DNA from: Methylicorpusculum oleiharenae
Lineage (GTDB): Bacteria > Pseudomonadota > Gammaproteobacteria > Methylococcales > Methylomonadaceae
Direction of reading: 5' to 3'
Assembly (NCBI RefSeq): GCF_009828925.2
Contig: NZ_WUTY02000001.1
Location: forward strand, 4,308,492-4,372,491
Length of the DNA stretch: 64,000 nucleotides
Made by a program: the position numbers and the translations under genes. Positions 1 through 64,000 of this stretch are shown piece after piece. The first letter of the stretch is position 1. Every line of letters begins with the position of its first letter. A model generated the notes under the pieces. It searched no databases, had not been told where the DNA came from, and saw nothing but the letters and a program-made list of their open reading frames with translations.

Positions 1-1
1 A

Positions 2-700
2 AAAGAGCTGTATGATCCCAAGCAGGCAATCAACCAGACCTTTTGTCATGCCCAGCACTTTATCCAGCAAAAACTAGAGCAAATCGATACGCTGACAGAC
101 GAAACAGCAACACCGCCGATCATCGTCGCCCCTTTTGATGCCGAGCTGTTCGGCCACTGGTGGTTCGAAGGGCCTTTTTGGCTAGAGCACGTTTTGCGCT
201 TGGCTGACAACCCGGCTCACGGCTTGACGACGACAAACTGTCAGACTTATTTAGAACAATTTGAGGGAGGTCATGTCATAACGCCCAAAGCCTCATCATG
301 GGGTGAACACGGCTCTTCCGAATACTGGATTAACGAGAAAAATGACTGGATTTACCCGTTTCTTTATAAAGCCCAAGCGCAGATGGAAAAACTGGCCAGT
401 GACCTTTCCCGTCTGACAGTTGATAATTTACAAGAAAGAACATTAAATCAAGCAGCAAGATCTTTGCTACTAGCCCAAGCGTCAGACTGGCCGTTCATCA
501 TGAAATCAGGCACAGCAGTCGAATACGCTAACAAACGTATTACGGACCATCTGGCCCGATTTAATTATCTTCATGACAGTATCCGCAAAAACCGTATTGA
601 CGAGCGCTATCTTATAGCTTTGGAAACCATGGACAATCTGTTTCCGGACATTAATTTCAGAACGTTCTGCCCTAAAAAAAACAATACGGCACCCTATTAA
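2..700 (+). CDS. GH57 1,4-alpha-glucan branching enzyme, C-terminal part (5' truncated by window edge)
   Basis: The reading frame is open from base 2 and ends at the TAA at 700, so the start lies outside the window and about 232 C-terminal residues are visible. The stretch IIVAPFDAELFGHWWFEGP followed by the PKASSWGEHGSSEYW region is the hallmark of bacterial GH57 (DUF1957) branching enzymes; the aspartate of PFDAELFGHWW is the expected catalytic acid. Family members introduce alpha-1,6 branches into glycogen in the cytoplasm. The C-terminus holds the helical bundle (AARSLLLAQASDWPF) typical of the family. The next gene follows after 25 bp on the same strand, so the two may be co-transcribed. 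A close GH57 relative such as an amylopullulanase is the main alternative. Confidence 0.9.
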   Translation, partial: KELYDPKQAINQTFCHAQHFIQQKLEQIDTLTDETATPPIIVAPFDAELFGHWWFEGPFWLEHVLRLADNPAHGLTTTNCQTYLEQFEGGHVITPKASSWGEHGSSEYWINEKNDWIYPFLYKAQAQMEKLASDLSRLTVDNLQERTLNQAARSLLLAQASDWPFIMKSGTAVEYANKRITDHLARFNYLHDSIRKNRIDERYLIALETMDNLFPDINFRTFCPKKNNTAPY

Positions 701-725
701 ATCTGGAGACGGACAGGAAAATCCA

Positions 726-2219
726 ATGGATGACACACCTTCAAGCCACGAATTGCATCATGAAATATTCGGTTCCATCCTGGATAGAACCGAGATGACG
801 CCCTATTTATTGTTACCGGCAAAAGACTATTCGACAGCCCTGAAACAAGCCGCAAAAATGATGGGCAACCGCGGTTTTGATACGGTAAACAATGATGAAC
901 TGCAAGCCAGCGAGAAAATCAGGGCCACGCAATACATCAAACAAACTTATAAGTATTTTTTCAATTGGATGTTTCCTTTTGTAAAAAGCCAGTTGAACGC
1001 ACTTTGTGAAAAGGCGGGCAATAATCAGACGCTTTACCGGCAGTGTCTTATAACTATCGGTCAATTTGAATTAACGTTAAATGATCCTGAGTTTCAATAC
1101 TTGACGCTTGAAGATCCCAGACATCTTTTCTTGTTAGCCTCTTCGGGTAAATATCCGAAGGTATTTCATGGTTATCGTGACCAGAATAGGGAGGTTCCGA
1201 AACATTGGCAAGAAACCGCCTGCGCATTACTGAAAATGTGTCATTTGATCAAATCGGTTGAGGAAGACAGTCAGGATATCAATGACTTCGCCCAATTGGG
1301 CTTTTTTTTAGCCAGCGAAAAACAAAGCCTGGATGATTTGTTTATTTATGACTGGGAAAACCCGCGCCATATACCCGAAAGTGAATCAGCTCAGAATGCA
1401 TTCGTTAAAATATCCACTTTTTTCCATAAATTAAACGAATCCATTTGCCATCATAAAAATCATGGCTACATCGTGTTCGATAGCGGTGACGGCGTCAGAG
1501 TGAAAATTATCGAGATCAAAGCCCGTCTGAAAAGTCCGGAGAGCATGTTTACAAAACTTGGCAAAGACTTAGAAGGCGAAGCCTATGATATCCGAGATAT
1601 TTTGGCGCTGACCTTTATTCTCAAGGATAAAAACGATACTTTAAAACTCTTTCATGCGCTCCAAAAAAGAGGCGTTATCTTGCAGGAAAACACGGCATCC
1701 CATTCGATTACACAAACACTCTTCGACACGCCGGGAAGCATGAAGGAAGCGGTTAGAAAACTGATGATCAGCTTATCCAGAAGCGCCGGACGGCAGGATG
1801 AACCGGATGAAGAAGAACTGGCAACCCAGGCACAGGCGTTTTATGAAGCACTGAGTGTCAATGCCGCAAAGAACGAACATTCCTCGCAAGGCCATAGAAA
1901 ATTTCAATGCAAAATAACGTTCTCCTTACCCATCCATAGAGCAACCGATACGCATGAAATCCTGATCCCCGGAACACCTTTGTACGCCGGAAGAAATCAA
2001 ATCAACAAAATTACCCAGCAACATACCTTAGGTGTTGAAATCAGAATATCTGACGAACAAAGTTGGCGAACCTCAGAACAGAAAGGCGAATCACATCATA
2101 ACGCCTACAAATTTCGTCAAATTCTGGCCGTCATGAACAGGATTTTTAAAAACCGGTTTTATTTTACTGAAGAAAATATTGCTCAGCTCAGACAAGACCA
2201 AAATCAACTGTTCAGTTAA
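726..2219 (+). CDS. Uncharacterised 497-aa protein with RelA/SpoT-like synthetase-domain features
   Basis: I cannot name this family with certainty (it may belong to the TIGR04552-type uncharacterised group). Seen directly: an N-terminal half without recognisable motif, then residues 267-277 RLKSPESMFTK, residues 287-299 YDIRDILALTFIL, a segment at 385-398 and residues 436-462 beginning GVEIRISDEQSW and ending SHHNAYK. In order and spacing these resemble the RelA/SpoT synthetase core (RxKxxxSxxxK, xDxxxxR, YxSxH, VEIQIRTxxMHxxAExGxAAHxxYK). No HD hydrolase, TGS or ACT domain is apparent. It has no signal peptide, so it is probably cytoplasmic. It starts 25 bp after the glucan branching enzyme, which suggests shared transcription. 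The RSH link is inference from motif resemblance and several catalytic positions differ. Confidence 0.6.
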   Translation: MDDTPSSHELHHEIFGSILDRTEMTPYLLLPAKDYSTALKQAAKMMGNRGFDTVNNDELQASEKIRATQYIKQTYKYFFNWMFPFVKSQLNALCEKAGNNQTLYRQCLITIGQFELTLNDPEFQYLTLEDPRHLFLLASSGKYPKVFHGYRDQNREVPKHWQETACALLKMCHLIKSVEEDSQDINDFAQLGFFLASEKQSLDDLFIYDWENPRHIPESESAQNAFVKISTFFHKLNESICHHKNHGYIVFDSGDGVRVKIIEIKARLKSPESMFTKLGKDLEGEAYDIRDILALTFILKDKNDTLKLFHALQKRGVILQENTASHSITQTLFDTPGSMKEAVRKLMISLSRSAGRQDEPDEEELATQAQAFYEALSVNAAKNEHSSQGHRKFQCKITFSLPIHRATDTHEILIPGTPLYAGRNQINKITQQHTLGVEIRISDEQSWRTSEQKGESHHNAYKFRQILAVMNRIFKNRFYFTEENIAQLRQDQNQLFS

Positions 2220-2776
2220 TTCCATCACAAAGCATCCGCTTTATCTTGCTTAGGTTATGGGCGTGGCGGCACGTTTTTTCAAGATAAACGCAAAAAAACC
2301 TCTTATTCCCTCGCTTAATTTTGTGGGTATAGAAAATTAAAACAGGTTAAATAACACAACGCTCTGTGTCATATGCCCTGTTGCGAGAATAACGCTTATC
2401 CCTCCCTATCAAAAAACACTGAAAAACCTTATATTTAAATCAATAAGTCTTTGTTTTATATTTCATTGTTTACATAATGGCCACAATATTGCTAAGAGTT
2501 ATTTCAAAGAATTTTGTAACTATTCAGCGCGACAGACTTGCCCCCCCCCAAGAAAAGGCTGGGATGAGGGAATAAAATGAAGAATTTTTTCCTTATTTTT
2601 AACGCCCATCACCCTGCCCTCTCCGGCTGGAGAGGGACTTTTGTGCTTCGCTCTGAATAGTTACAGAATTTTAAACACACTCCGTTATACGTGTGAACGA
2701 AGGCTTGTTGATTGCGCTGAACATCCCTCGATTATTGAGCCTCCTTACTTTGACTTCTAGCCCATAATTTTAAAGC
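2220..2776. other. Non-coding gap with a MITE-like element
   Basis: No convincing gene is present. A weak stem CGTG/CACG followed by six T at 2262-2279 could terminate the preceding gene. The main content is the inverted-repeat element listed at 2510-2670, which includes a run of C near 2540-2550. The remaining sequence is AT-rich and probably holds the promoter of the cytochrome gene at 2777. Confidence 0.6.
2510..2670. repeat. Small inverted-repeat element (MITE-like), 161 bp
   Basis: The left end (2510-2532) and the reverse complement of the right end (2648-2670) agree at 21 of 23 positions; the shared core is GTAACTATTCAG. The interior holds a poly-C tract and a second palindromic stretch around CCCTCTCCGGCTGGAGAGGG (2619-2638). 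There is no coding capacity. Size, terminal inverted repeats and location between genes are typical of a miniature inverted-repeat element or a bacterial palindromic repeat. No clear target duplication is visible. Confidence 0.6.
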
Positions 2777-4867
2777 ATGAATAAAAAAAGAGCTTACACG
2801 CTAACAGGCGTTATGACGATCATCGGTATAACCGCATTTTTCTCTTTACAATCTTCAACTGAATTTAGCAATGAACCGTTACTGGGCCACGGCAATAAAG
2901 ACGCATTGAGCACGATATACAGCAACTGGAAAAGCAATTATGAAGCGAGTGGCGGCAGCCCTACAACGCTAAAAATTCCCTTAGCTTATTCTCGCATTTT
3001 TTCTGAAACGCCGACTTTGGCTCGGGGACTATTCAAGCTGGATCTTATGAAAGGCGATATATCAGTCCAGGTAAAAGGGCTCGACAACAAACGCTATGAC
3101 TTATGGCTAGTGGATAACAAAGAAGGCGATCAACAGACAGTAAAACCCGAACCGGCTGACGGCTATTACCGGATTGGGGAACTGAACCACAAAGACAACT
3201 CTGCCGAGCTGATTACTCAATTAAAAAAAGATGAACTGCAAAACTTTAAAATAGATATGCTGGCCATCACACCCGCTGGCATAAGGCCGGATCAATCGAT
3301 TGTCATCAGCGGAGCACCTGGTGCATTACAACGCTTGTATTATTCAGACAAGCTATGGACTTTGACTCAAGTGGGTGAAGTCATTTCAAAACCTTATTCA
3401 AAAATACCTTTTGAATTTTTATTACCCAAATCCGCACAGGCAGCAAATCACAAACAAACCAACCTGACCAGCGTACTCGGTGCAGAAATCGCCGAAGGAC
3501 GCAGATTATTTATCAATGAAACCTTCAACGGTAACGGCCGCACTTGCGTTACCTGCCATAGACTGGATAACAACCATACCATTGATCCCAAATACATTGC
3601 CAAGCTGCCTAAAAATGATCCTTTATTTGTTGCCGAGACCAGACCTGCTCTCAAGGACTTGGAAAAACCCAGACTGATGCGGGAAATGGGCTTGGTGCTG
3701 AGCAACATCGATGGATTTGACAAGCCCGGCGTCATGCGAAGTGTCCCTCATTTGCTGGCACTGTCGACCAGCATCACGACAGAATTGGTCGCCAATAAAG
3801 GAGAATTCCCGCAAGATGAAGAATTTGAACATGCCTTGGGTTGGTCAGGTGATGGATCAGTGGGCAACGGTTCGTTGCGTGAATTTACCATCGGGGCAGT
3901 GGTTCAGCATTTTCCAAAAACGTTAAACAGACAGCCGGGTAAAGATTTCCGCTTGCCTACCGACGCTGAATTAACTGCAATTGAGCTTTATATGCTGTCG
4001 TTAGGCCGCAGTGAAGACTTAAATTTGAGCAAAATGACCTTCAAATCAGAAATAGTGCAGCGAGGAAAAGTTTTATTCGACACTAAAGAAAATCCGGTTG
4101 ACTCGTCAGGAAAACCGGTTTTCGGAAAGTCAGCTAACTGTAACGGATGCCACTCCAATGCGGGCGCAATCAGTTCCACGACAAATGGTAATCCAACCCG
4201 TGATACCGGGATAGAAATGATGATGGATCAGGCCGCAGTTCTGCTGGATCCGGACACACCGATGGACGGCGGCTTCGGGACAGATCCTCACGGTGATTGC
4301 AGCAGCCTTTTACGCTCGCAACAGGAGGAAGATGCGCCTTGCAATTATGGTGAAGGACGTTTTAACACCCCCACTCTGGTCGAAGCGGCTGACACAGCGC
4401 CCTTCTTTCACAATAACAGCGTCAGTACGATAGAAGAAGCGGTTGCCTATTACAACACAGAGGCATTTAATAACTCACCCGGACACCTCACCTCTTCTCG
4501 TAAAGATCGCCAAGTCAAGATAGGCTCATCGCAGGTAGTGGCAGTTGCTCTCTTCCTTAGAAGCATCAATGCTCTGGAAAATATTCGAAACTCCAATCAT
4601 TTGCTGGATCAAGCCATGAAGCTGGATGCCGCAAACGGAAGAGAAATGGTCAAGCTCGCGATGGCTGATACCGAAGACGCGATAGAGGTGCTGACTGAAG
4701 GACAAATATTACCTTATCCTGAAGCGGTAAAAAAATTGGAAGCTGCCTATAGACTGGAAGCGACAGCGGCACTGTTACAAGTCCCAACCATTCGGAATCC
4801 CATGCTGAGAAAAGCCAGAAACTTAAAGTCGGAAGCCAACTCACTGATAGTCGATATTGCCTCATAA
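2777..4867 (+). CDS. Di-haem c-type cytochrome of the cytochrome c peroxidase/MauG/RoxA superfamily
   Basis: The 696-residue product has an N-terminal signal or membrane anchor (residues 5-26: TLTGVMTIIGITAFFSL) and two haem c motifs, C257-V-T-C-H261 and C455-N-G-C-H459, so it should be exported and carry two covalent haems. The C-terminal half has the family segment GRFNTPTLVEAADTAPFFHN. Relatives reduce peroxide (CCP), perform long-range oxidation (MauG) or cleave polyisoprene (RoxA). At 696 aa it is about twice CCP length and nearer to RoxA-like proteins, with roughly 200 extra N-terminal residues before the first haem that include a beta-rich segment (residues about 75-180). The substrate cannot be deduced. 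The stop codon lies inside the putative target duplication of the downstream MITE. Confidence 0.8.
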   Translation: MNKKRAYTLTGVMTIIGITAFFSLQSSTEFSNEPLLGHGNKDALSTIYSNWKSNYEASGGSPTTLKIPLAYSRIFSETPTLARGLFKLDLMKGDISVQVKGLDNKRYDLWLVDNKEGDQQTVKPEPADGYYRIGELNHKDNSAELITQLKKDELQNFKIDMLAITPAGIRPDQSIVISGAPGALQRLYYSDKLWTLTQVGEVISKPYSKIPFEFLLPKSAQAANHKQTNLTSVLGAEIAEGRRLFINETFNGNGRTCVTCHRLDNNHTIDPKYIAKLPKNDPLFVAETRPALKDLEKPRLMREMGLVLSNIDGFDKPGVMRSVPHLLALSTSITTELVANKGEFPQDEEFEHALGWSGDGSVGNGSLREFTIGAVVQHFPKTLNRQPGKDFRLPTDAELTAIELYMLSLGRSEDLNLSKMTFKSEIVQRGKVLFDTKENPVDSSGKPVFGKSANCNGCHSNAGAISSTTNGNPTRDTGIEMMMDQAAVLLDPDTPMDGGFGTDPHGDCSSLLRSQQEEDAPCNYGEGRFNTPTLVEAADTAPFFHNNSVSTIEEAVAYYNTEAFNNSPGHLTSSRKDRQVKIGSSQVVAVALFLRSINALENIRNSNHLLDQAMKLDAANGREMVKLAMADTEDAIEVLTEGQILPYPEAVKKLEAAYRLEATAALLQVPTIRNPMLRKARNLKSEANSLIVDIAS

Positions 4868-4872
4868 TTTTT

Positions 4873-5057
4873 CCTGATTATAAAAATGTTTCGGTTCTAA
4901 CTCTTTTCCCCTAGCCGACCGCGTCATTTCGGCAGTGATTGCCGAAATCCAGACCATCTGGATAGCTCGAAGCTTACCCTACATGGCACTGGATGCCCGT
5001 TTCCGGACGGGCATGACGGGCTCTTATTGATTTAGCTGAAACAGCTTGCTAATCAGG
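4873..5057. repeat. MITE family 1, copy A (decayed)
   Basis: Begins CCTGATTATAAAAATGTTTC and ends with the inverted counterpart GCTTGCTAATCAGG. The interior (around 4920-5025) contains the shared block GCACTGGATGCCCGTTTCC and GACGGGCATGACGGGC found in the copies at 26959-27152 and 39681-39874. At 185 bp it is slightly shorter and more diverged than those. The flanks TAATTTTT and TAATATTA match at 6 of 8 positions, as expected of an old 8-bp target duplication. Confidence 0.8.
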
Positions 5058-6049
5058 TAATATTATTGACTCACACAATACGCCAATGGCACTTACTGCG
5101 ATTGGTGCTCTATGTAATAATCGGCCTGGTCCATAGCGGTGTATTTCCCAGACACCTGCAGTAATTATGTTCCGAAACTAACTAATCACGGCTATTAAAT
5201 GCTATACACCTATCTGATCGAAAAACGGCAGCAATTACCAATGTGGCTCCAAAAGAAGGAGGCAAGATGAGTTTGGCAAGGATGTCGATAGCATTAAAGC
5301 TGCCTCCAAACCGCACAGAACGTGTTCAGAACGATCCTCAAGGCTCATCCTGCACCATTAAGAAAGTCGAACGATTTTCAGTATGAAAGAAATAAATCAC
5401 CTATCAACTGTCACTTTGATGAACTAGAATATCTCTTAATTTTTAAATCTGGAAAGAATCATTTCATCCCCCAAAATTCACAAAAAATACAAAAATTTTC
5501 AAAGAGATGTCAATCTGTAGGCCGTCACTCACAGTATGAATAACTGAATCAATACAACACCCTGATTTCTTTTGAGTCTATCTTGGTTTTTCGTAGACTA
5601 ACAACGGATTTTAGGATAAAACCCTATCAGATTAGCAACATTGGCCACCTTGTTTACAGCAAATAATTGAACGGATCACTTGGAAATAAACGTTCTGAAG
5701 CCAGAGAAAGAAGGCGCTCACCTTGCCTACACGCGCTCTTTAACCTCTCCTTTTGGAGAATACTAGGATATACATTTGAATTTCCAGAACATGGATCATG
5801 ACCTTTATTGCATTAAGTTTGCTTTGGAAGAGTGATATCGTTTAGTTAATGATTAATTTGCAAATAGAGTTGGGGCTATTTTAATATTTGGCATTAATGA
5901 TTCCCAGAAACCCTGCACTTTATCTCTAACCTGAAAAAAGTGTCACGATAACTTCTATTCTGATATTCAGCATTTTGGCTAACGTCTCTTCCGGCCTGCA
6001 TGACAAACTATTTAAACCACTACTTTCATAAAACATAGGGACCTCCCAA
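5058..6049. other. Gap of about 1 kb with no convincing gene
   Basis: No protein of recognisable family is encoded. A short ORF with a strong ribosome binding site (5267-5386) is listed separately. A 73-residue ORF at 5322-5543 has low-complexity composition and no RBS and was not accepted. The 3' end should contain the promoter of the TPR lipoprotein gene; I see no confident -35/-10 pair. Confidence 0.5.
5267..5386 (+). CDS. Possible 39-aa small ORF with strong Shine-Dalgarno
   Basis: The sequence AAGGAGG ends five bases before an ATG that opens 39 codons (starting MSLARMSIALKLPPNRTERV, ending KKVERFSV) up to the TGA at 5384-5386. The product has no signal peptide, membrane segment or known motif. 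The only support is the near-perfect ribosome binding site with suitable spacing; it may be a chance ORF or the start of a decayed gene. Confidence 0.22.
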   Translation: MSLARMSIALKLPPNRTERVQNDPQGSSCTIKKVERFSV

Positions 6050-8437
6050 ATGATAGCTGTACAATTTATCCACCGGTTACTGCTGGTTATCACGCTCGCA
6101 CTGCTGACGGCCTGCGGCAGCTCACAAGAGCGCGAGCAAAAGTATCTTGAAAAAGCCCAGTCCTTTTACGATCAGAACAATCTTGAGAAAGCCCGTGTAG
6201 AGCTAAAAAATGTTCTGCAAATCAACCCCAAAAACATGGATGCTAATTTTCTTTTGGCTCAAGTCGAAGAAAAAAGCCAAAATTGGCAAAAAGTATTCGG
6301 TTTATTATCCGCCGTTGTCGAAGGCCAACCGGACCGTTTCGATGCTCAAGTTAAACTGGGTAAATTATTTTTAATCAGCGGCAACGTAGAGAAAGCGGAA
6401 GAAAAAGCGGATTTAGTCCTGGCAAAAGCTCCTGAAAATATCGATGCTCTGGCATTAAAAGGCGCGATATTCCTACGTAAAGAAGACCCGACCCAAGCGA
6501 AGGCGCTTTTTGAAAAAGTCTTGGCACTCGAACCGGGCCAACAAGACGCAACCTTATTAATGGTGAAAATTCTGGGTGACGAGAAAAAAATTGATGAGGC
6601 ATTGCAGTTAGTAGAATCGGCTTTAAAAGTCCATCCTGATGCGATTAATCTTGCGTTGGTAAAAATCAATATTCTTTCTGCTCAAGGCAAAAAAGATCAG
6701 GTTGAAGCCGAGATGAAAGCCTTGGCAATGCAATTTCCGGAAAATGAAAATTTGAATTATGGGTTAGCCAAGTTTTATGCATCCGATAAACGTATTGATG
6801 AGGCTGAACAGGTATTAAACAATTTAATAACTAAACTGCCAGAAGCTGATGGCCCCAAGTTAGCTTTGGTCGATTTTTTGATCTCACAAAGAAGCAAAGA
6901 CATAGCTGAAACCAAATTGCAGGCCCTAATCAAGGAAAACCCAAAAAACTTTAGCCTGCGTTTTGCCTTACTCAGAATCTATCAGGATCAACCGGACCGT
7001 ATCAAAGAAGTTCTGAATACCATCGTTGCTGATGATCCCGGCGGTAAACACGGACTTGAAGCACAAACTCGATTGGCCGCCATTGCAATCAGTGACAAAG
7101 ACATGGAAAAAGCCCGTGGGATTCTTGAAGAAGTTATCAAAGCCGATCAGAAAAACAGTAATGCGCTTTTGATGAGGGCGGGCATCTTTCTTAACGAGAA
7201 GAGCTTTGACGCCGCCACGGCCGATTTAAGAACCGTATTGCGTGATGAACCGGAATCCGAAAAAGCCCTGCTATTGCTGGCAAGCACCCATCTACAAAAC
7301 GGAAAAATCGATTTGGCCCGTGAATCTCTTGAGAAAATCCTGGCTATCAATCCCAAGAATCTGATTGCGTCACGTGACTTGGCCAGATTGATGGTAAGAC
7401 AAAATCAGGCTGACGCGGCATTAGCACTGTTGGAAAAAACGCAAACCAATAATGAAAAAGATGTCGAGACTGTCGTTATGCTGGTCGACTTATACGGGCA
7501 ACGTAAAGACTGGCCTAAAGCTGAAGCCGCAGCCCATTCATTGCTCGACCTTAGCGATAATAAAGAATTGGCCCATTATAAAATAGCCCAAGTCAATTTA
7601 GCTCAAGGAAAAACAAAAGAAGCAGCGGATGAATTCAAAAAAGTATTGGAAATCAAACCCTTTGCTATCGACGCTGTCAGCGGATTGGTTAACAGTTACC
7701 TGGCACAAAAAGACATTAAACAAGCTGAAAAAACGCTGGATGAGATATTAGCCAAACAACCCGAAAACGGTGCTTTCCTGTCCATGCGTGGCGAAATATA
7801 TCTCAAACAAAACAAATTTGTCGAAGGTGAGAAGCTTTATTCCAAAGTGGTAGAACTTTATCCTAAGTTTGAACAAGGCTATCGCGATTTGGCTTCTGTT
7901 TACTTAAGACAGGAACAAACCGATAAAGCACTTAACGTTTATCAAAAAGGATTGGGCGTCTTACCCGATAGCGTTCAGCTATTAATGGAATTTGCAGCGA
8001 TTAATGAAATCACCAAAAATACCGATGCCGCAATGGCTACGTATGAAAAAGTGCTCACACTTAAGCCTGAGCATCAGCTGGCAACCAATAATTTAGCCGC
8101 ATTACTGGCCAACAAAGGTGGTGAAGAAAATATTAAACGGGGATTATCGTTAGCGCAAACCTTTAAAAACTCAGATTTCCCGTCATTCTTGGATACCTTT
8201 GGCTGGTTGAGTTATCTGAATGATCAGACAGATGATGCAGTGGCCGCATTAGAAAAAGCCGTTGCGAAAGAGGCGAGAATTCCCGACCTTCATTACCATC
8301 TGGGTATGATCTATCTGAAAAAAGGGCGTAATGAAGACGCTAAACAAGCATTTGAAAAAGCACTTTCCCTTAACACGGCTTTTGATGATGCAGATAAGGC
8401 AAAAACAGAACTTGAAAAACTGAAAACAGGTTCATAA
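6050..8437 (+). CDS. prsT: PEP-CTERM system TPR-repeat lipoprotein (PrsT type)
   Basis: The 795-residue product starts with a lipoprotein signal peptide whose lipobox is L19-T-A-C22, then consists almost entirely of tandem tetratricopeptide repeats (LEKARVELKNVLQINP, AKALFEKVLALEPGQ and many more). Architecture and length match the PrsT lipoproteins that accompany exosortase/PEP-CTERM loci, where they are thought to act in envelope assembly or exopolysaccharide export. The mature protein should be anchored in the outer or inner membrane facing the periplasm. A PEP-CTERM protein is encoded next (9073-10011), which supports the assignment, but no exosortase gene is in the window. A cellulose-synthase-type TPR scaffold (BcsC-like) is a less likely alternative because no beta-barrel follows. 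Confidence 0.82.
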   Translation: MIAVQFIHRLLLVITLALLTACGSSQEREQKYLEKAQSFYDQNNLEKARVELKNVLQINPKNMDANFLLAQVEEKSQNWQKVFGLLSAVVEGQPDRFDAQVKLGKLFLISGNVEKAEEKADLVLAKAPENIDALALKGAIFLRKEDPTQAKALFEKVLALEPGQQDATLLMVKILGDEKKIDEALQLVESALKVHPDAINLALVKINILSAQGKKDQVEAEMKALAMQFPENENLNYGLAKFYASDKRIDEAEQVLNNLITKLPEADGPKLALVDFLISQRSKDIAETKLQALIKENPKNFSLRFALLRIYQDQPDRIKEVLNTIVADDPGGKHGLEAQTRLAAIAISDKDMEKARGILEEVIKADQKNSNALLMRAGIFLNEKSFDAATADLRTVLRDEPESEKALLLLASTHLQNGKIDLARESLEKILAINPKNLIASRDLARLMVRQNQADAALALLEKTQTNNEKDVETVVMLVDLYGQRKDWPKAEAAAHSLLDLSDNKELAHYKIAQVNLAQGKTKEAADEFKKVLEIKPFAIDAVSGLVNSYLAQKDIKQAEKTLDEILAKQPENGAFLSMRGEIYLKQNKFVEGEKLYSKVVELYPKFEQGYRDLASVYLRQEQTDKALNVYQKGLGVLPDSVQLLMEFAAINEITKNTDAAMATYEKVLTLKPEHQLATNNLAALLANKGGEENIKRGLSLAQTFKNSDFPSFLDTFGWLSYLNDQTDDAVAALEKAVAKEARIPDLHYHLGMIYLKKGRNEDAKQAFEKALSLNTAFDDADKAKTELEKLKTGS

Positions 8438-8452
8438 TCCTTAATATAGTGG

Positions 8453-8494
8453 GTTGAATCTATCACCGCCATTGATGCGAGTGATAGATTCAAC
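8453..8494. repeat. Perfect 14-bp inverted repeat just after the TPR lipoprotein gene
   Basis: GTTGAATCTATCAC (8453-8466) is repeated exactly in reverse complement at 8481-8494, separated by a 14-base loop. It begins 15 bp after the stop codon at 8437. There is no long T-run after it (GGTTTT follows on the + strand), so it could be a transcript-stabilising hairpin or an imperfect terminator. Confidence 0.6.
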
Positions 8495-8897
8495 GGTTTT
8501 AAAGTTAGCTCTGTTTGCCTCACAACACGCGTTAAATCTCAGGGCTTATTCTGTTACAAGAAAGCTGCATTATTCAGTAGCTTCCCGTCAACTTGGTTTT
8601 AGCAATAAACCGAAATCGAAAAATTTCAGGTCATATCCCACAATTTTTGTATGTGTCTGCGTCATATGACACATTATTGAGTTTTCTCTTTTCCCAAATA
8701 AAATGTTCAGAAGCCTCAATCAATAAATCGGCTTTAAAAACGTCACTTCTCTATCAAATGGTTATTTTAATTTCAATATAATCAATTGCTTATTCTCTCA
8801 TCAAAAAAATAAAATCCACATCCGCTTATTTGATAATTATTGGCTCGTTAATTGCCTTTATGAAAGTCATACTGACTTAATCGATGATATCAGTAGA

Positions 8898-8974
8898 TCG
8901 CCACACCTGTTGCGAGACAGGGCCGGAAAGCCTATGGGTCTTGAATCAATTGACTTCAAGATAGCCGGGTCGCC
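8898..8974 (+). promoter_or_regulatory. GEMM-like cyclic-di-GMP class I riboswitch aptamer (variant core)
   Basis: Hairpin 1 is CCTGTT (8906-8911), a GCGA tetraloop and GACAGG (8916-8921). It is followed by GCCGGAAAGCCTATGGG, then hairpin 2 formed by TCTTGAA (8939-8945) and TTCAAGA (8955-8961), then TAGCCGGGTCGCC (8962-8974). This order, the GNRA loop, the AAAGCC..GGGTC linker and the terminal TAGCCGGGTYGCC match the GEMM (c-di-GMP-I) consensus. Two core bases differ from the usual GACGCAAAGCC and the closing stem P1 is not obvious, so ligand specificity or activity may differ. It lies in the leader of the PEP-CTERM gene, a plausible target for c-di-GMP control. Confidence 0.62.
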
Positions 8975-8991
8975 TCCTTTTAAAAAGGAGG
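8973..8991 (+). terminator. Hairpin overlapping the riboswitch 3' end (possible expression platform)
   Basis: CCTCCT (8973-8978) pairs with AGGAGG (8986-8991) around a TTTAAAA loop. Its 5' arm overlaps the last two bases of the GEMM-like aptamer, as expected of a terminator that competes with aptamer folding. The downstream T-tract is weak and interrupted (GCTTAGCTTTGCGTTTT), so termination is uncertain. Confidence 0.4.
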
Positions 8992-9072
8992 TCTGCTTAG
9001 CTTTGCGTTTTAATGAGGCCGGCAGACATCACTTCTTTTATTAGCAAATAAACCATGAGGGTTCTAAAAGTG

Positions 9073-10011
9073 ATGACAACTAAATTAGCAAAAGCTGTAT
9101 CTATGGCAATTGCAGGTTCAGCCTTAACAATCGGTTCAATATCAAGCGCATCTGCGCATACGATGTACAACACAGAAATACGAACTGGCGTTGATAGTAA
9201 CGGAATACCAAATCGTATATCTGGTACAGACGGTTTTGTATATGGCTTTCAAAATGCCAATTATCCTAACGTAACAGGATGGGTAGGCACCGGCACTGGT
9301 ATTTCCAGCAATCTGCCATTCAACTACTCCGGCAAAGCTCATTTGAACTGGGCCGCCGAATTGCATCATGCAGGCAGTTCTTTGGAAATCTCCAAAGCCG
9401 ACGCTCTAACTCGATACGGCTCGTCAATCAGTGATGCAGAAATTGATACCGGCGCAGGAGCATGGCAAGATGCAGGAATAGATGGCAACGGCAACCCTAC
9501 AGTAAACGGACCTACCGGCTGGAAGCATCAAACCGATATCGGTTTGATCAAAGCCGAAGAAACCATGTTCATAACGCTCAAACCCTCAGTAGTCACTGGA
9601 ACAGGCTTTGATATCCAAAACTTCGGTATCACTGTGTTTACTGGCATGGATAAGAACACTGGTGATTACAGTCACCATGGCTCGTGGAACTGCCCAGGGT
9701 GTCTTTCAGGTGGCAACCCCGCACCAAAACCCTATGATGCCAATGATCCATTTGGCACCCAAGGGTTAACCTATTTGATCCACGACGCAACTGTAGATGG
9801 CTTGAATGGCTTGACGTTCAAGGCAGTTGCAGGACAAGAGTATTCTGTATACATCGGTGGAGCAGGCGTAGGCCGCTGGAATGCAAACGTCGCTGACTAT
9901 AAACTGGAAATAACCACTTCAGCTGTCCCAATCCCAGCTGCCGTCTGGCTGATGGGCAGTGGTCTGGTAGGCTTGATGTCATTTGGCCGTAAAAAAGAAA
10001 AAACAGCTTAA
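9073..10011 (+). CDS. Secreted PEP-CTERM domain protein
   Basis: I place the start at the ATG at 9073 because GAGGG (9057-9061) lies at a suitable distance upstream; the earlier in-frame ATG at 9055 has no ribosome binding site. The product (312 aa) begins with a signal peptide MTTKLAKAVSMAIAGSALTI.. ending ASA before HTMYN. The C-terminus VPIPAAVWLMGSGLVGLMSF then GRKKEKTA is a PEP-CTERM variant signal: motif, transmembrane helix, basic tail, recognised by exosortase for processing and surface retention. The middle part is a Gly/Asn/Thr-rich beta-type domain that I do not recognise. The upstream GEMM-like riboswitch suggests control by c-di-GMP, in line with a role in matrix or biofilm. Confidence 0.85.
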   Translation: MTTKLAKAVSMAIAGSALTIGSISSASAHTMYNTEIRTGVDSNGIPNRISGTDGFVYGFQNANYPNVTGWVGTGTGISSNLPFNYSGKAHLNWAAELHHAGSSLEISKADALTRYGSSISDAEIDTGAGAWQDAGIDGNGNPTVNGPTGWKHQTDIGLIKAEETMFITLKPSVVTGTGFDIQNFGITVFTGMDKNTGDYSHHGSWNCPGCLSGGNPAPKPYDANDPFGTQGLTYLIHDATVDGLNGLTFKAVAGQEYSVYIGGAGVGRWNANVADYKLEITTSAVPIPAAVWLMGSGLVGLMSFGRKKEKTA

Positions 10012-10595
10012 ATTACACCCGTTCCAAAATGAGCAGTTCATCTGCCGGACCGCAGGACATTATCTCAGCGGTTCTTAAAGCCTGTTTAAGTCACAGGCCA
10101 ATCAGAACCTCAAAACCGGCAAGCCAAGGATGGCTTTTACTGCTTTAAATCAGGAACTCACTTTAATGACAATACAAAGCGAGTTGCTACTGTTCAATTA
10201 TTCTTGATCGTAAAACTTTGCACCATCTAGGTAAATTGAGATAACTGATCGCTAACCTTATTCGTTGAAATTTTTTTATCCAGCACAACATCAAAGCGCA
10301 TAATTCTACCCTGAGCTGTTTTTGCATAAGTATCAAATACGTGTGAAATAGACATCGATATTTCCTATTAAAACGGGTTGCCCTTGGAAAAGTGAGTTCC
10401 ATCTATTTATTTAATTAAGTATTTAAAGTATAGGAGGATAGCAGCGGTAACTAGCAGAGCTTAACAACTAAGCATTATCCGTCATGTACCTGACAGATTT
10501 TTTCGTTATCACGATGGGTTTGCGGTTCTTTTGTTAATCCACAGCTGGGGTATCCTCAAAAAATTCGCCAAGGACCAGCGTCCTTGGCGTAAGTT
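10012..10595. other. Gap without recognised gene
   Basis: No ORF with convincing coding character was found. A 71-residue reverse ORF (10187-10402) has irregular composition and no RBS. The region lies between the end of the PEP-CTERM gene and the 3' end of the truncated DapA-family gene. Confidence 0.5.
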
Positions 10596-11447
10596 TTAGC
10601 CATTTAATTGTTTGATCAATGCAGCCAATTCATCTTGACCGGCTGAATCCAGTGGGAGTAACGGTTTGCGCGGAACACCTGCGTCAAATCCGCGCAATTG
10701 CAGGCCGGCTTTGATCGTCGTAGGTAAACCACCCTTAAGAATAAATTGCAGCAATGGGAGCTGTTTGTAAAATACTTCGCGCGCCTGCTTTAAATCACCC
10801 GCCAGGCTCGCCTCATACAGCTTCAACGGCCAGGCAGGAATCAGGTTGGGCGCAGCCGTGCACCAACCGGCAGCGCCTGCGGCAAAAGCTTCCAATGCCA
10901 AGGGATTACTACCGTTATAGAAGGGGATTTCTTCATTGGAAAGCTGGGAGATTCGATGCATGCGTTGAATATCGCCAGAACTTTCCTTAACCATGGTCAC
11001 GTTATCAATCTCCTTGATGATGTGCACGATTAACTCGGGAGACAAATCCAGACCGCTGGTAGCCGGGTTGTTATAGAGCATCACGGGAATGCCGATAGCC
11101 TCGCTGATTGTAGCGTAATGCTGAAAAATTTCCCGTTCCGTCAGTTTCCAATAAGAAATAGGTAAAACCATTACCGCGTCTGCACCCACTTTTTCGGCAA
11201 ACTTTGCTCGGCGCACTGCGTTTTGAGTAGTCAGATCGGATATCCCAACCACTGTCGGTACTCGTTTCGCGACTTGTTTTACCGAGGCCTCCGCCACCGT
11301 ATTCCATTCCTCATCGGTTAGGTACGCACTCTCGCCAGTGCTGCCCAGTGGAGCAATTGCATGAGAGCCATCCTGGATAAGACGATCAATTAATTGCCCT
11401 AGTAGTTTTGAAGCAACGCGTGCTGATTCAATCTGGAAGTAGCTTGG
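10596..11447 (-). pseudogene. DapA/dihydrodipicolinate-synthase-family aldolase, 5' truncated
   Basis: The frame matches the DHDPS/NAL superfamily from LIDRLIQDG (about 11395) through APLGSTGESAYLT, LYNNPATSG (catalytic Tyr), VKESSGD (Schiff-base Lys) to the C-terminus. Family members are TIM-barrel class I aldolases or lyases such as DapA, KDG aldolase and NanA. The usual first 20-25 residues (the beta1 strand with a TPF motif) are missing: upstream of the homology the frame reaches a TGA at 11448-11450 with no ATG between. The longest ORF with a permitted start uses a GTG at 11297, which would omit the GSTGE motif. It therefore looks like a 5'-truncated pseudogene at the edge of an accessory block. 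Confidence 0.7.
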
Positions 11448-11585
11448 TCAAGACCGGATTTTATGTGTGTTATCGAACAGACACCCTCAAAGGAATCGAA
11501 AATAATTCGATTGACACCGTACTAACGGAAAGGCATCTAAATCACTTCTTTAAAAGACTATCCTCCATGACTCAAACCCAATGTC

Positions 11586-12205
11586 TTGCCGTGTTTCCAG
11601 ATGCCGGCGTCCAGAAACGCGGTGACAATTTTGAAAACCATGAGTTATTTACCTATATCAGGGGGTGACTTACTTGAAACCGAACACGACGTGTCTAAAA
11701 ATCGGATTACCTTGGAGAAATTCCAAAGCAATCCATTCAGATTGCGAATGCCTCTCACCAACCCGGAGGGGTTTTATCGTCATTATGTCGAACTAATTGA
11801 TGATCCTAAAACACTGGATCGCATGACATCGATGCTTTGCTCTATCTGTAAATTTGCCCGTTACGAATAGAGGGGCATTAAAGGCGCAGGGGATGTCGTT
11901 CCCGATAGAGCGCATTCAATTTCAGTAGAAGACCAAATTTCCTGCGTCCATTTAGCTGAAGAAACGTGCCCTGTACGTTTGTTCGACGAGCTGTTGAAAA
12001 ACCGCGGCCTGGAACAGGTTGAGTGGAAATTAGAGTGGTCAAATCGAGCGTGGGTTGGCCGATCCCGTTTTCGCAAGAATGTTGATGATCGGGTGCAGAC
12101 CCTGCGGCACTCCAGTGAGACAACTGCGTCGCTTATTTCAACCACGTGCTTGACAAGAACGGCACGCAACTGGCTCTGTTTCCGTATAACGACGCCGCCA
12201 ACTGA
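11586..12205 (+). pseudogene. Unrecognised decayed coding sequence
   Basis: One frame runs from 11586 to a TAG at 11868-11870 (ending SMLCSICKFARYE), then continues in the same frame without a stop (RGIKGAGDVVPDRAH..., LFDELLKNRGLEQVEW, SNRAWVGRSRF). After about 12110 the coding-like character moves to another frame, CVAYFNHVLDKNGTQLALFP, ending at TGA 12203-12205. This pattern suggests one older gene broken by a nonsense codon and at least one frameshift. I do not recognise the family. Confidence 0.3.
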
Positions 12206-12363
12206 GAGTAAGGATGCGAATCAGCTGAGCGTGAGCATGGCTGACCAAGAGCCGCCTCTCGTTAATCTTCTTTCCACTGAAGCAAAGGCGAAATATGTAG
12301 AAGGTCACAATACAATCAAAGAGGTTTCACGAAGAATACAGGATGACGGTTACAGAGAGGGCC

Positions 12364-12453
12364 ATGGCCGGCGGAATGTGGCTTTGGTCGGTGATTGGCG
12401 TATTGCTGGCAATCCTGCTGGTCGTCGTTATCCTCAAACGGTCCAAAAAATAA
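12364..12453 (+). CDS. 29-aa single-span membrane peptide
   Basis: The ATG is preceded by GAGAGG and opens 29 codons: MAGGMWLWSVIGVLLAIL, a run of LVVVI, then the basic tail LKRSKK and TAA. It is one hydrophobic helix with a positively charged cytoplasmic end. A downstream ATG (codon 5, MWLWS) could also be the start. It sits about 55 bp before the DUF302 gene and 0.6 kb before copB on the same strand, so it may belong to the metal-response operon. A larger frame covers the same bases but lacks coding character there. Confidence 0.5.
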   Translation: MAGGMWLWSVIGVLLAILLVVVILKRSKK

Positions 12454-12508
12454 GTCGGGCCGCGGCATTACTGATACGTGAACTGTAAACCATGAAAGGA
12501 GAACCGCT

Positions 12509-12895
12509 ATGCTAATCAAATTAACGACGAATAAATCAGTGAGTGACACTGCGAATGCCTTACAGGCCGCCGTTCAGGCGAACCATTTTGGCGTCATGCA
12601 GGTTCATAACCTAAAAGACACCATGACCAAGAAAGGCGTGGAGTTCACCCGCGAATGCCAGATTTTTGAGGTGTGCCAACCTCAACAAGCAAAGAAGGTG
12701 CTCGATGAAAACATGAGTGTCTCCACCGCACTGCCATGCCGGATTTCCATTTACGAGGAGGACGGCAAAACGGTAATGGCAACATTGAAGCCAACCACGC
12801 TTCTGGCGATGTTCAACACGCCCCAACTGGCAGAAGTGGCTCAGGAAGTGGAAGACACTATCGTTAAAATCATGAACCAGGCTGCGTTGGCCTGA
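12509..12895 (+). CDS. DUF302 domain protein
   Basis: The 128-residue product matches the DUF302 pattern: an N-terminal SVSDTANALQAAVQANHFGVMQVHNLKDT, the ECQIFEVCQPQQAKKVL segment and CRISIYEEDGKTVMATLKPTTLL. An AAAGGAG Shine-Dalgarno precedes the ATG by eight bases. DUF302 proteins are small cytoplasmic alpha/beta proteins of unknown function, often placed beside copper or heavy-metal P-type ATPases, as here. Two of the cysteines flank the central helix and could bind metal, but that is inference. Confidence 0.85.
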   Translation: MLIKLTTNKSVSDTANALQAAVQANHFGVMQVHNLKDTMTKKGVEFTRECQIFEVCQPQQAKKVLDENMSVSTALPCRISIYEEDGKTVMATLKPTTLLAMFNTPQLAEVAQEVEDTIVKIMNQAALA

Positions 12896-13037
12896 TCGGC
12901 TCAGTCTTTAATGTTCTGCGGGTTTGGATCCTAATCACTATTGCCGGCAGAAAGTCGTATCAAAACCCGCTCAAAGTATTGTGGAGGGCGGTAAATCAGG
13001 GTTTGGAAGCAATCCTAAATAAAGCCAGGAGATCGCT

Positions 13038-15050
13038 ATGCAGCATCATGATCACGTTACTGAAGATAATCCAGAAACTAAAATGTCGCATGCAGGAGGC
13101 GATCACCATGCGCACATGGCGGCCGATTTCCAGAAACGCTTCTGGATATCGCTGGCCCTGACCCTGCCAATTTTGCTGCTGTCACCTATGCTGCAAAAGC
13201 TGGTGGGACTGCGGGATGCCATTAGTTTTTCCGGCGATCTTTACCTGTTGTTTGGCTTTGCCTCGGCGGTGTTTTGGTATGGCGGCTGGCCGTTCCTGAA
13301 AGGGTTATTCAAGGAACTGAAATCTCGCCAGGCCGGCATGATGACACTGGTCGCCGTCGCCATCAGCACCGCCTATATATATAGCAGCGCAGTGGTATTT
13401 GGCCTGACCGGTAAGATGTTCTTCTGGGAGCTGGCCACCCTGGTCGACATCATGTTGGTGGGGCACTGGATCGAGATGAAATCGGTGATGGGCGCCTCAA
13501 AGGCGCTGGAGGCGCTGGCCAAATTGATGCCCTCCGACGCCCACAAACTGATGCCGGATGGCAGTGTGAAAGAGGTGCCTCTCGGCGAGTTGGTGCTGGA
13601 TGACAAGGTGCTGATCAAGCCGGGCGAGAAAATCCCTGCCGATGGTGTCATCATCAAAGGCGAGAGCTCGGTTAATGAGGCCATGCTAACCGGGGAATCG
13701 AATCCCGTCAGCAAAAAATCCAGCGATAAGGTCATCGGTGGCGCCATTAACGGTGAAGGTTCATTGACCATCGAAGTCAAAGGCACTGGTAAGGATTCGT
13801 TTCTGTCGCAGGTTATCGACTTGGTCAAACAGGCGCAAGAAAGCAAATCCAAAACCCAAAATCTGGCCGATACCGCTGCGATGTGGCTGACCATCATTGC
13901 GCTTGGCAGCGGCGGTATTACCTTTTTTATCTGGCTGGTTCTGATGAGCAAGGAATTTGCCTTTGCCATTGAACGTGCCGTCACGGTGATGGTGATTACC
14001 TGTCCGCACGCACTCGGCCTGGCCGTACCATTGGTGGTGGCCGTTTCTACCGCGCTGGCTGCAAGCAACGGCCTGCTGATTCGTAATCGCAGTGCTTTCG
14101 AAGCTGCCCGGAAGTTGCAGGCCATTATTTTTGATAAGACCGGCACGCTGACCGAGGGCCGTTTTGGCGTGACCGACACCCTGGTGCTTGCGCAGAACAT
14201 CGACGAACAAACGTTACTTAAGTATGCGGCTTCCGTGGATGCAAATTCAGAACATCCTATCGCCAAGGCTATTGCTGATTCTTCGGAACAGAAGTCGCCG
14301 GTCGAAAACTTTAAAAGTATCCCCGGCAAAGGTGCGGAAGGCCGGGTCGAGGGCAGAGACATCAAGGTGGTCAGTCCCGGCTATCTTCAAGAACAAGATA
14401 TCAGCATGACCGATCAGCGGGTAGAGCCACTGCAAGCCCAGGGCAAGACAGTCGTGTTTGTTCTGGTTGACGGACAGTTGCAAGGCGCGATAGCTCTGGC
14501 CGATATCATCCGCCCCGAGGCCAAGCCAGCTATCGCTGCCCTCAAGGCTTTAGACATCCGCTGCATGATGCTCACTGGCGATAACCAAGCAACCGCCAAA
14601 TGGGTGTCAGACCAGATCGGACTGGATGAATATTTCGCCGAAGTTCTGCCGCAGGACAAAGCTGCCAAAGTTAAACAGGTACAATCCCGAGGTATTTTGG
14701 TAGCCATGACTGGCGACGGTGTGAACGATGCGCCGGCACTGGCCCAGGCCGATGTCGGCATTGCCATTGGTGCCGGTTCGGATGTGGCAGTAGAAACCGC
14801 CGACGTGATTCTGGTGCGCAGCAATCCGCTGGATGTTGTGGCCATCCTGCAACTTTCCCGCGCCACCTATGGCAAGATGATTCAAAACCTGGTCTGGGCC
14901 ACTGGCTACAACGTGGTTGCCATTCCGCTGGCGGCCGGTGCGCTTTATGCTTGGGGTGTGTTGCTGTCCCCTGCATTGGGCGCGGTGTTGATGGCGGCGA
15001 GTACGGTGATAGTCGCCATCAATGCGCGATTGTTAAAAATGCACCAGTAA
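13038..15050 (+). CDS. copB: Copper-translocating P1B-type ATPase, CopB class
   Basis: The 670-residue protein has a His-rich N-terminus (HHDH, HAGGDHHAHM) instead of CxxC metal-binding domains. The membrane motif is C322-P-H324, the phosphorylation site D366-KTGTLT, the TGES actuator loop (AMLTGESNPV), and the hinge MTGDGVNDAPAL. CPH with an N-terminal His stretch defines the CopB (P1B-3) class, which exports copper, probably Cu(II)/Cu(I), from the cytoplasm at the expense of ATP. AGGAG seven bases before the ATG supports the start. It follows DUF302 by about 140 bp and probably belongs to one metal-resistance unit with the downstream genes. Silver export is an alternative. Confidence 0.92.
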   Translation: MQHHDHVTEDNPETKMSHAGGDHHAHMAADFQKRFWISLALTLPILLLSPMLQKLVGLRDAISFSGDLYLLFGFASAVFWYGGWPFLKGLFKELKSRQAGMMTLVAVAISTAYIYSSAVVFGLTGKMFFWELATLVDIMLVGHWIEMKSVMGASKALEALAKLMPSDAHKLMPDGSVKEVPLGELVLDDKVLIKPGEKIPADGVIIKGESSVNEAMLTGESNPVSKKSSDKVIGGAINGEGSLTIEVKGTGKDSFLSQVIDLVKQAQESKSKTQNLADTAAMWLTIIALGSGGITFFIWLVLMSKEFAFAIERAVTVMVITCPHALGLAVPLVVAVSTALAASNGLLIRNRSAFEAARKLQAIIFDKTGTLTEGRFGVTDTLVLAQNIDEQTLLKYAASVDANSEHPIAKAIADSSEQKSPVENFKSIPGKGAEGRVEGRDIKVVSPGYLQEQDISMTDQRVEPLQAQGKTVVFVLVDGQLQGAIALADIIRPEAKPAIAALKALDIRCMMLTGDNQATAKWVSDQIGLDEYFAEVLPQDKAAKVKQVQSRGILVAMTGDGVNDAPALAQADVGIAIGAGSDVAVETADVILVRSNPLDVVAILQLSRATYGKMIQNLVWATGYNVVAIPLAAGALYAWGVLLSPALGAVLMAASTVIVAINARLLKMHQ

Positions 15051-15182
15051 TTCTAAACACAAAATCGAGTTTCGGAATACTAGTCACAGAGAAAACAAAG
15101 GGGTTACACAAAATGTTAAAAAATCTGCTTTTACAGCTCGTCCTTTCGGAGACATATCCCATAGCAATCGAGGTGATGGTCG

Positions 15183-15776
15183 ATGAAAGCTAAGGCGGGG
15201 GCAAAAGATTTTCCTGTCGTTTGCGTAGGCGGTTCGGCCGGCGGCCTCGACGCCTATAGACAATTATTACAGAATCTGCCGTCCGATTTGGGTGTTGCGA
15301 TCGTCATTGTCAATCACTTGAGAACCGTTTCTACCATGCTGCATGAGATTCTGCCGCAGTACACTCAGATGCCAGTGGAACTGATCACGGAGAAATTAGA
15401 TATCCAACCCAACCATGTGTTCATCATTCCGGAAAAGCGTGATTTGCATATTCTTGACGGAGAATTTCGTTTAAAGCCGATATCAAAACCGCGAGGATGG
15501 CCGGACGTGATTACAGTATTTCTTCGTTCCCTGGCAGAGAATTGGGACGGTAAAGTGATCGCTATTATTGTTTCTGGCTATGATGGAGATGGTGCCGCGG
15601 CGCTGTCCAAGATAAAACAAGCTGGGGGCATTACCATCGCACAAAAACTGGATACAGCCAAACAGCCTGATATGCCAGAGAGTGCAATTGCCAGCGGGTA
15701 TATCGATTTTGTCCTTTCCCCAGCGGATATTGCTGAAGAAATTGTCAGAATTTCGCAAACGGCAGTAAATATTTAG
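15183..15776 (+). CDS. Stand-alone CheB-type methylesterase domain
   Basis: The 197-residue product covers only the CheB catalytic domain: GGSAGGLDAYRQLLQ with the nucleophilic serine, IVNHL with the histidine, and VSGYDGDGAAAL with the aspartate. The receiver domain of true chemotaxis CheB is absent, as is a CheR fusion. CheB domains hydrolyse glutamyl methyl esters on chemoreceptors, but single-domain versions often lie in stress or transport clusters without chemotaxis genes, as here between two P-type ATPases. The following gene begins about 15 bp downstream, so they are probably one operon. Confidence 0.85.
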   Translation: MKAKAGAKDFPVVCVGGSAGGLDAYRQLLQNLPSDLGVAIVIVNHLRTVSTMLHEILPQYTQMPVELITEKLDIQPNHVFIIPEKRDLHILDGEFRLKPISKPRGWPDVITVFLRSLAENWDGKVIAIIVSGYDGDGAAALSKIKQAGGITIAQKLDTAKQPDMPESAIASGYIDFVLSPADIAEEIVRISQTAVNI

Positions 15777-15791
15777 TGAAGGTTGCATAAC

Positions 15792-18700
15792 ATGAATCCA
15801 CCGCCAGACCTCGCTGAACAACCCAAAAAAAACCAAACCTGGCACAGACTGTCCGTCGAGGATGTGTTGACACAGCTCGGTTCCTCCGCGGCAGGACTGT
15901 CGACACAAGAAGCGGCTATTCGACTTGCCGCCAACGGCCCAAACGCGCTGAAGGAAGGCAAGCGCATCAGTCCGCTACGGATTTTCCTCGACCAGTTCAA
16001 GAGCCTGATCATCTGGATACTGATCGTGGCTGGTGTCGTTTCCGGCCTGTTGGGCGAAATGATGGATGCCTCTGCCATCCTCGCCATTGTCGCCCTCAAC
16101 GCCGTCATTGGTTTTTATCAGGAGTTTAATGCGGAGAAGTCCATCGCGGCGCTGAAGAAAATGACCGCGCCTCAGGCCAAGGTATGGCGCGATGGAAAAG
16201 TCACGTCGATTCCAGCCTCGGGTATCGTTACCGGCGATATTTTGGCCTTGGAAGCCGGCGACCTGATCGGAGCCGATGCCCGGCTTCTGGAGGCCGCCTC
16301 GCTCAGATGTATCGAAGCGACGCTGACCGGCGAATCGTTAGCGCAGACCAAGCATTCCGAGACTTTGGAAAAGATCGATGTGCCGCTGGCAGACCGCGAC
16401 AATATGGTGTTCATGGGTACCAGTGTCGCGACCGGTACGGGTCTGGCCGTCGTTGTCGCCACGGCGATGCAGACCGAGTTGGGTCGCATCGCCGGTTTGA
16501 TTGCAGAAGCTGGTGAGGAGGAACAGACCCCGCTGGAGAAAAAGCTTGAGTCCTTCGGACAGATACTGGTCTGGACGGCGTTGGGCGTTGTCGCACTATT
16601 GTTCGGGCTGGGCTTGCTGCGCGGCACGGACTTGTTCGAGTTATTCATGACATCAGTGAGTCTCGCCGTGGCGGCCGTGCCTGAAGGGCTGCCGGCCGTC
16701 GTCACGGTGGCGCTGTCGCTTGGAGTAGTACGCATGTCACGCCGCCATGCACTGATGCGCAGACTGTCAGCCGTCGAGACACTGGGTGCGACTACCGTCA
16801 TCTGCACCGACAAGACCGGCACCTTGACCGTGGGCCAAATGACCGTGCGCGCACTTTTCGTGGCTGGGCAGCGTTATGAGGTCAGCGGCGAAGGTTACGG
16901 GCCGGAAGGCGAAGTGCTGATCGAGGGCAAGCAGATCGAAGAGGAACATGCGCCGGCATTGCTTGAACTGGCGACCGTGATGCTTGGTTGCAATAACGCC
17001 CACCTAGCCCAGGAAAAGGGAACCTGGAAAGTGATAGGCGACCCCACTGAAGGGGCATTATTGGCAGGGGGCGCGAAAGCGGGCGGTGACCAGGAACGCA
17101 TCGAGCGAGAGATGCCCAAACAGCATGAAATTCCGTTCGATTCCGATCGTAAACTGAGCACGGTGATCCGCAAACTGCCGGATGGCCAATTACGCGCCTT
17201 CATCAATGGCGCGCCGGATGTGTTGTTACAGCGCTGCACAAACCTTTACACCAACGCCGGTGTCCGTCCCTTGACGGAAGAGGATCGTCAGACCATTCTG
17301 GCGCAAAATGCCGCGATGGCCCAGCAAGCTCTGCGCGTACTCGGTTCGGCCTATCGCGGCCTGGACCCTTCAAGCGCCACCGACATCTCGGCAGACGCCG
17401 TGGAGCGCGATCTGGTGTTCGTGGGTTTGTCGGGTATGGTTGACCCGCCGCGCCAAGAAGCCAAGGATGCCGTCGTCAAATGTCACGCTGCGGGCATCCG
17501 CGTAGTCATGATTACCGGCGATCATCCGCACACCGCGACAGCCATTGCTCGGGAACTCGGCATTGCTACCGGCGATGACACGGCTACCACCGGTATCGAA
17601 CTGGACAAGTTGTCTGATGACGATCTCCAGCAGCGTATACCCAAAATTTCTGTATACGCCCGTGTCACCGCAGAGCACAAATTACGTATCATCCGCGCCT
17701 GGAAAGCAAATGACGCGGTGGTAGCGATGACGGGTGACGGTGTCAACGATGCGCCGGCCATTAAGGGCGCCGACATTGGCATCGCCATGGGTAAAGCCGG
17801 TACGGAAGTCACCAAACAGGCGGCGGACATGATCATCACAGATGACAATTTTGCGTCCATCGTCGCCGCCGTCGAAGAGGGGCGCGGCATCTATGACAAT
17901 ATCCGCAAAACACTCCAATACTTGTTGGCGGGCAACAGCGGCGAATTGTTACTGATGACTGTTTGCGTAATCGTGGGGTTGCCCACGCCGTTATTGCCCA
18001 TACACCTGCTGTGGATAAATCTGGTCACCGACGGCCTTCCCGCACTGTGTCTCGCCACCGATCCCATTGATCCCGACGTGATGAAGCGCCAACCGCGTCC
18101 CCGCTCCGAGCGGATTACCACGCCCAACTTTCTCCGCACAATGGGTTTCACCGGATTGCTTACGGCGAGTGTGGCATTCGCGGTGTACTCCTATATCCTG
18201 AACACGGAAACCACTGAGATTGCTCGCACCTACGCTTTTGCCGTGCTGGTATTCGCCGAGCTGTTGAGAGCCTTTGGCGCCCGTAGCGAAACAAAACCCA
18301 TCTGGCGTATCTCCCTTTTCACGAACATCAGTCTGGTTGTCGTGGTTGCCGTTTCGTTCGGCCTGCAAGTGTGGAGTCAGCATAACGAAATGCTGGGCCG
18401 CTTCCTGAAGACTTCATCCATGCCGTTCAGCGATTGTTTGCTGCTGGTCGTATTGGGGGCTATCCCTTTGCTAGTACTGGAGATGGTGAAGCTTATACGT
18501 CATGCTCCAGTGTCCATCAAGGCTTCGCCGAAAATAGCCAACCAGCGGTTTAGTCTAAACAGCAGTCGAGTTTGGAGCATATTGTGCCTAGCTGTGAATA
18601 AGTTTTCGACGATCAACGGGGCTCAGTCGGCGGCGGCTTTCACTCACTATGCGTTCTTCTCACTGTTTCCTTTAATCGTCCTTATCGTCACCCTAGCTTC

Positions 18701-19421
18701 GGCTTTTATCGACCGAGAACAAGCCGGAGAGGTAATTATTGCCTACATTGAAAACTACGTTCCGCTTACGGGCGAAATGCAGCGCTACATTTTCAGCACT
18801 ATTACCGGTGTGATAAAAGCACGGGGACAGGCCGGTGCCATTGCATTTCTGATGCTGATTTGGGCAGCTATGGGCTTTTTTGCCACCCTGATTCGTACCA
18901 CTAACTGGGCTTGGGGTACTGAAACGGCCAACTGGTGGCGGCTACCGTTCAAAAGCTTAGGGCTCTTGGTTGTTATGGTTAGTTTGATCTTATCGGGCGT
19001 CGCACTGCCTGTGCTGGCGAAACTGGCCCAAAATTGGCTGTTTCCACTGCAGAGTTTCAGCCCCTCGTTCTATGTCTTAGGGAGTTATTTTGTGGCCACG
19101 CTGCTAGTATTCCTCAGTTTGAGCCTGTTTTACCGGTTGGCTCCCAGTCGACCCACTCGCTTTTCCGAAGTATGGATCGCGGCGCTGTGCACGACGGCAT
19201 TATTGCAGTCGGCGGAAAGTTTATTCCTGATCTATCTAAATGATTTCGCCACCTTAAACGCAGTTTATGGTGCCTTCGGCGGAATCATGGCGTTACTACT
19301 CTGGATTTACCTGTCCGGATGCATTTTTATCTTCGGCGCCTGCCTGTGCGCAGCTCAGGCTGACAACGAAATCTTATTGATGAACACCAATAAAAATGGC
19401 TTAGTTCAAGAGCACCGATAA
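15792..19421 (+). CDS. P-type cation ATPase fused to a C-terminal YihY/BrkB membrane domain
   Basis: I use the ATG at 15792, with GAAGG nine bases upstream; an in-frame TTG at 15783 is possible. The product is 1209 aa. Residues 1 to about 905 form a full P2-type ATPase: cation ATPase N-domain, TGES loop (ATLTGESLAQ), VPEGLPAVVTVALS in M4, D340-KTGTLT, GDPTEGALL, VAMTGDGVNDAPAIK and a C-terminal M7-M10 block, all like bacterial Ca2+/Na+-type PMA1/PMCA relatives. From about residue 920 a YihY/BrkB (UPF0761) domain follows (NGAQSAAAFTHYAFFSLFPL, LNAVYGAFGGIMALLLWIYL) with about six helices. The frame is continuous across the junction. Both parts are usually separate proteins; what the YihY part adds is unknown. 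Confidence 0.85.
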   Translation: MNPPPDLAEQPKKNQTWHRLSVEDVLTQLGSSAAGLSTQEAAIRLAANGPNALKEGKRISPLRIFLDQFKSLIIWILIVAGVVSGLLGEMMDASAILAIVALNAVIGFYQEFNAEKSIAALKKMTAPQAKVWRDGKVTSIPASGIVTGDILALEAGDLIGADARLLEAASLRCIEATLTGESLAQTKHSETLEKIDVPLADRDNMVFMGTSVATGTGLAVVVATAMQTELGRIAGLIAEAGEEEQTPLEKKLESFGQILVWTALGVVALLFGLGLLRGTDLFELFMTSVSLAVAAVPEGLPAVVTVALSLGVVRMSRRHALMRRLSAVETLGATTVICTDKTGTLTVGQMTVRALFVAGQRYEVSGEGYGPEGEVLIEGKQIEEEHAPALLELATVMLGCNNAHLAQEKGTWKVIGDPTEGALLAGGAKAGGDQERIEREMPKQHEIPFDSDRKLSTVIRKLPDGQLRAFINGAPDVLLQRCTNLYTNAGVRPLTEEDRQTILAQNAAMAQQALRVLGSAYRGLDPSSATDISADAVERDLVFVGLSGMVDPPRQEAKDAVVKCHAAGIRVVMITGDHPHTATAIARELGIATGDDTATTGIELDKLSDDDLQQRIPKISVYARVTAEHKLRIIRAWKANDAVVAMTGDGVNDAPAIKGADIGIAMGKAGTEVTKQAADMIITDDNFASIVAAVEEGRGIYDNIRKTLQYLLAGNSGELLLMTVCVIVGLPTPLLPIHLLWINLVTDGLPALCLATDPIDPDVMKRQPRPRSERITTPNFLRTMGFTGLLTASVAFAVYSYILNTETTEIARTYAFAVLVFAELLRAFGARSETKPIWRISLFTNISLVVVVAVSFGLQVWSQHNEMLGRFLKTSSMPFSDCLLLVVLGAIPLLVLEMVKLIRHAPVSIKASPKIANQRFSLNSSRVWSILCLAVNKFSTINGAQSAAAFTHYAFFSLFPLIVLIVTLASAFIDREQAGEVIIAYIENYVPLTGEMQRYIFSTITGVIKARGQAGAIAFLMLIWAAMGFFATLIRTTNWAWGTETANWWRLPFKSLGLLVVMVSLILSGVALPVLAKLAQNWLFPLQSFSPSFYVLGSYFVATLLVFLSLSLFYRLAPSRPTRFSEVWIAALCTTALLQSAESLFLIYLNDFATLNAVYGAFGGIMALLLWIYLSGCIFIFGACLCAAQADNEILLMNTNKNGLVQEHR

Positions 19422-19794
19422 ATACCGATGTGAACTGGATTTGCCTCACAAATCGCTATGAAAACTTTAGTCTTCTACGAAGTTACAGATTGGTAATCTT
19501 TAAAAAGTCGCCGTCAAAGTGTCAAATACTTCTTGAAGGTTGACGCATCATTAAAACTGCATGCTTTTATAAATCTTTAACAGAGATGTGATCTTAATAC
19601 CTTTATTTTTTTAGGTTATTTGCCGTAGTTAAATTGTGTCATGTGCCGATGTTTTGATTTAAGTTGAACGCTATACATAATAAATTCCTTATATTTTAAT
19701 TTGTTAATAAGTGGCATATTATTTGCTTTATAACTTGCAGGCCCTGCTATAAGCGCTCTGAGCCTGCATGAAATAATAATCAAGAAGAGATAAT
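19422..19794 (+). promoter_or_regulatory. Leader/promoter region of the haloperoxidase gene
   Basis: AT-rich DNA with no gene. A 7-bp inverted repeat TGCAGGC (19736-19742) / GCCTGCA (19762-19768) would form a hairpin in the 5' leader. TTTATAAC at about 19728-19735 could be part of a -10 element. AAGAGA before the ATG at 19795 serves as ribosome binding site. Confidence 0.35.
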
Positions 19795-21333
19795 ATGAAA
19801 AAAACTATTTTAATCAGCACCATCGCTACTATTCTTACAACTCCGGTATTTGCTGACGAACTTGACCCCTTACCCGCAACCGAAAGAAAAAAACTAGCCT
19901 ACGAATACCGTGAGCATCGCGCCAATATGAATTTTCTCAATTCATCTGCCCCACACCCAACTAACGGCGACGAATCCGCGGTTCCGAATTATTCGGGGCA
20001 ATTTCACAAATCCTTACCTCACAACAATAACGGAATGGTGGCTCCCTTGGCTTACGGAAAGCTCCTGGAAGCCATACAAACCGGCACCTTCGAAGCGTTC
20101 GAACAAATTCCGGCAGGTGGTCCAGTCAAATTGGCCAATCCTTTAGCAGCCCAGGTCTACGATTTGGAAGGAAGGGATTCGCACGATTACGGCATCAAAC
20201 CGCCACCCTCCCTCAGTAGCGCCGAAACAGGCGCTGAAATGATTGAAGTTTATGGTCAAGCGCTATTGCGAGACATCCCTTTCAGTGATTATGTTGGCAA
20301 TGCGCATATTAGGGCAGTTGCCACTGAATTGGCTGGTCTAACCGACTTTCATGGGCCAACAAGTCCTGCGACGCTGTTTCGCGGCGTTTTCGAGGGCGAT
20401 CAGGATGGACCCTATCTTTCACAGTTTCTTTACAAGGATATTCCTGCCGGCCCTAAGGTTGTCGATCAAAAATATACTGGCTATGCATCCGGGCAGAACT
20501 TTATGACGTCCTACAATGAATGGCTGGCAATAGAAAACGGACAAAATCCTATAGCAACAGTTACTGCCGGTCCTTCTCGTTACATCATTACCGGTCGCGA
20601 TTTGGCCAGTTACGTGCATCGGGATTTCACCTACCAAGCTTACCATAATGCAGCCTTAATTTTGCTAAGCTGGGGCCCTAGCGCTTGGGATGATGGCAAC
20701 CCTTACAAAACTGCCACCCGACAAGGGGCGTTTATCGATATGGGTGCCGGAGAAATTCTCGACACAGTCGCCAGGGCTGGCAATGCTGCTTTGAGAGCGG
20801 CCTGGTTTCAAAAATGGAACGTTCACCGTCGCTTACGTCCGGAAGAATACGGCGGCTTGGCCCAGAATAATCCAGGCTTATTACATACACAATTTACCTC
20901 TTCACCTGTCCTGATGAAGGTTCAGGCTAAGTATGGCAGTTCATTGCTGCCACTTGCCTATCCAGAGGGCGCGCCAACGCATCCCGCTTATCCGGCAGGG
21001 CATGCGACTATTTCTGGCGCCTGCGCTACAGTGTTGAAAGCCTTCTTCAAAGACGACGCCGCGATACCTTCACCGGTGCAACCTAGCGCCAATGGCAAGT
21101 CTTTGGAAGCCATCGGCGATGTTTTAACTATCGGCGGCGAGCTCAACAAGCTGGCGTCAAACATTACCTTGGGTCGTGATTGGGCGGGCGTTCACTATCG
21201 TAGCGATGGCACCGAAGGGATGTTGCTGGGCGAGGAAATTGGTATAGCAATTCTCAAGGACTGGCGTGATGCCCATCCAAAGCAACCCACGCTGACGTTG
21301 ATAAAATTCAACGGCGATGAAATCCAAATATAG
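19795..21333 (+). CDS. Vanadium-dependent haloperoxidase / PAP2-fold secreted enzyme
   Basis: The 512-residue product has a cleavable signal peptide (MKKTILISTIATILTTPVFA) and the three vanadate/phosphate-binding blocks of the family: K340-WNVHRRLRPE, YPAGH403ATISGA with the acid-base histidine, and NITLGR461DWAGVH467Y with the vanadate-ligating histidine. Haloperoxidases oxidise halides with H2O2; homologues with the same fold are acid phosphatases. Length above 500 aa and the KWxxxRRLRPE form favour the bacterial vanadium haloperoxidase group over PAP2 phosphatases. It should be periplasmic or extracellular. It is monocistronic with its own leader and lies beside the metal block. Confidence 0.82.
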   Translation: MKKTILISTIATILTTPVFADELDPLPATERKKLAYEYREHRANMNFLNSSAPHPTNGDESAVPNYSGQFHKSLPHNNNGMVAPLAYGKLLEAIQTGTFEAFEQIPAGGPVKLANPLAAQVYDLEGRDSHDYGIKPPPSLSSAETGAEMIEVYGQALLRDIPFSDYVGNAHIRAVATELAGLTDFHGPTSPATLFRGVFEGDQDGPYLSQFLYKDIPAGPKVVDQKYTGYASGQNFMTSYNEWLAIENGQNPIATVTAGPSRYIITGRDLASYVHRDFTYQAYHNAALILLSWGPSAWDDGNPYKTATRQGAFIDMGAGEILDTVARAGNAALRAAWFQKWNVHRRLRPEEYGGLAQNNPGLLHTQFTSSPVLMKVQAKYGSSLLPLAYPEGAPTHPAYPAGHATISGACATVLKAFFKDDAAIPSPVQPSANGKSLEAIGDVLTIGGELNKLASNITLGRDWAGVHYRSDGTEGMLLGEEIGIAILKDWRDAHPKQPTLTLIKFNGDEIQI

Positions 21334-21458
21334 ATTTTTCAAAGCCGTTAAAAGTCGAAGCGATGAACTCAGCCATCGTTTCGACTTTAAATGCCCATAC
21401 CGATTTCACCTCGAAAATTTAATCCACAATCATCCTTTCATTGACGCTGGACATTTAA

Positions 21459-21641
21459 GGTACTATTCGCGTTAGTAGTTGAAAGTACATTATTGCCGTG
21501 ATTCCGGAATGGATTGCCAGAGCCGTTAGACCGCGTGAGCGAATCCAGGTCACAAGGATGTGAAAGTCCAACGCCATTCATGGCTTCTGGACCCCGACAA
21601 TCCGTGCCGGGGCGACATCGACTGTTGATGCGAACATAGCC
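21459..21641. repeat. Repeat family 2, copy 1 (inverted-repeat element)
   Basis: The left end carries TTCGCGTTAGTAGTTGAAAG (21468-21487) and the right end GATGCGAACATAGCC (21627-21641), the inverted form of the terminal sequence shared with 27285-27459. The interior holds the common block GCGAATCCAGGTCACAAGGA and ATGGCTTCTGGACC. It has no coding capacity and is more diverged than the second copy. Confidence 0.6.
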
Positions 21642-21957
21642 ATATTTAATGGCAATTATTATGCATTACATTAAATTGTTTAGGTTGCCAACGAGTATGA
21701 CCCACTAAAAGGCAGGGTGACACCAACACATCGCTAGCCAACTTTATTTTTCGACTCCAAAAATCATTTAATTAGTCGCCGATTATTTAAAAATATGTGA
21801 TTTGACCTACTGACTAAGTCAAATGACGCTTAATAACATAATCAATAAACAAATTATGAATATAATTATATTCTTATAAGTTACATAGAATATGCCGTGT
21901 TCTATATGTCTAGACAGTTCTATTTGGCAGTATAAATTCCATTTATGAGGGTATCGA

Positions 21958-22379
21958 ATGAAAACCAAAATAATTACGGGCTTCTAATTACTGGCTTCGC
22001 TTTCACTTTACTATTGACTGCTCCGATTCTTCCTCTGCACCTAGCGGAAAAATTCCGATGTGTAACGGAGAAGAAGTCACCTGCGTAGGCACCGGTGAAA
22101 ATGATAATATCCGGCGTATCGTGTTTGATGATTTTTTTGCCCCGATGGAATTACCGGGCTTTGCCTCACGGCTGATTATTTCGGGAAGTTATTTTTGACG
22201 AAATCCTTAGGTTTTTTACGATACTTTAGAATAACTGGGAAAGCCAATATTTTGAACGGGCGGAATATATATTGTCCGGTTCGGTCAACTATATAAGCCT
22301 TTCCGGCCCCGGGTTGGATATGTCCTCCGCTGAATATATGCCAATCTCATCTAACGAGGATTTTTTTACTTGGCTTTAG
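21958..22379 (+). pseudogene. Decayed small gene, probably a lipoprotein or secreted protein
   Basis: An ATG at 21958 opens MKTKIITGF followed at once by TAA. Coding-like sequence continues in shifting frames: a hydrophobic leader, then CSDSSSAPSGKIPMCNGEEV and VFDDFFAPMELPGFASRLII, then after further stops WESQYFERAEYILSGSVNYI up to the TAG at about 22379. The pattern is that of one gene of around 140 codons broken by stops and frameshifts. I do not recognise the family. Confidence 0.45.
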
Positions 22380-22396
22380 ATTGATAGCGAAATAAG

Positions 22397-23320
22397 TCAA
22401 TCGCGCGAACGGAGGCTGCCAAACCGCAAAGCAAACTGGCGAGTAAACTCGGCCCCAAAAAAGAAGATCTGCGCGGAATAATAGACCCAGAGTAACAAGG
22501 CGATCACTGAACCTGCTGCGCCAAACCCTGAGGTTACGCTGCTGTTACCCAAGTATACACCAATGGCGTATTTGCCAAGACTGAACAAAAAGGCCGTAAA
22601 CAGCGCACCGTACCAGGCATCCTGCCAAGCTAGCGGTGCCTCCGGCAGCATTTTATAAATCACTGCAAACAGGCTCGCAATCACCCCAAAGGAAATCAGC
22701 CATGCCAATGGAGACAGCAACAGGGCAGCCAGACTCCAGAGCCCGCCGAAGACATACTGTTGAAGCACCGCCAGAGCGGTGCTGATGACCAGCGAAACCA
22801 GTAATAAAAACGCTAAAACCAGCACCAGGCCAAAACACAAAACCCGGGTTTTGAATAGTACGCCGAGAGAGGAGGCTTGAGGTTTATCGGTGCCCCACAT
22901 TTCATCTAGGCTATCTTTCAATTCAACGAATACACTGGTAGCCCCCAGCAGCAGCAAGAGCGTGGCAATGACCGATGCGATAACCCCAGACTCGGAGTAG
23001 TGCGCGGCGGCCAGCACGGCACTGATAGCTTGGGCGCCATTGGGTCCTACCAACGCTTGCATCTGCGCAATAATTTCCCCTTGCGCCGCCTCTGCACCAA
23101 AAAAATAGCCTGCCACGGCAATTGTCAACACCAGGATGGGGGTCATGGAAAACAAGGTATAAAAAGCCACAGCAGCCCCTTTACTGGCAGTGCGATGGGC
23201 CAGCCAGGCGGTCAGTGATGGGGACAGCAGGACGTAACCGCAGCGCAAACCTTTGATTACATCTGAAACAGCCTGTTTTAATGAAAGCCCCTTAAAAAAA
23301 TCGGTTATGTTTACAAGCAT
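22397..23320 (-). CDS. YihY/virulence factor BrkB family membrane protein
   Basis: The 307-residue product has about six hydrophobic helices and the family landmarks: ASKGAAVAFYTLFSMTPILVL near the N-terminus, a central DSLDEMWG segment, and FGAAGSVIALLLWVYYSAQIFFFGAEFTRQFA at the end. AGGAGG lies ten bases before the ATG. YihY proteins are inner-membrane proteins of unknown molecular function (once misnamed RNase BN). The preceding gene overlaps it by ten bases, so the two are probably translated together. A second YihY domain occurs 3 kb away fused to a P-type ATPase. Confidence 0.88.
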   Translation of the reverse strand: MLVNITDFFKGLSLKQAVSDVIKGLRCGYVLLSPSLTAWLAHRTASKGAAVAFYTLFSMTPILVLTIAVAGYFFGAEAAQGEIIAQMQALVGPNGAQAISAVLAAAHYSESGVIASVIATLLLLLGATSVFVELKDSLDEMWGTDKPQASSLGVLFKTRVLCFGLVLVLAFLLLVSLVISTALAVLQQYVFGGLWSLAALLLSPLAWLISFGVIASLFAVIYKMLPEAPLAWQDAWYGALFTAFLFSLGKYAIGVYLGNSSVTSGFGAAGSVIALLLWVYYSAQIFFFGAEFTRQFALRFGSLRSRD

Positions 23321-23772
23321 GAGGCTTTACCTCCTGGCATTGGCCGAGGCCACTCGCCAGTAATGGGCTGCAACCCCATTACTGGCGAGCAATGCGGAAC
23401 GAATCGCGCTGCCGGAGCCGGTCTGCCTGCGCGCATCATCGGAATCCAAGGCCAAGCCGAGGTGATATTTTGAGCCAAGGTCAACAAGTTAGGCGCCTCT
23501 TTCAGGGGTGTGGGCGTTTTGGCTTGAGGCTCAGGCTTGGTTTGGGGCCGCTGCAGCCGCATTGGCTTACCAGTCCTAAAGCCGGCTACTTTATCTCGTC
23601 CCGCATCTTGTCGACCAAGCGCCACGTCGATGATTAACGGGGTCACCGGTTTGTCATGTACACAGGTGCGGCAATTTTCGAGAAATTGCTCTTCCACGTG
23701 TTTCATTTGTTGACTTTTTTTACACAAGGTATCTGCGGCGGTTTTGGATAGATGTTCTGCGGTTGAGGTCAT
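23311..23772 (-). CDS. ElaB/YqjD-like (DUF883) N-terminal part with an unusual C-terminus
   Basis: Residues 1 to about 50 (TAADTLCKKSQQMKHVEEQF, LENCRTCVHDKPVT) resemble the helical region of DUF883 proteins, whose typical ending is a Gly-rich transmembrane helix that binds them to the inner membrane. Here the sequence diverges after PLIIDVALG into a Pro/Lys/Arg-rich tail (KPEPQAKTPTPLKEAP) with no membrane helix. Either it has been altered by a rearrangement or it is a decayed copy. Its end overlaps the start of the YihY gene by ten bases. DUF883 proteins are often linked with stationary-phase ribosome binding. Confidence 0.5.
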   Translation of the reverse strand: MTSTAEHLSKTAADTLCKKSQQMKHVEEQFLENCRTCVHDKPVTPLIIDVALGRQDAGRDKVAGFRTGKPMRLQRPQTKPEPQAKTPTPLKEAPNLLTLAQNITSAWPWIPMMRAGRPAPAARFVPHCSPVMGLQPITGEWPRPMPGGKASCL

Positions 23773-24061
23773 GGTAGATTCATCATACGTAAGCGTGTTA
23801 AATAAAGATCAGTCATTCACCAAGTCAAATACGCTAAATGCCCCTGGGCGTGGACAATATGGCCACAAGTTTTACAGAGTAAAATAATTTTAGTCAGTTC
23901 GGTAACGCACGCACAGGGAAGCTATGGCTAATATTTAAAGGACTTACCACTTCTGATGGCAGACCTTATCAGGCTAGGCATCGAAGTAATCCCAGCCAAT
24001 AAGGTGTAGTGCCGTAGATAGTTCAAGCTATGCCCCGTGCACAAGCCTGCAGAATCAAGGC
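23773..24061. other. Short non-coding stretch before the IS630 remnant
   Basis: No gene is seen. The part next to 23773 must contain the promoter of the DUF883-like/YihY pair on the reverse strand. Confidence 0.4.
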
Positions 24062-24330
24062 TTGCCGGGGGCGCTAGCGACCGGTGACAGTGGCCCCAAT
24101 CGAATAGAGGGTAATTCGCGAAAAGTGTTCTCCGCGACGGGCCGCTTTGAGTATATCCATACGCCCAAGCATGGCTCTTGGCTCAACCTGATTAAAATAG
24201 CTTTCTCCAAGACGGCTCGCTCGTTTCTGCGCCATATCGGGGTGACTTCAAAACAGGAGCTCGAGCAATGAATTTTGAGAGGCATTGCCGAATTTAACGA
24301 TCAGCCAGTTATTTTTAAATGGAAAGGTTT
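24062..24330 (+). mobile_element. IS630-family transposase remnant (C-terminal DDE fragment)
   Basis: The frame encodes YIHTPKHGSWLNLIKIAFSK and RSFLRHIGVTSKQELEQ, then a TGA at 24269-24271, and in the same frame ILRGIAEFNDQPVIFKWK. This matches the C-terminal part of IS630/Tc1-type DDE transposases. The third catalytic acid, normally Glu in the HGSWLNxxE block, is replaced by Lys here, and the N-terminal two thirds are missing. It is a non-functional relic that marks past transposition at the border of the accessory block. Confidence 0.75.
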
Positions 24331-24484
24331 TAATCTTGGCTTACTAAAAATTGTATATGTTTTAATGGAACGAACCTCTATTGAGCCACCGCATTTTGGC
24401 CTTACCTACGGAGTGAAATCTATGATGGCTATGCTCTCCTAGCGAGAGGCCATCGAAGCAATCAAACGAGAATCGGGCCTTGTT

Positions 24485-24826
24485 ATGTCTAACAGTACAA
24501 CCCGCTTCGCCAATGTTAATGCGAGAAAATCTGTGTGGTGGTTCGACATATCAGTCGAAAAGTTCACTTCCGACAAGTACGATACGCTCGATCTGCTCAT
24601 GGTTAGCGCCTACGCGAAAGAATTACATCATCTGGGAGTTCAGACTGCCTACGTCCTAGACAACCTTTGTCACTTCCAGGTACGAGAAGATATAGGCTCA
24701 GTGAGCCTCGAACTGTCGTCGCTAAGTACAAATAAATTCCAAGATGTTCGTCCAAGATCGGGCAAAATGCCCCTTTCGCAATTAGTTGTCAAAACACTTG
24801 CGCTCACAAGATACAATCAATTGTGA
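24485..24826 (+). CDS. Hypothetical 113-aa protein, possible integron cassette ORF
   Basis: I do not recognise this protein. It is soluble (FANVNARKSVWWFDISVEKF, LLMVSAYAKELHHLGVQTAY), with no signal peptide or membrane segment, and looks like a compact alpha/beta domain. It begins within GTTATGT, a sequence of integron core-site type, and ends just before the attC-like site at 24830-24952, the usual arrangement of cassette genes. Confidence 0.5.
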   Translation: MSNSTTRFANVNARKSVWWFDISVEKFTSDKYDTLDLLMVSAYAKELHHLGVQTAYVLDNLCHFQVREDIGSVSLELSSLSTNKFQDVRPRSGKMPLSQLVVKTLALTRYNQL

Positions 24827-24829
24827 AAT

Positions 24830-24952
24830 GGCTAATAAAACGGTCAAAGGGACGCGCCGCCCATTGGCGGTTTTGATCTTTTGGTTTTTATCAAGGTTTG
24901 GCGGCTTCGTTTAAGCTCAGTTGGCGGCGAGCCCCTTAACGTAAGGTTATGC
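24830..24952 (+). repeat. Candidate attC site 1
   Basis: The outer arms GGGACGCGCCGCC (24847-24859) and GGCGGCGAGCCCC (24923-24935) are imperfect inverted repeats, with further inner symmetry (TTGGCGG, TTTGGCGGC). The site ends in GTTATGC (24946-24952), a core-site type 7-mer. The 5' core box is less clear (GGCTAAT). Its GTTATGC is the exact reverse complement of the GCATAAC that opens attC site 2, the relation expected for the two ends of one cassette. Confidence 0.55.
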
Positions 24953-24974
24953 ATAAGATGGAGCTCTAAGAACT

Positions 24975-25895
24975 GTGGCAATACCAGACTACCAAACACT
25001 CATGCTGCCAGTTCTGAAATTGGCAGCTGATGAAAAGGAGCACAAATTCAGTCTGGCAGTTGAAGAGCTGGCTGATGATTTCAACCTGTCATCAGAAGAA
25101 AGAAATGAGCTTCTTCCCAGCGGTAGTCAAGCTGTATTTAATAACCGCGTTGGCTGGGCACGCTCCTATCTAAAGCAGGCCGGCTTACTCTCCTCCCCAA
25201 AACGCGGGTTTTTCATAATAACTCCCAAAGGTACTGAACTTCTTGTAAATAATCCTGGAAAAATCGATCTATCAGTCCTTGAGCAATACCCTGAGTTTAT
25301 TGAATTCAAGAACCGCAGAAAGGATAAAAGCGAAACAGAAACACATGCAGAAACGCCTATCGTGCCCGAATCAACTCTAACGCCGGAGGACGCTCTAGCA
25401 TTAGCATACAAGAAACTCCGTTCTGCTCTCGAATCCGAAGTATTAAGTTCTATTAAAGAAACATCACCGTCATTTTTTGAACGCGTGGTGGTCGATCTTC
25501 TAGTAAAAATGGGGTATGGTGGTAACCGTCAAGATGCTGGAAAGGCGCTTGGCAAAAGAGGTGATGAAGGAATTGACGGCATTATTAATGAAGACCGTCT
25601 TGGCTTAGATGTTATATATATCCAAGCTAAACGTTGGGAGGGGACGGTTGGCCGTCCAGAAATATAAAAGTTTGCAGGTGCACTACAAGGACAGCGCGCC
25701 CGAAAAGGTGTATTCATTACAACATCATCATTCACAAACGAAGCTAAGGAATATGCCTCTCTGATCGAATCAAAAATCATCTTGATTGATGGTGAGCATC
25801 TTTCAAGGCTGATGGTAGAACACAATGTTGGCGTCTCAACGGTTGGTCAGTATGAAGTCAAAAAGTTGGATTCCGACTACTTCGATGCTGAGTAA
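24975..25895 (+). pseudogene. mrr: Mrr-type restriction endonuclease interrupted by one stop codon
   Basis: From the GTG at 24975 the product has an Mrr N-terminal winged-helix domain (residues 1-95) and the PD-(D/E)xK nuclease domain with D201 in GDEGID201G and Q217-A-K219 in IYIQAKRW. A TAA replaces the expected codon (probably CAA, Gln) at 25665-25667 right after GTVGRPEI. The same frame then continues with KFAGALQGQRARKGVFITT to a TAA at 25893-25895, for 306 codons. Mrr proteins cut foreign methylated DNA. The single nonsense codon, with no other damage, suggests recent inactivation or a base-calling error. The gene fills the cassette between the two attC-like sites. Confidence 0.8.
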
Positions 25896-25896
25896 G

Positions 25897-25983
25897 GCAT
25901 AACAATCGCATATTCACGGGCATTAAAAAGCTCCGCTCCTTCGTTGCTCTGCTTTTTGCTGTCGGTGATGCAAAGCGTTAGAA
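25897..25983 (+). repeat. Candidate attC site 2
   Basis: Opens with GCATAAC (25897-25903) directly after the mrr stop codon and ends with GTTAGAA (25977-25983). The two halves are imperfect inverted repeats with AAAAAGC (25925-25931) facing GCTTTTT (25951-25957) in the centre. An 87-bp palindrome bounded by RYYYAAC-like and GTTRRRY boxes right after a gene is the definition of an integron attC. Confidence 0.6.
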
Positions 25984-26001
25984 TTATTACGGGATCGGCT
26001 C

Positions 26002-26799
26002 ATGGAAAATAAATACAAAGCTTTATTTCTTTCTCATGGCGGTGGACCTATGCCACTTCTTGGAGATGCAGGCCATCAGGAAATGGTCGCATGTCTGGAG
26101 AACATTGCCTCAATCATCCCTAAACCTGATGCTCTTGTGGTTGTAAGCGCACACTGGGAAGAACGGCTTCCGACTATTACCTCAGGTACGACTCCGTCGC
26201 TGATTTATGACTATTCTGGATTTCCAGAAGAGTCGTACGGTATCCGCTATCCATGCGTCGGGGAGCCATCCTTAGCTCGACAGATCCAAGAATTACTGAG
26301 CGATGCCGAGATTCTATCTGAGCTTGATGGCGAAAGAGGGTTCGATCATGGGTTTTTTGTACCGCTCAAAATCATGTACCCGGAAGCCAATATTCCTTGT
26401 GTTCAGCTATCTCTGGTCAGCACGCTTGACCCTTCTGAGCACATTGAGGTGGGCAGAGCCCTTCGATCGTTAAGCCTCGGTAATGTATTGGTCATCGGGT
26501 CCGGTTTCTCCTTTCACAACATGAAAGCATTTTTCCGGCCTGACACCCCTAAATCTCTGGAGCTGAACCATTTATTTGAGGAATGGTTGTTGAAAACGTG
26601 TTGCAATTCAGACTATTCGGAAGATGAACGAAGACAACTGCTTATTCGTTGGACCGATGCCCCTGGTGCACGCTTTTGTCATCCCCGAGAGGAACATTTG
26701 CTTCCTCTCCATGTGTGTTATGGGGTGGCACAAGCGCCATGCCCAGAATATTTTGAAGTCAAAATCATGAACAAAAAATCGAGCATGTATCTGTGGTGA
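26002..26799 (+). CDS. DODA-type extradiol ring-cleavage dioxygenase (LigB fold)
   Basis: The 265-residue product carries the metal-binding histidines of the class III extradiol family: H13 in FLSHGGGP, the His of VVSAHWE, the His of FDHGFFVPLK and HPREEHLLPLHVCYG near the C-terminus. Close homologues (YgiD, plant DODA) bind Fe(II) or Zn and cleave catecholic rings. It is cytoplasmic and single-domain. The ATG lies 18 bp after the GTTAGAA of attC site 2, as expected for a cassette gene. I found no matching attC (opening TTCTAAC) after it, so the array appears cut off here. The real substrate is unknown. Confidence 0.85.
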   Translation: MENKYKALFLSHGGGPMPLLGDAGHQEMVACLENIASIIPKPDALVVVSAHWEERLPTITSGTTPSLIYDYSGFPEESYGIRYPCVGEPSLARQIQELLSDAEILSELDGERGFDHGFFVPLKIMYPEANIPCVQLSLVSTLDPSEHIEVGRALRSLSLGNVLVIGSGFSFHNMKAFFRPDTPKSLELNHLFEEWLLKTCCNSDYSEDERRQLLIRWTDAPGARFCHPREEHLLPLHVCYGVAQAPCPEYFEVKIMNKKSSMYLW

Positions 26800-26958
26800 A
26801 CTGAACTGTATGCCAACCAGGCCATGCAGACGGTATGCTTAAGCGCGCGGCTGATAGCGGGGTTCGCCCGGACAGAGCATCACGATATCTGCCTTTGGTC
26901 AAGATCATCGAAACCGTAATTGGAAAAAGTTGAAGAAATGCAATATCACAAACAGATA

Positions 26959-27152
26959 CCTGATTATAAAGATGTTTCAGCTAACTATTCTGACGCGTCA
27001 TTCCGGCAGGGATTGCCGGAGCCGTCAGACCGCGTTAGCGAATCCAGGTCACATGGATAGCTCGGAGCTTACCATCCATGGCACTGGATGCCCGTTTCCC
27101 GACGGGTATGACGGGCGCTTATGGATTTAGCTGAAACAGCTTGCTAATCAGG
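26959..27152. repeat. MITE family 1, copy B, with 8-bp target duplication
   Basis: Ends are CCTGATTATAAAGATGTTTC on the left and the inverted TGCTAATCAGG on the right; the outer 26 bases pair at most positions. The octamer AACAGATA occurs immediately before (26951-26958) and after (27153-27160), a perfect target duplication. The interior holds ATTCCGGCAGGGATTGCCGG and the CCCGTTTCCCGACGGG palindrome. 194 bp, no coding capacity. It is nearly identical to copy C. Confidence 0.88.
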
Positions 27153-27284
27153 AACAGATATAACGGTATAAACATATACCGATATCGTCGAGGCTTTATA
27201 ATGTTTTACAGAAAACATTTCATCGCTTAAGGAGTAATCCAGATAAATCTTGTGTATTTCTTCAGTGTTGTGAACACTGCTTAA

Positions 27285-27459
27285 GGCTATGTTTGCGTTA
27301 ATAGTTGATGTCACCCCGGCACGGATAATTAACGCCGGACACCGGGGTCCAGAAGTCATGGATGGCGTTGGACTTTCACATCCTTGAGACCTGCATTCCG
27401 GCAATCTATGCCGGAATGACGGCGTTAATGTCCTTTCAACTACTAACGCGAACATAGCC
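27285..27459. repeat. Repeat family 2, copy 2 (inverted-repeat element)
   Basis: Begins GGCTATGTTTGCGTTAATAG and ends with the inverted CTACTAACGCGAACATAGCC, matching over about 24 bases with three mismatches. The interior contains GGACACCGGGGTCCAGAAGT and GCATTCCGGCAATCTATGCC stem-loops. 175 bp, non-coding. A related copy in opposite internal orientation is at 21459-21641, and a decayed fragment appears near 48450-48560. Confidence 0.75.
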
Positions 27460-27552
27460 ATGCATAACATCAGTTATTAATGGATTGTGGATTCCTCACC
27501 TTCATAGATGTTCTTACTAAGGCGTATTAAAGATTAGTTAAATTTACGGTTC

Positions 27553-27677
27553 TACCAACCCCTCCCATTTTATTGGGTGTAAGCACCTGTTTTTAAGGGA
27601 TTCATGAAACCTCCCTGCTGCAGAAGCCTTTTCAATCAATCACCTACAGCCTCTATTCCAAGCGGTCGAGTAATTAC
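27553..27677 (-). repeat. Repeat family 3, left copy (inverted relative to 28964-29110)
   Basis: Read on the reverse strand it starts GTAATTACTCGACCGCTTGG, continues with TAGGTGATTGATTGAAAAGG and ends at CACCCAATAAAATGGGAGGG. The same blocks occur in the same order on the + strand at 28964-29110. The two copies face each other around the DUF2934 gene and trxC. Confidence 0.75.
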
Positions 27678-27952
27678 AATTTACGAACAATATATTTTTT
27701 TACTCGCTCTAAATAAACTTAAATCCAGAGAATGTTTTAACTGATACCATTCGTAGCAATGAGGAGTGAGTCTTCTGAACTTCAAGAATTCGACTAATTC
27801 ATGCAGTGATTTTTCGGTTTATTAAAAAGTTTATCGCTTGCAAATGCGTTGACACTTATACTGACGTTAAAATAACACCGTAATCATGCCACTATGAAAC
27901 AGAACCAATGAATGAGTTTGTATGTTAAGACTTTCTAAATTGATCTAGCAGA

Positions 27953-28372
27953 ATGGAAAATCGCTCTGCGGGCCGATTATCTGATTTTGAATTCCGGCAG
28001 AAATGGATCTCAGAAGCGGCATACTACTTGTCCGAGCGGCGAAATTTTTTACCCGGGAGTGAACTCGATGATTGGTTACTTGCCGAAAAAAACTTAGTAT
28101 TAATGCAGATTACGCGTTATCAGGCTATTGCCTATGAAGATGGTGGCATGTCCATTCAAGGGCTGCGGCTTTTAGCAAAAGTGGTAGGCATTGAAGGTTT
28201 AGAGACGATGACTCTGGCAGAAGAAATAATTCAAGCCATCCAAAAATTGCTGGATATTGATCCTTGCTTCAATTCTTTACCGGGTAATGACTGCAACCAA
28301 TTTGAATCATGCCTGTGGAAAGCTGAATGCAGAAAAATTATTGCCAGGTGGCATCCTTTAAAAGCTTGGTAA
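27953..28372 (+). CDS. DUF2934-containing protein
   Basis: The first third matches the DUF2934 signature (ISEAAYYLSERRNFLPGSEL then DDWLLAE), a short helical domain with a conserved aromatic and acidic end, common in proteobacteria and of unknown function. The rest of the 139 residues (QAIAYEDGGMSIQGLRLLAK) is an uncharacterised extension with three or four cysteines. It is likely cytoplasmic. The gene lies between two inverted copies of repeat family 3, convergent with trxC. Confidence 0.7.
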   Translation: MENRSAGRLSDFEFRQKWISEAAYYLSERRNFLPGSELDDWLLAEKNLVLMQITRYQAIAYEDGGMSIQGLRLLAKVVGIEGLETMTLAEEIIQAIQKLLDIDPCFNSLPGNDCNQFESCLWKAECRKIIARWHPLKAW

Positions 28373-28396
28373 TACTCACAACTTCACAGTTGTCTG

Positions 28397-28837
28397 TTAT
28401 AAATGCATCAAACCTTTCACCCATCTCACCATATCACTCGTATTCATAGCACCAGATTGACGAGCCAATTCCCTGCCATTTTTAAACACAATCAGTGTAG
28501 GTATGCTGCGAATGTTATACCTTGTGCTGAGTGCAGATTCCGCTTCAGTATTTAATTTGCCCAGGCGAACGTCTGGTTCCAACAATTTAGCGGCTTGTTC
28601 AAAAGCCGGCGCCATCATTTTGCATGGACCACACCATTGAGCCCAAAAATCGACCAACAACGGAATGTCATTCCGAGACAGCTGTTTTTCAAAGTTGTTA
28701 CTGTTAAGTTCGACGGGATGTCCGTTAAATAAAAGTGTGTGGCAATGCCCACATTTCGGTCCTTGTCGCAGCCGATTGGCTGGGAAACGGTTGATTGCTA
28801 AACAATCAGGACAGACAACATGCAGTGATTCATTCAT
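28397..28837 (-). CDS. trxC: Thioredoxin 2 with zinc-finger domain
   Basis: At 146 residues it has the TrxC form: an N-terminal zinc-binding module with C9-P-D-C12 and C29-G-H-C32, then a thioredoxin fold with the redox site W68-C69-G-P-C72 and the cis-Pro segment SIPTLIVFKNG. TrxC reduces protein disulfides in the cytoplasm and in enterobacteria is induced by oxidative stress through OxyR; I see no clear OxyR site here. It converges with the DUF2934 gene 24 bp away. Confidence 0.95.
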   Translation of the reverse strand: MNESLHVVCPDCLAINRFPANRLRQGPKCGHCHTLLFNGHPVELNSNNFEKQLSRNDIPLLVDFWAQWCGPCKMMAPAFEQAAKLLEPDVRLGKLNTEAESALSTRYNIRSIPTLIVFKNGRELARQSGAMNTSDMVRWVKGLMHL

Positions 28838-29251
28838 ATTTTTATCTTATTTTTAATAGCAACGACGAACGTGCACTTTATAGCACTAAAAACAGACTGC
28901 CAAATTGGCTTTATTGGGTCAATCTTAAACAGCGGCATAGAATTATTCTTGCGCTCATTTTAAGTAACTACTCGCCCGCTTGGAATAGCGAGTGTAGGTG
29001 ATTGATTGAAAAGGCTTCGGCAACAGGGATGTTGCAGAGAGCTACAGGGACGTATTAATGCGTCCTTTGAAATCAAGCGCCTACACCCAATAAAACGGGA
29101 AAGGGGTGAGCAGATACCATTTTAGGCAAATTTTGCACTATCCTAACAACTTTCCAGCCCAGCTGCCGCCCAAGGCATATCCATTATGTTTCTTTTTTCA
29201 ATCCGCTAAAATTACTATCAACAACCCTTCAATCGGCGGGAGAAAAAACCT
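28838..29251. other. Intergenic region with repeat family 3
   Basis: Between divergent trxC (-) and the DUF2799 lipoprotein (+). Promoters for both genes should be here. The middle is occupied by the repeat at 28964-29110; no gene is present. Confidence 0.6.
28964..29110 (+). repeat. Repeat family 3, right copy
   Basis: Begins GTAACTACTCGCCCGCTTGG, continues GTAGGTGATTGATTGAAAAG and CAACAGGGATGTTGCAGAGA, and ends CACCCAATAAAACGGGAAAG. It is the inverted partner of 27553-27677; a short piece resembling its first end (in reverse) also occurs at 55868-55891 (AAGCGGTCGAGAAGTTACA). Non-coding. Confidence 0.75.
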
Positions 29252-29806
29252 ATGAATCGTATAACCGGAATTTTGAGCCTGATTGTTTTGACAGGCTGTG
29301 CAACATTGAGCAAACAAGACTGCATGCAAGGTGATTGGTATGGAGTAGGCAGTAAAGACGGCCATGCCGGAGAAACCAGTAGCCGCCTGTCTGATCACAT
29401 TAAAGCCTGCAATGAATATGGCATTGCCGTTGACAATAATGCTTATATGGACGGTCGCGAACAAGGACTGAAAGATTATTGCCGCCTGGAGAATGCCTTT
29501 ATCGTCGGTTTGAACGGCCAACCCTATCACCACGTTTGCCCGCCGAACATTGATCGATCGTTTGCACATTATCATTCCACCGCCTACACCGTTCATGAAG
29601 ATCGAGCCGAACTTGATCAACTCGATAACGACCTGTCCAGCAAAGAAAGCCAATTGCGAGATAAAAAATTGAGCGAAAAAGACCGTTCCCGAATTCGTGA
29701 CGACATTCGGAGCCTGGATAGGCAGTGTGATCGCCTCCGTGATGATCTCTATTTTCACGAGCGGCAACTCGACAATTTGCGTCACGAAGCCCAAACTGCC
29801 CGTTGA
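29252..29806 (+). CDS. DUF2799 lipoprotein
   Basis: The 184-residue product opens with a lipoprotein signal peptide (MNRITGILSLIVLTGC, Cys16 in the lipobox LTGC). The core matches DUF2799: CMQGDWYGVGSKDGHAG, HIKACNEYGI and AYMDGREQGLKDYC with conserved cysteines. The C-terminal third is a charged coiled coil (LSSKESQLRDKKLSEKDRSR). It should be anchored in the outer membrane facing the periplasm. Function is unknown. Single gene with its own promoter. Confidence 0.82.
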   Translation: MNRITGILSLIVLTGCATLSKQDCMQGDWYGVGSKDGHAGETSSRLSDHIKACNEYGIAVDNNAYMDGREQGLKDYCRLENAFIVGLNGQPYHHVCPPNIDRSFAHYHSTAYTVHEDRAELDQLDNDLSSKESQLRDKKLSEKDRSRIRDDIRSLDRQCDRLRDDLYFHERQLDNLRHEAQTAR

Positions 29807-29913
29807 TGACCAGAAACCGCATTGATAACCGGTGTGTCAACTTAGACGGCAACCAGATGAGGGAAGCACATGTCTGATTCATTCTCTTTGTTCTCCCGAA
29901 GAGGAGCTCGAAT

Positions 29914-30600
29914 TCAATCAGCGCACCGACCCTTTTCCGATTCCATATGCTTGCCGGTAAAAGGCACAAAACTGACACCTAATACCCGGCGCGTATTAAT
30001 TTCACCGTTTAAGTCCTTTTCTATCACCAGTAATTCCTGATAGCTGTAAGGCAGGCCGACCGGAATAACCAGACGAGAGCCCTCCTTTAGTTGATCAATC
30101 AAAGGCTGCGGAATATGCGGTGCAGCTGCGGTCACAATGATACCGTCATAGGGGGCGTGTTCAGGCCAACCCAGGTAACCGTCGCCGGACCGCACTTTAA
30201 TATTACGAAAATGGTATGTCTCGAGCCTTTCAGAGGCTTTATCAGCCAGCACTCCGACGATTTCGACCGAATAAACCTGCTTGACTAGCCGAGATAAAAT
30301 CGCCGCTTGATAACCTGAGCCTGTACCGATTTCCAGAACCGTATCGTCCGGCTTGACACTCAACAAATCAGTCATCAACGCGACAATGTAGGGCTGAGAT
30401 ATTGTTTGCCCCAAACCGATAGACACCGGCCCGTTGGTATAAGCAAAATGCCGCGACACTTCGGGTACAAACAAATGCCTGGGCACCTCTCTCATCGCAT
30501 TGAGGACCCGCTCATCCAAAGCATTCTTCCCGATTAGATGTCGCGTCAACCTTGTTTCGGATTCAATGTCATCAAGCATTTGTTGGATTTTTTCTTTCAA
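29914..30600 (-). CDS. pcm: Protein-L-isoaspartate O-methyltransferase
   Basis: The 228-residue product has the Pcm signature: REVPRHLFVPE, GQTISQPYIVALMTDLL, and the AdoMet-binding motif I VLEIGTGSGYQAAILSRL, followed by GDGYLGWPEHAPYDGIIVTAAA. The enzyme methylates isoaspartyl residues in aged proteins to start repair, in the cytoplasm. The gene often lies with surE or nlpD/rpoS; here it stands alone, followed at a distance by the porin gene on the same strand. Confidence 0.95.
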   Translation of the reverse strand: MKEKIQQMLDDIESETRLTRHLIGKNALDERVLNAMREVPRHLFVPEVSRHFAYTNGPVSIGLGQTISQPYIVALMTDLLSVKPDDTVLEIGTGSGYQAAILSRLVKQVYSVEIVGVLADKASERLETYHFRNIKVRSGDGYLGWPEHAPYDGIIVTAAAPHIPQPLIDQLKEGSRLVIPVGLPYSYQELLVIEKDLNGEINTRRVLGVSFVPFTGKHMESEKGRCAD

Positions 30601-30766
30601 GGCCTGTTCTCCGGTTATTCCAGCTCGAATGTGAATCTGCTTGGCGTTTTTCTAATCATTTGCAAATGAGTCTGCCCACTGAAATGACAAAGCAGAAACC
30701 AGTATTCAGTCAATTTGGTTTTGACGGGCTGTTGTAAAAAGCCCTTTGTGGTGAACCCTTCGCTTG

Positions 30767-32329
30767 TTAGAATCGAAACAAGCTTTGCACATAAAAATAA
30801 TCGACATCTTCTTCATCCGGCGCATTGGCTGCATCACGAGCAAAATCGCCTTTGAAGAGATGTGTCCAACCGGTTTCCAGATTTAGGCTGCTGTTAAAGT
30901 TCCAGCGGGTAGATAGCTCAATTTGGTGACCCAGAAAATCACCGGAGGCACCGCTGCGGTCTCTCAAACCGGATGCCGTCCAGCTATCGCGGCTTTCCGC
31001 GAGCCATAAAAGCCGGTGGCTGATAAAAGCTTCTACGTCATCTCGGGGCGTGACGACAAGACGGGTTCCGGGTGAATTGATATTGCTGCGAGCTATGACG
31101 CCGTAAATGCCTGTTGGGCTGTAATCAAAACGTCTTGCGCCGAACAAAGTATCAAACCGTTCATTTTTATCGTCATTGGGATTACTGTCGCCACTGGCAT
31201 AGTCATATTGCAGCACAAAACGGGGAGACCAGGGCAACTCCAGGGTATAGCCCAGGGATAGATGTTGAAACCAGGCTTGATGACTCAGGTTTTTGGTGTC
31301 ATCGGCCGCCGTTGTCGCACGGATTGAACCGAGCTGTCCGGCAGTCTCGACTTGAAAGTCAACCTCGCCTTTGGCCGGTTTGCGGTACCAGCGCATACCG
31401 GGAGTGAACAAACGGCGGTTGCGCGTGTCGTTATCGTTTTGATCGTCTTCGCTCAAATGATATAAATATAATTCGGCATTTATTTTCCAGGCTATATCGT
31501 AAATTTCCCAAAAACCACCGGAAAACCAGGTTTTGTATAACTCGGTATCCCATTCATGCTTGCTGTCCAGCAGTTCTTGCTTGTCGTTCGGATAGCGTCC
31601 GACCGGCAGAGTCACGAAACCGTTGAATTGCCATTTGCCATTGTCCTGGAAACGTAATCGCGCGCCGGTAAAAGAATTGATCGTGTTACGGAATACATTT
31701 CGGGCGACCAGACGGCGGCTACCCAAATTAAGTGTTTGCCTCCCCAGAATCACCTCGGTGCCGATACCGCTGTCCAGGAAATTTGTCTGCGCCCAGGCAA
31801 GATAGGCTTGCAAAAAATCCGATTGGTTCGCATGAGTATTATTGAGTGACGAGCCTGAATCACTGCCGAATTGGCGTGAATCCATAAATTCGGTACCCAA
31901 GCGAAAGTCATTGAAGCTGGCTTCCAGACTCAAGCAGGTTGCCAATGGAATTTGCTGATCGCCCCCCTCGGCATTGGCTTGAAACTGTCCGTCCAAAACT
32001 TCATAGCGCGTGCGTTGCTCCAGCGAAAGAGAGAGCCAGTCGGGCAATTTTAAGGTGTCATGTAAATTCCAGACGGGCTTTTCATAGCCAGGCGCTTGTG
32101 CCAGGCGATCATTCATTTGACTGGAAAAACAAGCAAAAGGTGGACTGGCCGGTTTTTTCTGAGCGGCATAAGCGGCATCAACCGGCGTAAAAAAGAAGAT
32201 GATCAATACCAGTGAAATACAAGTCCTGTCGATTGTAAAGCTTGCGGAGTGTTTTGCATCTTTTGGAAAGACTATCAACAATACCCGTTTGCCAGTGCTC
32301 ACTTTGATTCGTGTTTTGAAGTCAATCAT
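30767..32329 (-). CDS. Alginate-export (AlgE-like) outer-membrane beta-barrel protein
   Basis: The 520-residue product has an N-terminal export signal with a long n-region (hydrophobic core CISLVLIIFFFTPVDAAYA). The mature part alternates beta-strands and ends in Phe (FYVQSLFRF), as in outer-membrane barrels. Blocks LPDWLSLSLEQRTRYEVLDG, GRQTLNLGSRRLVARNVFRN and QYDYASGDSNPNDDKNERFD are characteristic of the alginate-export family, which includes AlgE and porins for small anionic solutes. No alginate genes are near, so it may be a general porin. A start further downstream would remove the odd basic extension, but no better codon is visible. Confidence 0.85.
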   Translation of the reverse strand: MIDFKTRIKVSTGKRVLLIVFPKDAKHSASFTIDRTCISLVLIIFFFTPVDAAYAAQKKPASPPFACFSSQMNDRLAQAPGYEKPVWNLHDTLKLPDWLSLSLEQRTRYEVLDGQFQANAEGGDQQIPLATCLSLEASFNDFRLGTEFMDSRQFGSDSGSSLNNTHANQSDFLQAYLAWAQTNFLDSGIGTEVILGRQTLNLGSRRLVARNVFRNTINSFTGARLRFQDNGKWQFNGFVTLPVGRYPNDKQELLDSKHEWDTELYKTWFSGGFWEIYDIAWKINAELYLYHLSEDDQNDNDTRNRRLFTPGMRWYRKPAKGEVDFQVETAGQLGSIRATTAADDTKNLSHQAWFQHLSLGYTLELPWSPRFVLQYDYASGDSNPNDDKNERFDTLFGARRFDYSPTGIYGVIARSNINSPGTRLVVTPRDDVEAFISHRLLWLAESRDSWTASGLRDRSGASGDFLGHQIELSTRWNFNSSLNLETGWTHLFKGDFARDAANAPDEEDVDYFYVQSLFRF

Positions 32330-32373
32330 CGTCTGCTCGATTTAATCAAAAAAACTTCAGTCTCTATGCTTCT

Positions 32374-33576
32374 TTACTTTTCCTGAAGCTGAAGCCACTT
32401 TGCTGCCGGACCCAATAGGGTTCCCTGAATGGCAATGGAGAATAAAACCACAAAGAAAACCATATTGAAAAGCTCATTTGCACGGGGCACACCTTGCAGT
32501 AACGGCACAAATGCAAAAACAATTGGAGTCGCGCCTTTCAATCCGATTGTGGACACAAACAGTCTTTTTGACCACGGTGCCGACCTAAACGGTAAATAGC
32601 ACACCATGACTGCAAGAGGACGGGCGGCCAAAATAAGAAAAAGAGCGGGCAAAATGGTTGTCACAAACACGGGGCCCAGTTGGTCAGTGAATATCTGTAA
32701 TCCCAAAAACAGAAACATCAATGCCTGCGCCAGCCATGAGAGACTGTGATTAAAATAGGTGCTGTTTAATTTTGCGGCATGCTCGGTGTTACCGGCTATC
32801 ACGCCGAAGATATAAGATGCGACCAGTAAATTCCCACCCATCAGGTTGCTTGAGTAGGTTGCGATAAAAAACATCGCCAGCATAAAAATGGGTACCAGAC
32901 CCAATTCATGAAACTCGATTTTCGTTAAAACCCATTGCGTCAGCAGACCAAACAGCAATCCACTTGCAGCCCCAATTAATAAAAGTTTTGAAAAAGTGAA
33001 CGCATACTCTCCCATGGCACCATCGCTTGCGCCATTTAAGGCGCTTGCAGTAAAGATAGTCACCAGAATGAGCGCCATGGGATCATTGGTCGCCGATTCA
33101 AACTCAAGTATCGTGCCGGTATTATGTTTTAGATTTATCCTTTTTGTCTCAAGTATGCCGAAAACAGCAGCTGCATCCGTCGATGAAACAATGGAGCCAA
33201 ATAAAATCGCTGTAATCAGCGGCAAATCGGTAACCCAATACGTAAAATAGCCGAGTGAGAGCGCAGTGATTAACACGCCCACAGTGGACAGCAACAGGCC
33301 TTCTTTGTAAGCGCATTTTATGCTGGGATAAGACGTATTATACCCCCCCACAAAGATGATGATGTTCAGCGCCATGCTGCTGAGGAACTCGGTGAGTTCC
33401 GGATTATCATACACAGGCTCGCCCCAGGTGCCATCACCTAAAAACAGGCCAATCCCCATAAATATGATAAAGCTTGGAATGCCTAAATTTTTACTGGAGT
33501 TGTACAGCAAAATGCCTGCAACAATAAAAACTGAAAGAATAATTGCAATTAAATCTGTAGATACAGTCATCTGCAT
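32374..33576 (-). CDS. Cation/proton antiporter, CPA1 (NhaP) family
   Basis: The 400-residue protein has about 11-12 hydrophobic helices and the CPA1 core: GIPSFIIFMGIGLFLGDG, then SIVSSTDAAAVFGIL and LEFESATNDPMALIL with the conserved ND pair in the transport site. Family members exchange Na+ or K+ for protons across the inner membrane. Unlike NhaP2/CvrA it has no C-terminal TrkA-C domain, so it is a short form. The AlgE-like gene follows 44 bp downstream on the same strand and could be co-transcribed. Confidence 0.88.
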   Translation of the reverse strand: MQMTVSTDLIAIILSVFIVAGILLYNSSKNLGIPSFIIFMGIGLFLGDGTWGEPVYDNPELTEFLSSMALNIIIFVGGYNTSYPSIKCAYKEGLLLSTVGVLITALSLGYFTYWVTDLPLITAILFGSIVSSTDAAAVFGILETKRINLKHNTGTILEFESATNDPMALILVTIFTASALNGASDGAMGEYAFTFSKLLLIGAASGLLFGLLTQWVLTKIEFHELGLVPIFMLAMFFIATYSSNLMGGNLLVASYIFGVIAGNTEHAAKLNSTYFNHSLSWLAQALMFLFLGLQIFTDQLGPVFVTTILPALFLILAARPLAVMVCYLPFRSAPWSKRLFVSTIGLKGATPIVFAFVPLLQGVPRANELFNMVFFVVLFSIAIQGTLLGPAAKWLQLQEK

Positions 33577-33779
33577 ACCCCGTTATCCCTTGGTTAAACT
33601 CTAAATATCTGATGACTCTCTCAAAGCACGAAATCAACCTTTACTTGTTTTCAGTGCCGATGCTTTTATTCTTATTGTGCAAGACGCTGCCCTGGCAGGA
33701 TGAGTGACTTGAAGCCATTAAGAATAGGGCTGAACAATCTATCGGCTGTGCCAATCCAGCCAAATATAAAGCCAAATGC

Positions 33780-35822
33780 TTATTGGTCTTCTTCCTTCAA
33801 CTTAAACCCGCTGGTCAACTGCTGCTGGAGAGGCGCCGGCAAAGGCGCGTAATGGCTCAATTCAATAGCATAATGACCACGGCCGCTGGTCAGCGCGTTC
33901 AAACGGGATTGATAGTCGGGCAGCTCACTCAACGGAACTTTGCCGCTGATAAGCATTCTGCCTGGGCTATGAGAATCGGTACCGGTTATATGTCCGCGTT
34001 TGGCCGAAAGATCACCGGTTATGTCGCCCATGGCCGTTTCCGGAGCAATAATCTCAATATCAACCACCGGCTCCAGCACCAACGGCTTCGCCGCCCGGAT
34101 GGCCTCAATTACAGCATTGCGCCCGGCGGTGACGAAAGCAATTTCTTTACTGTCCACAGCATGCGTTTTGCCGTCATAAACCGTTACCCGCAGGTCTATC
34201 ACCGGAAAACCGGCCAACACACCCGCTTCTAATGCCTGACGCACACCTTTTTCCACAGCAGGCATAAATACACCGGGAATGGTGCCGCCTTTAACTTCAT
34301 CCACAAAGTCAATGCCTTCACCCCGTTCCAATGGCTCAACGCGCAGAAATACTTCGCCGAATTGACCTGCCCCGCCGGTTTGCTTTTTGTGACGGTAATG
34401 GCCTTCAGCAGATTGGCTGATTGTCTCTCGATAAGGGATAACAGGCGGCTTGGTGTCGATTTCCAGCTTGTATTGGCTGGCCATTTTTTCCAGCTTGGCT
34501 TTGAGGTGGGCATCTCCCAAGCCCATTATCACCGTCTCATTGGTGGCAGGGCGGCGCTCCACGATAAACGTTGGGTCTTCTAACGCTAACTTATCAAGTA
34601 TGTCGAACAATCGCTGTTCGTCACCTTTGCGCCGGGTTTCCACTGACAACCCGGTCATTGATTGTGGAAAACGCATGGGTTTGAGATGAATGTAATCTTC
34701 GTCGTGAGAGTCGTGCAATACCGCATCAAACATGATTTCATCCACTTTGACCACGGCGCCGATGTCGCCAGGAATCAAAGTGTCCACTTCTTGAAAATCC
34801 TTGCCTAGCAATTGATAAAGATGTGCGGCTTTAAAAGGGCGTTTACCATCGCCGACAAAAAGCTGCGCGTCCTGCTTCAATGTGCCTTGATGCATGCGGA
34901 AAATGCCAACTTTGCCCATGTAGGGGTCGCTGACAACCTTGAACACATGAGCCAACACATGCTTGTCTGCGTCGGGCAGGGCCTGAAAGGTTTCGATAGA
35001 ACCGTCCGGCTGAATTTTATAGAACGGCGGAGGATTGCCTTCTGTGGGATTGGGGGCCAGATTGGCAATGACATGTAGCAACTCGTTAATCCCGGCTCCG
35101 GTCTTCGCAGAAGTGAATACAATGGGCGCAAAACCGGCACGCAACGCACTTTCAAAAGGAGAATGAATTTCACTGGATTCAGGTTCTTGCCCTTCTTCAA
35201 GATATTTTTCCAGCAACGTCATGTCTTCTTCGACGATACGCTCAATCAATTCACTATGCGCGTCAGCGACCGAGCCAAAATCGGCCACGCCTGAATCATG
35301 CGCCAGCACTTCGACAACCTCTTTTGCGCCGTGGGCGGGAAGATCTAACACCAAGCCGTTAAATCTTGTGCGAATTTCCGCCACCAAGCCGGGCAAATCG
35401 AGGTTATCGGCATCGATTTTGTTGATCACGATCATCGTGCAAAGCTTCCTTTCCCTGGCCCAGCGCAGCATGCGTTCGGTCATGAGTTCAATTCCGGTTT
35501 GAGCATTGACGACTACCAATACCGTTTCAACGGCTTCAAGGGCCGCAATGGCTTGTCCGGCAAAGTCAGGATATCCCGGGGTATCGAGCAAATGAACGAG
35601 GGCGTTTTCATATTCAAAATGAACGATGGCACTTTGCAACGAATGGCCGACAGATTTTTCCTGAGAATCAAAATCACAAACCGTATTGCCTTTTTCAACC
35701 ATGCCTTTGTTTTTGATGGCTCCGGCACCAAAAAGCAGCGCTTCCGCCAAACTGGTTTTACCTGCCGCCCCATGGCCAACAAGAGCGATGGTTCGTATGG
35801 CTTTCGTCGTATAATGAGGCAT
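33780..35822 (-). CDS. EF-G-like translational GTPase (second, non-canonical paralogue)
   Basis: The 680-residue product has all GTPase motifs (GHGAAGKTS P-loop, DTPGYPDF, NKID) and the following EF-G domains II-V (HYRHKKQTGGAGQFGEVFLR in domain IV, GDITGDLSAKRGHITG in domain V). Canonical fusA is embedded in the rpsL-rpsG-fusA-tufA operon; this gene stands alone and the P-loop and effector region differ (no HxDxGK form), which marks the EF-G-like group found as a second copy in many bacteria. It may act in ribosome recycling or under particular growth conditions, but this is inference. Confidence 0.88.
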   Translation of the reverse strand: MPHYTTKAIRTIALVGHGAAGKTSLAEALLFGAGAIKNKGMVEKGNTVCDFDSQEKSVGHSLQSAIVHFEYENALVHLLDTPGYPDFAGQAIAALEAVETVLVVVNAQTGIELMTERMLRWARERKLCTMIVINKIDADNLDLPGLVAEIRTRFNGLVLDLPAHGAKEVVEVLAHDSGVADFGSVADAHSELIERIVEEDMTLLEKYLEEGQEPESSEIHSPFESALRAGFAPIVFTSAKTGAGINELLHVIANLAPNPTEGNPPPFYKIQPDGSIETFQALPDADKHVLAHVFKVVSDPYMGKVGIFRMHQGTLKQDAQLFVGDGKRPFKAAHLYQLLGKDFQEVDTLIPGDIGAVVKVDEIMFDAVLHDSHDEDYIHLKPMRFPQSMTGLSVETRRKGDEQRLFDILDKLALEDPTFIVERRPATNETVIMGLGDAHLKAKLEKMASQYKLEIDTKPPVIPYRETISQSAEGHYRHKKQTGGAGQFGEVFLRVEPLERGEGIDFVDEVKGGTIPGVFMPAVEKGVRQALEAGVLAGFPVIDLRVTVYDGKTHAVDSKEIAFVTAGRNAVIEAIRAAKPLVLEPVVDIEIIAPETAMGDITGDLSAKRGHITGTDSHSPGRMLISGKVPLSELPDYQSRLNALTSGRGHYAIELSHYAPLPAPLQQQLTSGFKLKEEDQ

Positions 35823-36007
35823 GGCTCTGCTCCTTGTTCAATTGAATATAAGGGGATATTTTACGCGGTAGGCTTTATTTTTGCGTCAATTTGATGAAGT
35901 GTAGGACGCTTGATTTTACTTTCATCTTTTGCGGGCATTGCACAAAGAAATTACCACGGTACTCTGTAGCCATCATAAACACTCGCAATCAAAAAGATTT
36001 CTAGACC

Positions 36008-36241
36008 ATGCTACCTACTCCGCCACGGCTTAATCCCAAAAAACTGCTGCTCAGTAAATGGACTGCCGCAAGCCCTAGAAACAAAGAAAAACATTTTATT
36101 GTCACCGAACTGATTGAGCCTGAACCGCCGGACATTAAGATCGAATTTGTTGAACTGGAAGCGGTCTATTCAGGGCGAAGTTTTATCTTACCCTGGCATG
36201 AATTGACCGACCCACGCCAATGGTTGCAAGGCTGGAAATGA
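36008..36241 (+). CDS. Small TIGR02450-family Trp-rich protein
   Basis: The 77-residue product has the short family pattern LNPKKLLLSKWTAASPRNKE, KHFIVTELI and the end ILPWHELTDPRQWLQGW. These proteins are small, soluble and of unknown function. It has no signal peptide. Monocistronic between the EF-G-like gene (divergent) and the SOUL protein. Confidence 0.75.
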   Translation: MLPTPPRLNPKKLLLSKWTAASPRNKEKHFIVTELIEPEPPDIKIEFVELEAVYSGRSFILPWHELTDPRQWLQGWK

Positions 36242-36401
36242 CTAATCTTCATCGGCTGGCGAAAGGGAGTATAAAGGCGGAAAAAAGTCATTACCCCTTT
36301 GCCAGACAACTTTAATTGCCGGCACCGCAATCTTTTTAAGCGTATCATTTTGAAACAAACTGCTCTGCTACAACTTTCCCATAGAACACCAAAAACAATC
36401 C

Positions 36402-37019
36402 ATGAAAAAACTACTCAGTATTTTAACCGGTGTTTTCCTTGCCGGATGCAGTATCGTTGGCATTCGCTCTGCAAATGAGCCCGTCTACCAGGTGCTAAGG
36501 GACGAAGGTCAGATTCAGGTTAGGCAGTATCAGGCTCTGGTCGTAGCAGAAACGGAGATTGGGGCTGATTATAAAACCAGTAGCAGCGAGGGTTTTCAGC
36601 GTCTGGCCGGTTACATTTTTGGAAAAAACAAAACCCAGGAGAAACTGGCCATGACGGCCCCGGTTACGCAGGAAAAAGCGTCAACAACACTTGACATGAC
36701 TGCGCCGGTAATTCAACAAAAATCAGCCGGAAAATGGCGAATGGCATTTGTACTACCGCAGGACTATACCCTTGAAAACGCGCCCATTCCGCTTGATCCG
36801 GCGGTTGTTGTTATAGAAATTCCTGCCAGAAAAGTCGCAGTATTAACGTATTCAGGCAGTTTGTCCGAACAAGGCATCATTGAAAACGCCACGGCATTGA
36901 CAGAATGGGTATCCACACAGGCTTACAAAACCCTCTCTCAACCCCGTTCTGCGGCATACGACCCGCCCTGGACCTTGCCATTTATGAGAAGAAATGAAAT
37001 CCATATAGACATTGAGTAA
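36402..37019 (+). CDS. SOUL/HBP family haem-binding lipoprotein
   Basis: The N-terminus MKKLLSILTGVFLAGC has a lipobox, so the 205-residue protein is probably a membrane-anchored periplasmic lipoprotein. The body follows the SOUL domain: QVRQYQALVVAETEI, FQRLAGYIFGKN, KLAMTAPVTQ, WRMAFVLPQDYTLENAP and the end DPPWTLPFMRRNEI. SOUL proteins bind haem or other hydrophobic ligands; function in bacteria is unclear. Confidence 0.88.
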   Translation: MKKLLSILTGVFLAGCSIVGIRSANEPVYQVLRDEGQIQVRQYQALVVAETEIGADYKTSSSEGFQRLAGYIFGKNKTQEKLAMTAPVTQEKASTTLDMTAPVIQQKSAGKWRMAFVLPQDYTLENAPIPLDPAVVVIEIPARKVAVLTYSGSLSEQGIIENATALTEWVSTQAYKTLSQPRSAAYDPPWTLPFMRRNEIHIDIE

Positions 37020-37086
37020 GGCAACAACTGTCCCGAAATAGAGGGGCTTGACCCCAGCATCCCTGCTGCCGAGATGCCCACAAAGC

Positions 37087-39546
37087 TTAAGACTCCCCTT
37101 TTTTATCCTTAAGCTGGGAATTGCTGCTACGTCCTTCCTGTTCCAGTCTTTTTTCTACGGCTAAGATATGCTGGGTCGTTTTTAACACCGAGTCGGGATT
37201 CAGGCTGATAGAGTCGATACCCAGTTCAACCAGATATTCAGCCATTTCGGGAAAATCCGAAGGTGCCTGGCCGCAAATCCCCGAGTGTCTGCCATTGCGG
37301 TGCGCCCCTTCCACAGCCATACGGATGATGGCTTTAACACCGGCATCCCTTTCGTCAAAGACATCGGCAACAATTTCCGAATCTCTGTCAACACCCAGGG
37401 TTAATTGGGTCAGATCATTTGAACCTATCGAGAAACCATCAAAATAGCGGGAAAATTCGTCGATCAGAATGACGTTATTGGGAATCTCGCACATGACGTA
37501 GATTTTTAAATCCTGCTCGCCTCGCTTCAAACCTTGCTCAGCCATAAATGCCAGCACCTTTTCAGCTTCATGAATTGTGCGGCAAAATGGAATCATCAGT
37601 ATGACATTGATCAAACCCATGATTTCGCGTACCCGCTTCATTGCCCTGCATTCCAGCACAAAGGCTTCGGCATAATCCGGATGAGTGTATCGGGAAGCGC
37701 CTCTAAAGCCAATCATGGGGTTGGCTTCTTCGCGCTCAAACCAAGAGCCGCCCAAAAGCGTGGCATATTCATTGGTTTTAAAATCCGATAAACGCACCAC
37801 CACCGGTTTTGGATAAAACGCAGCGGCTAGGGTGCCTACCCCTTCAGACAGCTTTTCAATAAAAAACTCTTCAGGTTTTACGTATTCTCGTGTCAATGCA
37901 TCAATCCGGATTCTTTCATCGCTGTTTTGAATCCTTTCCGGATGCAATAGCGCTAGGGGGTGAGCTTTAATATATTCATTAATGATAAATTCCATTCTAG
38001 CCAGACCCACGCCATCGTTAGGTAACTGGTTGATCTTAAAAGCCAGTTCAGGATTACCCAGGTTCAGCATGATTTTGGTGTTTGGTTTTTCAAGCCGGGT
38101 CAGATCGGTGGTATCGACAGTGAATTTTAAAAGACCGGAATAGACTTTACCGGCATCGCCTTCTGCACATGACACTGTCACCTCGGTTTGCCTGGCCAAT
38201 GCAGTGGTAGCATTATCGCAACCGATGACCGCGGGCACGCCAAGTTCTCTGGAAATTATCGCGGCATGACAGGTTCGCCCTCCCCGATTCGTAACAATAG
38301 CCGCAGCTGTCTTCATGACCGGCTCCCAATCCGGTGTGGTCATATCGGCCACCAGCACTTCACCGGGCTTGAATGACGGCAATTCATTGACATGATTAAT
38401 AACATGCACCTTGCCCGATGCTATTTTGCTACCGACCGCATGCCCTGTTACGAGTAATTGGCCTGGCTTATCAAGCCGGTAGTTTTCAAGCACGGCAGCA
38501 TTGCGCTGAGAAACGACGGTTTCGGGGCGCGCCTGAACAATATATAACTGACCGTCCATCCCGTCTTTGGCCCACTCGATATCCATAGGTTTGTGATGGC
38601 CTGCTTCGGTGCTGTAGTGGTTTTCAATTTTGATCGCATAATCTGCGAGTCTCAGAACTTCCTCATCTGAAATGCAGTAGCGCAAACGTTCCTCGGCAGC
38701 CGTCACAATATTGCGTATCGCTTCCCGGGTCCGACCTTCGCTGTACACCATCTTGATTTTCTTTGCACCCAGAACCCGCCTGAGCACACAGCGATAACCC
38801 TGTTTGAATGTGGGTTTGTGTACATAAAATTCATCAGGATCGACCGCACCTTGCACAACATTTTCACCCAATCCATAAGCACCGGTGATGAACACGACAT
38901 CCTTGAAACCCGATTCGGTATCCAGGGTAAACATCACACCACTGGCCGCCAGATCAGAACGCACCATTTTCATGACACCAATAGAAAGTGAAACCTTGAA
39001 ATGATCAAACCCCTGGTCGATTCGATAATGAATGGCTCTATCGGTAAACAGACTCGCAAAACAACGCTTGCAGGCATCCAATAAAGCCGGACCGCCGGCA
39101 ATGTTTAAATAAGTATCCTGCTGGCCGGCAAAACTGGCAGTAGGCAAATCTTCTGCTGTTGCCGAACTGCGCACCGCAACTGTCAATGCTTCGTCATACT
39201 GGCTCTGCAGTTCCGCCAAGCCATTAAGAATTTCCTGTTCCAGATCTTCAGGTAAAGGCGCAGCATAAACAATTTCGCGGGCTTGCCGAGCGCGGCGGGC
39301 CAGATCATTCACATCATCAGGATTCAATGTATCAAGCACATCATGCAGCGCTTGCCATGCACCTGCTTTATTGAGCATGTAGCGGTATGCCTCTGCGGTA
39401 ACGGCAAAACCGTTTGGCACTTTAACGCCCTCTGACCCCAGCGCTCTGTACATTTCTCCCAACGAAGCATTCTTGCCGCCTACTAACGGAATGTCTGACA
39501 GGTTTAATTCTTCGAACCAACGTAAATATTTATAGGACTTAGGCAT
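37087..39546 (-). CDS. ppsA: Phosphoenolpyruvate synthase
   Basis: I place the start at the ATG at 39546 (MPKSYKYLRWFEEL), preceded by GGAGGG; a longer frame from 39624 would add 26 residues unlike the family. The 819-aa protein has the N-terminal ATP-grasp domain (LVGGKNASLGEMYRAL, RSSATAEDLPTASFAGQQDT), the phosphohistidine domain (NRGGRTCHAAIISRELGVPA with catalytic His) and the PEP-utilising C-terminal barrel (ANPMIGFRGASRY, CGQAPSDFPE). The enzyme converts pyruvate and ATP to PEP, AMP and phosphate, the first step of gluconeogenesis from C3 units. AMP formed here links to the AMP-handling genes nearby (40389, 51187). Confidence 0.95.
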   Translation of the reverse strand: MPKSYKYLRWFEELNLSDIPLVGGKNASLGEMYRALGSEGVKVPNGFAVTAEAYRYMLNKAGAWQALHDVLDTLNPDDVNDLARRARQAREIVYAAPLPEDLEQEILNGLAELQSQYDEALTVAVRSSATAEDLPTASFAGQQDTYLNIAGGPALLDACKRCFASLFTDRAIHYRIDQGFDHFKVSLSIGVMKMVRSDLAASGVMFTLDTESGFKDVVFITGAYGLGENVVQGAVDPDEFYVHKPTFKQGYRCVLRRVLGAKKIKMVYSEGRTREAIRNIVTAAEERLRYCISDEEVLRLADYAIKIENHYSTEAGHHKPMDIEWAKDGMDGQLYIVQARPETVVSQRNAAVLENYRLDKPGQLLVTGHAVGSKIASGKVHVINHVNELPSFKPGEVLVADMTTPDWEPVMKTAAAIVTNRGGRTCHAAIISRELGVPAVIGCDNATTALARQTEVTVSCAEGDAGKVYSGLLKFTVDTTDLTRLEKPNTKIMLNLGNPELAFKINQLPNDGVGLARMEFIINEYIKAHPLALLHPERIQNSDERIRIDALTREYVKPEEFFIEKLSEGVGTLAAAFYPKPVVVRLSDFKTNEYATLLGGSWFEREEANPMIGFRGASRYTHPDYAEAFVLECRAMKRVREIMGLINVILMIPFCRTIHEAEKVLAFMAEQGLKRGEQDLKIYVMCEIPNNVILIDEFSRYFDGFSIGSNDLTQLTLGVDRDSEIVADVFDERDAGVKAIIRMAVEGAHRNGRHSGICGQAPSDFPEMAEYLVELGIDSISLNPDSVLKTTQHILAVEKRLEQEGRSSNSQLKDKKGES

Positions 39547-39680
39547 ACGCCCTCCATCTGTGATCAATTTGTTTGTGACTGAAACTCGAGACGATTTAAG
39601 AGAAAACGGTCTATTTTGGAACAATCATAATCCAACCAGGATGTCGGCTGATATTTCCATAAATTTTTGGCAAAAAAGCT

Positions 39681-39874
39681 CCTGATTATAATGATGTTTC
39701 AGCTATATATTCGGACGCGTCATTCCGGCAGGGATTGCCGGAGCCGTCAGACCGCGTTAGCGAATCCAGATCACATGGATAGCTCGAAGCTTACCATCCA
39801 TGGCACTGGATGCCCGTTTCCCGACGGGCATGACGGGCGCTGATGGATTTAGCTGAAACATCTTGCTAATCAGG
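39681..39874. repeat. MITE family 1, copy C, with 8-bp target duplication
   Basis: Same size (194 bp) and ends as copy B: CCTGATTATAATGATGTTTC and the inverted CTTGCTAATCAGG. The octamer AAAAAGCT directly precedes (39673-39680) and follows (39875-39882) the element. It differs from copy B at only a few positions, so both moved relatively recently. Confidence 0.9.
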
Positions 39875-39922
39875 AAAAAGCTTGACATGCCGCTGTTATT
39901 TTCCGGATCAAACACCTGATGT

Positions 39923-40135
39923 TTTTCCACAATTTCTGTGGATAACTTTGTGTATAAGCTCTCATTAACTAAGCCAAGCCCCTATTGGTAAAGGGTATCA
40001 GTCAGCTTGGCGGTTTTTTATACAAAAAGCCTAAAACTATAATAAACAATAAGTTATAGATAACTATTGCTTTTTATATACCGTTTATGCTGATCGGGTA
40101 AGTTAATCCCAATCACCCGATAACTCTGTGCATAA
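39923..40135. promoter_or_regulatory. Cluster of four DnaA-box matches
   Basis: TTTTCCACA (39923-39931), TGTGGATAA (39937-39945, reverse of TTATCCACA), TGTGTATAA (39949-39957, reverse of TTATACACA) and TGTGCATAA (40127-40135, reverse of TTATGCACA) all fit the consensus TTWTNCACA. Three lie within 35 bp, in alternating orientation at the start, followed by AT-rich DNA. This is typical of a replication origin or a DnaA-titrating/regulated site. No dnaA, dnaN, gidA or rpmH gene is nearby. Confidence 0.55.
39973..40019 (+). terminator. Rho-independent terminator-like hairpin without an upstream gene
   Basis: GCCAAGC (39973-39979) pairs with GCTTGGC (40005-40011), followed by GGTTTTTTA. As a + strand terminator it has no upstream protein gene on that strand (ppsA is on the other strand), so it may end a small RNA starting near the DnaA boxes. 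Confidence 0.5.
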
Positions 40136-40388
40136 AAAGATTTTTGAAAATTCATATTCGTCAATACGTTTTTTGCATTACTTGAAATTTTTCTTGAAAA
40201 ACAGCATTCAATTAATAAATTAAAGTGAGTCGAAAACCATTTATATTTTGGGTAAAGGTCTACGCTTTTTATTATGACGATTCTCGGCAGTTTTAACAAA
40301 GTCAAACGATTTTAAATTGACCCGCTCATTTGACATCTCGTCCGGTAACACGCATCATCGCGTATCATTTTTCAATCGCCCCAAATGT

Positions 40389-41924
40389 ATGAGCAATGAC
40401 ACGCTGCAAATACGCCGTATACGCATCGATACCTATCATGAAAACGTGGCCTATCTAAACCGGGATTGCGCGATTTACCGGGCTGAGGGATTTCAGGCAT
40501 TATCCAAGATCAAAGTTTGCGCAAACGGCACCAAGCTTTTTGCGGTTTTGAATGTGGTCGATGACAATTCCATTGTTCAGCCAGGCGAACTGGGACTCTC
40601 CGAACAGGCGTTCAATCAGCTTAACATTGGTGAAGGCACTTTCGTTACTGTCGATCATGCCGAGAATCCCGAGTCCATGGACGCCGTCCGGCGAAAAATC
40701 AACGGCGAACGACTGGATCAAAGCGACTTTCACAGCATAACCCGGGATATTGTCGAAACGCGTTATTCCAAAATGGAAATGGCCGCTTTTCTGGTTGCCA
40801 CCGGACAAAACAATCTTGACCGCGACGAATTACTTTATCTAACCAGAGCAATGCTGGATTCGGGCGAACGCATGAATTGGCACGAATCGCTGGTGGCCGA
40901 CAAACACTGTATAGGCGGCATACCGGGCAATCGAACCTCAATGCTGGTAGTGCCCATTGTAGCCGCGCACGGCATGCTGATACCGAAAACATCCAGCCGA
41001 GCGATCACCTCGCCTGCAGGAACCGCCGATACGATGGAGGTGCTTGCGGAGGTCAACCTGTCTCCGGAACGTCTGCATGACATTGTCCGGCAGGAGCGCG
41101 GCTGCCTCGCCTGGGGCGGGACCGCCAAACTGGCGCCTGTGGACGATATACTGATTTCGGTTGAGCGCCCGCTGGGCATTGACTCACAAGGCCAAATGGT
41201 CGCGTCTATACTCTCAAAAAAACTGGCGGCCGGTTCTACCCATTTGATTATTGATATTCCCGTTGGTCCTACGGCTAAGGTTCGGCATATGCGCCAGGCA
41301 TTGGCCCTGCGCAAGCTGTTCGAATTTGTCGGTGACAGGCTGAACATTCATCTTGAAGTCATGATTACCGACGGCCGCCAACCCATTGGCCGGGGCATAG
41401 GTCCTGTGCTTGAAGCGCGGGATATTATGAAAGTTCTTGAAAACAATCCGGATGCACCGTCTGATCTGCGGCAAAAATCGCTACAGCTGGCCGGACGAAT
41501 TATTGAATTCGACCCCGATGTCAGAGGCGGCCAGGGATATGCGATAGCCAGAGATATCCTGGATTCGGGCCGGGCGATTGCCAAGATGAATGAAATCATT
41601 CAGGCTCAGGGCGCCAAATCCATTGACCTGAGTCCGGGATCTCTTTGCCGGGAAGTTTATGCCGAACAAGACGGCGTAGTGACACATATTGATAATTTTC
41701 AGATGGCTAAAATTGCCCGCATCGCCGGAGCGCCGCTGGATAAAAAGGCAGGCGTCGACTTGCTGAAAAAACTGGGCGAACGTGTTCAAAAAGGCGAGCC
41801 GATTTACCGTATTTATGCCGAGTTTCCTGCCGATTTTAAATTCGCTCAAAAGCTGGCTGCCGACAATAACGGCTATATGATAGGCACCGAGGAACATGTC
41901 CTTAAACTGCTGGTCGCTTTCTGA
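40389..41924 (+). CDS. Thymidine/AMP phosphorylase family protein (archaeal-type NMP phosphorylase)
   Basis: I prefer the ATG at 40389 ([16 protein letters not shown]); the frame extends upstream to a TTG at 40317 but neither has a clear Shine-Dalgarno. At 511 aa with an extra N-terminal beta domain, it matches the long archaeal AMP phosphorylase/DeoA-like group rather than classic DeoA (about 440 aa). Seen: [20 protein letters not shown], the [20 protein letters not shown] phosphate/base loop, and a C-terminal EHVLKLL domain. Archaeal relatives cleave NMPs with phosphate to ribose-1,5-bisphosphate and free base. The PRPP synthase gene starts six bases after its stop, so both are one operon. 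Confidence 0.85.
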
Positions 41925-41929
41925 ATATT

Positions 41930-42805
41930 ATGCTGCTACTCGCTTTTCCCGATTACCTGGAACAGGCTCAAAGACTGGCAACCCAGCTTAATGTTCCGAT
42001 TTCTCAAACTTTCCTGCATCGTTTTCCTGACGGCGAAAGTCTGGTTCGCCTGCCTCCTGCGTTGCCGCGCCATATCGTCATTTTCCGGAGTCTGGACCAT
42101 CCTAACGATAAGCTGATCGAGCTATTGTTATGTGCCAAAACAGCTCGCAAACTGGGTGTCCATCGTATCACGTTGGTCGCGCCTTATTTATGTTACATGC
42201 GCCAGGATATCGCCAACAACCCCGGCGAAGCAGTCAGTCAGAGAATTATCGGACAGCTTTTGGCCGACCTGTTCGACGATGTGATCACTGTCGATCCCCA
42301 TTTGCATCGTATTTCCCGTTTGGACCAAGCCATTCCGCTGCAAAATGCAATAAGCCTTTCCGCTTCCGGTGTCATTGGTAGCTATCTCCAATCGCAGCTG
42401 AATCATGCTGTTCTTTTGGGACCGGACAGTGAATCCGAGCAATGGGTGGCAGGCATCGCCTCAGAAATAGGTTTCGAATATGGTATCGCAAAAAAAATCA
42501 GGCGCAGTGACCATGATGTCAAAATCACCTTGCCCAACAGAAATTTTAGCGGCCATCCCGTCGTCGTCATCGACGATATGGCCAGCACCGGACGAACGTT
42601 GACCCAAACGATTCACTTGCTTCACAAAGCGGGTGCGACAGAAATCTATGCCGCAATCACCCATCCTTTGTTTTGCGACGATGCTGAAACCGCCATCCGC
42701 TCAGCTGGAGTCAATGGCATCTGGAGTACGGACAGTATCCGGCATTCCACTTCATGTATAAGACTTGACGAGTTGTTAGCTGCGGCGGTCAGATCTATTT
42801 TATGA
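41930..42805 (+). CDS. Ribose-phosphate pyrophosphokinase (PRPP synthase) family
   Basis: The 291-residue product has the N-terminal RFPDGESLVRLP segment, YLCYMRQDIANNPGEAVSQR, VTVDPHLHR and the PRPP loop VVVIDDMASTGRTL. The family transfers pyrophosphate from ATP to ribose-5-phosphate. It is shorter than standard PrsA (about 315 aa) and diverged, so it is likely a second, specialised PRPP synthase co-transcribed with the upstream phosphorylase. Both enzymes handle ribose phosphates released from nucleotides, suggesting a salvage route. Confidence 0.85.
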   Translation: MLLLAFPDYLEQAQRLATQLNVPISQTFLHRFPDGESLVRLPPALPRHIVIFRSLDHPNDKLIELLLCAKTARKLGVHRITLVAPYLCYMRQDIANNPGEAVSQRIIGQLLADLFDDVITVDPHLHRISRLDQAIPLQNAISLSASGVIGSYLQSQLNHAVLLGPDSESEQWVAGIASEIGFEYGIAKKIRRSDHDVKITLPNRNFSGHPVVVIDDMASTGRTLTQTIHLLHKAGATEIYAAITHPLFCDDAETAIRSAGVNGIWSTDSIRHSTSCIRLDELLAAAVRSIL

Positions 42806-42840
42806 TGACCGCTTGATCTTCTTGACCTAGCACTCGTCTA

Positions 42841-44655
42841 TTAATCCTGCCCATCCGGTAAAAAGCCTCCGGCTTGCATGGTCCATAGCCGATGGTAAAA
42901 GCCTTTTAGCGCCATCAAATCTTGATGCGTGCCGTCTTCAACGATACGCCCCTGATCAAACACCAGAATTCTGTCCAGATGCGCAATAGTCGATAGACGA
43001 TGAGCTATGGCGATTACGGTCTTTTGCCCCATCGCACTGTCAAGATTATCCTGAATCGTTTTTTCTGTGACCGAATCCAGACTGGATGTGGCTTCATCGA
43101 GAATTAGTATGGGCGCATCCTTCAGCATCACTCGCGCTATTGCGATGCGTTGACGCTGGCCGCCGGACAACTTAACACCGCGCTCACCGACCAATGAATC
43201 ATAGCCTTCGGGAATAGCCTCTATAAAACTATCGGCATTGGCTTGGCGTGCGGCTTTCTGTATCTCGGCATCACTTGCATGCAAACGGCCGTAACCGATA
43301 TTTTCTCTCAAGCTGCGATGAAACAGGCTGGGGTCCTGGGGAATCAAACTGACCTGGTGATGAAGAGAATCCTGGGTCGCCTGGCCTATGTCCTGGTCAT
43401 CGATCAAAATATGCCCGGACTGCGGTTCAAAATTACGCAATATCAGACTGACGAACGTCGATTTTCCCGACCCTGAAAAGCCAACCAAGCCGACCCGTTC
43501 CCCGGATTCGATCACGACATTCAGATGCTCAAATACAGGCCGGTTGGCCTCATAGGCAAAACACACATCACGAAACTCTATCCGTCCACAGGAAATTTGC
43601 ATGGGTTTGGCATCCGGCACATCGACTATTTCATGCGGTTTTACAATCGTTTCTACCCCGTTGGCGACATTGCCTATGTACTCAAAAAATTCCAGAAATC
43701 GCCGCGTAAGATTACGTGCATCGCCAATAATTAATAAAGCCAAGCCTGTACTCATCGCAAAATCACCGACGCTGATTGCGCCTTCGCGCCAGAGCATCAG
43801 CGCATAACCGATAGTGCCGATTTTTAATGATGCAGCAGCAATAAACTGAAACCAGCGCACCCGTTCCATATACCAGAATGTCCGGCGTCCGGCCTGCACT
43901 TCGGTTTCCAGGAAGCCGTTCAGATACTCGCGTTCAAAATCAAGGCGGGCAAACAACTTGGCATTGAGTATATTGGTTACCGCATCCACAATTTTGCCGT
44001 TGACCATACTGCGTGTAGCAGCGTAGTTTTGCGCATAAGGCTGACAACGCGTCGCCAGCCAAAAAGAGATGGCCACATACAGCAACATCCAGCCGCCGAC
44101 AAATGCCCCTAACTCTATATGGGTCTGAAACAACAGTGAAACCGAAACGGTGAATGTAATCATGATCGGCCAGAAATCAAACAATACCGACCAGGTCGTG
44201 TGATTAACACTCATAGACGTTTCACTGATGCGATGCGCAAGACCCCCGGCAAAATGATTTCCGAAATAACGCGGCGCATGCTGTTGCAGATAGGCATACA
44301 GCAGTTGGCTGGTGCGTTGCCGCAAGCGAGGTCCCACAATAATCAGCACGGCACCGCTGCTTCGGCTGAAAACAATCTCCGCCAAATTCAAACCCACGAG
44401 GAGTAACAAAGGTTGCTGGAAAGCATCCCACAATCCTGCACCGGCAGGTTGAGCGGCAACCGTATCCATGAGTGTTTTAATTGCATAGGGCACCATAATA
44501 CTGCCTGCCGCCTGCCCTGCTTCAAGCACCATCATTAACACCAGCCAGGCCTTGAATTGTCGCAGACAATAAAGGATAAAACTGAACGTGTGAGCGGGTA
44601 ATGGCGGCGCTTGAACCGCCCTGTTAAATGTAGAGCCGGGTATTTTTTTTGCCAT
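42841..44655 (-). CDS. ABC exporter half-transporter (fused membrane and ATPase domains)
   Basis: The 604-residue protein has an N-terminal six-helix membrane domain (residues about 30-330) and a C-terminal nucleotide-binding domain with Walker A GFSGSGKST, the Q-loop, the signature LSGGQRQRIAIARVML, Walker B ILILDEATSSLDS and switch His in AIAHRLST. It is a type I (MsbA-like) exporter working as a dimer. The substrate is not evident: no peptidase C39 domain and no adjacent membrane-fusion gene. Monocistronic, convergent with the PRPP synthase gene. Confidence 0.92.
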   Translation of the reverse strand: MAKKIPGSTFNRAVQAPPLPAHTFSFILYCLRQFKAWLVLMMVLEAGQAAGSIMVPYAIKTLMDTVAAQPAGAGLWDAFQQPLLLLVGLNLAEIVFSRSSGAVLIIVGPRLRQRTSQLLYAYLQQHAPRYFGNHFAGGLAHRISETSMSVNHTTWSVLFDFWPIMITFTVSVSLLFQTHIELGAFVGGWMLLYVAISFWLATRCQPYAQNYAATRSMVNGKIVDAVTNILNAKLFARLDFEREYLNGFLETEVQAGRRTFWYMERVRWFQFIAAASLKIGTIGYALMLWREGAISVGDFAMSTGLALLIIGDARNLTRRFLEFFEYIGNVANGVETIVKPHEIVDVPDAKPMQISCGRIEFRDVCFAYEANRPVFEHLNVVIESGERVGLVGFSGSGKSTFVSLILRNFEPQSGHILIDDQDIGQATQDSLHHQVSLIPQDPSLFHRSLRENIGYGRLHASDAEIQKAARQANADSFIEAIPEGYDSLVGERGVKLSGGQRQRIAIARVMLKDAPILILDEATSSLDSVTEKTIQDNLDSAMGQKTVIAIAHRLSTIAHLDRILVFDQGRIVEDGTHQDLMALKGFYHRLWTMQAGGFLPDGQD

Positions 44656-44790
44656 TATCTTTTTATCAAATCATAGGATCGGCATTATATAGCAATACTT
44701 AATTCACGACGGCTCATGCTTGCTAAAGTTCAGATCGCCGTTTCAATCGGTTAAGATGGCTCAATAACAGGGGCAAAAGAGACTTTTTAA

Positions 44791-45294
44791 ATGACTGCAT
44801 CCGCATTTCATTGGAACGGTATAATTCACGCACTAATTCTATTGCTGGTTACCAACGGTGCACCGGTTATTGCTTCCAAGTTTATGGGAAAACGCTTTGC
44901 ATGGCCTGTGGACAATGGGCTATGTTTAGGTGATGGGCAGCCTTTGTTCGGATATTCAAAGACCTGGCGTGGCATTGTATTTTCAACCGTCGTGGGAGGC
45001 TGCGCATCGGTGTTCTTGGGATTCGGATTTTGGACCGGAATACTGTTCGGCTTATTGACGATGAGCGGCGACTTATTGGCAAGCTTTATCAAACGAAGAT
45101 GCGGATTGGTCGAAAGCAGCCGGGCAAGAGGACTCGACACAGTCCCCGAGTCACTGATACCGTTATGGATTTTAAGAATAGCCATGGATTTGGACTGGTC
45201 GGACATCACGGTTGTCATGGTACTTTTTTTTATGATCGAAGAATTTCTCTCGCCGATTCTATACCGGCTGCATATTCGCAAACGTCCTTATTAA
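44791..45294 (+). CDS. CDP-archaeol synthase (CarS/DUF46)-like membrane protein
   Basis: The 167-residue protein has four to five hydrophobic segments and the CarS motifs PLFGYSKTWRGI and MSGDLLASFIKRR, with PESLIPLWIL later. Archaeal CarS transfers CMP from CTP to unsaturated archaetidic acid, as CdsA does to phosphatidic acid; bacterial copies of this short form are uncharacterised. It starts an operon with an EEP-type phosphatase (10 bp later) and a CDP-alcohol phosphatidyltransferase (4-bp overlap), consistent with a CDP-lipid pathway in the inner membrane. Confidence 0.82.
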   Translation: MTASAFHWNGIIHALILLLVTNGAPVIASKFMGKRFAWPVDNGLCLGDGQPLFGYSKTWRGIVFSTVVGGCASVFLGFGFWTGILFGLLTMSGDLLASFIKRRCGLVESSRARGLDTVPESLIPLWILRIAMDLDWSDITVVMVLFFMIEEFLSPILYRLHIRKRPY

Positions 45295-45303
45295 AATGAG
45301 CCC

Positions 45304-46056
45304 ATGACTGACAGCACCTTTCGCGTATTAACCTACAACATCCACAAAGGCTTCAATGTTGGAAACCGGCGCTTTGTTTTGCATCAAATCCGTGAAGCTT
45401 TGATTGAAGCCGATGCAGACTTACTGTTTCTTCAGGAAATGCAGGGTGAACATGTGCATAAAGAAAAACACGTTCCGGATTGGCCGGACCGGCCGCAGGT
45501 CGAATTTATCGCAGAGGGCGTCTGGCCCCATTATGCGTACGGTAAAAATGCGATCTACACAGCCGGTCACCACGGCAATGCCCTGCTAAGTAAATACCCT
45601 TTTGAAAGCTTCGAAAATATCAATGTTTCCCCCTTCTCCTGGGCCAGCCGGAGTTTGTTGCACGGCGTAATCCGGGTTAAACCTGATGTTCAGCCTTTGC
45701 ATGTGGTTTGCATTCATTTCGGATTAACCGGAAAAGAACGCCGTCTTCAACTTGAACGCCTTTGTCAACGCATAGAATCTCATGTGCCTCATGATGCGCC
45801 CTTGATCGTTGCCGGTGATTTTAATGACTGGCTGGGCCACGCTGATCGCCACTTTTATGAGCACCTGGGACTTAAAGAGGTTTTCAAAACGACTCATGGT
45901 CGTTACGCGAAGACATTTCCGGCATGGTTACCGGTTTTAACCATGGACCGGATTTATTTTCGAGGCTTAACGCCGCTATCTTGCAATCGGCTGGCCCATT
46001 CCCCATGGCATGCTCTTTCCGACCACGCACCCTTAGCCGGTTTATTCGAACTATGA
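45304..46056 (+). CDS. Endonuclease/exonuclease/phosphatase (EEP) family protein
   Basis: The 250-residue product follows the EEP fold: LTYNIHKGFNVGNRR, LLFLQEMQGEH (metal-binding Glu), VCIHFGLTGKERRLQLERL, IVAGDFNDWLG and SDHAPLAGLF with the catalytic Asp-His. These enzymes hydrolyse phosphodiesters in nucleic acids, inositol phosphates or lipids. There is no signal peptide, so it should be cytoplasmic. Placement between two lipid-synthesis-type genes suggests a lipid or headgroup phosphoester substrate; this is inference. Confidence 0.88.
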   Translation: MTDSTFRVLTYNIHKGFNVGNRRFVLHQIREALIEADADLLFLQEMQGEHVHKEKHVPDWPDRPQVEFIAEGVWPHYAYGKNAIYTAGHHGNALLSKYPFESFENINVSPFSWASRSLLHGVIRVKPDVQPLHVVCIHFGLTGKERRLQLERLCQRIESHVPHDAPLIVAGDFNDWLGHADRHFYEHLGLKEVFKTTHGRYAKTFPAWLPVLTMDRIYFRGLTPLSCNRLAHSPWHALSDHAPLAGLFEL

Positions 46057-46637
46057 CAAAGCCATCCCGATTAACATTACCCAATTTACTGACCGGTTTT
46101 CGGTTTATAGCTGCACCCGCTTTATTATGGTTGGCATGGCACGGATATGGATTGGCTTTTATGGGCTTGCTGGCCCTTGCCTTTTTAACCGATTTATTAG
46201 ACGGCTGGGTCGCAAGAATGATGGGGCAAGTCTCGGAATTTGGCGCCCTATTGGACAGTTGTGCGGATGTGGTGAATTATCTCACCATCGCTTTGTGCTG
46301 CTGGTGGCTATGGCCTGAAATTGTCGAACAGGAGTGGTTTTATGTTGCGCTGATTATTGCCAGTTGTTTATTGCCTACCGTTTTTGGATTAATCAAATTC
46401 GGCAGTTTTACCTGTTATCACACCTGGACTGTAAAAGTTGCAGCGGCAGCCATGGGAAGCAGTTTATTTCTCATGTTTCTGGACGGCCCTATCTGGCCTT
46501 TTCGAATTGCCGCGATCATGTGTATTACTGCAGCCATTGAAGAGATGGCGATAACCTTTTTATTGACTGAACCTCGATCCAATGTGCGTTCGATTTTGAA
46601 CGTGCTGAAATCAATCAGAGAGGAAACGAAACTTTAA
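46053..46637 (+). CDS. CDP-alcohol phosphatidyltransferase family protein
   Basis: The ATG at 46053 overlaps the upstream stop (ATGA), which decides the start over a longer frame from 45924. The 194-residue protein has the family motif DLLDGWVARMMGQ, SEFGALLDSCADVV (D-x2-D-G-x2-A-R-x8-G-x3-D-x3-D) and about six helices. It moves a phosphatidyl-type group from a CDP-lipid to an alcohol such as glycerol phosphate, serine or inositol; the acceptor cannot be read from sequence. It ends the lipid operon and converges with motA, the two stop regions overlapping by four bases. Confidence 0.9.
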   Translation: MTKPSRLTLPNLLTGFRFIAAPALLWLAWHGYGLAFMGLLALAFLTDLLDGWVARMMGQVSEFGALLDSCADVVNYLTIALCCWWLWPEIVEQEWFYVALIIASCLLPTVFGLIKFGSFTCYHTWTVKVAAAAMGSSLFLMFLDGPIWPFRIAAIMCITAAIEEMAITFLLTEPRSNVRSILNVLKSIREETKL

Positions 46638-47395
46638 TTTTGGGAACGCAGGCCCGGGCGCAAAAAGGATTCCAGTTTTTGTCTGATCATTCGGGGATTC
46701 TCGCTTTCCTGTAAGGCTAAAATACCTTCAATAATTAACTCTCTGATAAATATTTCATCTTTATCTTTCTGTTTGAGTTTATTAGCCATCGGACTGAAAA
46801 TCAGATTACCCATCAATGAGCCGTAAAGCGTTGTTAAAAAAGCTACCGCAATAGAAGGCCCCAATTGAGAAGGATCGGATAAGTGGCCCATGACGCCAAT
46901 CAGACCGACCACAGTGCCTATCATTCCCATCGCAGGAGCAACTCCGGCCATGGTTGACATCATGGCAATACCGACATGATGACGCTGAGACGTCATGTCA
47001 TTATCGTTTTCCAGCACCTGCCTTACCTCATCCATATCTACGCCATCTATAACCAGCATTAATGCGTTGCGAATAAAGGGATCATCAATCGACGGCAACT
47101 CTTCTTCCAATGCCAGCATGCCTCCCCTCCGTGCTTTATCGGCCAAATTCACAAAAAGATCGATATGTTCCTGGGGATTTAGTGGCTCAGTTTTAAAGTT
47201 TTGCCAGAAAAAAATCGGTAGCATCACAAATTGTTTTAACGGGTAAGCGACCATAGTAGCACCCAGCGTTCCGCCTATGACCAAAATAAAAGACGGCCAA
47301 TTGATTAACGATACCGGATTGCCCTCATCCAGTACAAAGGCGATTGCGATGGCGCTTACCGCAACAAAAGGGCCGAAAATAGTAGCAAAATCCAT
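46634..47395 (-). CDS. motA: MotA/PomA flagellar stator or MotA-like channel protein
   Basis: The 253-residue protein has four membrane helices with the MotA pattern: LINWPSFILVIGGTLGATMV, the cytoplasmic segment with RRGGMLALEEEL, and the M3-M4 block GMIGTVVGLIGVMGHL with ALMG-type small residues. It resembles the Na+-type PomA. MotA forms the ion channel with MotB, but no motB follows: the downstream DNA encodes the lipid operon on the other strand. It is therefore an orphan here, with MotB elsewhere. Confidence 0.88.
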   Translation of the reverse strand: MDFATIFGPFVAVSAIAIAFVLDEGNPVSLINWPSFILVIGGTLGATMVAYPLKQFVMLPIFFWQNFKTEPLNPQEHIDLFVNLADKARRGGMLALEEELPSIDDPFIRNALMLVIDGVDMDEVRQVLENDNDMTSQRHHVGIAMMSTMAGVAPAMGMIGTVVGLIGVMGHLSDPSQLGPSIAVAFLTTLYGSLMGNLIFSPMANKLKQKDKDEIFIRELIIEGILALQESENPRMIRQKLESFLRPGLRSQN

Positions 47396-47812
47396 GTGGG
47401 CAGGGTTGTTTCCCGTATTTTATGCCGGTAAAAAATTCCAAAGCGTCTGTCTATCCAACTTGCTGACCGGAATCCGTTAAATGCAACTTTACTTTAATTT
47501 TTTCAATAACTTAATAACATTCATCAAGCACATAAGCATGTTGATCCTGAGGTAACCATAGCTCATAATCAGCTAAAATAAAACCGTCTTTGAATTGAGA
47601 CAACAGGTGCTTAATTTTTAAAGGACGCGTCAATAAATCCCCTCTAGCTTTCCGTTATTTCTTTTTTTCAGAATCCTTTTCAATCAACCGACTCCAATCA
47701 ATTGCAAATCTGATTTAAATGTGTTTCTTATTAAGATCGCTGTGATTCAATACCTGATCTCAATATTTATTGATACAATCCAACCTATTCTTTCCACTCA
47801 TTCGTTATTTCT
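47396..47812. other. Intergenic region between motA and creA
   Basis: Divergent promoters for motA (-) and creA (+) are expected here. AT-rich; I see no gene, repeat or clear terminator. Confidence 0.5.
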
Positions 47813-48277
47813 ATGAAACAAGCGCTTGCATCGTTAACATTAGTTCTCAGTTTTTTATCGCCTACAGTCCAATCGGAAGAAATCGGCTGTGTTACAACGG
47901 CGTGGAAACTTATAGGGGCTAATCACAAAGTTTGCGTCCAGGCTTTTGATGACCCTAAAGTTCAGGGCGTGACTTGCCATATCAGTCAGGCGAAAACCGG
48001 AGGTATTGCAGGAACACTGGGGGTAGCTGAAGATCCTTCTCAATTTTCGATAGCCTGCCGACAAGTGGGGCCCATCGTTATTGATGGAAAATTGCCGGAA
48101 AATGAGACTGCATTCAGCGAAAACACGTCCATCTTGTTCAAGGAAACCCGTGTGAATCGTCTCTATGATTCAAAAAGAAATACGCTGATCTATGTCGCCA
48201 TCAGTCGTTTGTTAATTGATGGTGCTCCGGCGAATAGCATTTCCACAGTTCCTATCATGCCCTGGAACGGTAAATGA
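47813..48277 (+). CDS. creA: CreA family periplasmic protein
   Basis: The 154-residue product has a signal peptide (MKQALASLTLVLSFLSPTVQS) and the CreA core EIGCVTTAWKLIGANHKVCV, QAFDDPKVQGVTCHISQAKT, ACRQVGP and SRLLIDGAPANSIS. Three or four cysteines are conserved and may form disulfides in the periplasm. CreA is widespread in proteobacteria and its function is unknown. Confidence 0.9.
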   Translation: MKQALASLTLVLSFLSPTVQSEEIGCVTTAWKLIGANHKVCVQAFDDPKVQGVTCHISQAKTGGIAGTLGVAEDPSQFSIACRQVGPIVIDGKLPENETAFSENTSILFKETRVNRLYDSKRNTLIYVAISRLLIDGAPANSISTVPIMPWNGK

Positions 48278-48654
48278 GGCTTGCCGAGAAACGCTGAAGA
48301 AGTAAAAAGGGATAGTTGAGGTCTGTGTAACACTAAAGATCCATCAGATTTTGATGGTTCGTTCACTACTAACTGATCGAAACTGATAAACGGCAGATTG
48401 AAGGGAGCTGAAGTTTCCCAATAATTTCAAAAACGGGCTGCCATTAGGCTTGGGCTGCAGGGATAGCCGGTATCCAGTGCTCAAGGAAGAGTTACAGCCT
48501 TCGCCATCGATGGCTTCTGGGTTCCGGCAGACGGCAACTTTTAATGCAAACACAACTCCCTAACAAGCCTGGACATCCCTATAAAAACTGGGAAACTTCA
48601 ATTTAGGGAGGTTACCAACTCTCAACTGAGGTTGTTGTGAGTTGGCACGGGCCT
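48278..48654. other. Intergenic region with decayed repeat and hairpin
   Basis: Around 48450-48560 the sequence (GATAGCCGGTATCCAGTGC, ATGGCTTCTGGGTTCCGGCA, ATGCAAACACAACT) is related to repeat family 2 but decayed. CCAACTC (48616-48622) and GAGTTGG (48640-48646) form a hairpin just beyond the cold-shock gene; without a T-run it is only a possible terminator. Confidence 0.45.
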
Positions 48655-48870
48655 TTAGATGACAGTCACTTCTTCTGCTTGAGGTCCTTTTGGGCCGCTA
48701 GTCACTTTAAACTGCACTTGCTGGCCTTCATCTAGTGATTTGTAGTTGCTGGTTCCACTCAGGATATTTCTAAAATGGACGAAAACATCGGGTCCTTGTT
48801 GCTGTTCAATAAAGCCAAAGCCTTTATCTGCATTAAACCATTTAACGGTGCCTGTAGCTATTGTAGACAT
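48655..48870 (-). CDS. Cold-shock domain protein (CspA family)
   Basis: The 71-residue product is a single cold-shock domain: [17 protein letters not shown] with RNP1 KGFGFI, then DVFVHFRNI with RNP2. It binds single-stranded nucleic acid in the cytoplasm. The HFRNI (instead of HFSAI) and SGTSNYKSL parts mark a common environmental variant. About 180 bp of leader separate it from the upstream gene, leaving room for a structured 5' UTR. Confidence 0.95.
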
Positions 48871-49054
48871 AATGAGTCCTAAAAAATATGTATAGACTGC
48901 CTGAAGCCAGGCAGGTAAAGCTGATAACGTGGAAATTACTTTATGAAGAACAGAACGAGAGACTACAGGAGCGACATCGAATTGATAAACAAAGGGTAAA
49001 TCAAGTTTTCTAGCTGTGGCAATTGTAGACTGATCCTTGATTATGTCAATGCAG

Positions 49055-49753
49055 TTATTTCAACAACTGAGTACCAATCTGTGCCACCTCTTTCCAGTTA
49101 GTCTTTGCAAACACCTGACCTATAGAATCGGCTGAAGGCGTGACGGACATTAAAGCAATCACTGCCACCAGCAATAAACCAGAAGCAAGCATATCGTTAT
49201 AACTAAATAACTTTAAAGCCGTGCCAAATGACTTTTTCATTCTTAATCCGGATAGATTGACGCTATAAATTTCATCCAGACATAAGTGAACAATAAAACC
49301 AAACCCAATAAAAATCCCGTTATACCAGGATTGCAGGCTGTCCCATTGCAAAAACCAATGACTGAGACACGTAACCAGAAAGCCAAAAAAAAGCGCCCCC
49401 AATAACGAATGAAAAACACCTCTATGCTTGGTTGTTTTGCGAAATACATAAAATAAAGGGTAACGAACCAGCAACGCGGCAATAACAGCATACGAAAACA
49501 ATTGCTTTGCAGGTATCAAATTCGTTTGCCGGTATAAAATCAATCCTGCGGCCAAAAAGGCCAAACTATTAAAAAGACGTCTGGCCGGTACAGAATTTTC
49601 GGCATCAACATCCGGCAATAAGCCGCCTATGACGCCAAAAAAGATCAACCTCGGGATATCAACAGGATCGACTACGGATATCTGGAACAAACCACCGGCA
49701 AAGGCAGTACTTGCAAACGTAGCGACTGAAAGATGTGTTTTAAAATTGGCCAT
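49055..49753 (-). CDS. YdjM/DUF457-family membrane-bound predicted metal-dependent hydrolase
   Basis: The 232-residue protein has several hydrophobic helices and the family's metal-ligand motifs: N-terminal [32 protein letters not shown] and [11 protein letters not shown]. Relatives include E. coli YdjM, LexA-regulated. It is an inner-membrane protein, possibly hydrolysing a phosphoester; no substrate is known. Confidence 0.82.
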
Positions 49754-49985
49754 GGATGTCCGCAGCGCCGAAGCGACAAAAACGAATCATTTTAACGGCA
49801 ATTAAAACAAATACTGTAAAGATTTAGCAACAATTCAGCGAGTCGCTTAGATGGGGCCGCCTATTGAATTACCGGACAGTCTGCACCAATCCGACAAAAA
49901 ATACCGAATAGTTACAAGACTTCTATTAGCGGGGGGGCTCGAATTATGGAAATTCGAGGCAAAAATGACTGACTGTAAAAAACTT

Positions 49986-50870
49986 TTACAAATTGGATAC
50001 TTGTAGCGTATTGACATTGGCCAGATCAAACTTTTCAGGATGCTCGGGTGGTATAGGATGAGATTTTTTTTGATAATTGGACAAGATACGTTTTACGTAA
50101 TTTTGGGTTTCCTGGTAAGGCGGTATGCCCTGGTATCTTTCAACTGCCCCCTCCCCCGCATTATAAGCCGCAAGAACATGCTCAACATTGCCTGCGAAAT
50201 GCCGCATTAACCAATGCAGGTAGGCCGTTCCTCCCTTGATATTCTGAACAGGATTCCAACTGTCTTTAACGCCAAAGCGCTCTGCTGTCGCCGGTATTAA
50301 CTGCATCAAGCCCTGGGCATTTTTATTGGACAGCGCCTGAGCGTTGAAAGCCGATTCTGCTTGAATAACGGCCATAACCAACTGAGGATCGATGCCGTAA
50401 TGCGGAGCAATCTGATTGACCCAGGTAATAACTTTGTCTCGTTTGGGATTATCGACCAATTTGACCTGATTGGCCGGTTCAACGACCGCTTCAACAAGCG
50501 GGTCAGGCTGGCAGGACTCATCTTTCCCGGCCGCAACACCTCGAAATTTAACCAACATTCTTTTGGCATAAATATCACCGGTTTCTGCCGATTTTTTAAA
50601 CCAGTAAATAGCCAGCGGTAAATTACGCGCAACGCCGCGTCCGTTGAAATACATAAAACCCATGTTGTAAGCCGACAACGCATCGCCCATCAGAGCGGCC
50701 TTGCAATAAAGCTCAAAAGCCTGATCGTAGCTTTTCTTAACGCCATGCCCATGTTCATAGGATTGAGCCATTTTTCGTAAACCGGAAGCACTCATTCTGG
50801 CTTCATTGGCATTGATAGCCGATGAAAACAACATTATCAGCACTACACTCATTAAGTTAAATACGCGCAT
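49986..50870 (-). CDS. Lytic transglycosylase (SLT) with Sel1-like repeats
   Basis: I choose the ATG at 50870 (MRVFNLMSVVLIMLFSSAIN), which gives a proper signal peptide; the frame continues upstream with 44 unlikely residues. Residues about 27-110 hold two Sel1/TPR-like repeats (AFELYCKAALMGDALSAYNM, AIYWFKKSAETGD). The C-terminal half is a lysozyme-like SLT domain with catalytic Glu in AVIQAESAFNAQALS, NAQGLMQLIPATAERFGV and AYNAGEGAVERY. It would cleave peptidoglycan in the periplasm. The Sel1-SLT combination is uncommon and may help docking to a partner. Confidence 0.88.
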   Translation of the reverse strand: MRVFNLMSVVLIMLFSSAINANEARMSASGLRKMAQSYEHGHGVKKSYDQAFELYCKAALMGDALSAYNMGFMYFNGRGVARNLPLAIYWFKKSAETGDIYAKRMLVKFRGVAAGKDESCQPDPLVEAVVEPANQVKLVDNPKRDKVITWVNQIAPHYGIDPQLVMAVIQAESAFNAQALSNKNAQGLMQLIPATAERFGVKDSWNPVQNIKGGTAYLHWLMRHFAGNVEHVLAAYNAGEGAVERYQGIPPYQETQNYVKRILSNYQKKSHPIPPEHPEKFDLANVNTLQVSNL

Positions 50871-51186
50871 ATCAATCACACCTTGGCTAACACAACATTT
50901 ATCAAGCAAAAATTGAACCATCAGCATTTTATAATTAAATTTCAATAATTTGCCATTTACGATCAGACTACGTCCATCATGAATTGTAAAAATAACTGAC
51001 ACTCATTCAATTTGCCGGTTTCTGACAGTCTGCAGCAAATTAGCAAGAGCTTCCGATTGAGGCTAAAATTCTAACTTTTATCGCAAAAGGCGATGACGTT
51101 TTTTTGCGGCTATCCATTCCTTTTCTAACCGGTCCCACTGAGGGTTTAAGATATAGTAAGCCAGACTAACCTATGAAGGAATAATA

Positions 51187-52680
51187 ATGTTCGAAATTGC
51201 CGAACTGGGTCACACCTTAAAAAAATCCGATTACAACGAACAAGTCCCGGAACTAAGGACTCGATTACTGCTGGCACAGCAAAAATTAATGAACTGTGAC
51301 TTCCCTGTGATCATTCTGATTTCCGGCGTCGATGGCGGTGGAAAAGGCGACGTTATAAACCTGCTTAACGAATGGATGGATCCGCGTTACATGCAAACGA
51401 TTGCTTTTGACGAACCCAGTGATGAAGAAAAAGAACGCCCCAAATTCTGGCGATTCTGGCGGACATTACCCAGTAAAGGTAGCATAGCTATATTTGTCGG
51501 CTCCTGGTACAGCGACCCTCTCTCGCAACGTGTGTACGGTGAAATTGATGACAATCAATTGCAAATCGAACTGATGAATATCAAAGAACTCGAGCGGCTT
51601 TTATTCGACGACGGCACGCTGATTATCAAATGCTGGTTACATTTAAAAAAGGATGAGCAAAAAAAGCGGATAAAAAATCTCGAAAAAAATCCTGATACCA
51701 ATTGGCAAGTTACCGAGCGTGATAAAAAACATTTAAAACTCTACGATGACTTTATTGGCGTGGCGGAAAAGACCCTGACTGAAACCAGTACCGGCGATGC
51801 GCCTTGGCATATCGTCGATGGCAGCGATATACGATACAGCAGCTTTACAGTAGGTCAGCATGTTTTGCACAGAATTGAACAACACATCGAAGAACGGACT
51901 GCTCAAGTCAACAGCGCAAAAAAAAATAACGGCGCCCCCTATATCAATCCCAATCAACAAAGCCTTTTGGACTCGCTGGATTTGTCATTGAAAATTGACA
52001 AGAAATCCTATAACGAACAACTCGATTATTATCAGAGTAAGCTTAAAAATCTGGCCAGAATTGCTCAGCAACAAAAGCGGTCATGTATTCTGGTTTTTGA
52101 AGGCTGGGATGCCGGCGGCAAAGGCGGCGCCATCAGGCGTATCACTCATGCCGTTGACGCCAGGAATTACCGGGTTATTCCTGTAGCAGCGCCCACTGAT
52201 GAAGAGCGCTCTCATCATTATCTCTGGCGTTTCTGGCGACATATTCCACGCGCCGGAAAAGTGACACTTTACGATAGAAGCTGGTACGGACGGGTTCTAG
52301 TCGAACGCGTCGAAGGTTTTGCGTCGGTTAATGAATGGCAGCGCGCTTATTCTGAAATAGCCGATTTCGAGGATGCGCTAGTACGTCACGGCATTCTTTT
52401 ACTGAAATTTTGGCTGCACATCGACAAAGATGAACAGTTGAAAAGATTCCATGAGCGGGAACAAATCAGCTATAAAAAATACAAAATAACCGAGGATGAT
52501 TATCGGAACAGAGAGAAATGGGACGACTACAAACATGCGGTAAATGAAATGGTTACACGCACCAGCACCCGCAGTGCGCCTTGGCTACTGGTCGAAGGAA
52601 ATGACAAAAAACATGCACGGATCAAAATTCTCAAGGCCTACTGCGAAAAACTGGAATCCTCGCTTCAACTTCCTAAATAA
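51187..52680 (+). CDS. pap: Polyphosphate:AMP phosphotransferase (two PPK2 domains)
   Basis: The 497-residue product has two tandem PPK2 domains. The N-terminal one has GVDGGGKGDVINLLNEWMDP, the C-terminal one GWDAGGKGGAIRRITHAVDA and YDRSWYGRVLVERVEGF. This layout defines class II PPK2 (PAP), which phosphorylates AMP to ADP with polyphosphate as donor in the cytoplasm. The N-terminal domain typically lacks full catalytic residues. Together with PEP synthase and the phosphorylase at 40389 it points to active AMP handling in this organism. putA starts 41 bp downstream and might be co-transcribed. Confidence 0.93.
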   Translation: MFEIAELGHTLKKSDYNEQVPELRTRLLLAQQKLMNCDFPVIILISGVDGGGKGDVINLLNEWMDPRYMQTIAFDEPSDEEKERPKFWRFWRTLPSKGSIAIFVGSWYSDPLSQRVYGEIDDNQLQIELMNIKELERLLFDDGTLIIKCWLHLKKDEQKKRIKNLEKNPDTNWQVTERDKKHLKLYDDFIGVAEKTLTETSTGDAPWHIVDGSDIRYSSFTVGQHVLHRIEQHIEERTAQVNSAKKNNGAPYINPNQQSLLDSLDLSLKIDKKSYNEQLDYYQSKLKNLARIAQQQKRSCILVFEGWDAGGKGGAIRRITHAVDARNYRVIPVAAPTDEERSHHYLWRFWRHIPRAGKVTLYDRSWYGRVLVERVEGFASVNEWQRAYSEIADFEDALVRHGILLLKFWLHIDKDEQLKRFHEREQISYKKYKITEDDYRNREKWDDYKHAVNEMVTRTSTRSAPWLLVEGNDKKHARIKILKAYCEKLESSLQLPK

Positions 52681-52721
52681 CGGACCACACCTGTTTTTGA
52701 TTATTAACTGCCGCATTCGCT

Positions 52722-55700
52722 ATGGCTGAACATACACTGGAATCATTACGTCAAGCCATCAACTCGGCCTGGTTGAGCGATGAAACGGACGCAGTTCATC
52801 GTTTATTGGGCTCGCTGGGCAATTACGATCCCGACCTAACCCGTCGAACAGCTGAAAAACTGGTCAGCGCGATAAGAACAGCAAAACCCAAGCAATCGGT
52901 TACTGAAGCATTTTTGCATGAATATCAGCTCAACAGCACCGAAGGGATTGTCTTGATGAGCATTGCCGAAGCGTTGCTGCGCATTCCTGACCAGCGAACA
53001 CAGGACCAGTTTCTCGCCGAAAAACTGGCCGCTGCCAATTGGCGTGAACATTTGCATCACAGTGATTCCTGGCTGGTCAATTTATCCACTGATGCCCTGC
53101 TTTTAAGCGGCCAATTTGAAAAACACCTGAAGCCCAGCTATCAGCAGCACCAGTTCCATTTAAATTCGCTGCTGGCCCGATTGGGCATGCCTTTAATCCG
53201 TAAAGCTGTCAAGCAGGCGATGCAGCTTTTGGGTTCACAGTTCGTCATGGCTGAAGCGATTGGTCCTGCATTGCGAAAAAGCCGGCAACAAATTGAATAC
53301 CGGTATTCATTCGATATGCTGGGCGAGGCTGCGTTAACCGCTACCGATGCAGAACGCTACTATCAGGCCTACCTGTTTGCAATTCAACAAGCCGGACAAA
53401 GTCCTCAAACGGTTAATTTGTTTGATAAGCCCGGCATATCCATCAAATTATCCGCATTATGCCCACGCTTTGAACCGCTGCAACGAAATCGCGCAGTAAC
53501 AGAGTTGACCGGCAAACTGATTTATCTGGCTCAGTGCGCAAAGACACATGACATCAGTGTAACGGTTGATGCAGAAGAGTCCGATAGACTGGAAATGACG
53601 CTGGATATATTTGCAGCGGCATTGATGCATCCATCATTAAGCGGCTGGCCGGGATTAGGCTTGGCCGTGCAGGCGTATCAGAAACGCGCGATTCATGTTT
53701 TGGCTTGGCTTGACGCTCTGGCGGCGCAACACCACTGCAAAATTCCTGTGCGCCTGGTTAAAGGCGCCTATTGGGACAGCGAAATTAAACGCGCTCAAGA
53801 AAACGGCTTAAGCCATTACCCGGTGTTTACCCGCAAATCGGCGACCGATATCTCTTATCTGGCGTGTGCCAATTTTTTACTGACACATCCAGATACTTTT
53901 TATCCGCAATTTGCAACCCATAACGCCCATACGGTTGCAGCAATTTATCATCTGGGCAAAACACACCCGGCATTTGAATTTCAAAGGCTGCATGGGATGG
54001 GGGATGCGCTTTATCATGAACTGGTAATTAACGAGCCATGGCATATTCCCTGCCGGATCTACGCGCCGGTGGGCACTTACCAGGAACTGCTGCCTTATCT
54101 GGTCAGGCGGCTGCTGGAAAACGGCGCAAATACATCGTTCATCGGTCAGGTCGAAAATCCGGATTACGCAATCGAAACACTGACCCGAGACCCCGTTGCA
54201 TTTTGGCGGGCGATAGATGAATCCAAAAAATCCGGTGTCTTATTACCTTGCGCCCTGTTCATGCCGGAGCGTCTCAATTCGGCAGGTTTTAATCTGGCTG
54301 ATCCAATTTTTCTCGATAAAATCCAACGCTATGTGGAATCACGAAAACACAAAACCTATACCGCCCATCCTGTTGTTAACGGCCAGACATTTTCAGGTGA
54401 TGACTATCCGGTTTACTCCCCCTTCAATCATGACTTACAACTTGGTACAGTCGCATTCAGCCGCGCGGATGCGGTCGGGCAAGCAATTGATTGTGCTTAT
54501 CGACATCGCGATACATGGCGGTTAACGCCGGTCAATAAGCGTGCTACCGCCTTAAATAAAGCCGCAGACCTCATGGAAGCCAACGCCTTTGAGCTGATGG
54601 CTTTGTGTGTTTATGAGGGCGGTAGAACTGTTAAAGATGCCTTGGCAGAAATCAGAGAGGCTGTTGATTTTTGCCGCTACTATGCGCAACAAGCCGCCCT
54701 GCAATTTGGCGAGGCCATCACCTTGCCCGGCCCTACCGGCGAACAAAATACCCTGCGTTATAACGGACGCGGGATTTTTGTCTGCATCAGTCCGTGGAAT
54801 TTTCCTGTCGCTATTTTTATTGGCCAAATCGCCGCCGCTCTGGCAGCCGGTAACGCTGTGATTGCAAAACCCTCGGAGCAAACTTCATTAACTGCATTTT
54901 TCTGCATCAGGCTGTTATATGAAGCGGGAATTCCGGAGCCGGTGCTGCATTTTCTTCCGGGTTCCGGCACTGAAATCGGCGGACAATTACTGTCAGATTA
55001 TCGTATCGCCGGCGTGGCTTTTACGGGTTCCACAGCAACAGCCAAGCATATTGCGCGCAAACTGCTCGCGATTCCGGCCATTGTGCCGTTCATAGCCGAA
55101 ACCGGCGGTCAAAATGCGCTGATTGCCGATAGCTCTGCGCACAAGGAACAGCTGGTTCAAGACGTTATCTACTCGGCGTTTAATAGTGCAGGACAACGCT
55201 GTTCTGCCTTACGCGTACTTTTTTTACCCGAAACCATTGCCGAACAGGTCATTGAATTGATTATCGGAGCAATGAACCAACTCATCGTAGGTAACCCAAC
55301 TCATCTCGATACCGATATCGGCCCAATCATCGATTCAAGCGCTAAAGATCGGCTTTATAGCCATCTGACTGAGATAAAACAACGGGGAAAACTGCTGTAC
55401 CAATTGCATTTACCCGATGAGCTGAACCGCCAAGGTCATTTTTTTCCACCGGCGCTGGTCGAGTTGCATGGCGTATCAAGCATGGACGCATTAAAACACG
55501 AAGTATTCGGCCCGATACTGCATGTCATCCGGTATCAAACAGACCAGCTAAACCAGATCATAGCCGCTATCAATGCAAGCGGTTACGGCCTCACGCTGGG
55601 CATACACAGCAGATTGAACGACACCATCGAAACCATCGCTCAGCACGCCAAAGTCGGCAACGTCTATGTTAATCGCAATATGATAGGCGCTGTCGTCGGG

Positions 55701-55853
55701 GCTCAACCGTTTGGCGGCATGGGACAATCCGGAACAGGCCCAAAAGCCGGAGGCCCTGACTATTTAAAACGCTTTGCCTGCGAGCAAACGCTTTGCATCA
55801 ATACGGCAGCGGTCGGAGGCAACACCGGCCTGCTTAGCCAGGATTTGAGTTAA
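52722..55853 (+). CDS. putA: Bifunctional proline dehydrogenase / P5C dehydrogenase
   Basis: The 1043-residue protein joins an FAD-dependent proline dehydrogenase barrel (RLVKGAYWDSEIKRAQ, YAPVGTYQELLPYLVRRLLE) and an NAD-dependent aldehyde dehydrogenase domain with E793 in AETGGQN and catalytic C827 in SAGQRCSALR. It oxidises proline to glutamate with channelled P5C. It lacks the N-terminal ribbon-helix-helix repressor domain and the C-terminal extension of trifunctional PutA (about 1320 aa), so it is the bifunctional type. No putP transporter is adjacent. Confidence 0.95.
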   Translation: MAEHTLESLRQAINSAWLSDETDAVHRLLGSLGNYDPDLTRRTAEKLVSAIRTAKPKQSVTEAFLHEYQLNSTEGIVLMSIAEALLRIPDQRTQDQFLAEKLAAANWREHLHHSDSWLVNLSTDALLLSGQFEKHLKPSYQQHQFHLNSLLARLGMPLIRKAVKQAMQLLGSQFVMAEAIGPALRKSRQQIEYRYSFDMLGEAALTATDAERYYQAYLFAIQQAGQSPQTVNLFDKPGISIKLSALCPRFEPLQRNRAVTELTGKLIYLAQCAKTHDISVTVDAEESDRLEMTLDIFAAALMHPSLSGWPGLGLAVQAYQKRAIHVLAWLDALAAQHHCKIPVRLVKGAYWDSEIKRAQENGLSHYPVFTRKSATDISYLACANFLLTHPDTFYPQFATHNAHTVAAIYHLGKTHPAFEFQRLHGMGDALYHELVINEPWHIPCRIYAPVGTYQELLPYLVRRLLENGANTSFIGQVENPDYAIETLTRDPVAFWRAIDESKKSGVLLPCALFMPERLNSAGFNLADPIFLDKIQRYVESRKHKTYTAHPVVNGQTFSGDDYPVYSPFNHDLQLGTVAFSRADAVGQAIDCAYRHRDTWRLTPVNKRATALNKAADLMEANAFELMALCVYEGGRTVKDALAEIREAVDFCRYYAQQAALQFGEAITLPGPTGEQNTLRYNGRGIFVCISPWNFPVAIFIGQIAAALAAGNAVIAKPSEQTSLTAFFCIRLLYEAGIPEPVLHFLPGSGTEIGGQLLSDYRIAGVAFTGSTATAKHIARKLLAIPAIVPFIAETGGQNALIADSSAHKEQLVQDVIYSAFNSAGQRCSALRVLFLPETIAEQVIELIIGAMNQLIVGNPTHLDTDIGPIIDSSAKDRLYSHLTEIKQRGKLLYQLHLPDELNRQGHFFPPALVELHGVSSMDALKHEVFGPILHVIRYQTDQLNQIIAAINASGYGLTLGIHSRLNDTIETIAQHAKVGNVYVNRNMIGAVVGAQPFGGMGQSGTGPKAGGPDYLKRFACEQTLCINTAAVGGNTGLLSQDLS

Positions 55854-56056
55854 TACGAAGTCCCCCCCTTAATTCAAAGCGGTCGAGAAGTTACACTTTC
55901 ATTTGCCATGTCATCAGACAAAACCATCAATAAACATCAGGCATAAAAAAGATTGTAATATGTTATAATATAACATACATTATGACCCATCCTGGCTTAC
56001 ACCCACGTCCTTGCTTATTGGCATAAGCCGCATTAAAGCCAAATAAGCGCTGATTC
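55854..56056 (+). promoter_or_regulatory. Promoter region of the zinc receptor gene
   Basis: A short stretch resembling one end of repeat family 3 (55868-55891) lies after putA. TATAAT (55964-55969) sits inside the Zur-box palindrome and could be the -10 element, so Zur binding would block RNA polymerase directly. Confidence 0.45.
55960..55976. promoter_or_regulatory. Zur box (zinc-uptake repressor site)
   Basis: ATGTTATAATATAACAT is a perfect 8-1-8 palindrome and matches the gammaproteobacterial Zur consensus core (ATGTTATANTATAACAT). It lies about 80 bp before the GTG of the TonB-dependent receptor with a His-rich loop. Expected behaviour: Zn-loaded Zur represses the gene, and low zinc induces it. 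Confidence 0.8.
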
Positions 56057-58162
56057 GTGATGCTGCCAATCGCTTCAATCAATTTAATATCCAGAACCAT
56101 GAATCCTAAAGCCTGTGCAATTGTAATTTTATCTGCAGGAACTGCCAGCATTCCACTCAAGGCGGATGACCATAAACCGCTGGATTTCGGCAAAATGATC
56201 GTCAGCACGCCGCTGCCGCAGTCAACCTCAAATACCGCCCTGCCCGTCACTGTATTATCTGGTGATGATTTAAGACTAAAAGCGGGCAGCACGGTTGGCG
56301 ATACATTAAAAAATGAACTGGGCATTCATAGCCAATCTTTTGGACCTGGCGTAGGCCAACCGGTAATTCGGGGCCAAAGCGGATCCCGGGCGCAAGTCTT
56401 GCAAAACGGCCTGGGCAGTCTGGATGCTTCGGCCTTAAGCCCTGATCATGCCAACAGTACCGAAGCGTTTTGGGCGGATCGCATTGAAGTATTAAGAGGC
56501 CCTTCGACTTTATTGTATGGCGGCGGCGCCATAGGCGGCGTAGTCAATGTCATCGATAACCGTATACCCGATAAAGTGCCGGAACGTCTTGTTGAAGGTG
56601 CCGCCGAGCAACGCTACAACTTTGTCAACGAGGGAAAAACCAGCGCTTTTAGACTAGACGGGGGCAAAGACATGTTCGCGGTTCATTTTGACGGCATGTT
56701 CAGAGAAACTATCCCCATGCAGATTCCAGGTCTTGCCATTGATGAATCGAAAGAAGCCGAAAGTCATGAAGAAGAGCACGAAGAAGACGTTTTCAACAGC
56801 CGGGGCCGGTTATTAAACACTAACAGCCGAACTTACAGCGGCACAGCCGGTTTCTCGATGATAGGAGAAAAAGGCTTTATCGGTTTTTCGGTCAATTATC
56901 TCGATAACAATTACGGCGTTCCTCCCGGTGCGCATGGGCATCATGAAGAAGAGGAAGGTGAGCATGAAGCACATGCTGATGAAGGGCCTGAATCGGTGCG
57001 TATCGATCTACAACAAACCCGTTACGACATGAAAAGCGAAATCAAAGATCCATTTGCATTCGCCGATAGCTTGCGCTTACGTCTCGGTTATAACGATTAC
57101 GAACATGCCGAACTGGAAAACGGGCAAACCGGTACTGTCTATACCAACAGAGGCTTTGATAGCCGGATGGAATTGATACAAAAACCCTGGGCGTTTTTTG
57201 ATCACGGGGTTGTTGGCGCACAAACCAAAAACAGCGAGTTTGAAGCAAAAGGCGCAGAAGCGGTTGTGCCTCGTTCCGATATCAACGGCTACGGCATTTT
57301 TACCGTCCAGGACATTCATACCGGCCCACTAACCTTTGAATTTGGCGCGAGAGTAGAACAACAATTTATCGACGCCGATGGCCGCAAATCCTCTTCTCAT
57401 ACTCCCGTCAGCGGTTCAGCTTCGGCACTTTGGGACATAACGGATCAGGATTCGGTCAGTTTGTCATTCACACGCGCACAGCGCGCACCCGATGTTCAGG
57501 AACTGTACTCTGACGGCCCCCATCTGGCCACGCAAAGCTATGATATCGGTAACGAGAACCTGATTGAAGAAACCGCGCACAATCTGGAATTAGGTTTTCA
57601 TATTGATCGGGAATGGGCCAAACTCAATCTTAACCTTTATCAAAACTGGGCCCAGGACTACATTGCCAGAATCAATACCGGCGAAGAACTAGACCATTTA
57701 CCGGTTTACCGGGCCGGACAACGCGATGCCGAATTTCAGGGCTTTGAAGCTCAACTGACAATACCACTGCTGGAAACGCATTACGGCAGTCTGGATACTC
57801 AGTTTTTCGGCGATTACACGCGCGGACGCTTTACCGATGGTTCGGATATTCCGAGAATGCCACCGCTGCGTTATGGCATGCAAGTAGGCTGGACTCATCC
57901 TGTCTGGGATACCAACGTTCGCATCACGCGCGCGGAAGAACAGGACAAACCAGGCGAAAACGAGACGGAAACAGACAGCTACTGGTTATTAAATTCGACG
58001 ACCAGCTACAAAATTGCCGCAGGCGAAACCACAGACTTCCTGCTGTTTGTTAAAGCGAATAATTTACTGGATCAAACCATTCGCCACTCTGTTTCCTATT
58101 TACGCAATACGGCCCCGGATGCGGGAAGAGCGGTTGAACTGGGCGTAAGGGTTGCTTTCTAA
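56057..58162 (+). CDS. znuD: TonB-dependent outer-membrane receptor, ZnuD-like
   Basis: The 701-residue product has a plug domain (VGDTLKNELGIHSQSFGPGV, PVIRGQSGSRAQVLQNG, DRIEVLRGPSTLLYGGGAIG) and a 22-strand barrel ending in Phe (AVELGVRVAF). A His/Glu-rich extracellular loop (from H293, HGHHEEEEGEHEAHADEG) and a second ESHEEEHEED segment fit zinc capture, as in Neisseria ZnuD. The ATG at 56099 (MNPKACAIVILSAGTASIPL) gives a better signal peptide than the GTG at 56057, so the true start may be there. Cu or Ni uptake is a weaker option given the Zur box. Confidence 0.88.
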   Translation: MMLPIASINLISRTMNPKACAIVILSAGTASIPLKADDHKPLDFGKMIVSTPLPQSTSNTALPVTVLSGDDLRLKAGSTVGDTLKNELGIHSQSFGPGVGQPVIRGQSGSRAQVLQNGLGSLDASALSPDHANSTEAFWADRIEVLRGPSTLLYGGGAIGGVVNVIDNRIPDKVPERLVEGAAEQRYNFVNEGKTSAFRLDGGKDMFAVHFDGMFRETIPMQIPGLAIDESKEAESHEEEHEEDVFNSRGRLLNTNSRTYSGTAGFSMIGEKGFIGFSVNYLDNNYGVPPGAHGHHEEEEGEHEAHADEGPESVRIDLQQTRYDMKSEIKDPFAFADSLRLRLGYNDYEHAELENGQTGTVYTNRGFDSRMELIQKPWAFFDHGVVGAQTKNSEFEAKGAEAVVPRSDINGYGIFTVQDIHTGPLTFEFGARVEQQFIDADGRKSSSHTPVSGSASALWDITDQDSVSLSFTRAQRAPDVQELYSDGPHLATQSYDIGNENLIEETAHNLELGFHIDREWAKLNLNLYQNWAQDYIARINTGEELDHLPVYRAGQRDAEFQGFEAQLTIPLLETHYGSLDTQFFGDYTRGRFTDGSDIPRMPPLRYGMQVGWTHPVWDTNVRITRAEEQDKPGENETETDSYWLLNSTTSYKIAAGETTDFLLFVKANNLLDQTIRHSVSYLRNTAPDAGRAVELGVRVAF

Positions 58163-58304
58163 TCGACACGAAAGTAGAACCATAACGTGACATTAAACAG
58201 AGGTGTCATAAAATTTGCACAAAAGTTCAATATACTTTACCGCATTGTTTTGTTAGCATTTCATCAATATAAACTTTGCCCGTCCACTTAACGCAGGAAA
58301 TTGT

Positions 58305-58991
58305 ATGAGCGATAAAGAATTTAATACTGAAAATCAAAACGGTGGCGTGGACAAAAAAAGACGTTCACTGACAAAAATTGGACTAACAACGCCAGTCATC
58401 GCATCCTTATTGAGTCGCCCGGCTTTTGCTACTCAGTGTTCTGGTAGCGCTTTAGCTTCAGGTAACTTATCAAATCAGGTTGAGTTATCAACTTGTGGGA
58501 CATGTACGTCTATTCAATGGAGTGCAGCAACCCCAGCCGAACTAGCCAGTATAAACATAAGCCTAACCAGCTCAATTGGTACTATTTTTACGATTCCCAC
58601 TTTAACACGTCCAACTAATCCCACCAATTACTCAGGTCTGCCGATTTTATCTGGAACTATTGGACAAGCTCTTGCCGGAACAATTGTTGTTCATGACCAA
58701 TTAAGATTCAAAAATAATACCAGTGATCTATCTGGCACAGAGCCTCATAGAACTCAACTGAAAGCAGCCATACGTTTGTTCACAACCGCCTACCTTAATG
58801 CGCTTCATATTGCTACCAAGGTAAATATTACGTATACGCCTAACCAAGTTCAAACCGCAGTCAACTCAGCATTATTGATTACGACCCCTTCACAACAAAA
58901 TCAACCAAATCGCATCAATATCGTAGCTGTGAATAGTTTAGCTACCAACTACCCTGAAAACGGTACCTCTTGTGCCATTAATAGGACTTAA
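58305..58991 (+). CDS. Exported protein with Tat-like leader; candidate substrate of the HPr-rel-A cluster
   Basis: The 228-residue product begins with a charged region, then KKRR20SLTKIGLTTPVIAS and a SRPAFA cleavage site (after A42), a pattern like the twin-arginine leaders of proteins next to HprK-related kinase genes. The mature part is rich in Thr, Ser and Asn with a C64-G-T-C67 pair, C45 right after the leader and one Cys near the C-terminus. No known domain is recognised. It is first of four co-directional genes (11 bp before the PqqD-like gene). Secretion or periplasmic maturation is likely; function is unknown. Confidence 0.65.
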   Translation: MSDKEFNTENQNGGVDKKRRSLTKIGLTTPVIASLLSRPAFATQCSGSALASGNLSNQVELSTCGTCTSIQWSAATPAELASINISLTSSIGTIFTIPTLTRPTNPTNYSGLPILSGTIGQALAGTIVVHDQLRFKNNTSDLSGTEPHRTQLKAAIRLFTTAYLNALHIATKVNITYTPNQVQTAVNSALLITTPSQQNQPNRINIVAVNSLATNYPENGTSCAINRT

Positions 58992-59002
58992 TAAAACAGC
59001 CT

Positions 59003-59320
59003 TTGAGTCTAAAAGTGAATTACTGGTCCTGGCCTTACGATCTGGCTATTAAAATTAGTGTATGGGAAGATGGGGCTGTGATATTTAATCAATTAACTCA
59101 AGATACGCATTTATTAAAAAGCCCTTCCGTATGGATTTTAAGAAAACTAGAATTCAACTGTTTGAGTCTCGATGCTCTGGCAATGCTGGCAATCCAGGAA
59201 GATATCATGATGGATGATAAAGACAGCCGCAAATCTCTTGAAATCTTTTTAAACAGCTTAGAACAACTGGATTTACTGACATCAACTTACAATGAAAGTT
59301 TGGGCAACTCGTTAGCGTGA
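59003..59320 (+). CDS. PqqD-like small protein (HPr-rel-A system peptide-chaperone type)
   Basis: The 105-residue product starts at a TTG (an in-frame GTG is at 59015) without a clear RBS; the start is uncertain. The pattern WEDGAVIFNQLTQDTHLLKS followed by SVWILRKLE and LEIFLNSLEQLDLLTS is that of PqqD-type wing-helix proteins, which bind leader peptides in RiPP pathways. Its stop overlaps the GTG of the kinase gene (GTGA), indicating translational coupling. Confidence 0.75.
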   Translation: MSLKVNYWSWPYDLAIKISVWEDGAVIFNQLTQDTHLLKSPSVWILRKLEFNCLSLDALAMLAIQEDIMMDDKDSRKSLEIFLNSLEQLDLLTSTYNESLGNSLA

Positions 59321-60174
59321 AAAGTTATTCCGTCAAAACAGGCCCTTTCCTTTCATGTCTAAGCACGTCATTACCCTCCGTCATTACCAGCCTGGAATTA
59401 CTCTATCCAGGCATGATCTCTAACTATCAAGATGATTTTTACGACTTCCATATCAAGCTTTCAACACCACAAACAATACGCCGCTGGCTAAAACCTCAGG
59501 TGGTGTTCTTTTTTGACGGCAAAAAACCGTTCAAACCTTTACCTCTTGACCAAGCTTTTCCGATGTTTGAATGGGGCTTGAACTGGTGTATCAGCCAACA
59601 TTGCCATCACTATCTAATCATTCATGCGGCTGTTGTTGCCAAAAACGATAAGGCTTTAATATTGCCCGGCCAACCCGGCGCAGGAAAAAGCACTTTGTGC
59701 GCAGCACTTATTCATAGTGGTTGGCGTTTGTTATCTGATGAACTTACTCTGCTTTCTTTATCTACCGGTTTAATTTCACCACTAGCAAGACCGATCTGCC
59801 TTAAAAATGAATCCATCAAGGTTATTCAGGATTTTGCTCCTGAAGCTGTATTCGGAAATGTTGTGCATGATACCGTCAAAGGCTCGGTAACCCATGTCAA
59901 AGCACCGGATGAAAGTATTGAAAAAGTAGACATTCCAGCGACTCCGCTTTGGGTTGTGTTTCCCCAGTATCAAACAGATTCCGAGTGCCTGTTAAGTGAT
60001 AAAAAAAAGGGGCTGTCCTTTATGGAACTCGCCAAATTATCGTTCAATTACAACTTGCTTGCTCTTACTGGATTCAATGCTTTAAGCCAACTGGTGGAAA
60101 ATAGCGGTTGTTATGATTTGCGTTACAGCCGCTTGGAAGAAGCAATCCTGTCTTTGGACAATCTGGTTTCTTGA
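59317..60174 (+). CDS. HprK-related kinase A
   Basis: The 285-residue product resembles the C-terminal kinase part of HPr kinase/phosphorylase: LIIHAAVVAKNDKALILPGQ then P-loop G118-QPGAGKS-T126, then GWRLLSDELTLL as Walker B-like segment and SPLARPICLKN. It lacks the HprK N-terminal domain and, as far as can be seen, a full HprK signature, as expected for the HprK-rel-A group. It probably phosphorylates a substrate in the cytoplasm; the target is unknown. Start GTG is fixed by the 4-bp overlap with the PqqD-like gene. Confidence 0.8.
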   Translation: MKSYSVKTGPFLSCLSTSLPSVITSLELLYPGMISNYQDDFYDFHIKLSTPQTIRRWLKPQVVFFFDGKKPFKPLPLDQAFPMFEWGLNWCISQHCHHYLIIHAAVVAKNDKALILPGQPGAGKSTLCAALIHSGWRLLSDELTLLSLSTGLISPLARPICLKNESIKVIQDFAPEAVFGNVVHDTVKGSVTHVKAPDESIEKVDIPATPLWVVFPQYQTDSECLLSDKKKGLSFMELAKLSFNYNLLALTGFNALSQLVENSGCYDLRYSRLEEAILSLDNLVS

Positions 60175-60178
60175 AGTT

Positions 60179-61264
60179 ATGGATTTAACAAAAAATCGTG
60201 TCGCCCAGGTTCTTAAAAACCCCTTAAGCGTTAGCGCCTATTCACCTAAAGACTGGGATTTATTGATTCGTCAGGCCAGACAATCAATGCTTTTAGTCCG
60301 GCTTTATCTTCTGCTGCAAGAAAACGGCTTAATTGATAAGTTGGCTGATAACATTAAAAATCACTTTATTTCCGCCACAACCTATTCGATTAAACAAAAT
60401 CAATCTTTGAAATGGGAGTTTCGCTGTATAGAAAAAGCGCTTACAGAATTGGCTATCCCGGTAATTTTCCTAAAAGGGTCTGCTTATATCCTTGCATCAG
60501 ATCATGCGGAGAAAGGTCGGCTTTTTTCGGATGTAGATATTTTGGTCAATCAAGATGATTTACCGGCAGTTGAAAGCGCATTAAAAAAACATTTGTGGGT
60601 AGGGACACATCAAAATGATTATGACCAACGCTATTATCGGGAATGGATGCATGAACTACCACCCATGATTCATTTAAAAAGACAAACGACATTGGATGTG
60701 CACCATAACATTTTGCCGACAACCTGCAAAACCTGCCCTGACCCCAAAAAACTATTCGCCAATATTGTCAAGATTGAAAACTCGCCGTTTTGGATTTTAG
60801 CGCCTGAAGACAGAGTGTTGCATAGTGCCACCCACTTGTTTCATGAAAGTGAATTTAAACACGGGTTGAGAGATATTTCCGATATCGATTTACTTCTGCG
60901 CCAATTCTCAAGCCAGGAGAATTTTTGGACTCAATTAGTCAATCGGTCTATTGAACTAAAACAACAAATACCCCTGGTTTATGCCTTACGATACGCATCG
61001 ATCATCCTGGCAACACCCTTATCAGAAGACGCATTAAAACGCATTGCGCCCTACACTCCAAGCAGAATTATGCTTAAATTGATGGATTTTTTGTTTCTAA
61101 GAGTATTAATGCCTGAGCATTCCAGTTGCGAGGATATCTGGACCGGCTTGGCTCGTTGGCTATTATTCATCCGCTCGCATTGGCTCAAGATGCCGCTTAA
61201 GTTATTGATTCCCCACTTAGTAAAAAAAGGTTATCAAGCTGTTAATGGTGAAAGTGCGAATTAA
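60179..61264 (+). CDS. Nucleotidyltransferase family protein (NTP_transf_5 type)
   Basis: The ATG at 60179 follows the kinase stop by four bases; the longer frame from 60113 only overlaps the kinase gene. The 361-residue product has VIFLKGSAYILASD and the nucleotidyltransferase motif GRLFSDVDILVNQDDL (G-R-x-x-S-D-x-D), then LDVHHNILP. This family regularly forms the third member of HPr-rel-A gene sets with a PqqD-like protein and an HprK-like kinase. It may transfer a nucleotide or sugar-nucleotide group to the same target. Confidence 0.8.
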   Translation: MDLTKNRVAQVLKNPLSVSAYSPKDWDLLIRQARQSMLLVRLYLLLQENGLIDKLADNIKNHFISATTYSIKQNQSLKWEFRCIEKALTELAIPVIFLKGSAYILASDHAEKGRLFSDVDILVNQDDLPAVESALKKHLWVGTHQNDYDQRYYREWMHELPPMIHLKRQTTLDVHHNILPTTCKTCPDPKKLFANIVKIENSPFWILAPEDRVLHSATHLFHESEFKHGLRDISDIDLLLRQFSSQENFWTQLVNRSIELKQQIPLVYALRYASIILATPLSEDALKRIAPYTPSRIMLKLMDFLFLRVLMPEHSSCEDIWTGLARWLLFIRSHWLKMPLKLLIPHLVKKGYQAVNGESAN

Positions 61265-61392
61265 AACATCGTGCGCGCAAGTAAACTAAAAAAACCTTCA
61301 CCGCCATATGAGACTTAGCAGGCACCTGTTCACCATCAAAGCCCTGATTTACAATCCCTCATTTTAAAACTCCAGCCATTAGCGGATCAATT

Positions 61393-61995
61393 ATGAACAC
61401 AATCGATGCGATCAAAGAACGAAGAGCGGTCAAGCTTTATGATGCGTGTCATCGTATGACCGATGATGAAATTAGCGATTTAATGACCTTGGCCATGCTC
61501 TCACCCACCGCTTTTAATATTCAACATTGGCGTTTCGTTGTCGTCAAAGATCCTGAATTGCGCCGCCAAATCAGGGCGATAGCCTGGGATCAGGCACAGG
61601 TGACCGATGCTTCGTTATTGCTTGTGTTATGTGCCGATTTAAAAGCCTGGGAAAAGCAGCCCGAGCGGTATTGGGCCAACGCACCCAAAGAAGTTCAGGA
61701 TTATCTGATTCCCGCAATAGACACTTACTATCGAGGCAAAGAGCAAGTCCAGCGCGATGAGGCGATGCGCTCCTGCGGCATTGCTGCACAAACTCTGATG
61801 TTGGCCGCGAAAGCGATGGGTTATGATTCCTGTCCGATGGACGGATTCGATTTTGACCAGGCCGCCAAGCTTATCAAGCTACCCGATGACCATGTTATCG
61901 CCCTATTCGTAGCCATTGGCAAGGCCATTCAACCAGCAAAACCCAGAGGCGGACAGTTAATTAGGGAAGAGGTCGTTTTTACTGATACTTTTTGA
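61393..61995 (+). CDS. Nitroreductase family protein
   Basis: The 200-residue product has the family start IDAIKERRAVKLYD, the segment LSPTAFNIQHWRFVVV and GIAAQTLMLAAKAMGYDSCPM, all parts of the FMN-binding nitroreductase fold. It would use NAD(P)H to reduce nitro or quinone substrates, usually as a homodimer in the cytoplasm. It lies 128 bp after the nucleotidyltransferase gene and probably has its own promoter. Confidence 0.92.
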   Translation: MNTIDAIKERRAVKLYDACHRMTDDEISDLMTLAMLSPTAFNIQHWRFVVVKDPELRRQIRAIAWDQAQVTDASLLLVLCADLKAWEKQPERYWANAPKEVQDYLIPAIDTYYRGKEQVQRDEAMRSCGIAAQTLMLAAKAMGYDSCPMDGFDFDQAAKLIKLPDDHVIALFVAIGKAIQPAKPRGGQLIREEVVFTDTF

Positions 61996-62036
61996 AAAAA
62001 CTCGCTAAGTGAGGGAAATAGTTAACGTAACTGTGT

Positions 62037-62106
62037 GTAGGATGTGCTGAACAACGTGAAGCGCATCGTTCGCGATTGATGCGCTTCGTACCTCAGCACA
62101 TCCTAC
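62037..62106. repeat. 70-bp extended palindrome (REP-like)
   Basis: GTAGGATGTGCTGA (62037-62050) is mirrored exactly by TCAGCACATCCTAC (62093-62106), with an inner pair GAAGCGCATC / GATGCGCTTC. Such a GTAGGATGTGCTGAnn..GCGCATC hairpin is a common dispersed element of gammaproteobacteria. Placed between convergent nitroreductase and sbcC genes it may also act as a bidirectional transcription stop. Confidence 0.8.
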
Positions 62107-62189
62107 TTCTTATCTTTGTTTTTCCTGGTGATACGACGGCGGCGCCTTGATGGTAGGGAGCTCGTGTTTGACGGCTGATTTATTAGTCA

Positions 62190-64000
62190 CTATACGGCTT
62201 CCGGCTCAAATACATTTTGCATCACACTCATGCCGTTAGGTTTTTTAACCATTTGCAGTTGCGCTTTTATCCGTTTGTGAACCGCTTCGACATGGGAAAT
62301 GACACCGACCATTTTGCCCTGGGTTCGCAAACTCTCCAGGGTCGATATGACGATATACAGCGTTTCGGCATCCAAACTGCCAAAGCCTTCATCCAAAAAC
62401 AGCGATTCAACCGAACGTCCGTTGCTGGCCAATTCGGATAAACCCAGCGCCAATGCCAGACTGACAACAAAACTTTCGCCGCCGGAAAGCGTTTTGGGGA
62501 CACGGCGGGCGTTTTGCTGATAAGTATCTTCAATTTCCAGCGCTAATCCTTGCTCGCTGGGCATTTGCCTCAGATAAAAACGGCCGCTGATTTTTTCAAG
62601 CATCAGATTGGCCCGGGTCAACAATTGTTCGGCCATTTTATTCTGAACTTTGCGTCTGAATACAGAACCTTGCTCCTGTTCCAGTAACTTCACTTCGGCC
62701 AGACTTTCTTTAACAATATCTTCCTGGGCAACCTGTTTGGAGGATAAAACTTCATACTTTTGCATCATTTGAAGCTGCTTGCCCAGCAGTTTTTCCAGAT
62801 GCGCTATTTCGTGCCCGGTGATTTCGATTTTCTCAGCGATGCTGGCCAATTCCTGCAGCAACTCAGCCTCTGTTAAGTCGGTCATTGCATAAGCACGTTC
62901 TGCATCCAGTTGTTCCTGCAAACGAATCAACTCAGCTTCTTTCTGACTTAACTCCATTGACAAGGCATTTAGGCATTGGTCTATTTCGGGTCTGCGAGCC
63001 AATAAATACTGAAGCTCTATCACTTCGGCAACCGTGTTATAGGCTGTTCCTGCGAGTTCATTTTGCAGTTGATTCATTTGATCCGTCATCTGCCCACTCA
63101 ACAGCGTTAATGAACGCTCTTTTTCAGCTCTCAGTTTTTGCTTTTCCACCAGGGCCAAATGCAAACCGGCGGCTTCTTCAAACTTTAAGCGTTTTGATGA
63201 GCGTTCCAGTTTTTCTGCAAGTTCGGCAATTTTAGTCTGACAAAGCGTGATTTTTCCGGTCAAATCGGCTATTTCGTTGTGCAGATTTTTCTGCCGCAAC
63301 GTATAGCTTTGATAATCCTGACGGCGCTGGTTCATGCGATCAAAAAACAGGTCTTCCTTACCCTTTCCAGGCATAGCCTCTCCGACTAAAGCGAGTTGTT
63401 CCAGCACTTTTGCGGTTAACACTTGCTCGTCTGCCTTGAGCTGTTCCAACGTCTGTTCCAGTTCCACGACTTCCTGAGGCCGGTTCTGGCGCTGCATTTC
63501 AAGACTATCTATGCCTTGCTGCATTTGCTCAAGAAAACTTTCACGCTTGGTAATCAGCGCTTTAATTTGCTCAATCTGCTTGAGTTGGCGGCGGTAGTTT
63601 GCAGCCAGAGCATTGATATTTTTTAATTCTGTGACTTCCGTCTTGAGCAAACGCCTGATACCGCGGCTGTTGTCAATATTCAAATCTTCGCTGGCCGCAT
63701 TCAGGCGATTACACAACGTCAACCAACTGGCACGTATTTGCCTGACTCTTTCCCGGTTAACTTTACTGTTTTCGTTTTGTTTGGTTACGGCTTTGATTTG
63801 CTGGCTGAGACGTTCCGATCCTGCCAGTAAAGCCTGAATTTTGGCGCGCTGATCAGCAAGCGCTTTTTTTGAATCCCCATAAACGGGCGGCTTGTGAGCA
63901 TAGGGATGATTAACAGAACCGCAAAGCGGGCACGGTTTACCATCGACCAAATGCTCTCGATCGAACGCCATTTTCGCAACCAGCGCCTCGTTGGTAACGG
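62190..64000 (-). CDS. sbcC: Exonuclease subunit SbcC, C-terminal part (5' truncated by window edge)
   Basis: The frame is open through 64000 (VTNEALVAKMAFDREHL before the zinc hook), so the N-terminus with Walker A is outside the window. Visible: the zinc hook C-P-L-C in GKPCPLCGSVNHPYAH, a long coiled coil (about 63850-62560), the ABC signature LSGGESFVVSLALALGLSEL and Walker B ESLFLDEGFGSLD. SbcC with SbcD forms a nuclease that cuts DNA hairpins and processes double-strand ends. sbcD would lie beyond the right edge. Confidence 0.95.
   Translation of the reverse strand, partial: VTNEALVAKMAFDREHLVDGKPCPLCGSVNHPYAHKPPVYGDSKKALADQRAKIQALLAGSERLSQQIKAVTKQNENSKVNRERVRQIRASWLTLCNRLNAASEDLNIDNSRGIRRLLKTEVTELKNINALAANYRRQLKQIEQIKALITKRESFLEQMQQGIDSLEMQRQNRPQEVVELEQTLEQLKADEQVLTAKVLEQLALVGEAMPGKGKEDLFFDRMNQRRQDYQSYTLRQKNLHNEIADLTGKITLCQTKIAELAEKLERSSKRLKFEEAAGLHLALVEKQKLRAEKERSLTLLSGQMTDQMNQLQNELAGTAYNTVAEVIELQYLLARRPEIDQCLNALSMELSQKEAELIRLQEQLDAERAYAMTDLTEAELLQELASIAEKIEITGHEIAHLEKLLGKQLQMMQKYEVLSSKQVAQEDIVKESLAEVKLLEQEQGSVFRRKVQNKMAEQLLTRANLMLEKISGRFYLRQMPSEQGLALEIEDTYQQNARRVPKTLSGGESFVVSLALALGLSELASNGRSVESLFLDEGFGSLDAETLYIVISTLESLRTQGKMVGVISHVEAVHKRIKAQLQMVKKPNGMSVMQNVFEPEAV

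Follow-up and report, generated by a model that had tools for sequence, protein, structure and literature searches.

A putative maturation-and-export gene cluster pairing a Tat-like leader protein with an HprK-related kinase in Methylicorpusculum oleiharenae

Four co-directional genes at positions 58305–61264 of the window, the 64,000-nucleotide stretch of DNA analysed here from the probable methanotroph Methylicorpusculum oleiharenae, form a set in which a leader-bearing protein and its neighboring enzymes are paired almost universally. This pairing is found in many bacteria and resembles, at the scale of a whole protein, a family of phosphorylated peptides described only recently. With a probability of roughly two in three, we interpret the cluster as a maturation-and-export unit for serine phosphorylation resembling that of linear polyphosphorylated peptides (LPP) and paeninodin, except that here an entire exported protein serves as the precursor and its leader doubles as a Tat signal.

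The first gene (58305–58991, + strand, ATG start) encodes a leader protein of 228 residues, the putative substrate, which is of type A (SxxxSGN) and has a mature domain that is helical in the predicted model. A gap of 11 bp separates it from a PqqD_rel_X gene (59003–59320, +, TTG start, 105 residues) for a putative RRE or leader-binding chaperone. The gene for HprK-related kinase A (59317–60174, +, GTG start, 285 residues) overlaps the PqqD-like gene by 4 bp and is followed after 4 bp by a gene for an NTP_transf_5 nucleotidyltransferase-fold protein (60179–61264, +, ATG start, 361 residues); the longest mechanical reading frame of the latter begins at 60113, within the kinase gene, and the scans used 60176, one codon early. 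These coordinates confirm the first-pass annotation of four same-strand genes with a 4-bp overlap or gaps of 4–11 bp. The R19–R20 pair and four cysteines that it assigned to the leader protein are present (C45, C64, C67 and C223), and the clear P-loop that it described in the kinase reads GQPGAGKST.

The proposal that the last three genes are the HPr-rel-A set is met by the kinase (HprK_rel_A, TIGR04352, E 8.9e-115, 382.6 bits against a cut-off of 200) and by the nucleotidyltransferase (PF14907, E 4.9e-52, 177.4 bits against 31.2), but the PqqD-like protein falls slightly below its cut-off of 35 (TIGR04353, E 1.4e-7, 32.3 bits). TIGR04353 is matched at E<=0.001 by 66 of the 68 PqqD proteins in alignment A3 (the window plus 67 of 79). 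The leader protein has no Pfam family match, and its sole NCBIfam match (E 0.038) is far under the model cut-off; scans of 74 leader proteins against both collections gave nothing useful, and the family has no model in either. No paper was found for HPr-rel-A, HprK-related kinase, TIGR04352, TIGR04353 or their model names. Searches on NTP_transf_5, PF14907 and linear polyphosphorylated peptide returned PMC13381572 alone, through the last term. Nothing relevant was found for twin-arginine with RiPP and PqqD, and the matches listed (20 of 34) for RiPP, HprK, kinase, proteobacteria and signal peptide seemed unrelated as judged from titles and abstract openings.

A leader protein is present in the cluster at 127 of 130 kinase loci: 119 at E<1e-3, five in place at E 0.001–0.03 and three by eye (L056, L126 and L131). 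The three loci without an identified leader (L005, L018 and L119) are truncated by contig ends. The 130 loci include six duplicates and the window's own locus; L025 was excluded as its kinase, although over the cut-off, is split, and in L058 and L061 the leader N-terminus is cut off. The seeds of the leader HMM were picked partly by the SGN pattern and may favor that motif, yet only 3 of 130 loci lack an identified leader. From leader stop to PqqD start the median distance is 14 bp (−120 to 150 bp in 113 of 121), and the leader gene was found elsewhere than directly before the PqqD gene in L023, L077, L114, L128 and L133. An NTP_transf_5 homologue occurs in 79 of 80 loci. Had other genomes carried the three genes without the leader protein next to them, the original proposal would have been refuted; this was tested and did not come about, and on the same count chance neighbors were rejected. 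Among 369 genomes of the class, 38 have both the kinase and a leader match, 3 the kinase only, 18 a leader match only and 310 neither; 41 genomes are thus over the kinase cut-off, 30 of which supplied loci. In 31 genomes a match at E<=1e-10 extends into the leader, and all of these fall within the 41.

Residues 1–42 (58305–58430, +) constitute a Tat-like signal peptide, with a cut predicted after A42 from the −3x−1 pattern. The leaders were compared in alignment A2, which holds the window protein and 73 of 76 leaders of named loci (L069, L100 and L134 were excluded; each was read, and each has SxxxS) and has a mean column identity of 13% over its 74 proteins. The twin arginine (58359–58364, +) is conserved at R19 in 74/74 and at R20 in 73/74, an RRx[FLIM] pattern is evident, many members have R or K ahead of the cut, and the residue at −1 is A, G or S in 70 of 74. 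The features of a Tat substrate (an RR motif, a hydrophobic stretch and, around the cut, small residues) are present, and TatC is encoded in the genome. The window protein has no match to the Tat profile TIGR01409, and just 2 of the 74 leaders match it, weakly (best E 0.044), so the Tat assignment rests on the twin arginine and the general layout. The segment L27-x-x-P30-V-I32 (58383–58400, +) lies in the place of the lasso and LPP RRE motif YxxPx[LVIFA]. Its tyrosine is mostly replaced by L, V, A or I, and the P30 column contains P in only 31 of 74 leaders and G in 25; the RRE motif is therefore not strict. A sister group of 16 peptides (57–149 residues), half of whose loci have a related kinase in view, is closer to that motif: in all 16, YxxPx[VIL][LM] is present, without the rest of the LPP motif, and overlaps a Tat-like RRxF[LIV], with Y at P−3 and a GS whose serine lies 16–17 residues behind P.

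Directly behind the leader, S48 (codon 58446–58448, +) and S52 (58458–58460, +) are each present in 74/74 aligned proteins within the motif C-x-x-S-x3-S-G-N, and with R19 they are invariant. We infer S48 to be the first-choice phosphoacceptor and S52 the second candidate. Threonine never occurs at either site, which matches LppK, where an S3T substitution is reported to eliminate phosphorylation (PMC13381572). Anchored by the leader profile, SxxxS (or SxxxxS) follows the leader in 113/113 type A proteins (107 distinct), as compared with 63 of 268 control stretches, each of 44 residues, taken from other parts of these proteins. The short profile misses L041 and L126, which were read instead; anchoring by a regular expression gives 111/111, although this may select the wrong RR where the N-terminus is long (L069 and L100). 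Five proteins with the mature domain away from a kinase (L183–L187) lack both S-x3-SGN and an RR among their first 60 residues and have no leader-profile match at E<=1; L188, also retrieved, matched none of the three profiles used. In the 11 type B substrates that were read, SxxxSGN is absent behind the leader, a serine is found at P+14/15 (no control), and SC-x-x-S occurs near the C-terminus in six. The substrate family thus has at least two mature types of different appearance, not compared by profile, and a short-peptide branch. The original proposal that the leader protein is the substrate is supported by its presence at 127 of 130 loci, by the restriction of strong matches to kinase-bearing genomes and by the invariance of R19 and the two serines.

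The PqqD-like protein has the winged-helix RRE fold in its AF2 model (pLDDT 89.2) and is similar to leader-bound RREs. Its best PDB profile matches are the lasso B1 proteins TbiB1 (E 0.0016) and TfuB1 (E 0.0081). Foldseek likewise places it nearest to TbiB1 with its leader (E 0.07; 0.07–0.28 over the lasso B1 chains), with no match at E<=0.001; TM-scores by target are 0.72–0.79 for 5v1v_A, 5v1u_A, 5v1u_B and 6jx3_B and 0.56–0.58 for two other TbiB1 chains. Profile and fold thus agree with the earlier suggestion that such proteins bind leaders, but there are no binding data and leader binding remains inferred. With type B loci, duplicates, wrong starts and leaders not adjacent to PqqD left out, 99 loci remained; in these, PqqD similarity follows that of the mature domain more closely than that of the leader, which is unlike the expectation for pure leader binding. 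Compared with a close relative, L059, whose leader is almost unchanged, the sequence diverges over one segment (58542–59305, +) that takes in most of the mature domain and almost the whole of PqqD: DNA identity per 100 columns is about 35–61% there and 91–93% in the flanks.

Kinase residues H103, K124, D141 and E142 are invariant in 35/35 sequences (alignment A1, the window plus 34 of 50 kinases), and the KG...DxD motif of the NTP_transf_5 protein is conserved, its first aspartate in 79/80 and its second in 80/80. Scans of the flanking genes identified a TonB receptor and a nitroreductase; genes further out were not covered. A function shared with neighbors was considered and rejected: a ZnuD-like receptor is upstream in L059 too, but no family exceeds 7 among the 105 neighboring genes (set A4, 105 of 154, each cut to <=330 residues). 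Some clusters adjoin XrtA/PEP-CTERM exopolysaccharide genes (export protein 7/105, amidotransferase 4/105).

These neighbors, and the unknown chemistry of the NTP transferase, would fit an arrangement in which the leader protein is a partner rather than the target, serving as exported receptor or carrier of a product while the enzymes modify a polysaccharide, a lipid carrier or an HPr-like protein. We consider this improbable: the cluster includes an RRE-like protein, two invariant serines stand directly behind an RRE-type leader in all 74 proteins, and the related kinases LppK and PadeK are reported to modify the precursor itself (PMC13381572 and PMC9266682). The invariant serines could nevertheless be structural rather than acceptors. 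In that case S48, S52 and SGN would cap the mature protein, a role to which the flanking conserved cysteines would be suited, and any modification would lie elsewhere, for example at the C-terminal SC-x-x-S of the six type B proteins. This remains a minority possibility, if a slightly better one, given that the motif is missing from the five kinase-less proteins and that its position is like that of LppA Ser3. Nor does the model of the leader protein (pLDDT 68.7; 13 Foldseek matches at E<=10, zero at E<=0.001) contain a packed element there, the block of residues 1–60 having pLDDT 49–62.

The leader itself might be of RiPP type only, with the twin arginine contributing to recognition by the RRE or the kinase; the product would then leave by another route or remain inside. 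The near absence of TIGR01409 matches is compatible with this, as is the fact that LPP leaders are cut by a signal-peptidase-like enzyme while the available part of PMC13381572 makes no mention of twin-arginine or Tat. The RRx[FLIM] pattern, the basic residues before the cut, the small −1 residue, the RRxF[LIV] of all sister peptides and the genomic TatC speak against it, and the four genes and two scanned flanking genes include neither a transporter nor a peptidase. We regard a leader without a Tat function as unlikely.

In the preferred maturation-and-export reading, the N-terminal leader of the newly made 228-residue protein would serve both for RiPP-type recognition and as a Tat signal. 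While the protein is still in the cytoplasm, the PqqD-like RRE would bind the leader around L27-xx-P30-VI and offer the flexible stretch that follows the later cut to the kinase, which would phosphorylate S48 and/or S52. The NTP_transf_5 enzyme may then place a sugar or nucleotide on the phosphoserine, as reported for PsmN of pseudomycoidin. Following Tat export, a housekeeping signal peptidase would cut after A42, leaving a helical protein with a modified N-terminal loop between C45 and C64, whose role may lie at the cell surface or in connection with exopolysaccharide. That role is inferred without experiment, as are leader binding, phosphorylation and the residue that receives it, the further modification, Tat transport and cleavage; sequence and structure comparison show the gene set, its near-universal pairing, the invariant R19, S48 and S52, the predicted RRE-like fold and the conserved catalytic residues. 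A more tentative extension, which we hold to be somewhat less than an even chance, is that the RRE delays export until the serines are phosphorylated and the phosphate is capped by a sugar or nucleotide, and that the mature domain is exchanged along with its RRE as one cassette, the leader motif, kinase and transferase being retained.

If correct, this would be a dedicated bacterial pathway for secreted phosphoglycosylated proteins and a platform whose cargo is interchangeable. For a gene set that has a name but no paper that was found, the analysis proposes which protein is modified, at which site and in what testable sequence of steps, and it links the set to the enzymes newly reported to phosphorylate LPP and lasso peptides. 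It also suggests that RiPP-type leader recognition extends to exported proteins of ordinary size, and such recognition may be coupled to Tat export.

Tat proofreading chaperones of the TorD, DmsD and NapD type are small proteins that stay bound to a Tat signal until maturation is complete. The same role is proposed here for PqqD, but its fold and the modification involved are different. The last three genes correspond to the HPr-rel-A set of NCBIfam (TIGR04352 and, just under its cut-off, TIGR04353), whose models name the kinase and PqqD but not the leader protein family. A phosphorylated or nucleotidylated exported protein was initially put forward as new, but the chemistry is less unprecedented than supposed: HprK-like kinases of paeninodin, pseudomycoidin and LPP, whose clusters also encode an NTP transferase, are reported to act on serine (PMC9266682 and PMC13381572). 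The paeninodin and pseudomycoidin systems (PadeK/ThcoK, PsmK and PsmN; PMC9266682) share with the present cluster the HprK-like serine kinase, a B1-type RRE and an NTP-transferase homologue linked to hexose on phosphoserine. Their acceptor is a C-terminal serine, whereas ours is predicted close to the mature N-terminus; the kinase here has Asp-Glu where lasso kinases are reported to have His-Lys-Asp-Asp (PMC9266682). No cyclase (C) or B2 peptidase is present in the four genes and two scanned flanking genes, and a lasso cluster was rejected.

LPP are known from Bacillota (LppA-K-B-S-D-N), whereas the kinase loci found here are mostly from Pseudomonadota, with Methylobacter and Noviherbaspirillum strains among the carriers. 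By comparison with PMC13381572, the two systems share an RRE, an HprK-like kinase and an NTP transferase (the LPP counterpart, LppN, reportedly showed no activity in its host), a precursor with a conserved N-terminus and a variable C-terminus (35–200 residues), an acceptor serine just behind a signal-peptidase-type cut (inferred for the window protein) and, in some genomes, polysaccharide genes close by. Membership in LPP was rejected in that the SipW-like peptidase and MsbA-like exporter are absent from the four genes and two scanned flanking genes and the full leader motif is missing. In place of the LPP leader YxxPxVLxHQxIxFETxxS, the window leader combines RR with L-TT-P-VI and lacks HQxIxFET, and it precedes a larger substrate with conserved cysteines.

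The four co-directional genes that the first-pass annotation placed at 58305–61264 on the + strand (leader protein, PqqD-like protein, HprK-related kinase and NTP_transf_5 nucleotidyltransferase) are confirmed by the ORF positions. The leader and PqqD-like ORFs are 11 bp apart, the PqqD-like and kinase ORFs overlap by 4 bp, and 4 bp separate the kinase from the nucleotidyltransferase. In family scans the third gene scores 382.6 bits against HprK-related kinase A (cut-off 200) and the fourth 177.4 bits against NTP_transf_5 (cut-off 31.2), bearing out the identities proposed for both. The second gene scores 32.3 bits (E = 1.4e-7) against PqqD_rel_X, versus a cut-off of 35, and no family was assigned to the leader protein in these scans. 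A ZnuD-like TonB receptor lies upstream of the cluster and a nitroreductase downstream.

Pairing of the leader protein with this gene set holds well beyond the window. The kinase exceeded its cut-off in 24 of 61 genomes of relatives and, across the class, in 41 of 369. Loci were drawn from such genomes and from named genome contigs, where the best 80 of at least 315 were taken; the resulting 130 loci (50 + 80) include the window's own locus and six duplicates. A profile built on 29 seed leaders finds a conserved leader protein beside the kinase set in 119 of the 130 at E<1e-3 (42/50 and 77/80), as expected had the first-pass annotation chosen the right substrate. Five further loci have a match in the right place at E 0.001–0.03, and reading identified the leader protein in another three (L056, L126 and L131). 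In the remaining loci, L005, L018 and L119, the cluster runs into a contig end. A single stray match (E 0.022) is located away from the cluster. PqqD is found in 128 of 130 loci and NTP_transf_5 homologues in 79 of 80. The leader gene ends a median of 14 bp before PqqD, with 113 of 121 distances inside −120 to 150 bp. The eight outliers comprise two loci with the leader gene behind the cluster (L114 and L128), three in which it is not immediately ahead of the identified PqqD (L023, L077 and L133) and three explained by over-long PqqD ORF starts. L077 also carries a pair of NTP_transf_5 homologues (3752–4837 and 6875–7975). The L025 kinase is in two pieces, and a 372-aa ORF with its C-terminal part starts in a stretch that appears, by eye, transposase-like.

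The same association is seen genome by genome. When the leader-protein alignment was searched against the class-wide set of 369 genomes already used for the kinase, 56 gave a match at E<=0.01. These are 38 of the 41 genomes with a kinase above the cut-off, plus 18 in which none exceeds it. All 31 genomes with matches at E<=1e-10 extending into the leader are kinase genomes. Among these 18, seven carry short sister peptides, seven give weak matches (E 3.4e-4 to 0.0086) and four (G140, G144, G159 and G274) match only in the mature domain. Kinase genomes without a leader match are G151, G194 and G317; G194 harbors a second substrate type (type B, locus L042).

In an alignment of 74 leader proteins with a mean column identity of 13%, R19, S48 and S52 are invariant (numbering of the window protein), R20 is present in 73, C45 in 70 and C64 in 69. 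The two serines are four residues apart in 72 proteins and five in 2, and the proposed −1 position of cleavage is A, G or S in 70/74. The P30 column holds P in 31/74 and G in 25/74, and the position corresponding to Y of the sister peptides is mostly L, V, A or I. With the leader profile as anchor, SxxxS or SxxxxS follows the leader in 113/113 proteins of the window's substrate type (type A; 107 distinct). In control windows taken from other parts of these proteins, SxxxS is present in 63 of 268. Eleven loci read individually (L002, L004, L007, L010, L013, L020, L022, L023, L042, L044 and L054) encode type B substrates, which share the P...TLxS leader style (mostly TLRSG) and look different behind it. 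All 11 have a serine at P+14 or P+15, directly past a likely A-x-A site, although this count has no control; 6/11 end in SC-x-x-S and a few residues. AlphaFold predicts an all-helical mature domain for the window protein with modest confidence (pLDDT 49–62 for the block of residues 1–60), and the model has no PDB match at E<=0.001.

The mature domain, unnamed in Pfam, also occurs inside five proteins of 196–760 aa (L183–L187; L185 starts at a contig edge). None has a leader-profile match, S-x3-SGN or RR in its first 60 residues, and no kinase match was found in the stretch examined around each. Conversely, the leader profile picks up 16 sister peptides of 57–149 aa at 12 loci (L169–L176 and L178–L181). 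All 16 contain RRxF[LIV], YxxPx[VIL][LM]TL with Y at P−3, and a GS whose Ser lies 16 or 17 residues past P. Six peptides compared with NCBIfam exceeded no model's cut-off. Within the stretches examined, a related kinase below the TIGR04352 cut-off is present at 6/12 loci (L169, L170, L172, L174, L175 and L181). L174 and L181 hold a complete set of peptide, PqqD, HprK-like protein and NTP transferase; L172 has three peptides, the kinase and a PqqD that matches the lasso model NF033530 at 8.5e-12 (45.1 bits, below the cut-off of 70).

For the enzymes, the PqqD profile finds the lasso B1 proteins TbiB1 (E 0.0016) and TfuB1 (0.0081) as top PDB matches. Its structure model (pLDDT 89.2) has leader-bound TbiB1 as top Foldseek match at E 0.07, with none at E<=0.001; leader-bound B1 6jx3_B gives TM 0.78 by target (E 0.13). 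The kinase's top PDB match is HprK (E 0.0021), and H103, K124, D141 and E142 are retained in 35/35. The two aspartates of the NTP transferase are present in 79/80 and 80/80. The Tat profile TIGR01409 barely recognizes the leaders (2/74). The window's genome encodes TatC; its two equal-scoring matches (G000:C1:4745208-4745840 and G000:C1:1101493-1102125) could reflect genuine gene duplication or stem from the assembly.

PqqD and the mature domain may be exchanged together. The closest named locus among the best 80 of at least 315, L059 from a Methylomicrobium sp. MAG, has a kinase 94% identical to the window's. DNA identity between the two is 91–93% on both sides of a block at 58542–59305, and about 35–61% per 100 columns within it. 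The block starts some 25 residues past SxxxSGN and ends near the end of PqqD, taking in the bulk of the mature domain and almost the whole of PqqD: a sharp mosaic such as allelic exchange would leave. PqqD and mature type tend to change together in other locus pairs also. In partial Mantel tests on 99 loci, PqqD tracks the mature domain given the kinase (r 0.30, 0/999 permutations) and with kinase and leader removed (r 0.26, 0/999). It also tracks the leader given the kinase (r 0.18, 0/999), weakly once kinase and mature domain are removed (r 0.10, 28/999). Linkage of neighboring genes can cause such a correlation; another possible meaning is that PqqD recognizes the mature domain in addition to the leader.

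Published relatives are reported to phosphorylate a serine of the precursor (PMC9266682, PMC13381572), and the pseudomycoidin enzyme PsmN to lead to hexoses on phosphoserine (PMC9266682, PMC13381572). For the linear polyphosphorylated peptides (LPP), the reported acceptor is Ser3 of the core, S3T or S3Y yielding no product, and deleting the NTP transferase LppN reportedly changed nothing in its host (PMC13381572). Ser3 of the precursor LppA, counted from the printed motif, is 15 residues past P, versus 16–17 for the sister serine and 17–25 for S48 past the P30 column (17–21 in 65/74). From this precedent and these distances we propose that S48 and/or S52 would be phosphorylated under guidance of the RiPP recognition element, that the phosphoserine would receive a second modification, and that the protein would then be exported by Tat and cleaved by signal peptidase. 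For the window protein, leader binding, phosphorylation site, second modification and Tat route are all inferred. Our literature search on the HPr-rel-A gene set found no paper; the parts of the system have precedents, and none was found for their combination with a full-size, Tat-type substrate. In the leader of the sister peptides, a Tat-like consensus overlaps the motif given as [Y/W]xxPx[L/V/I/F/A] for lasso leaders and as YxxPxVL for LPP leaders (PMC13381572). XrtA/PEP-CTERM exopolysaccharide genes adjoin some HPr-rel-A clusters (export protein 7/105 and amidotransferase 4/105 neighbors, L059–L138), a setting reminiscent of the capsule loci in which LPP clusters sit (PMC13381572).
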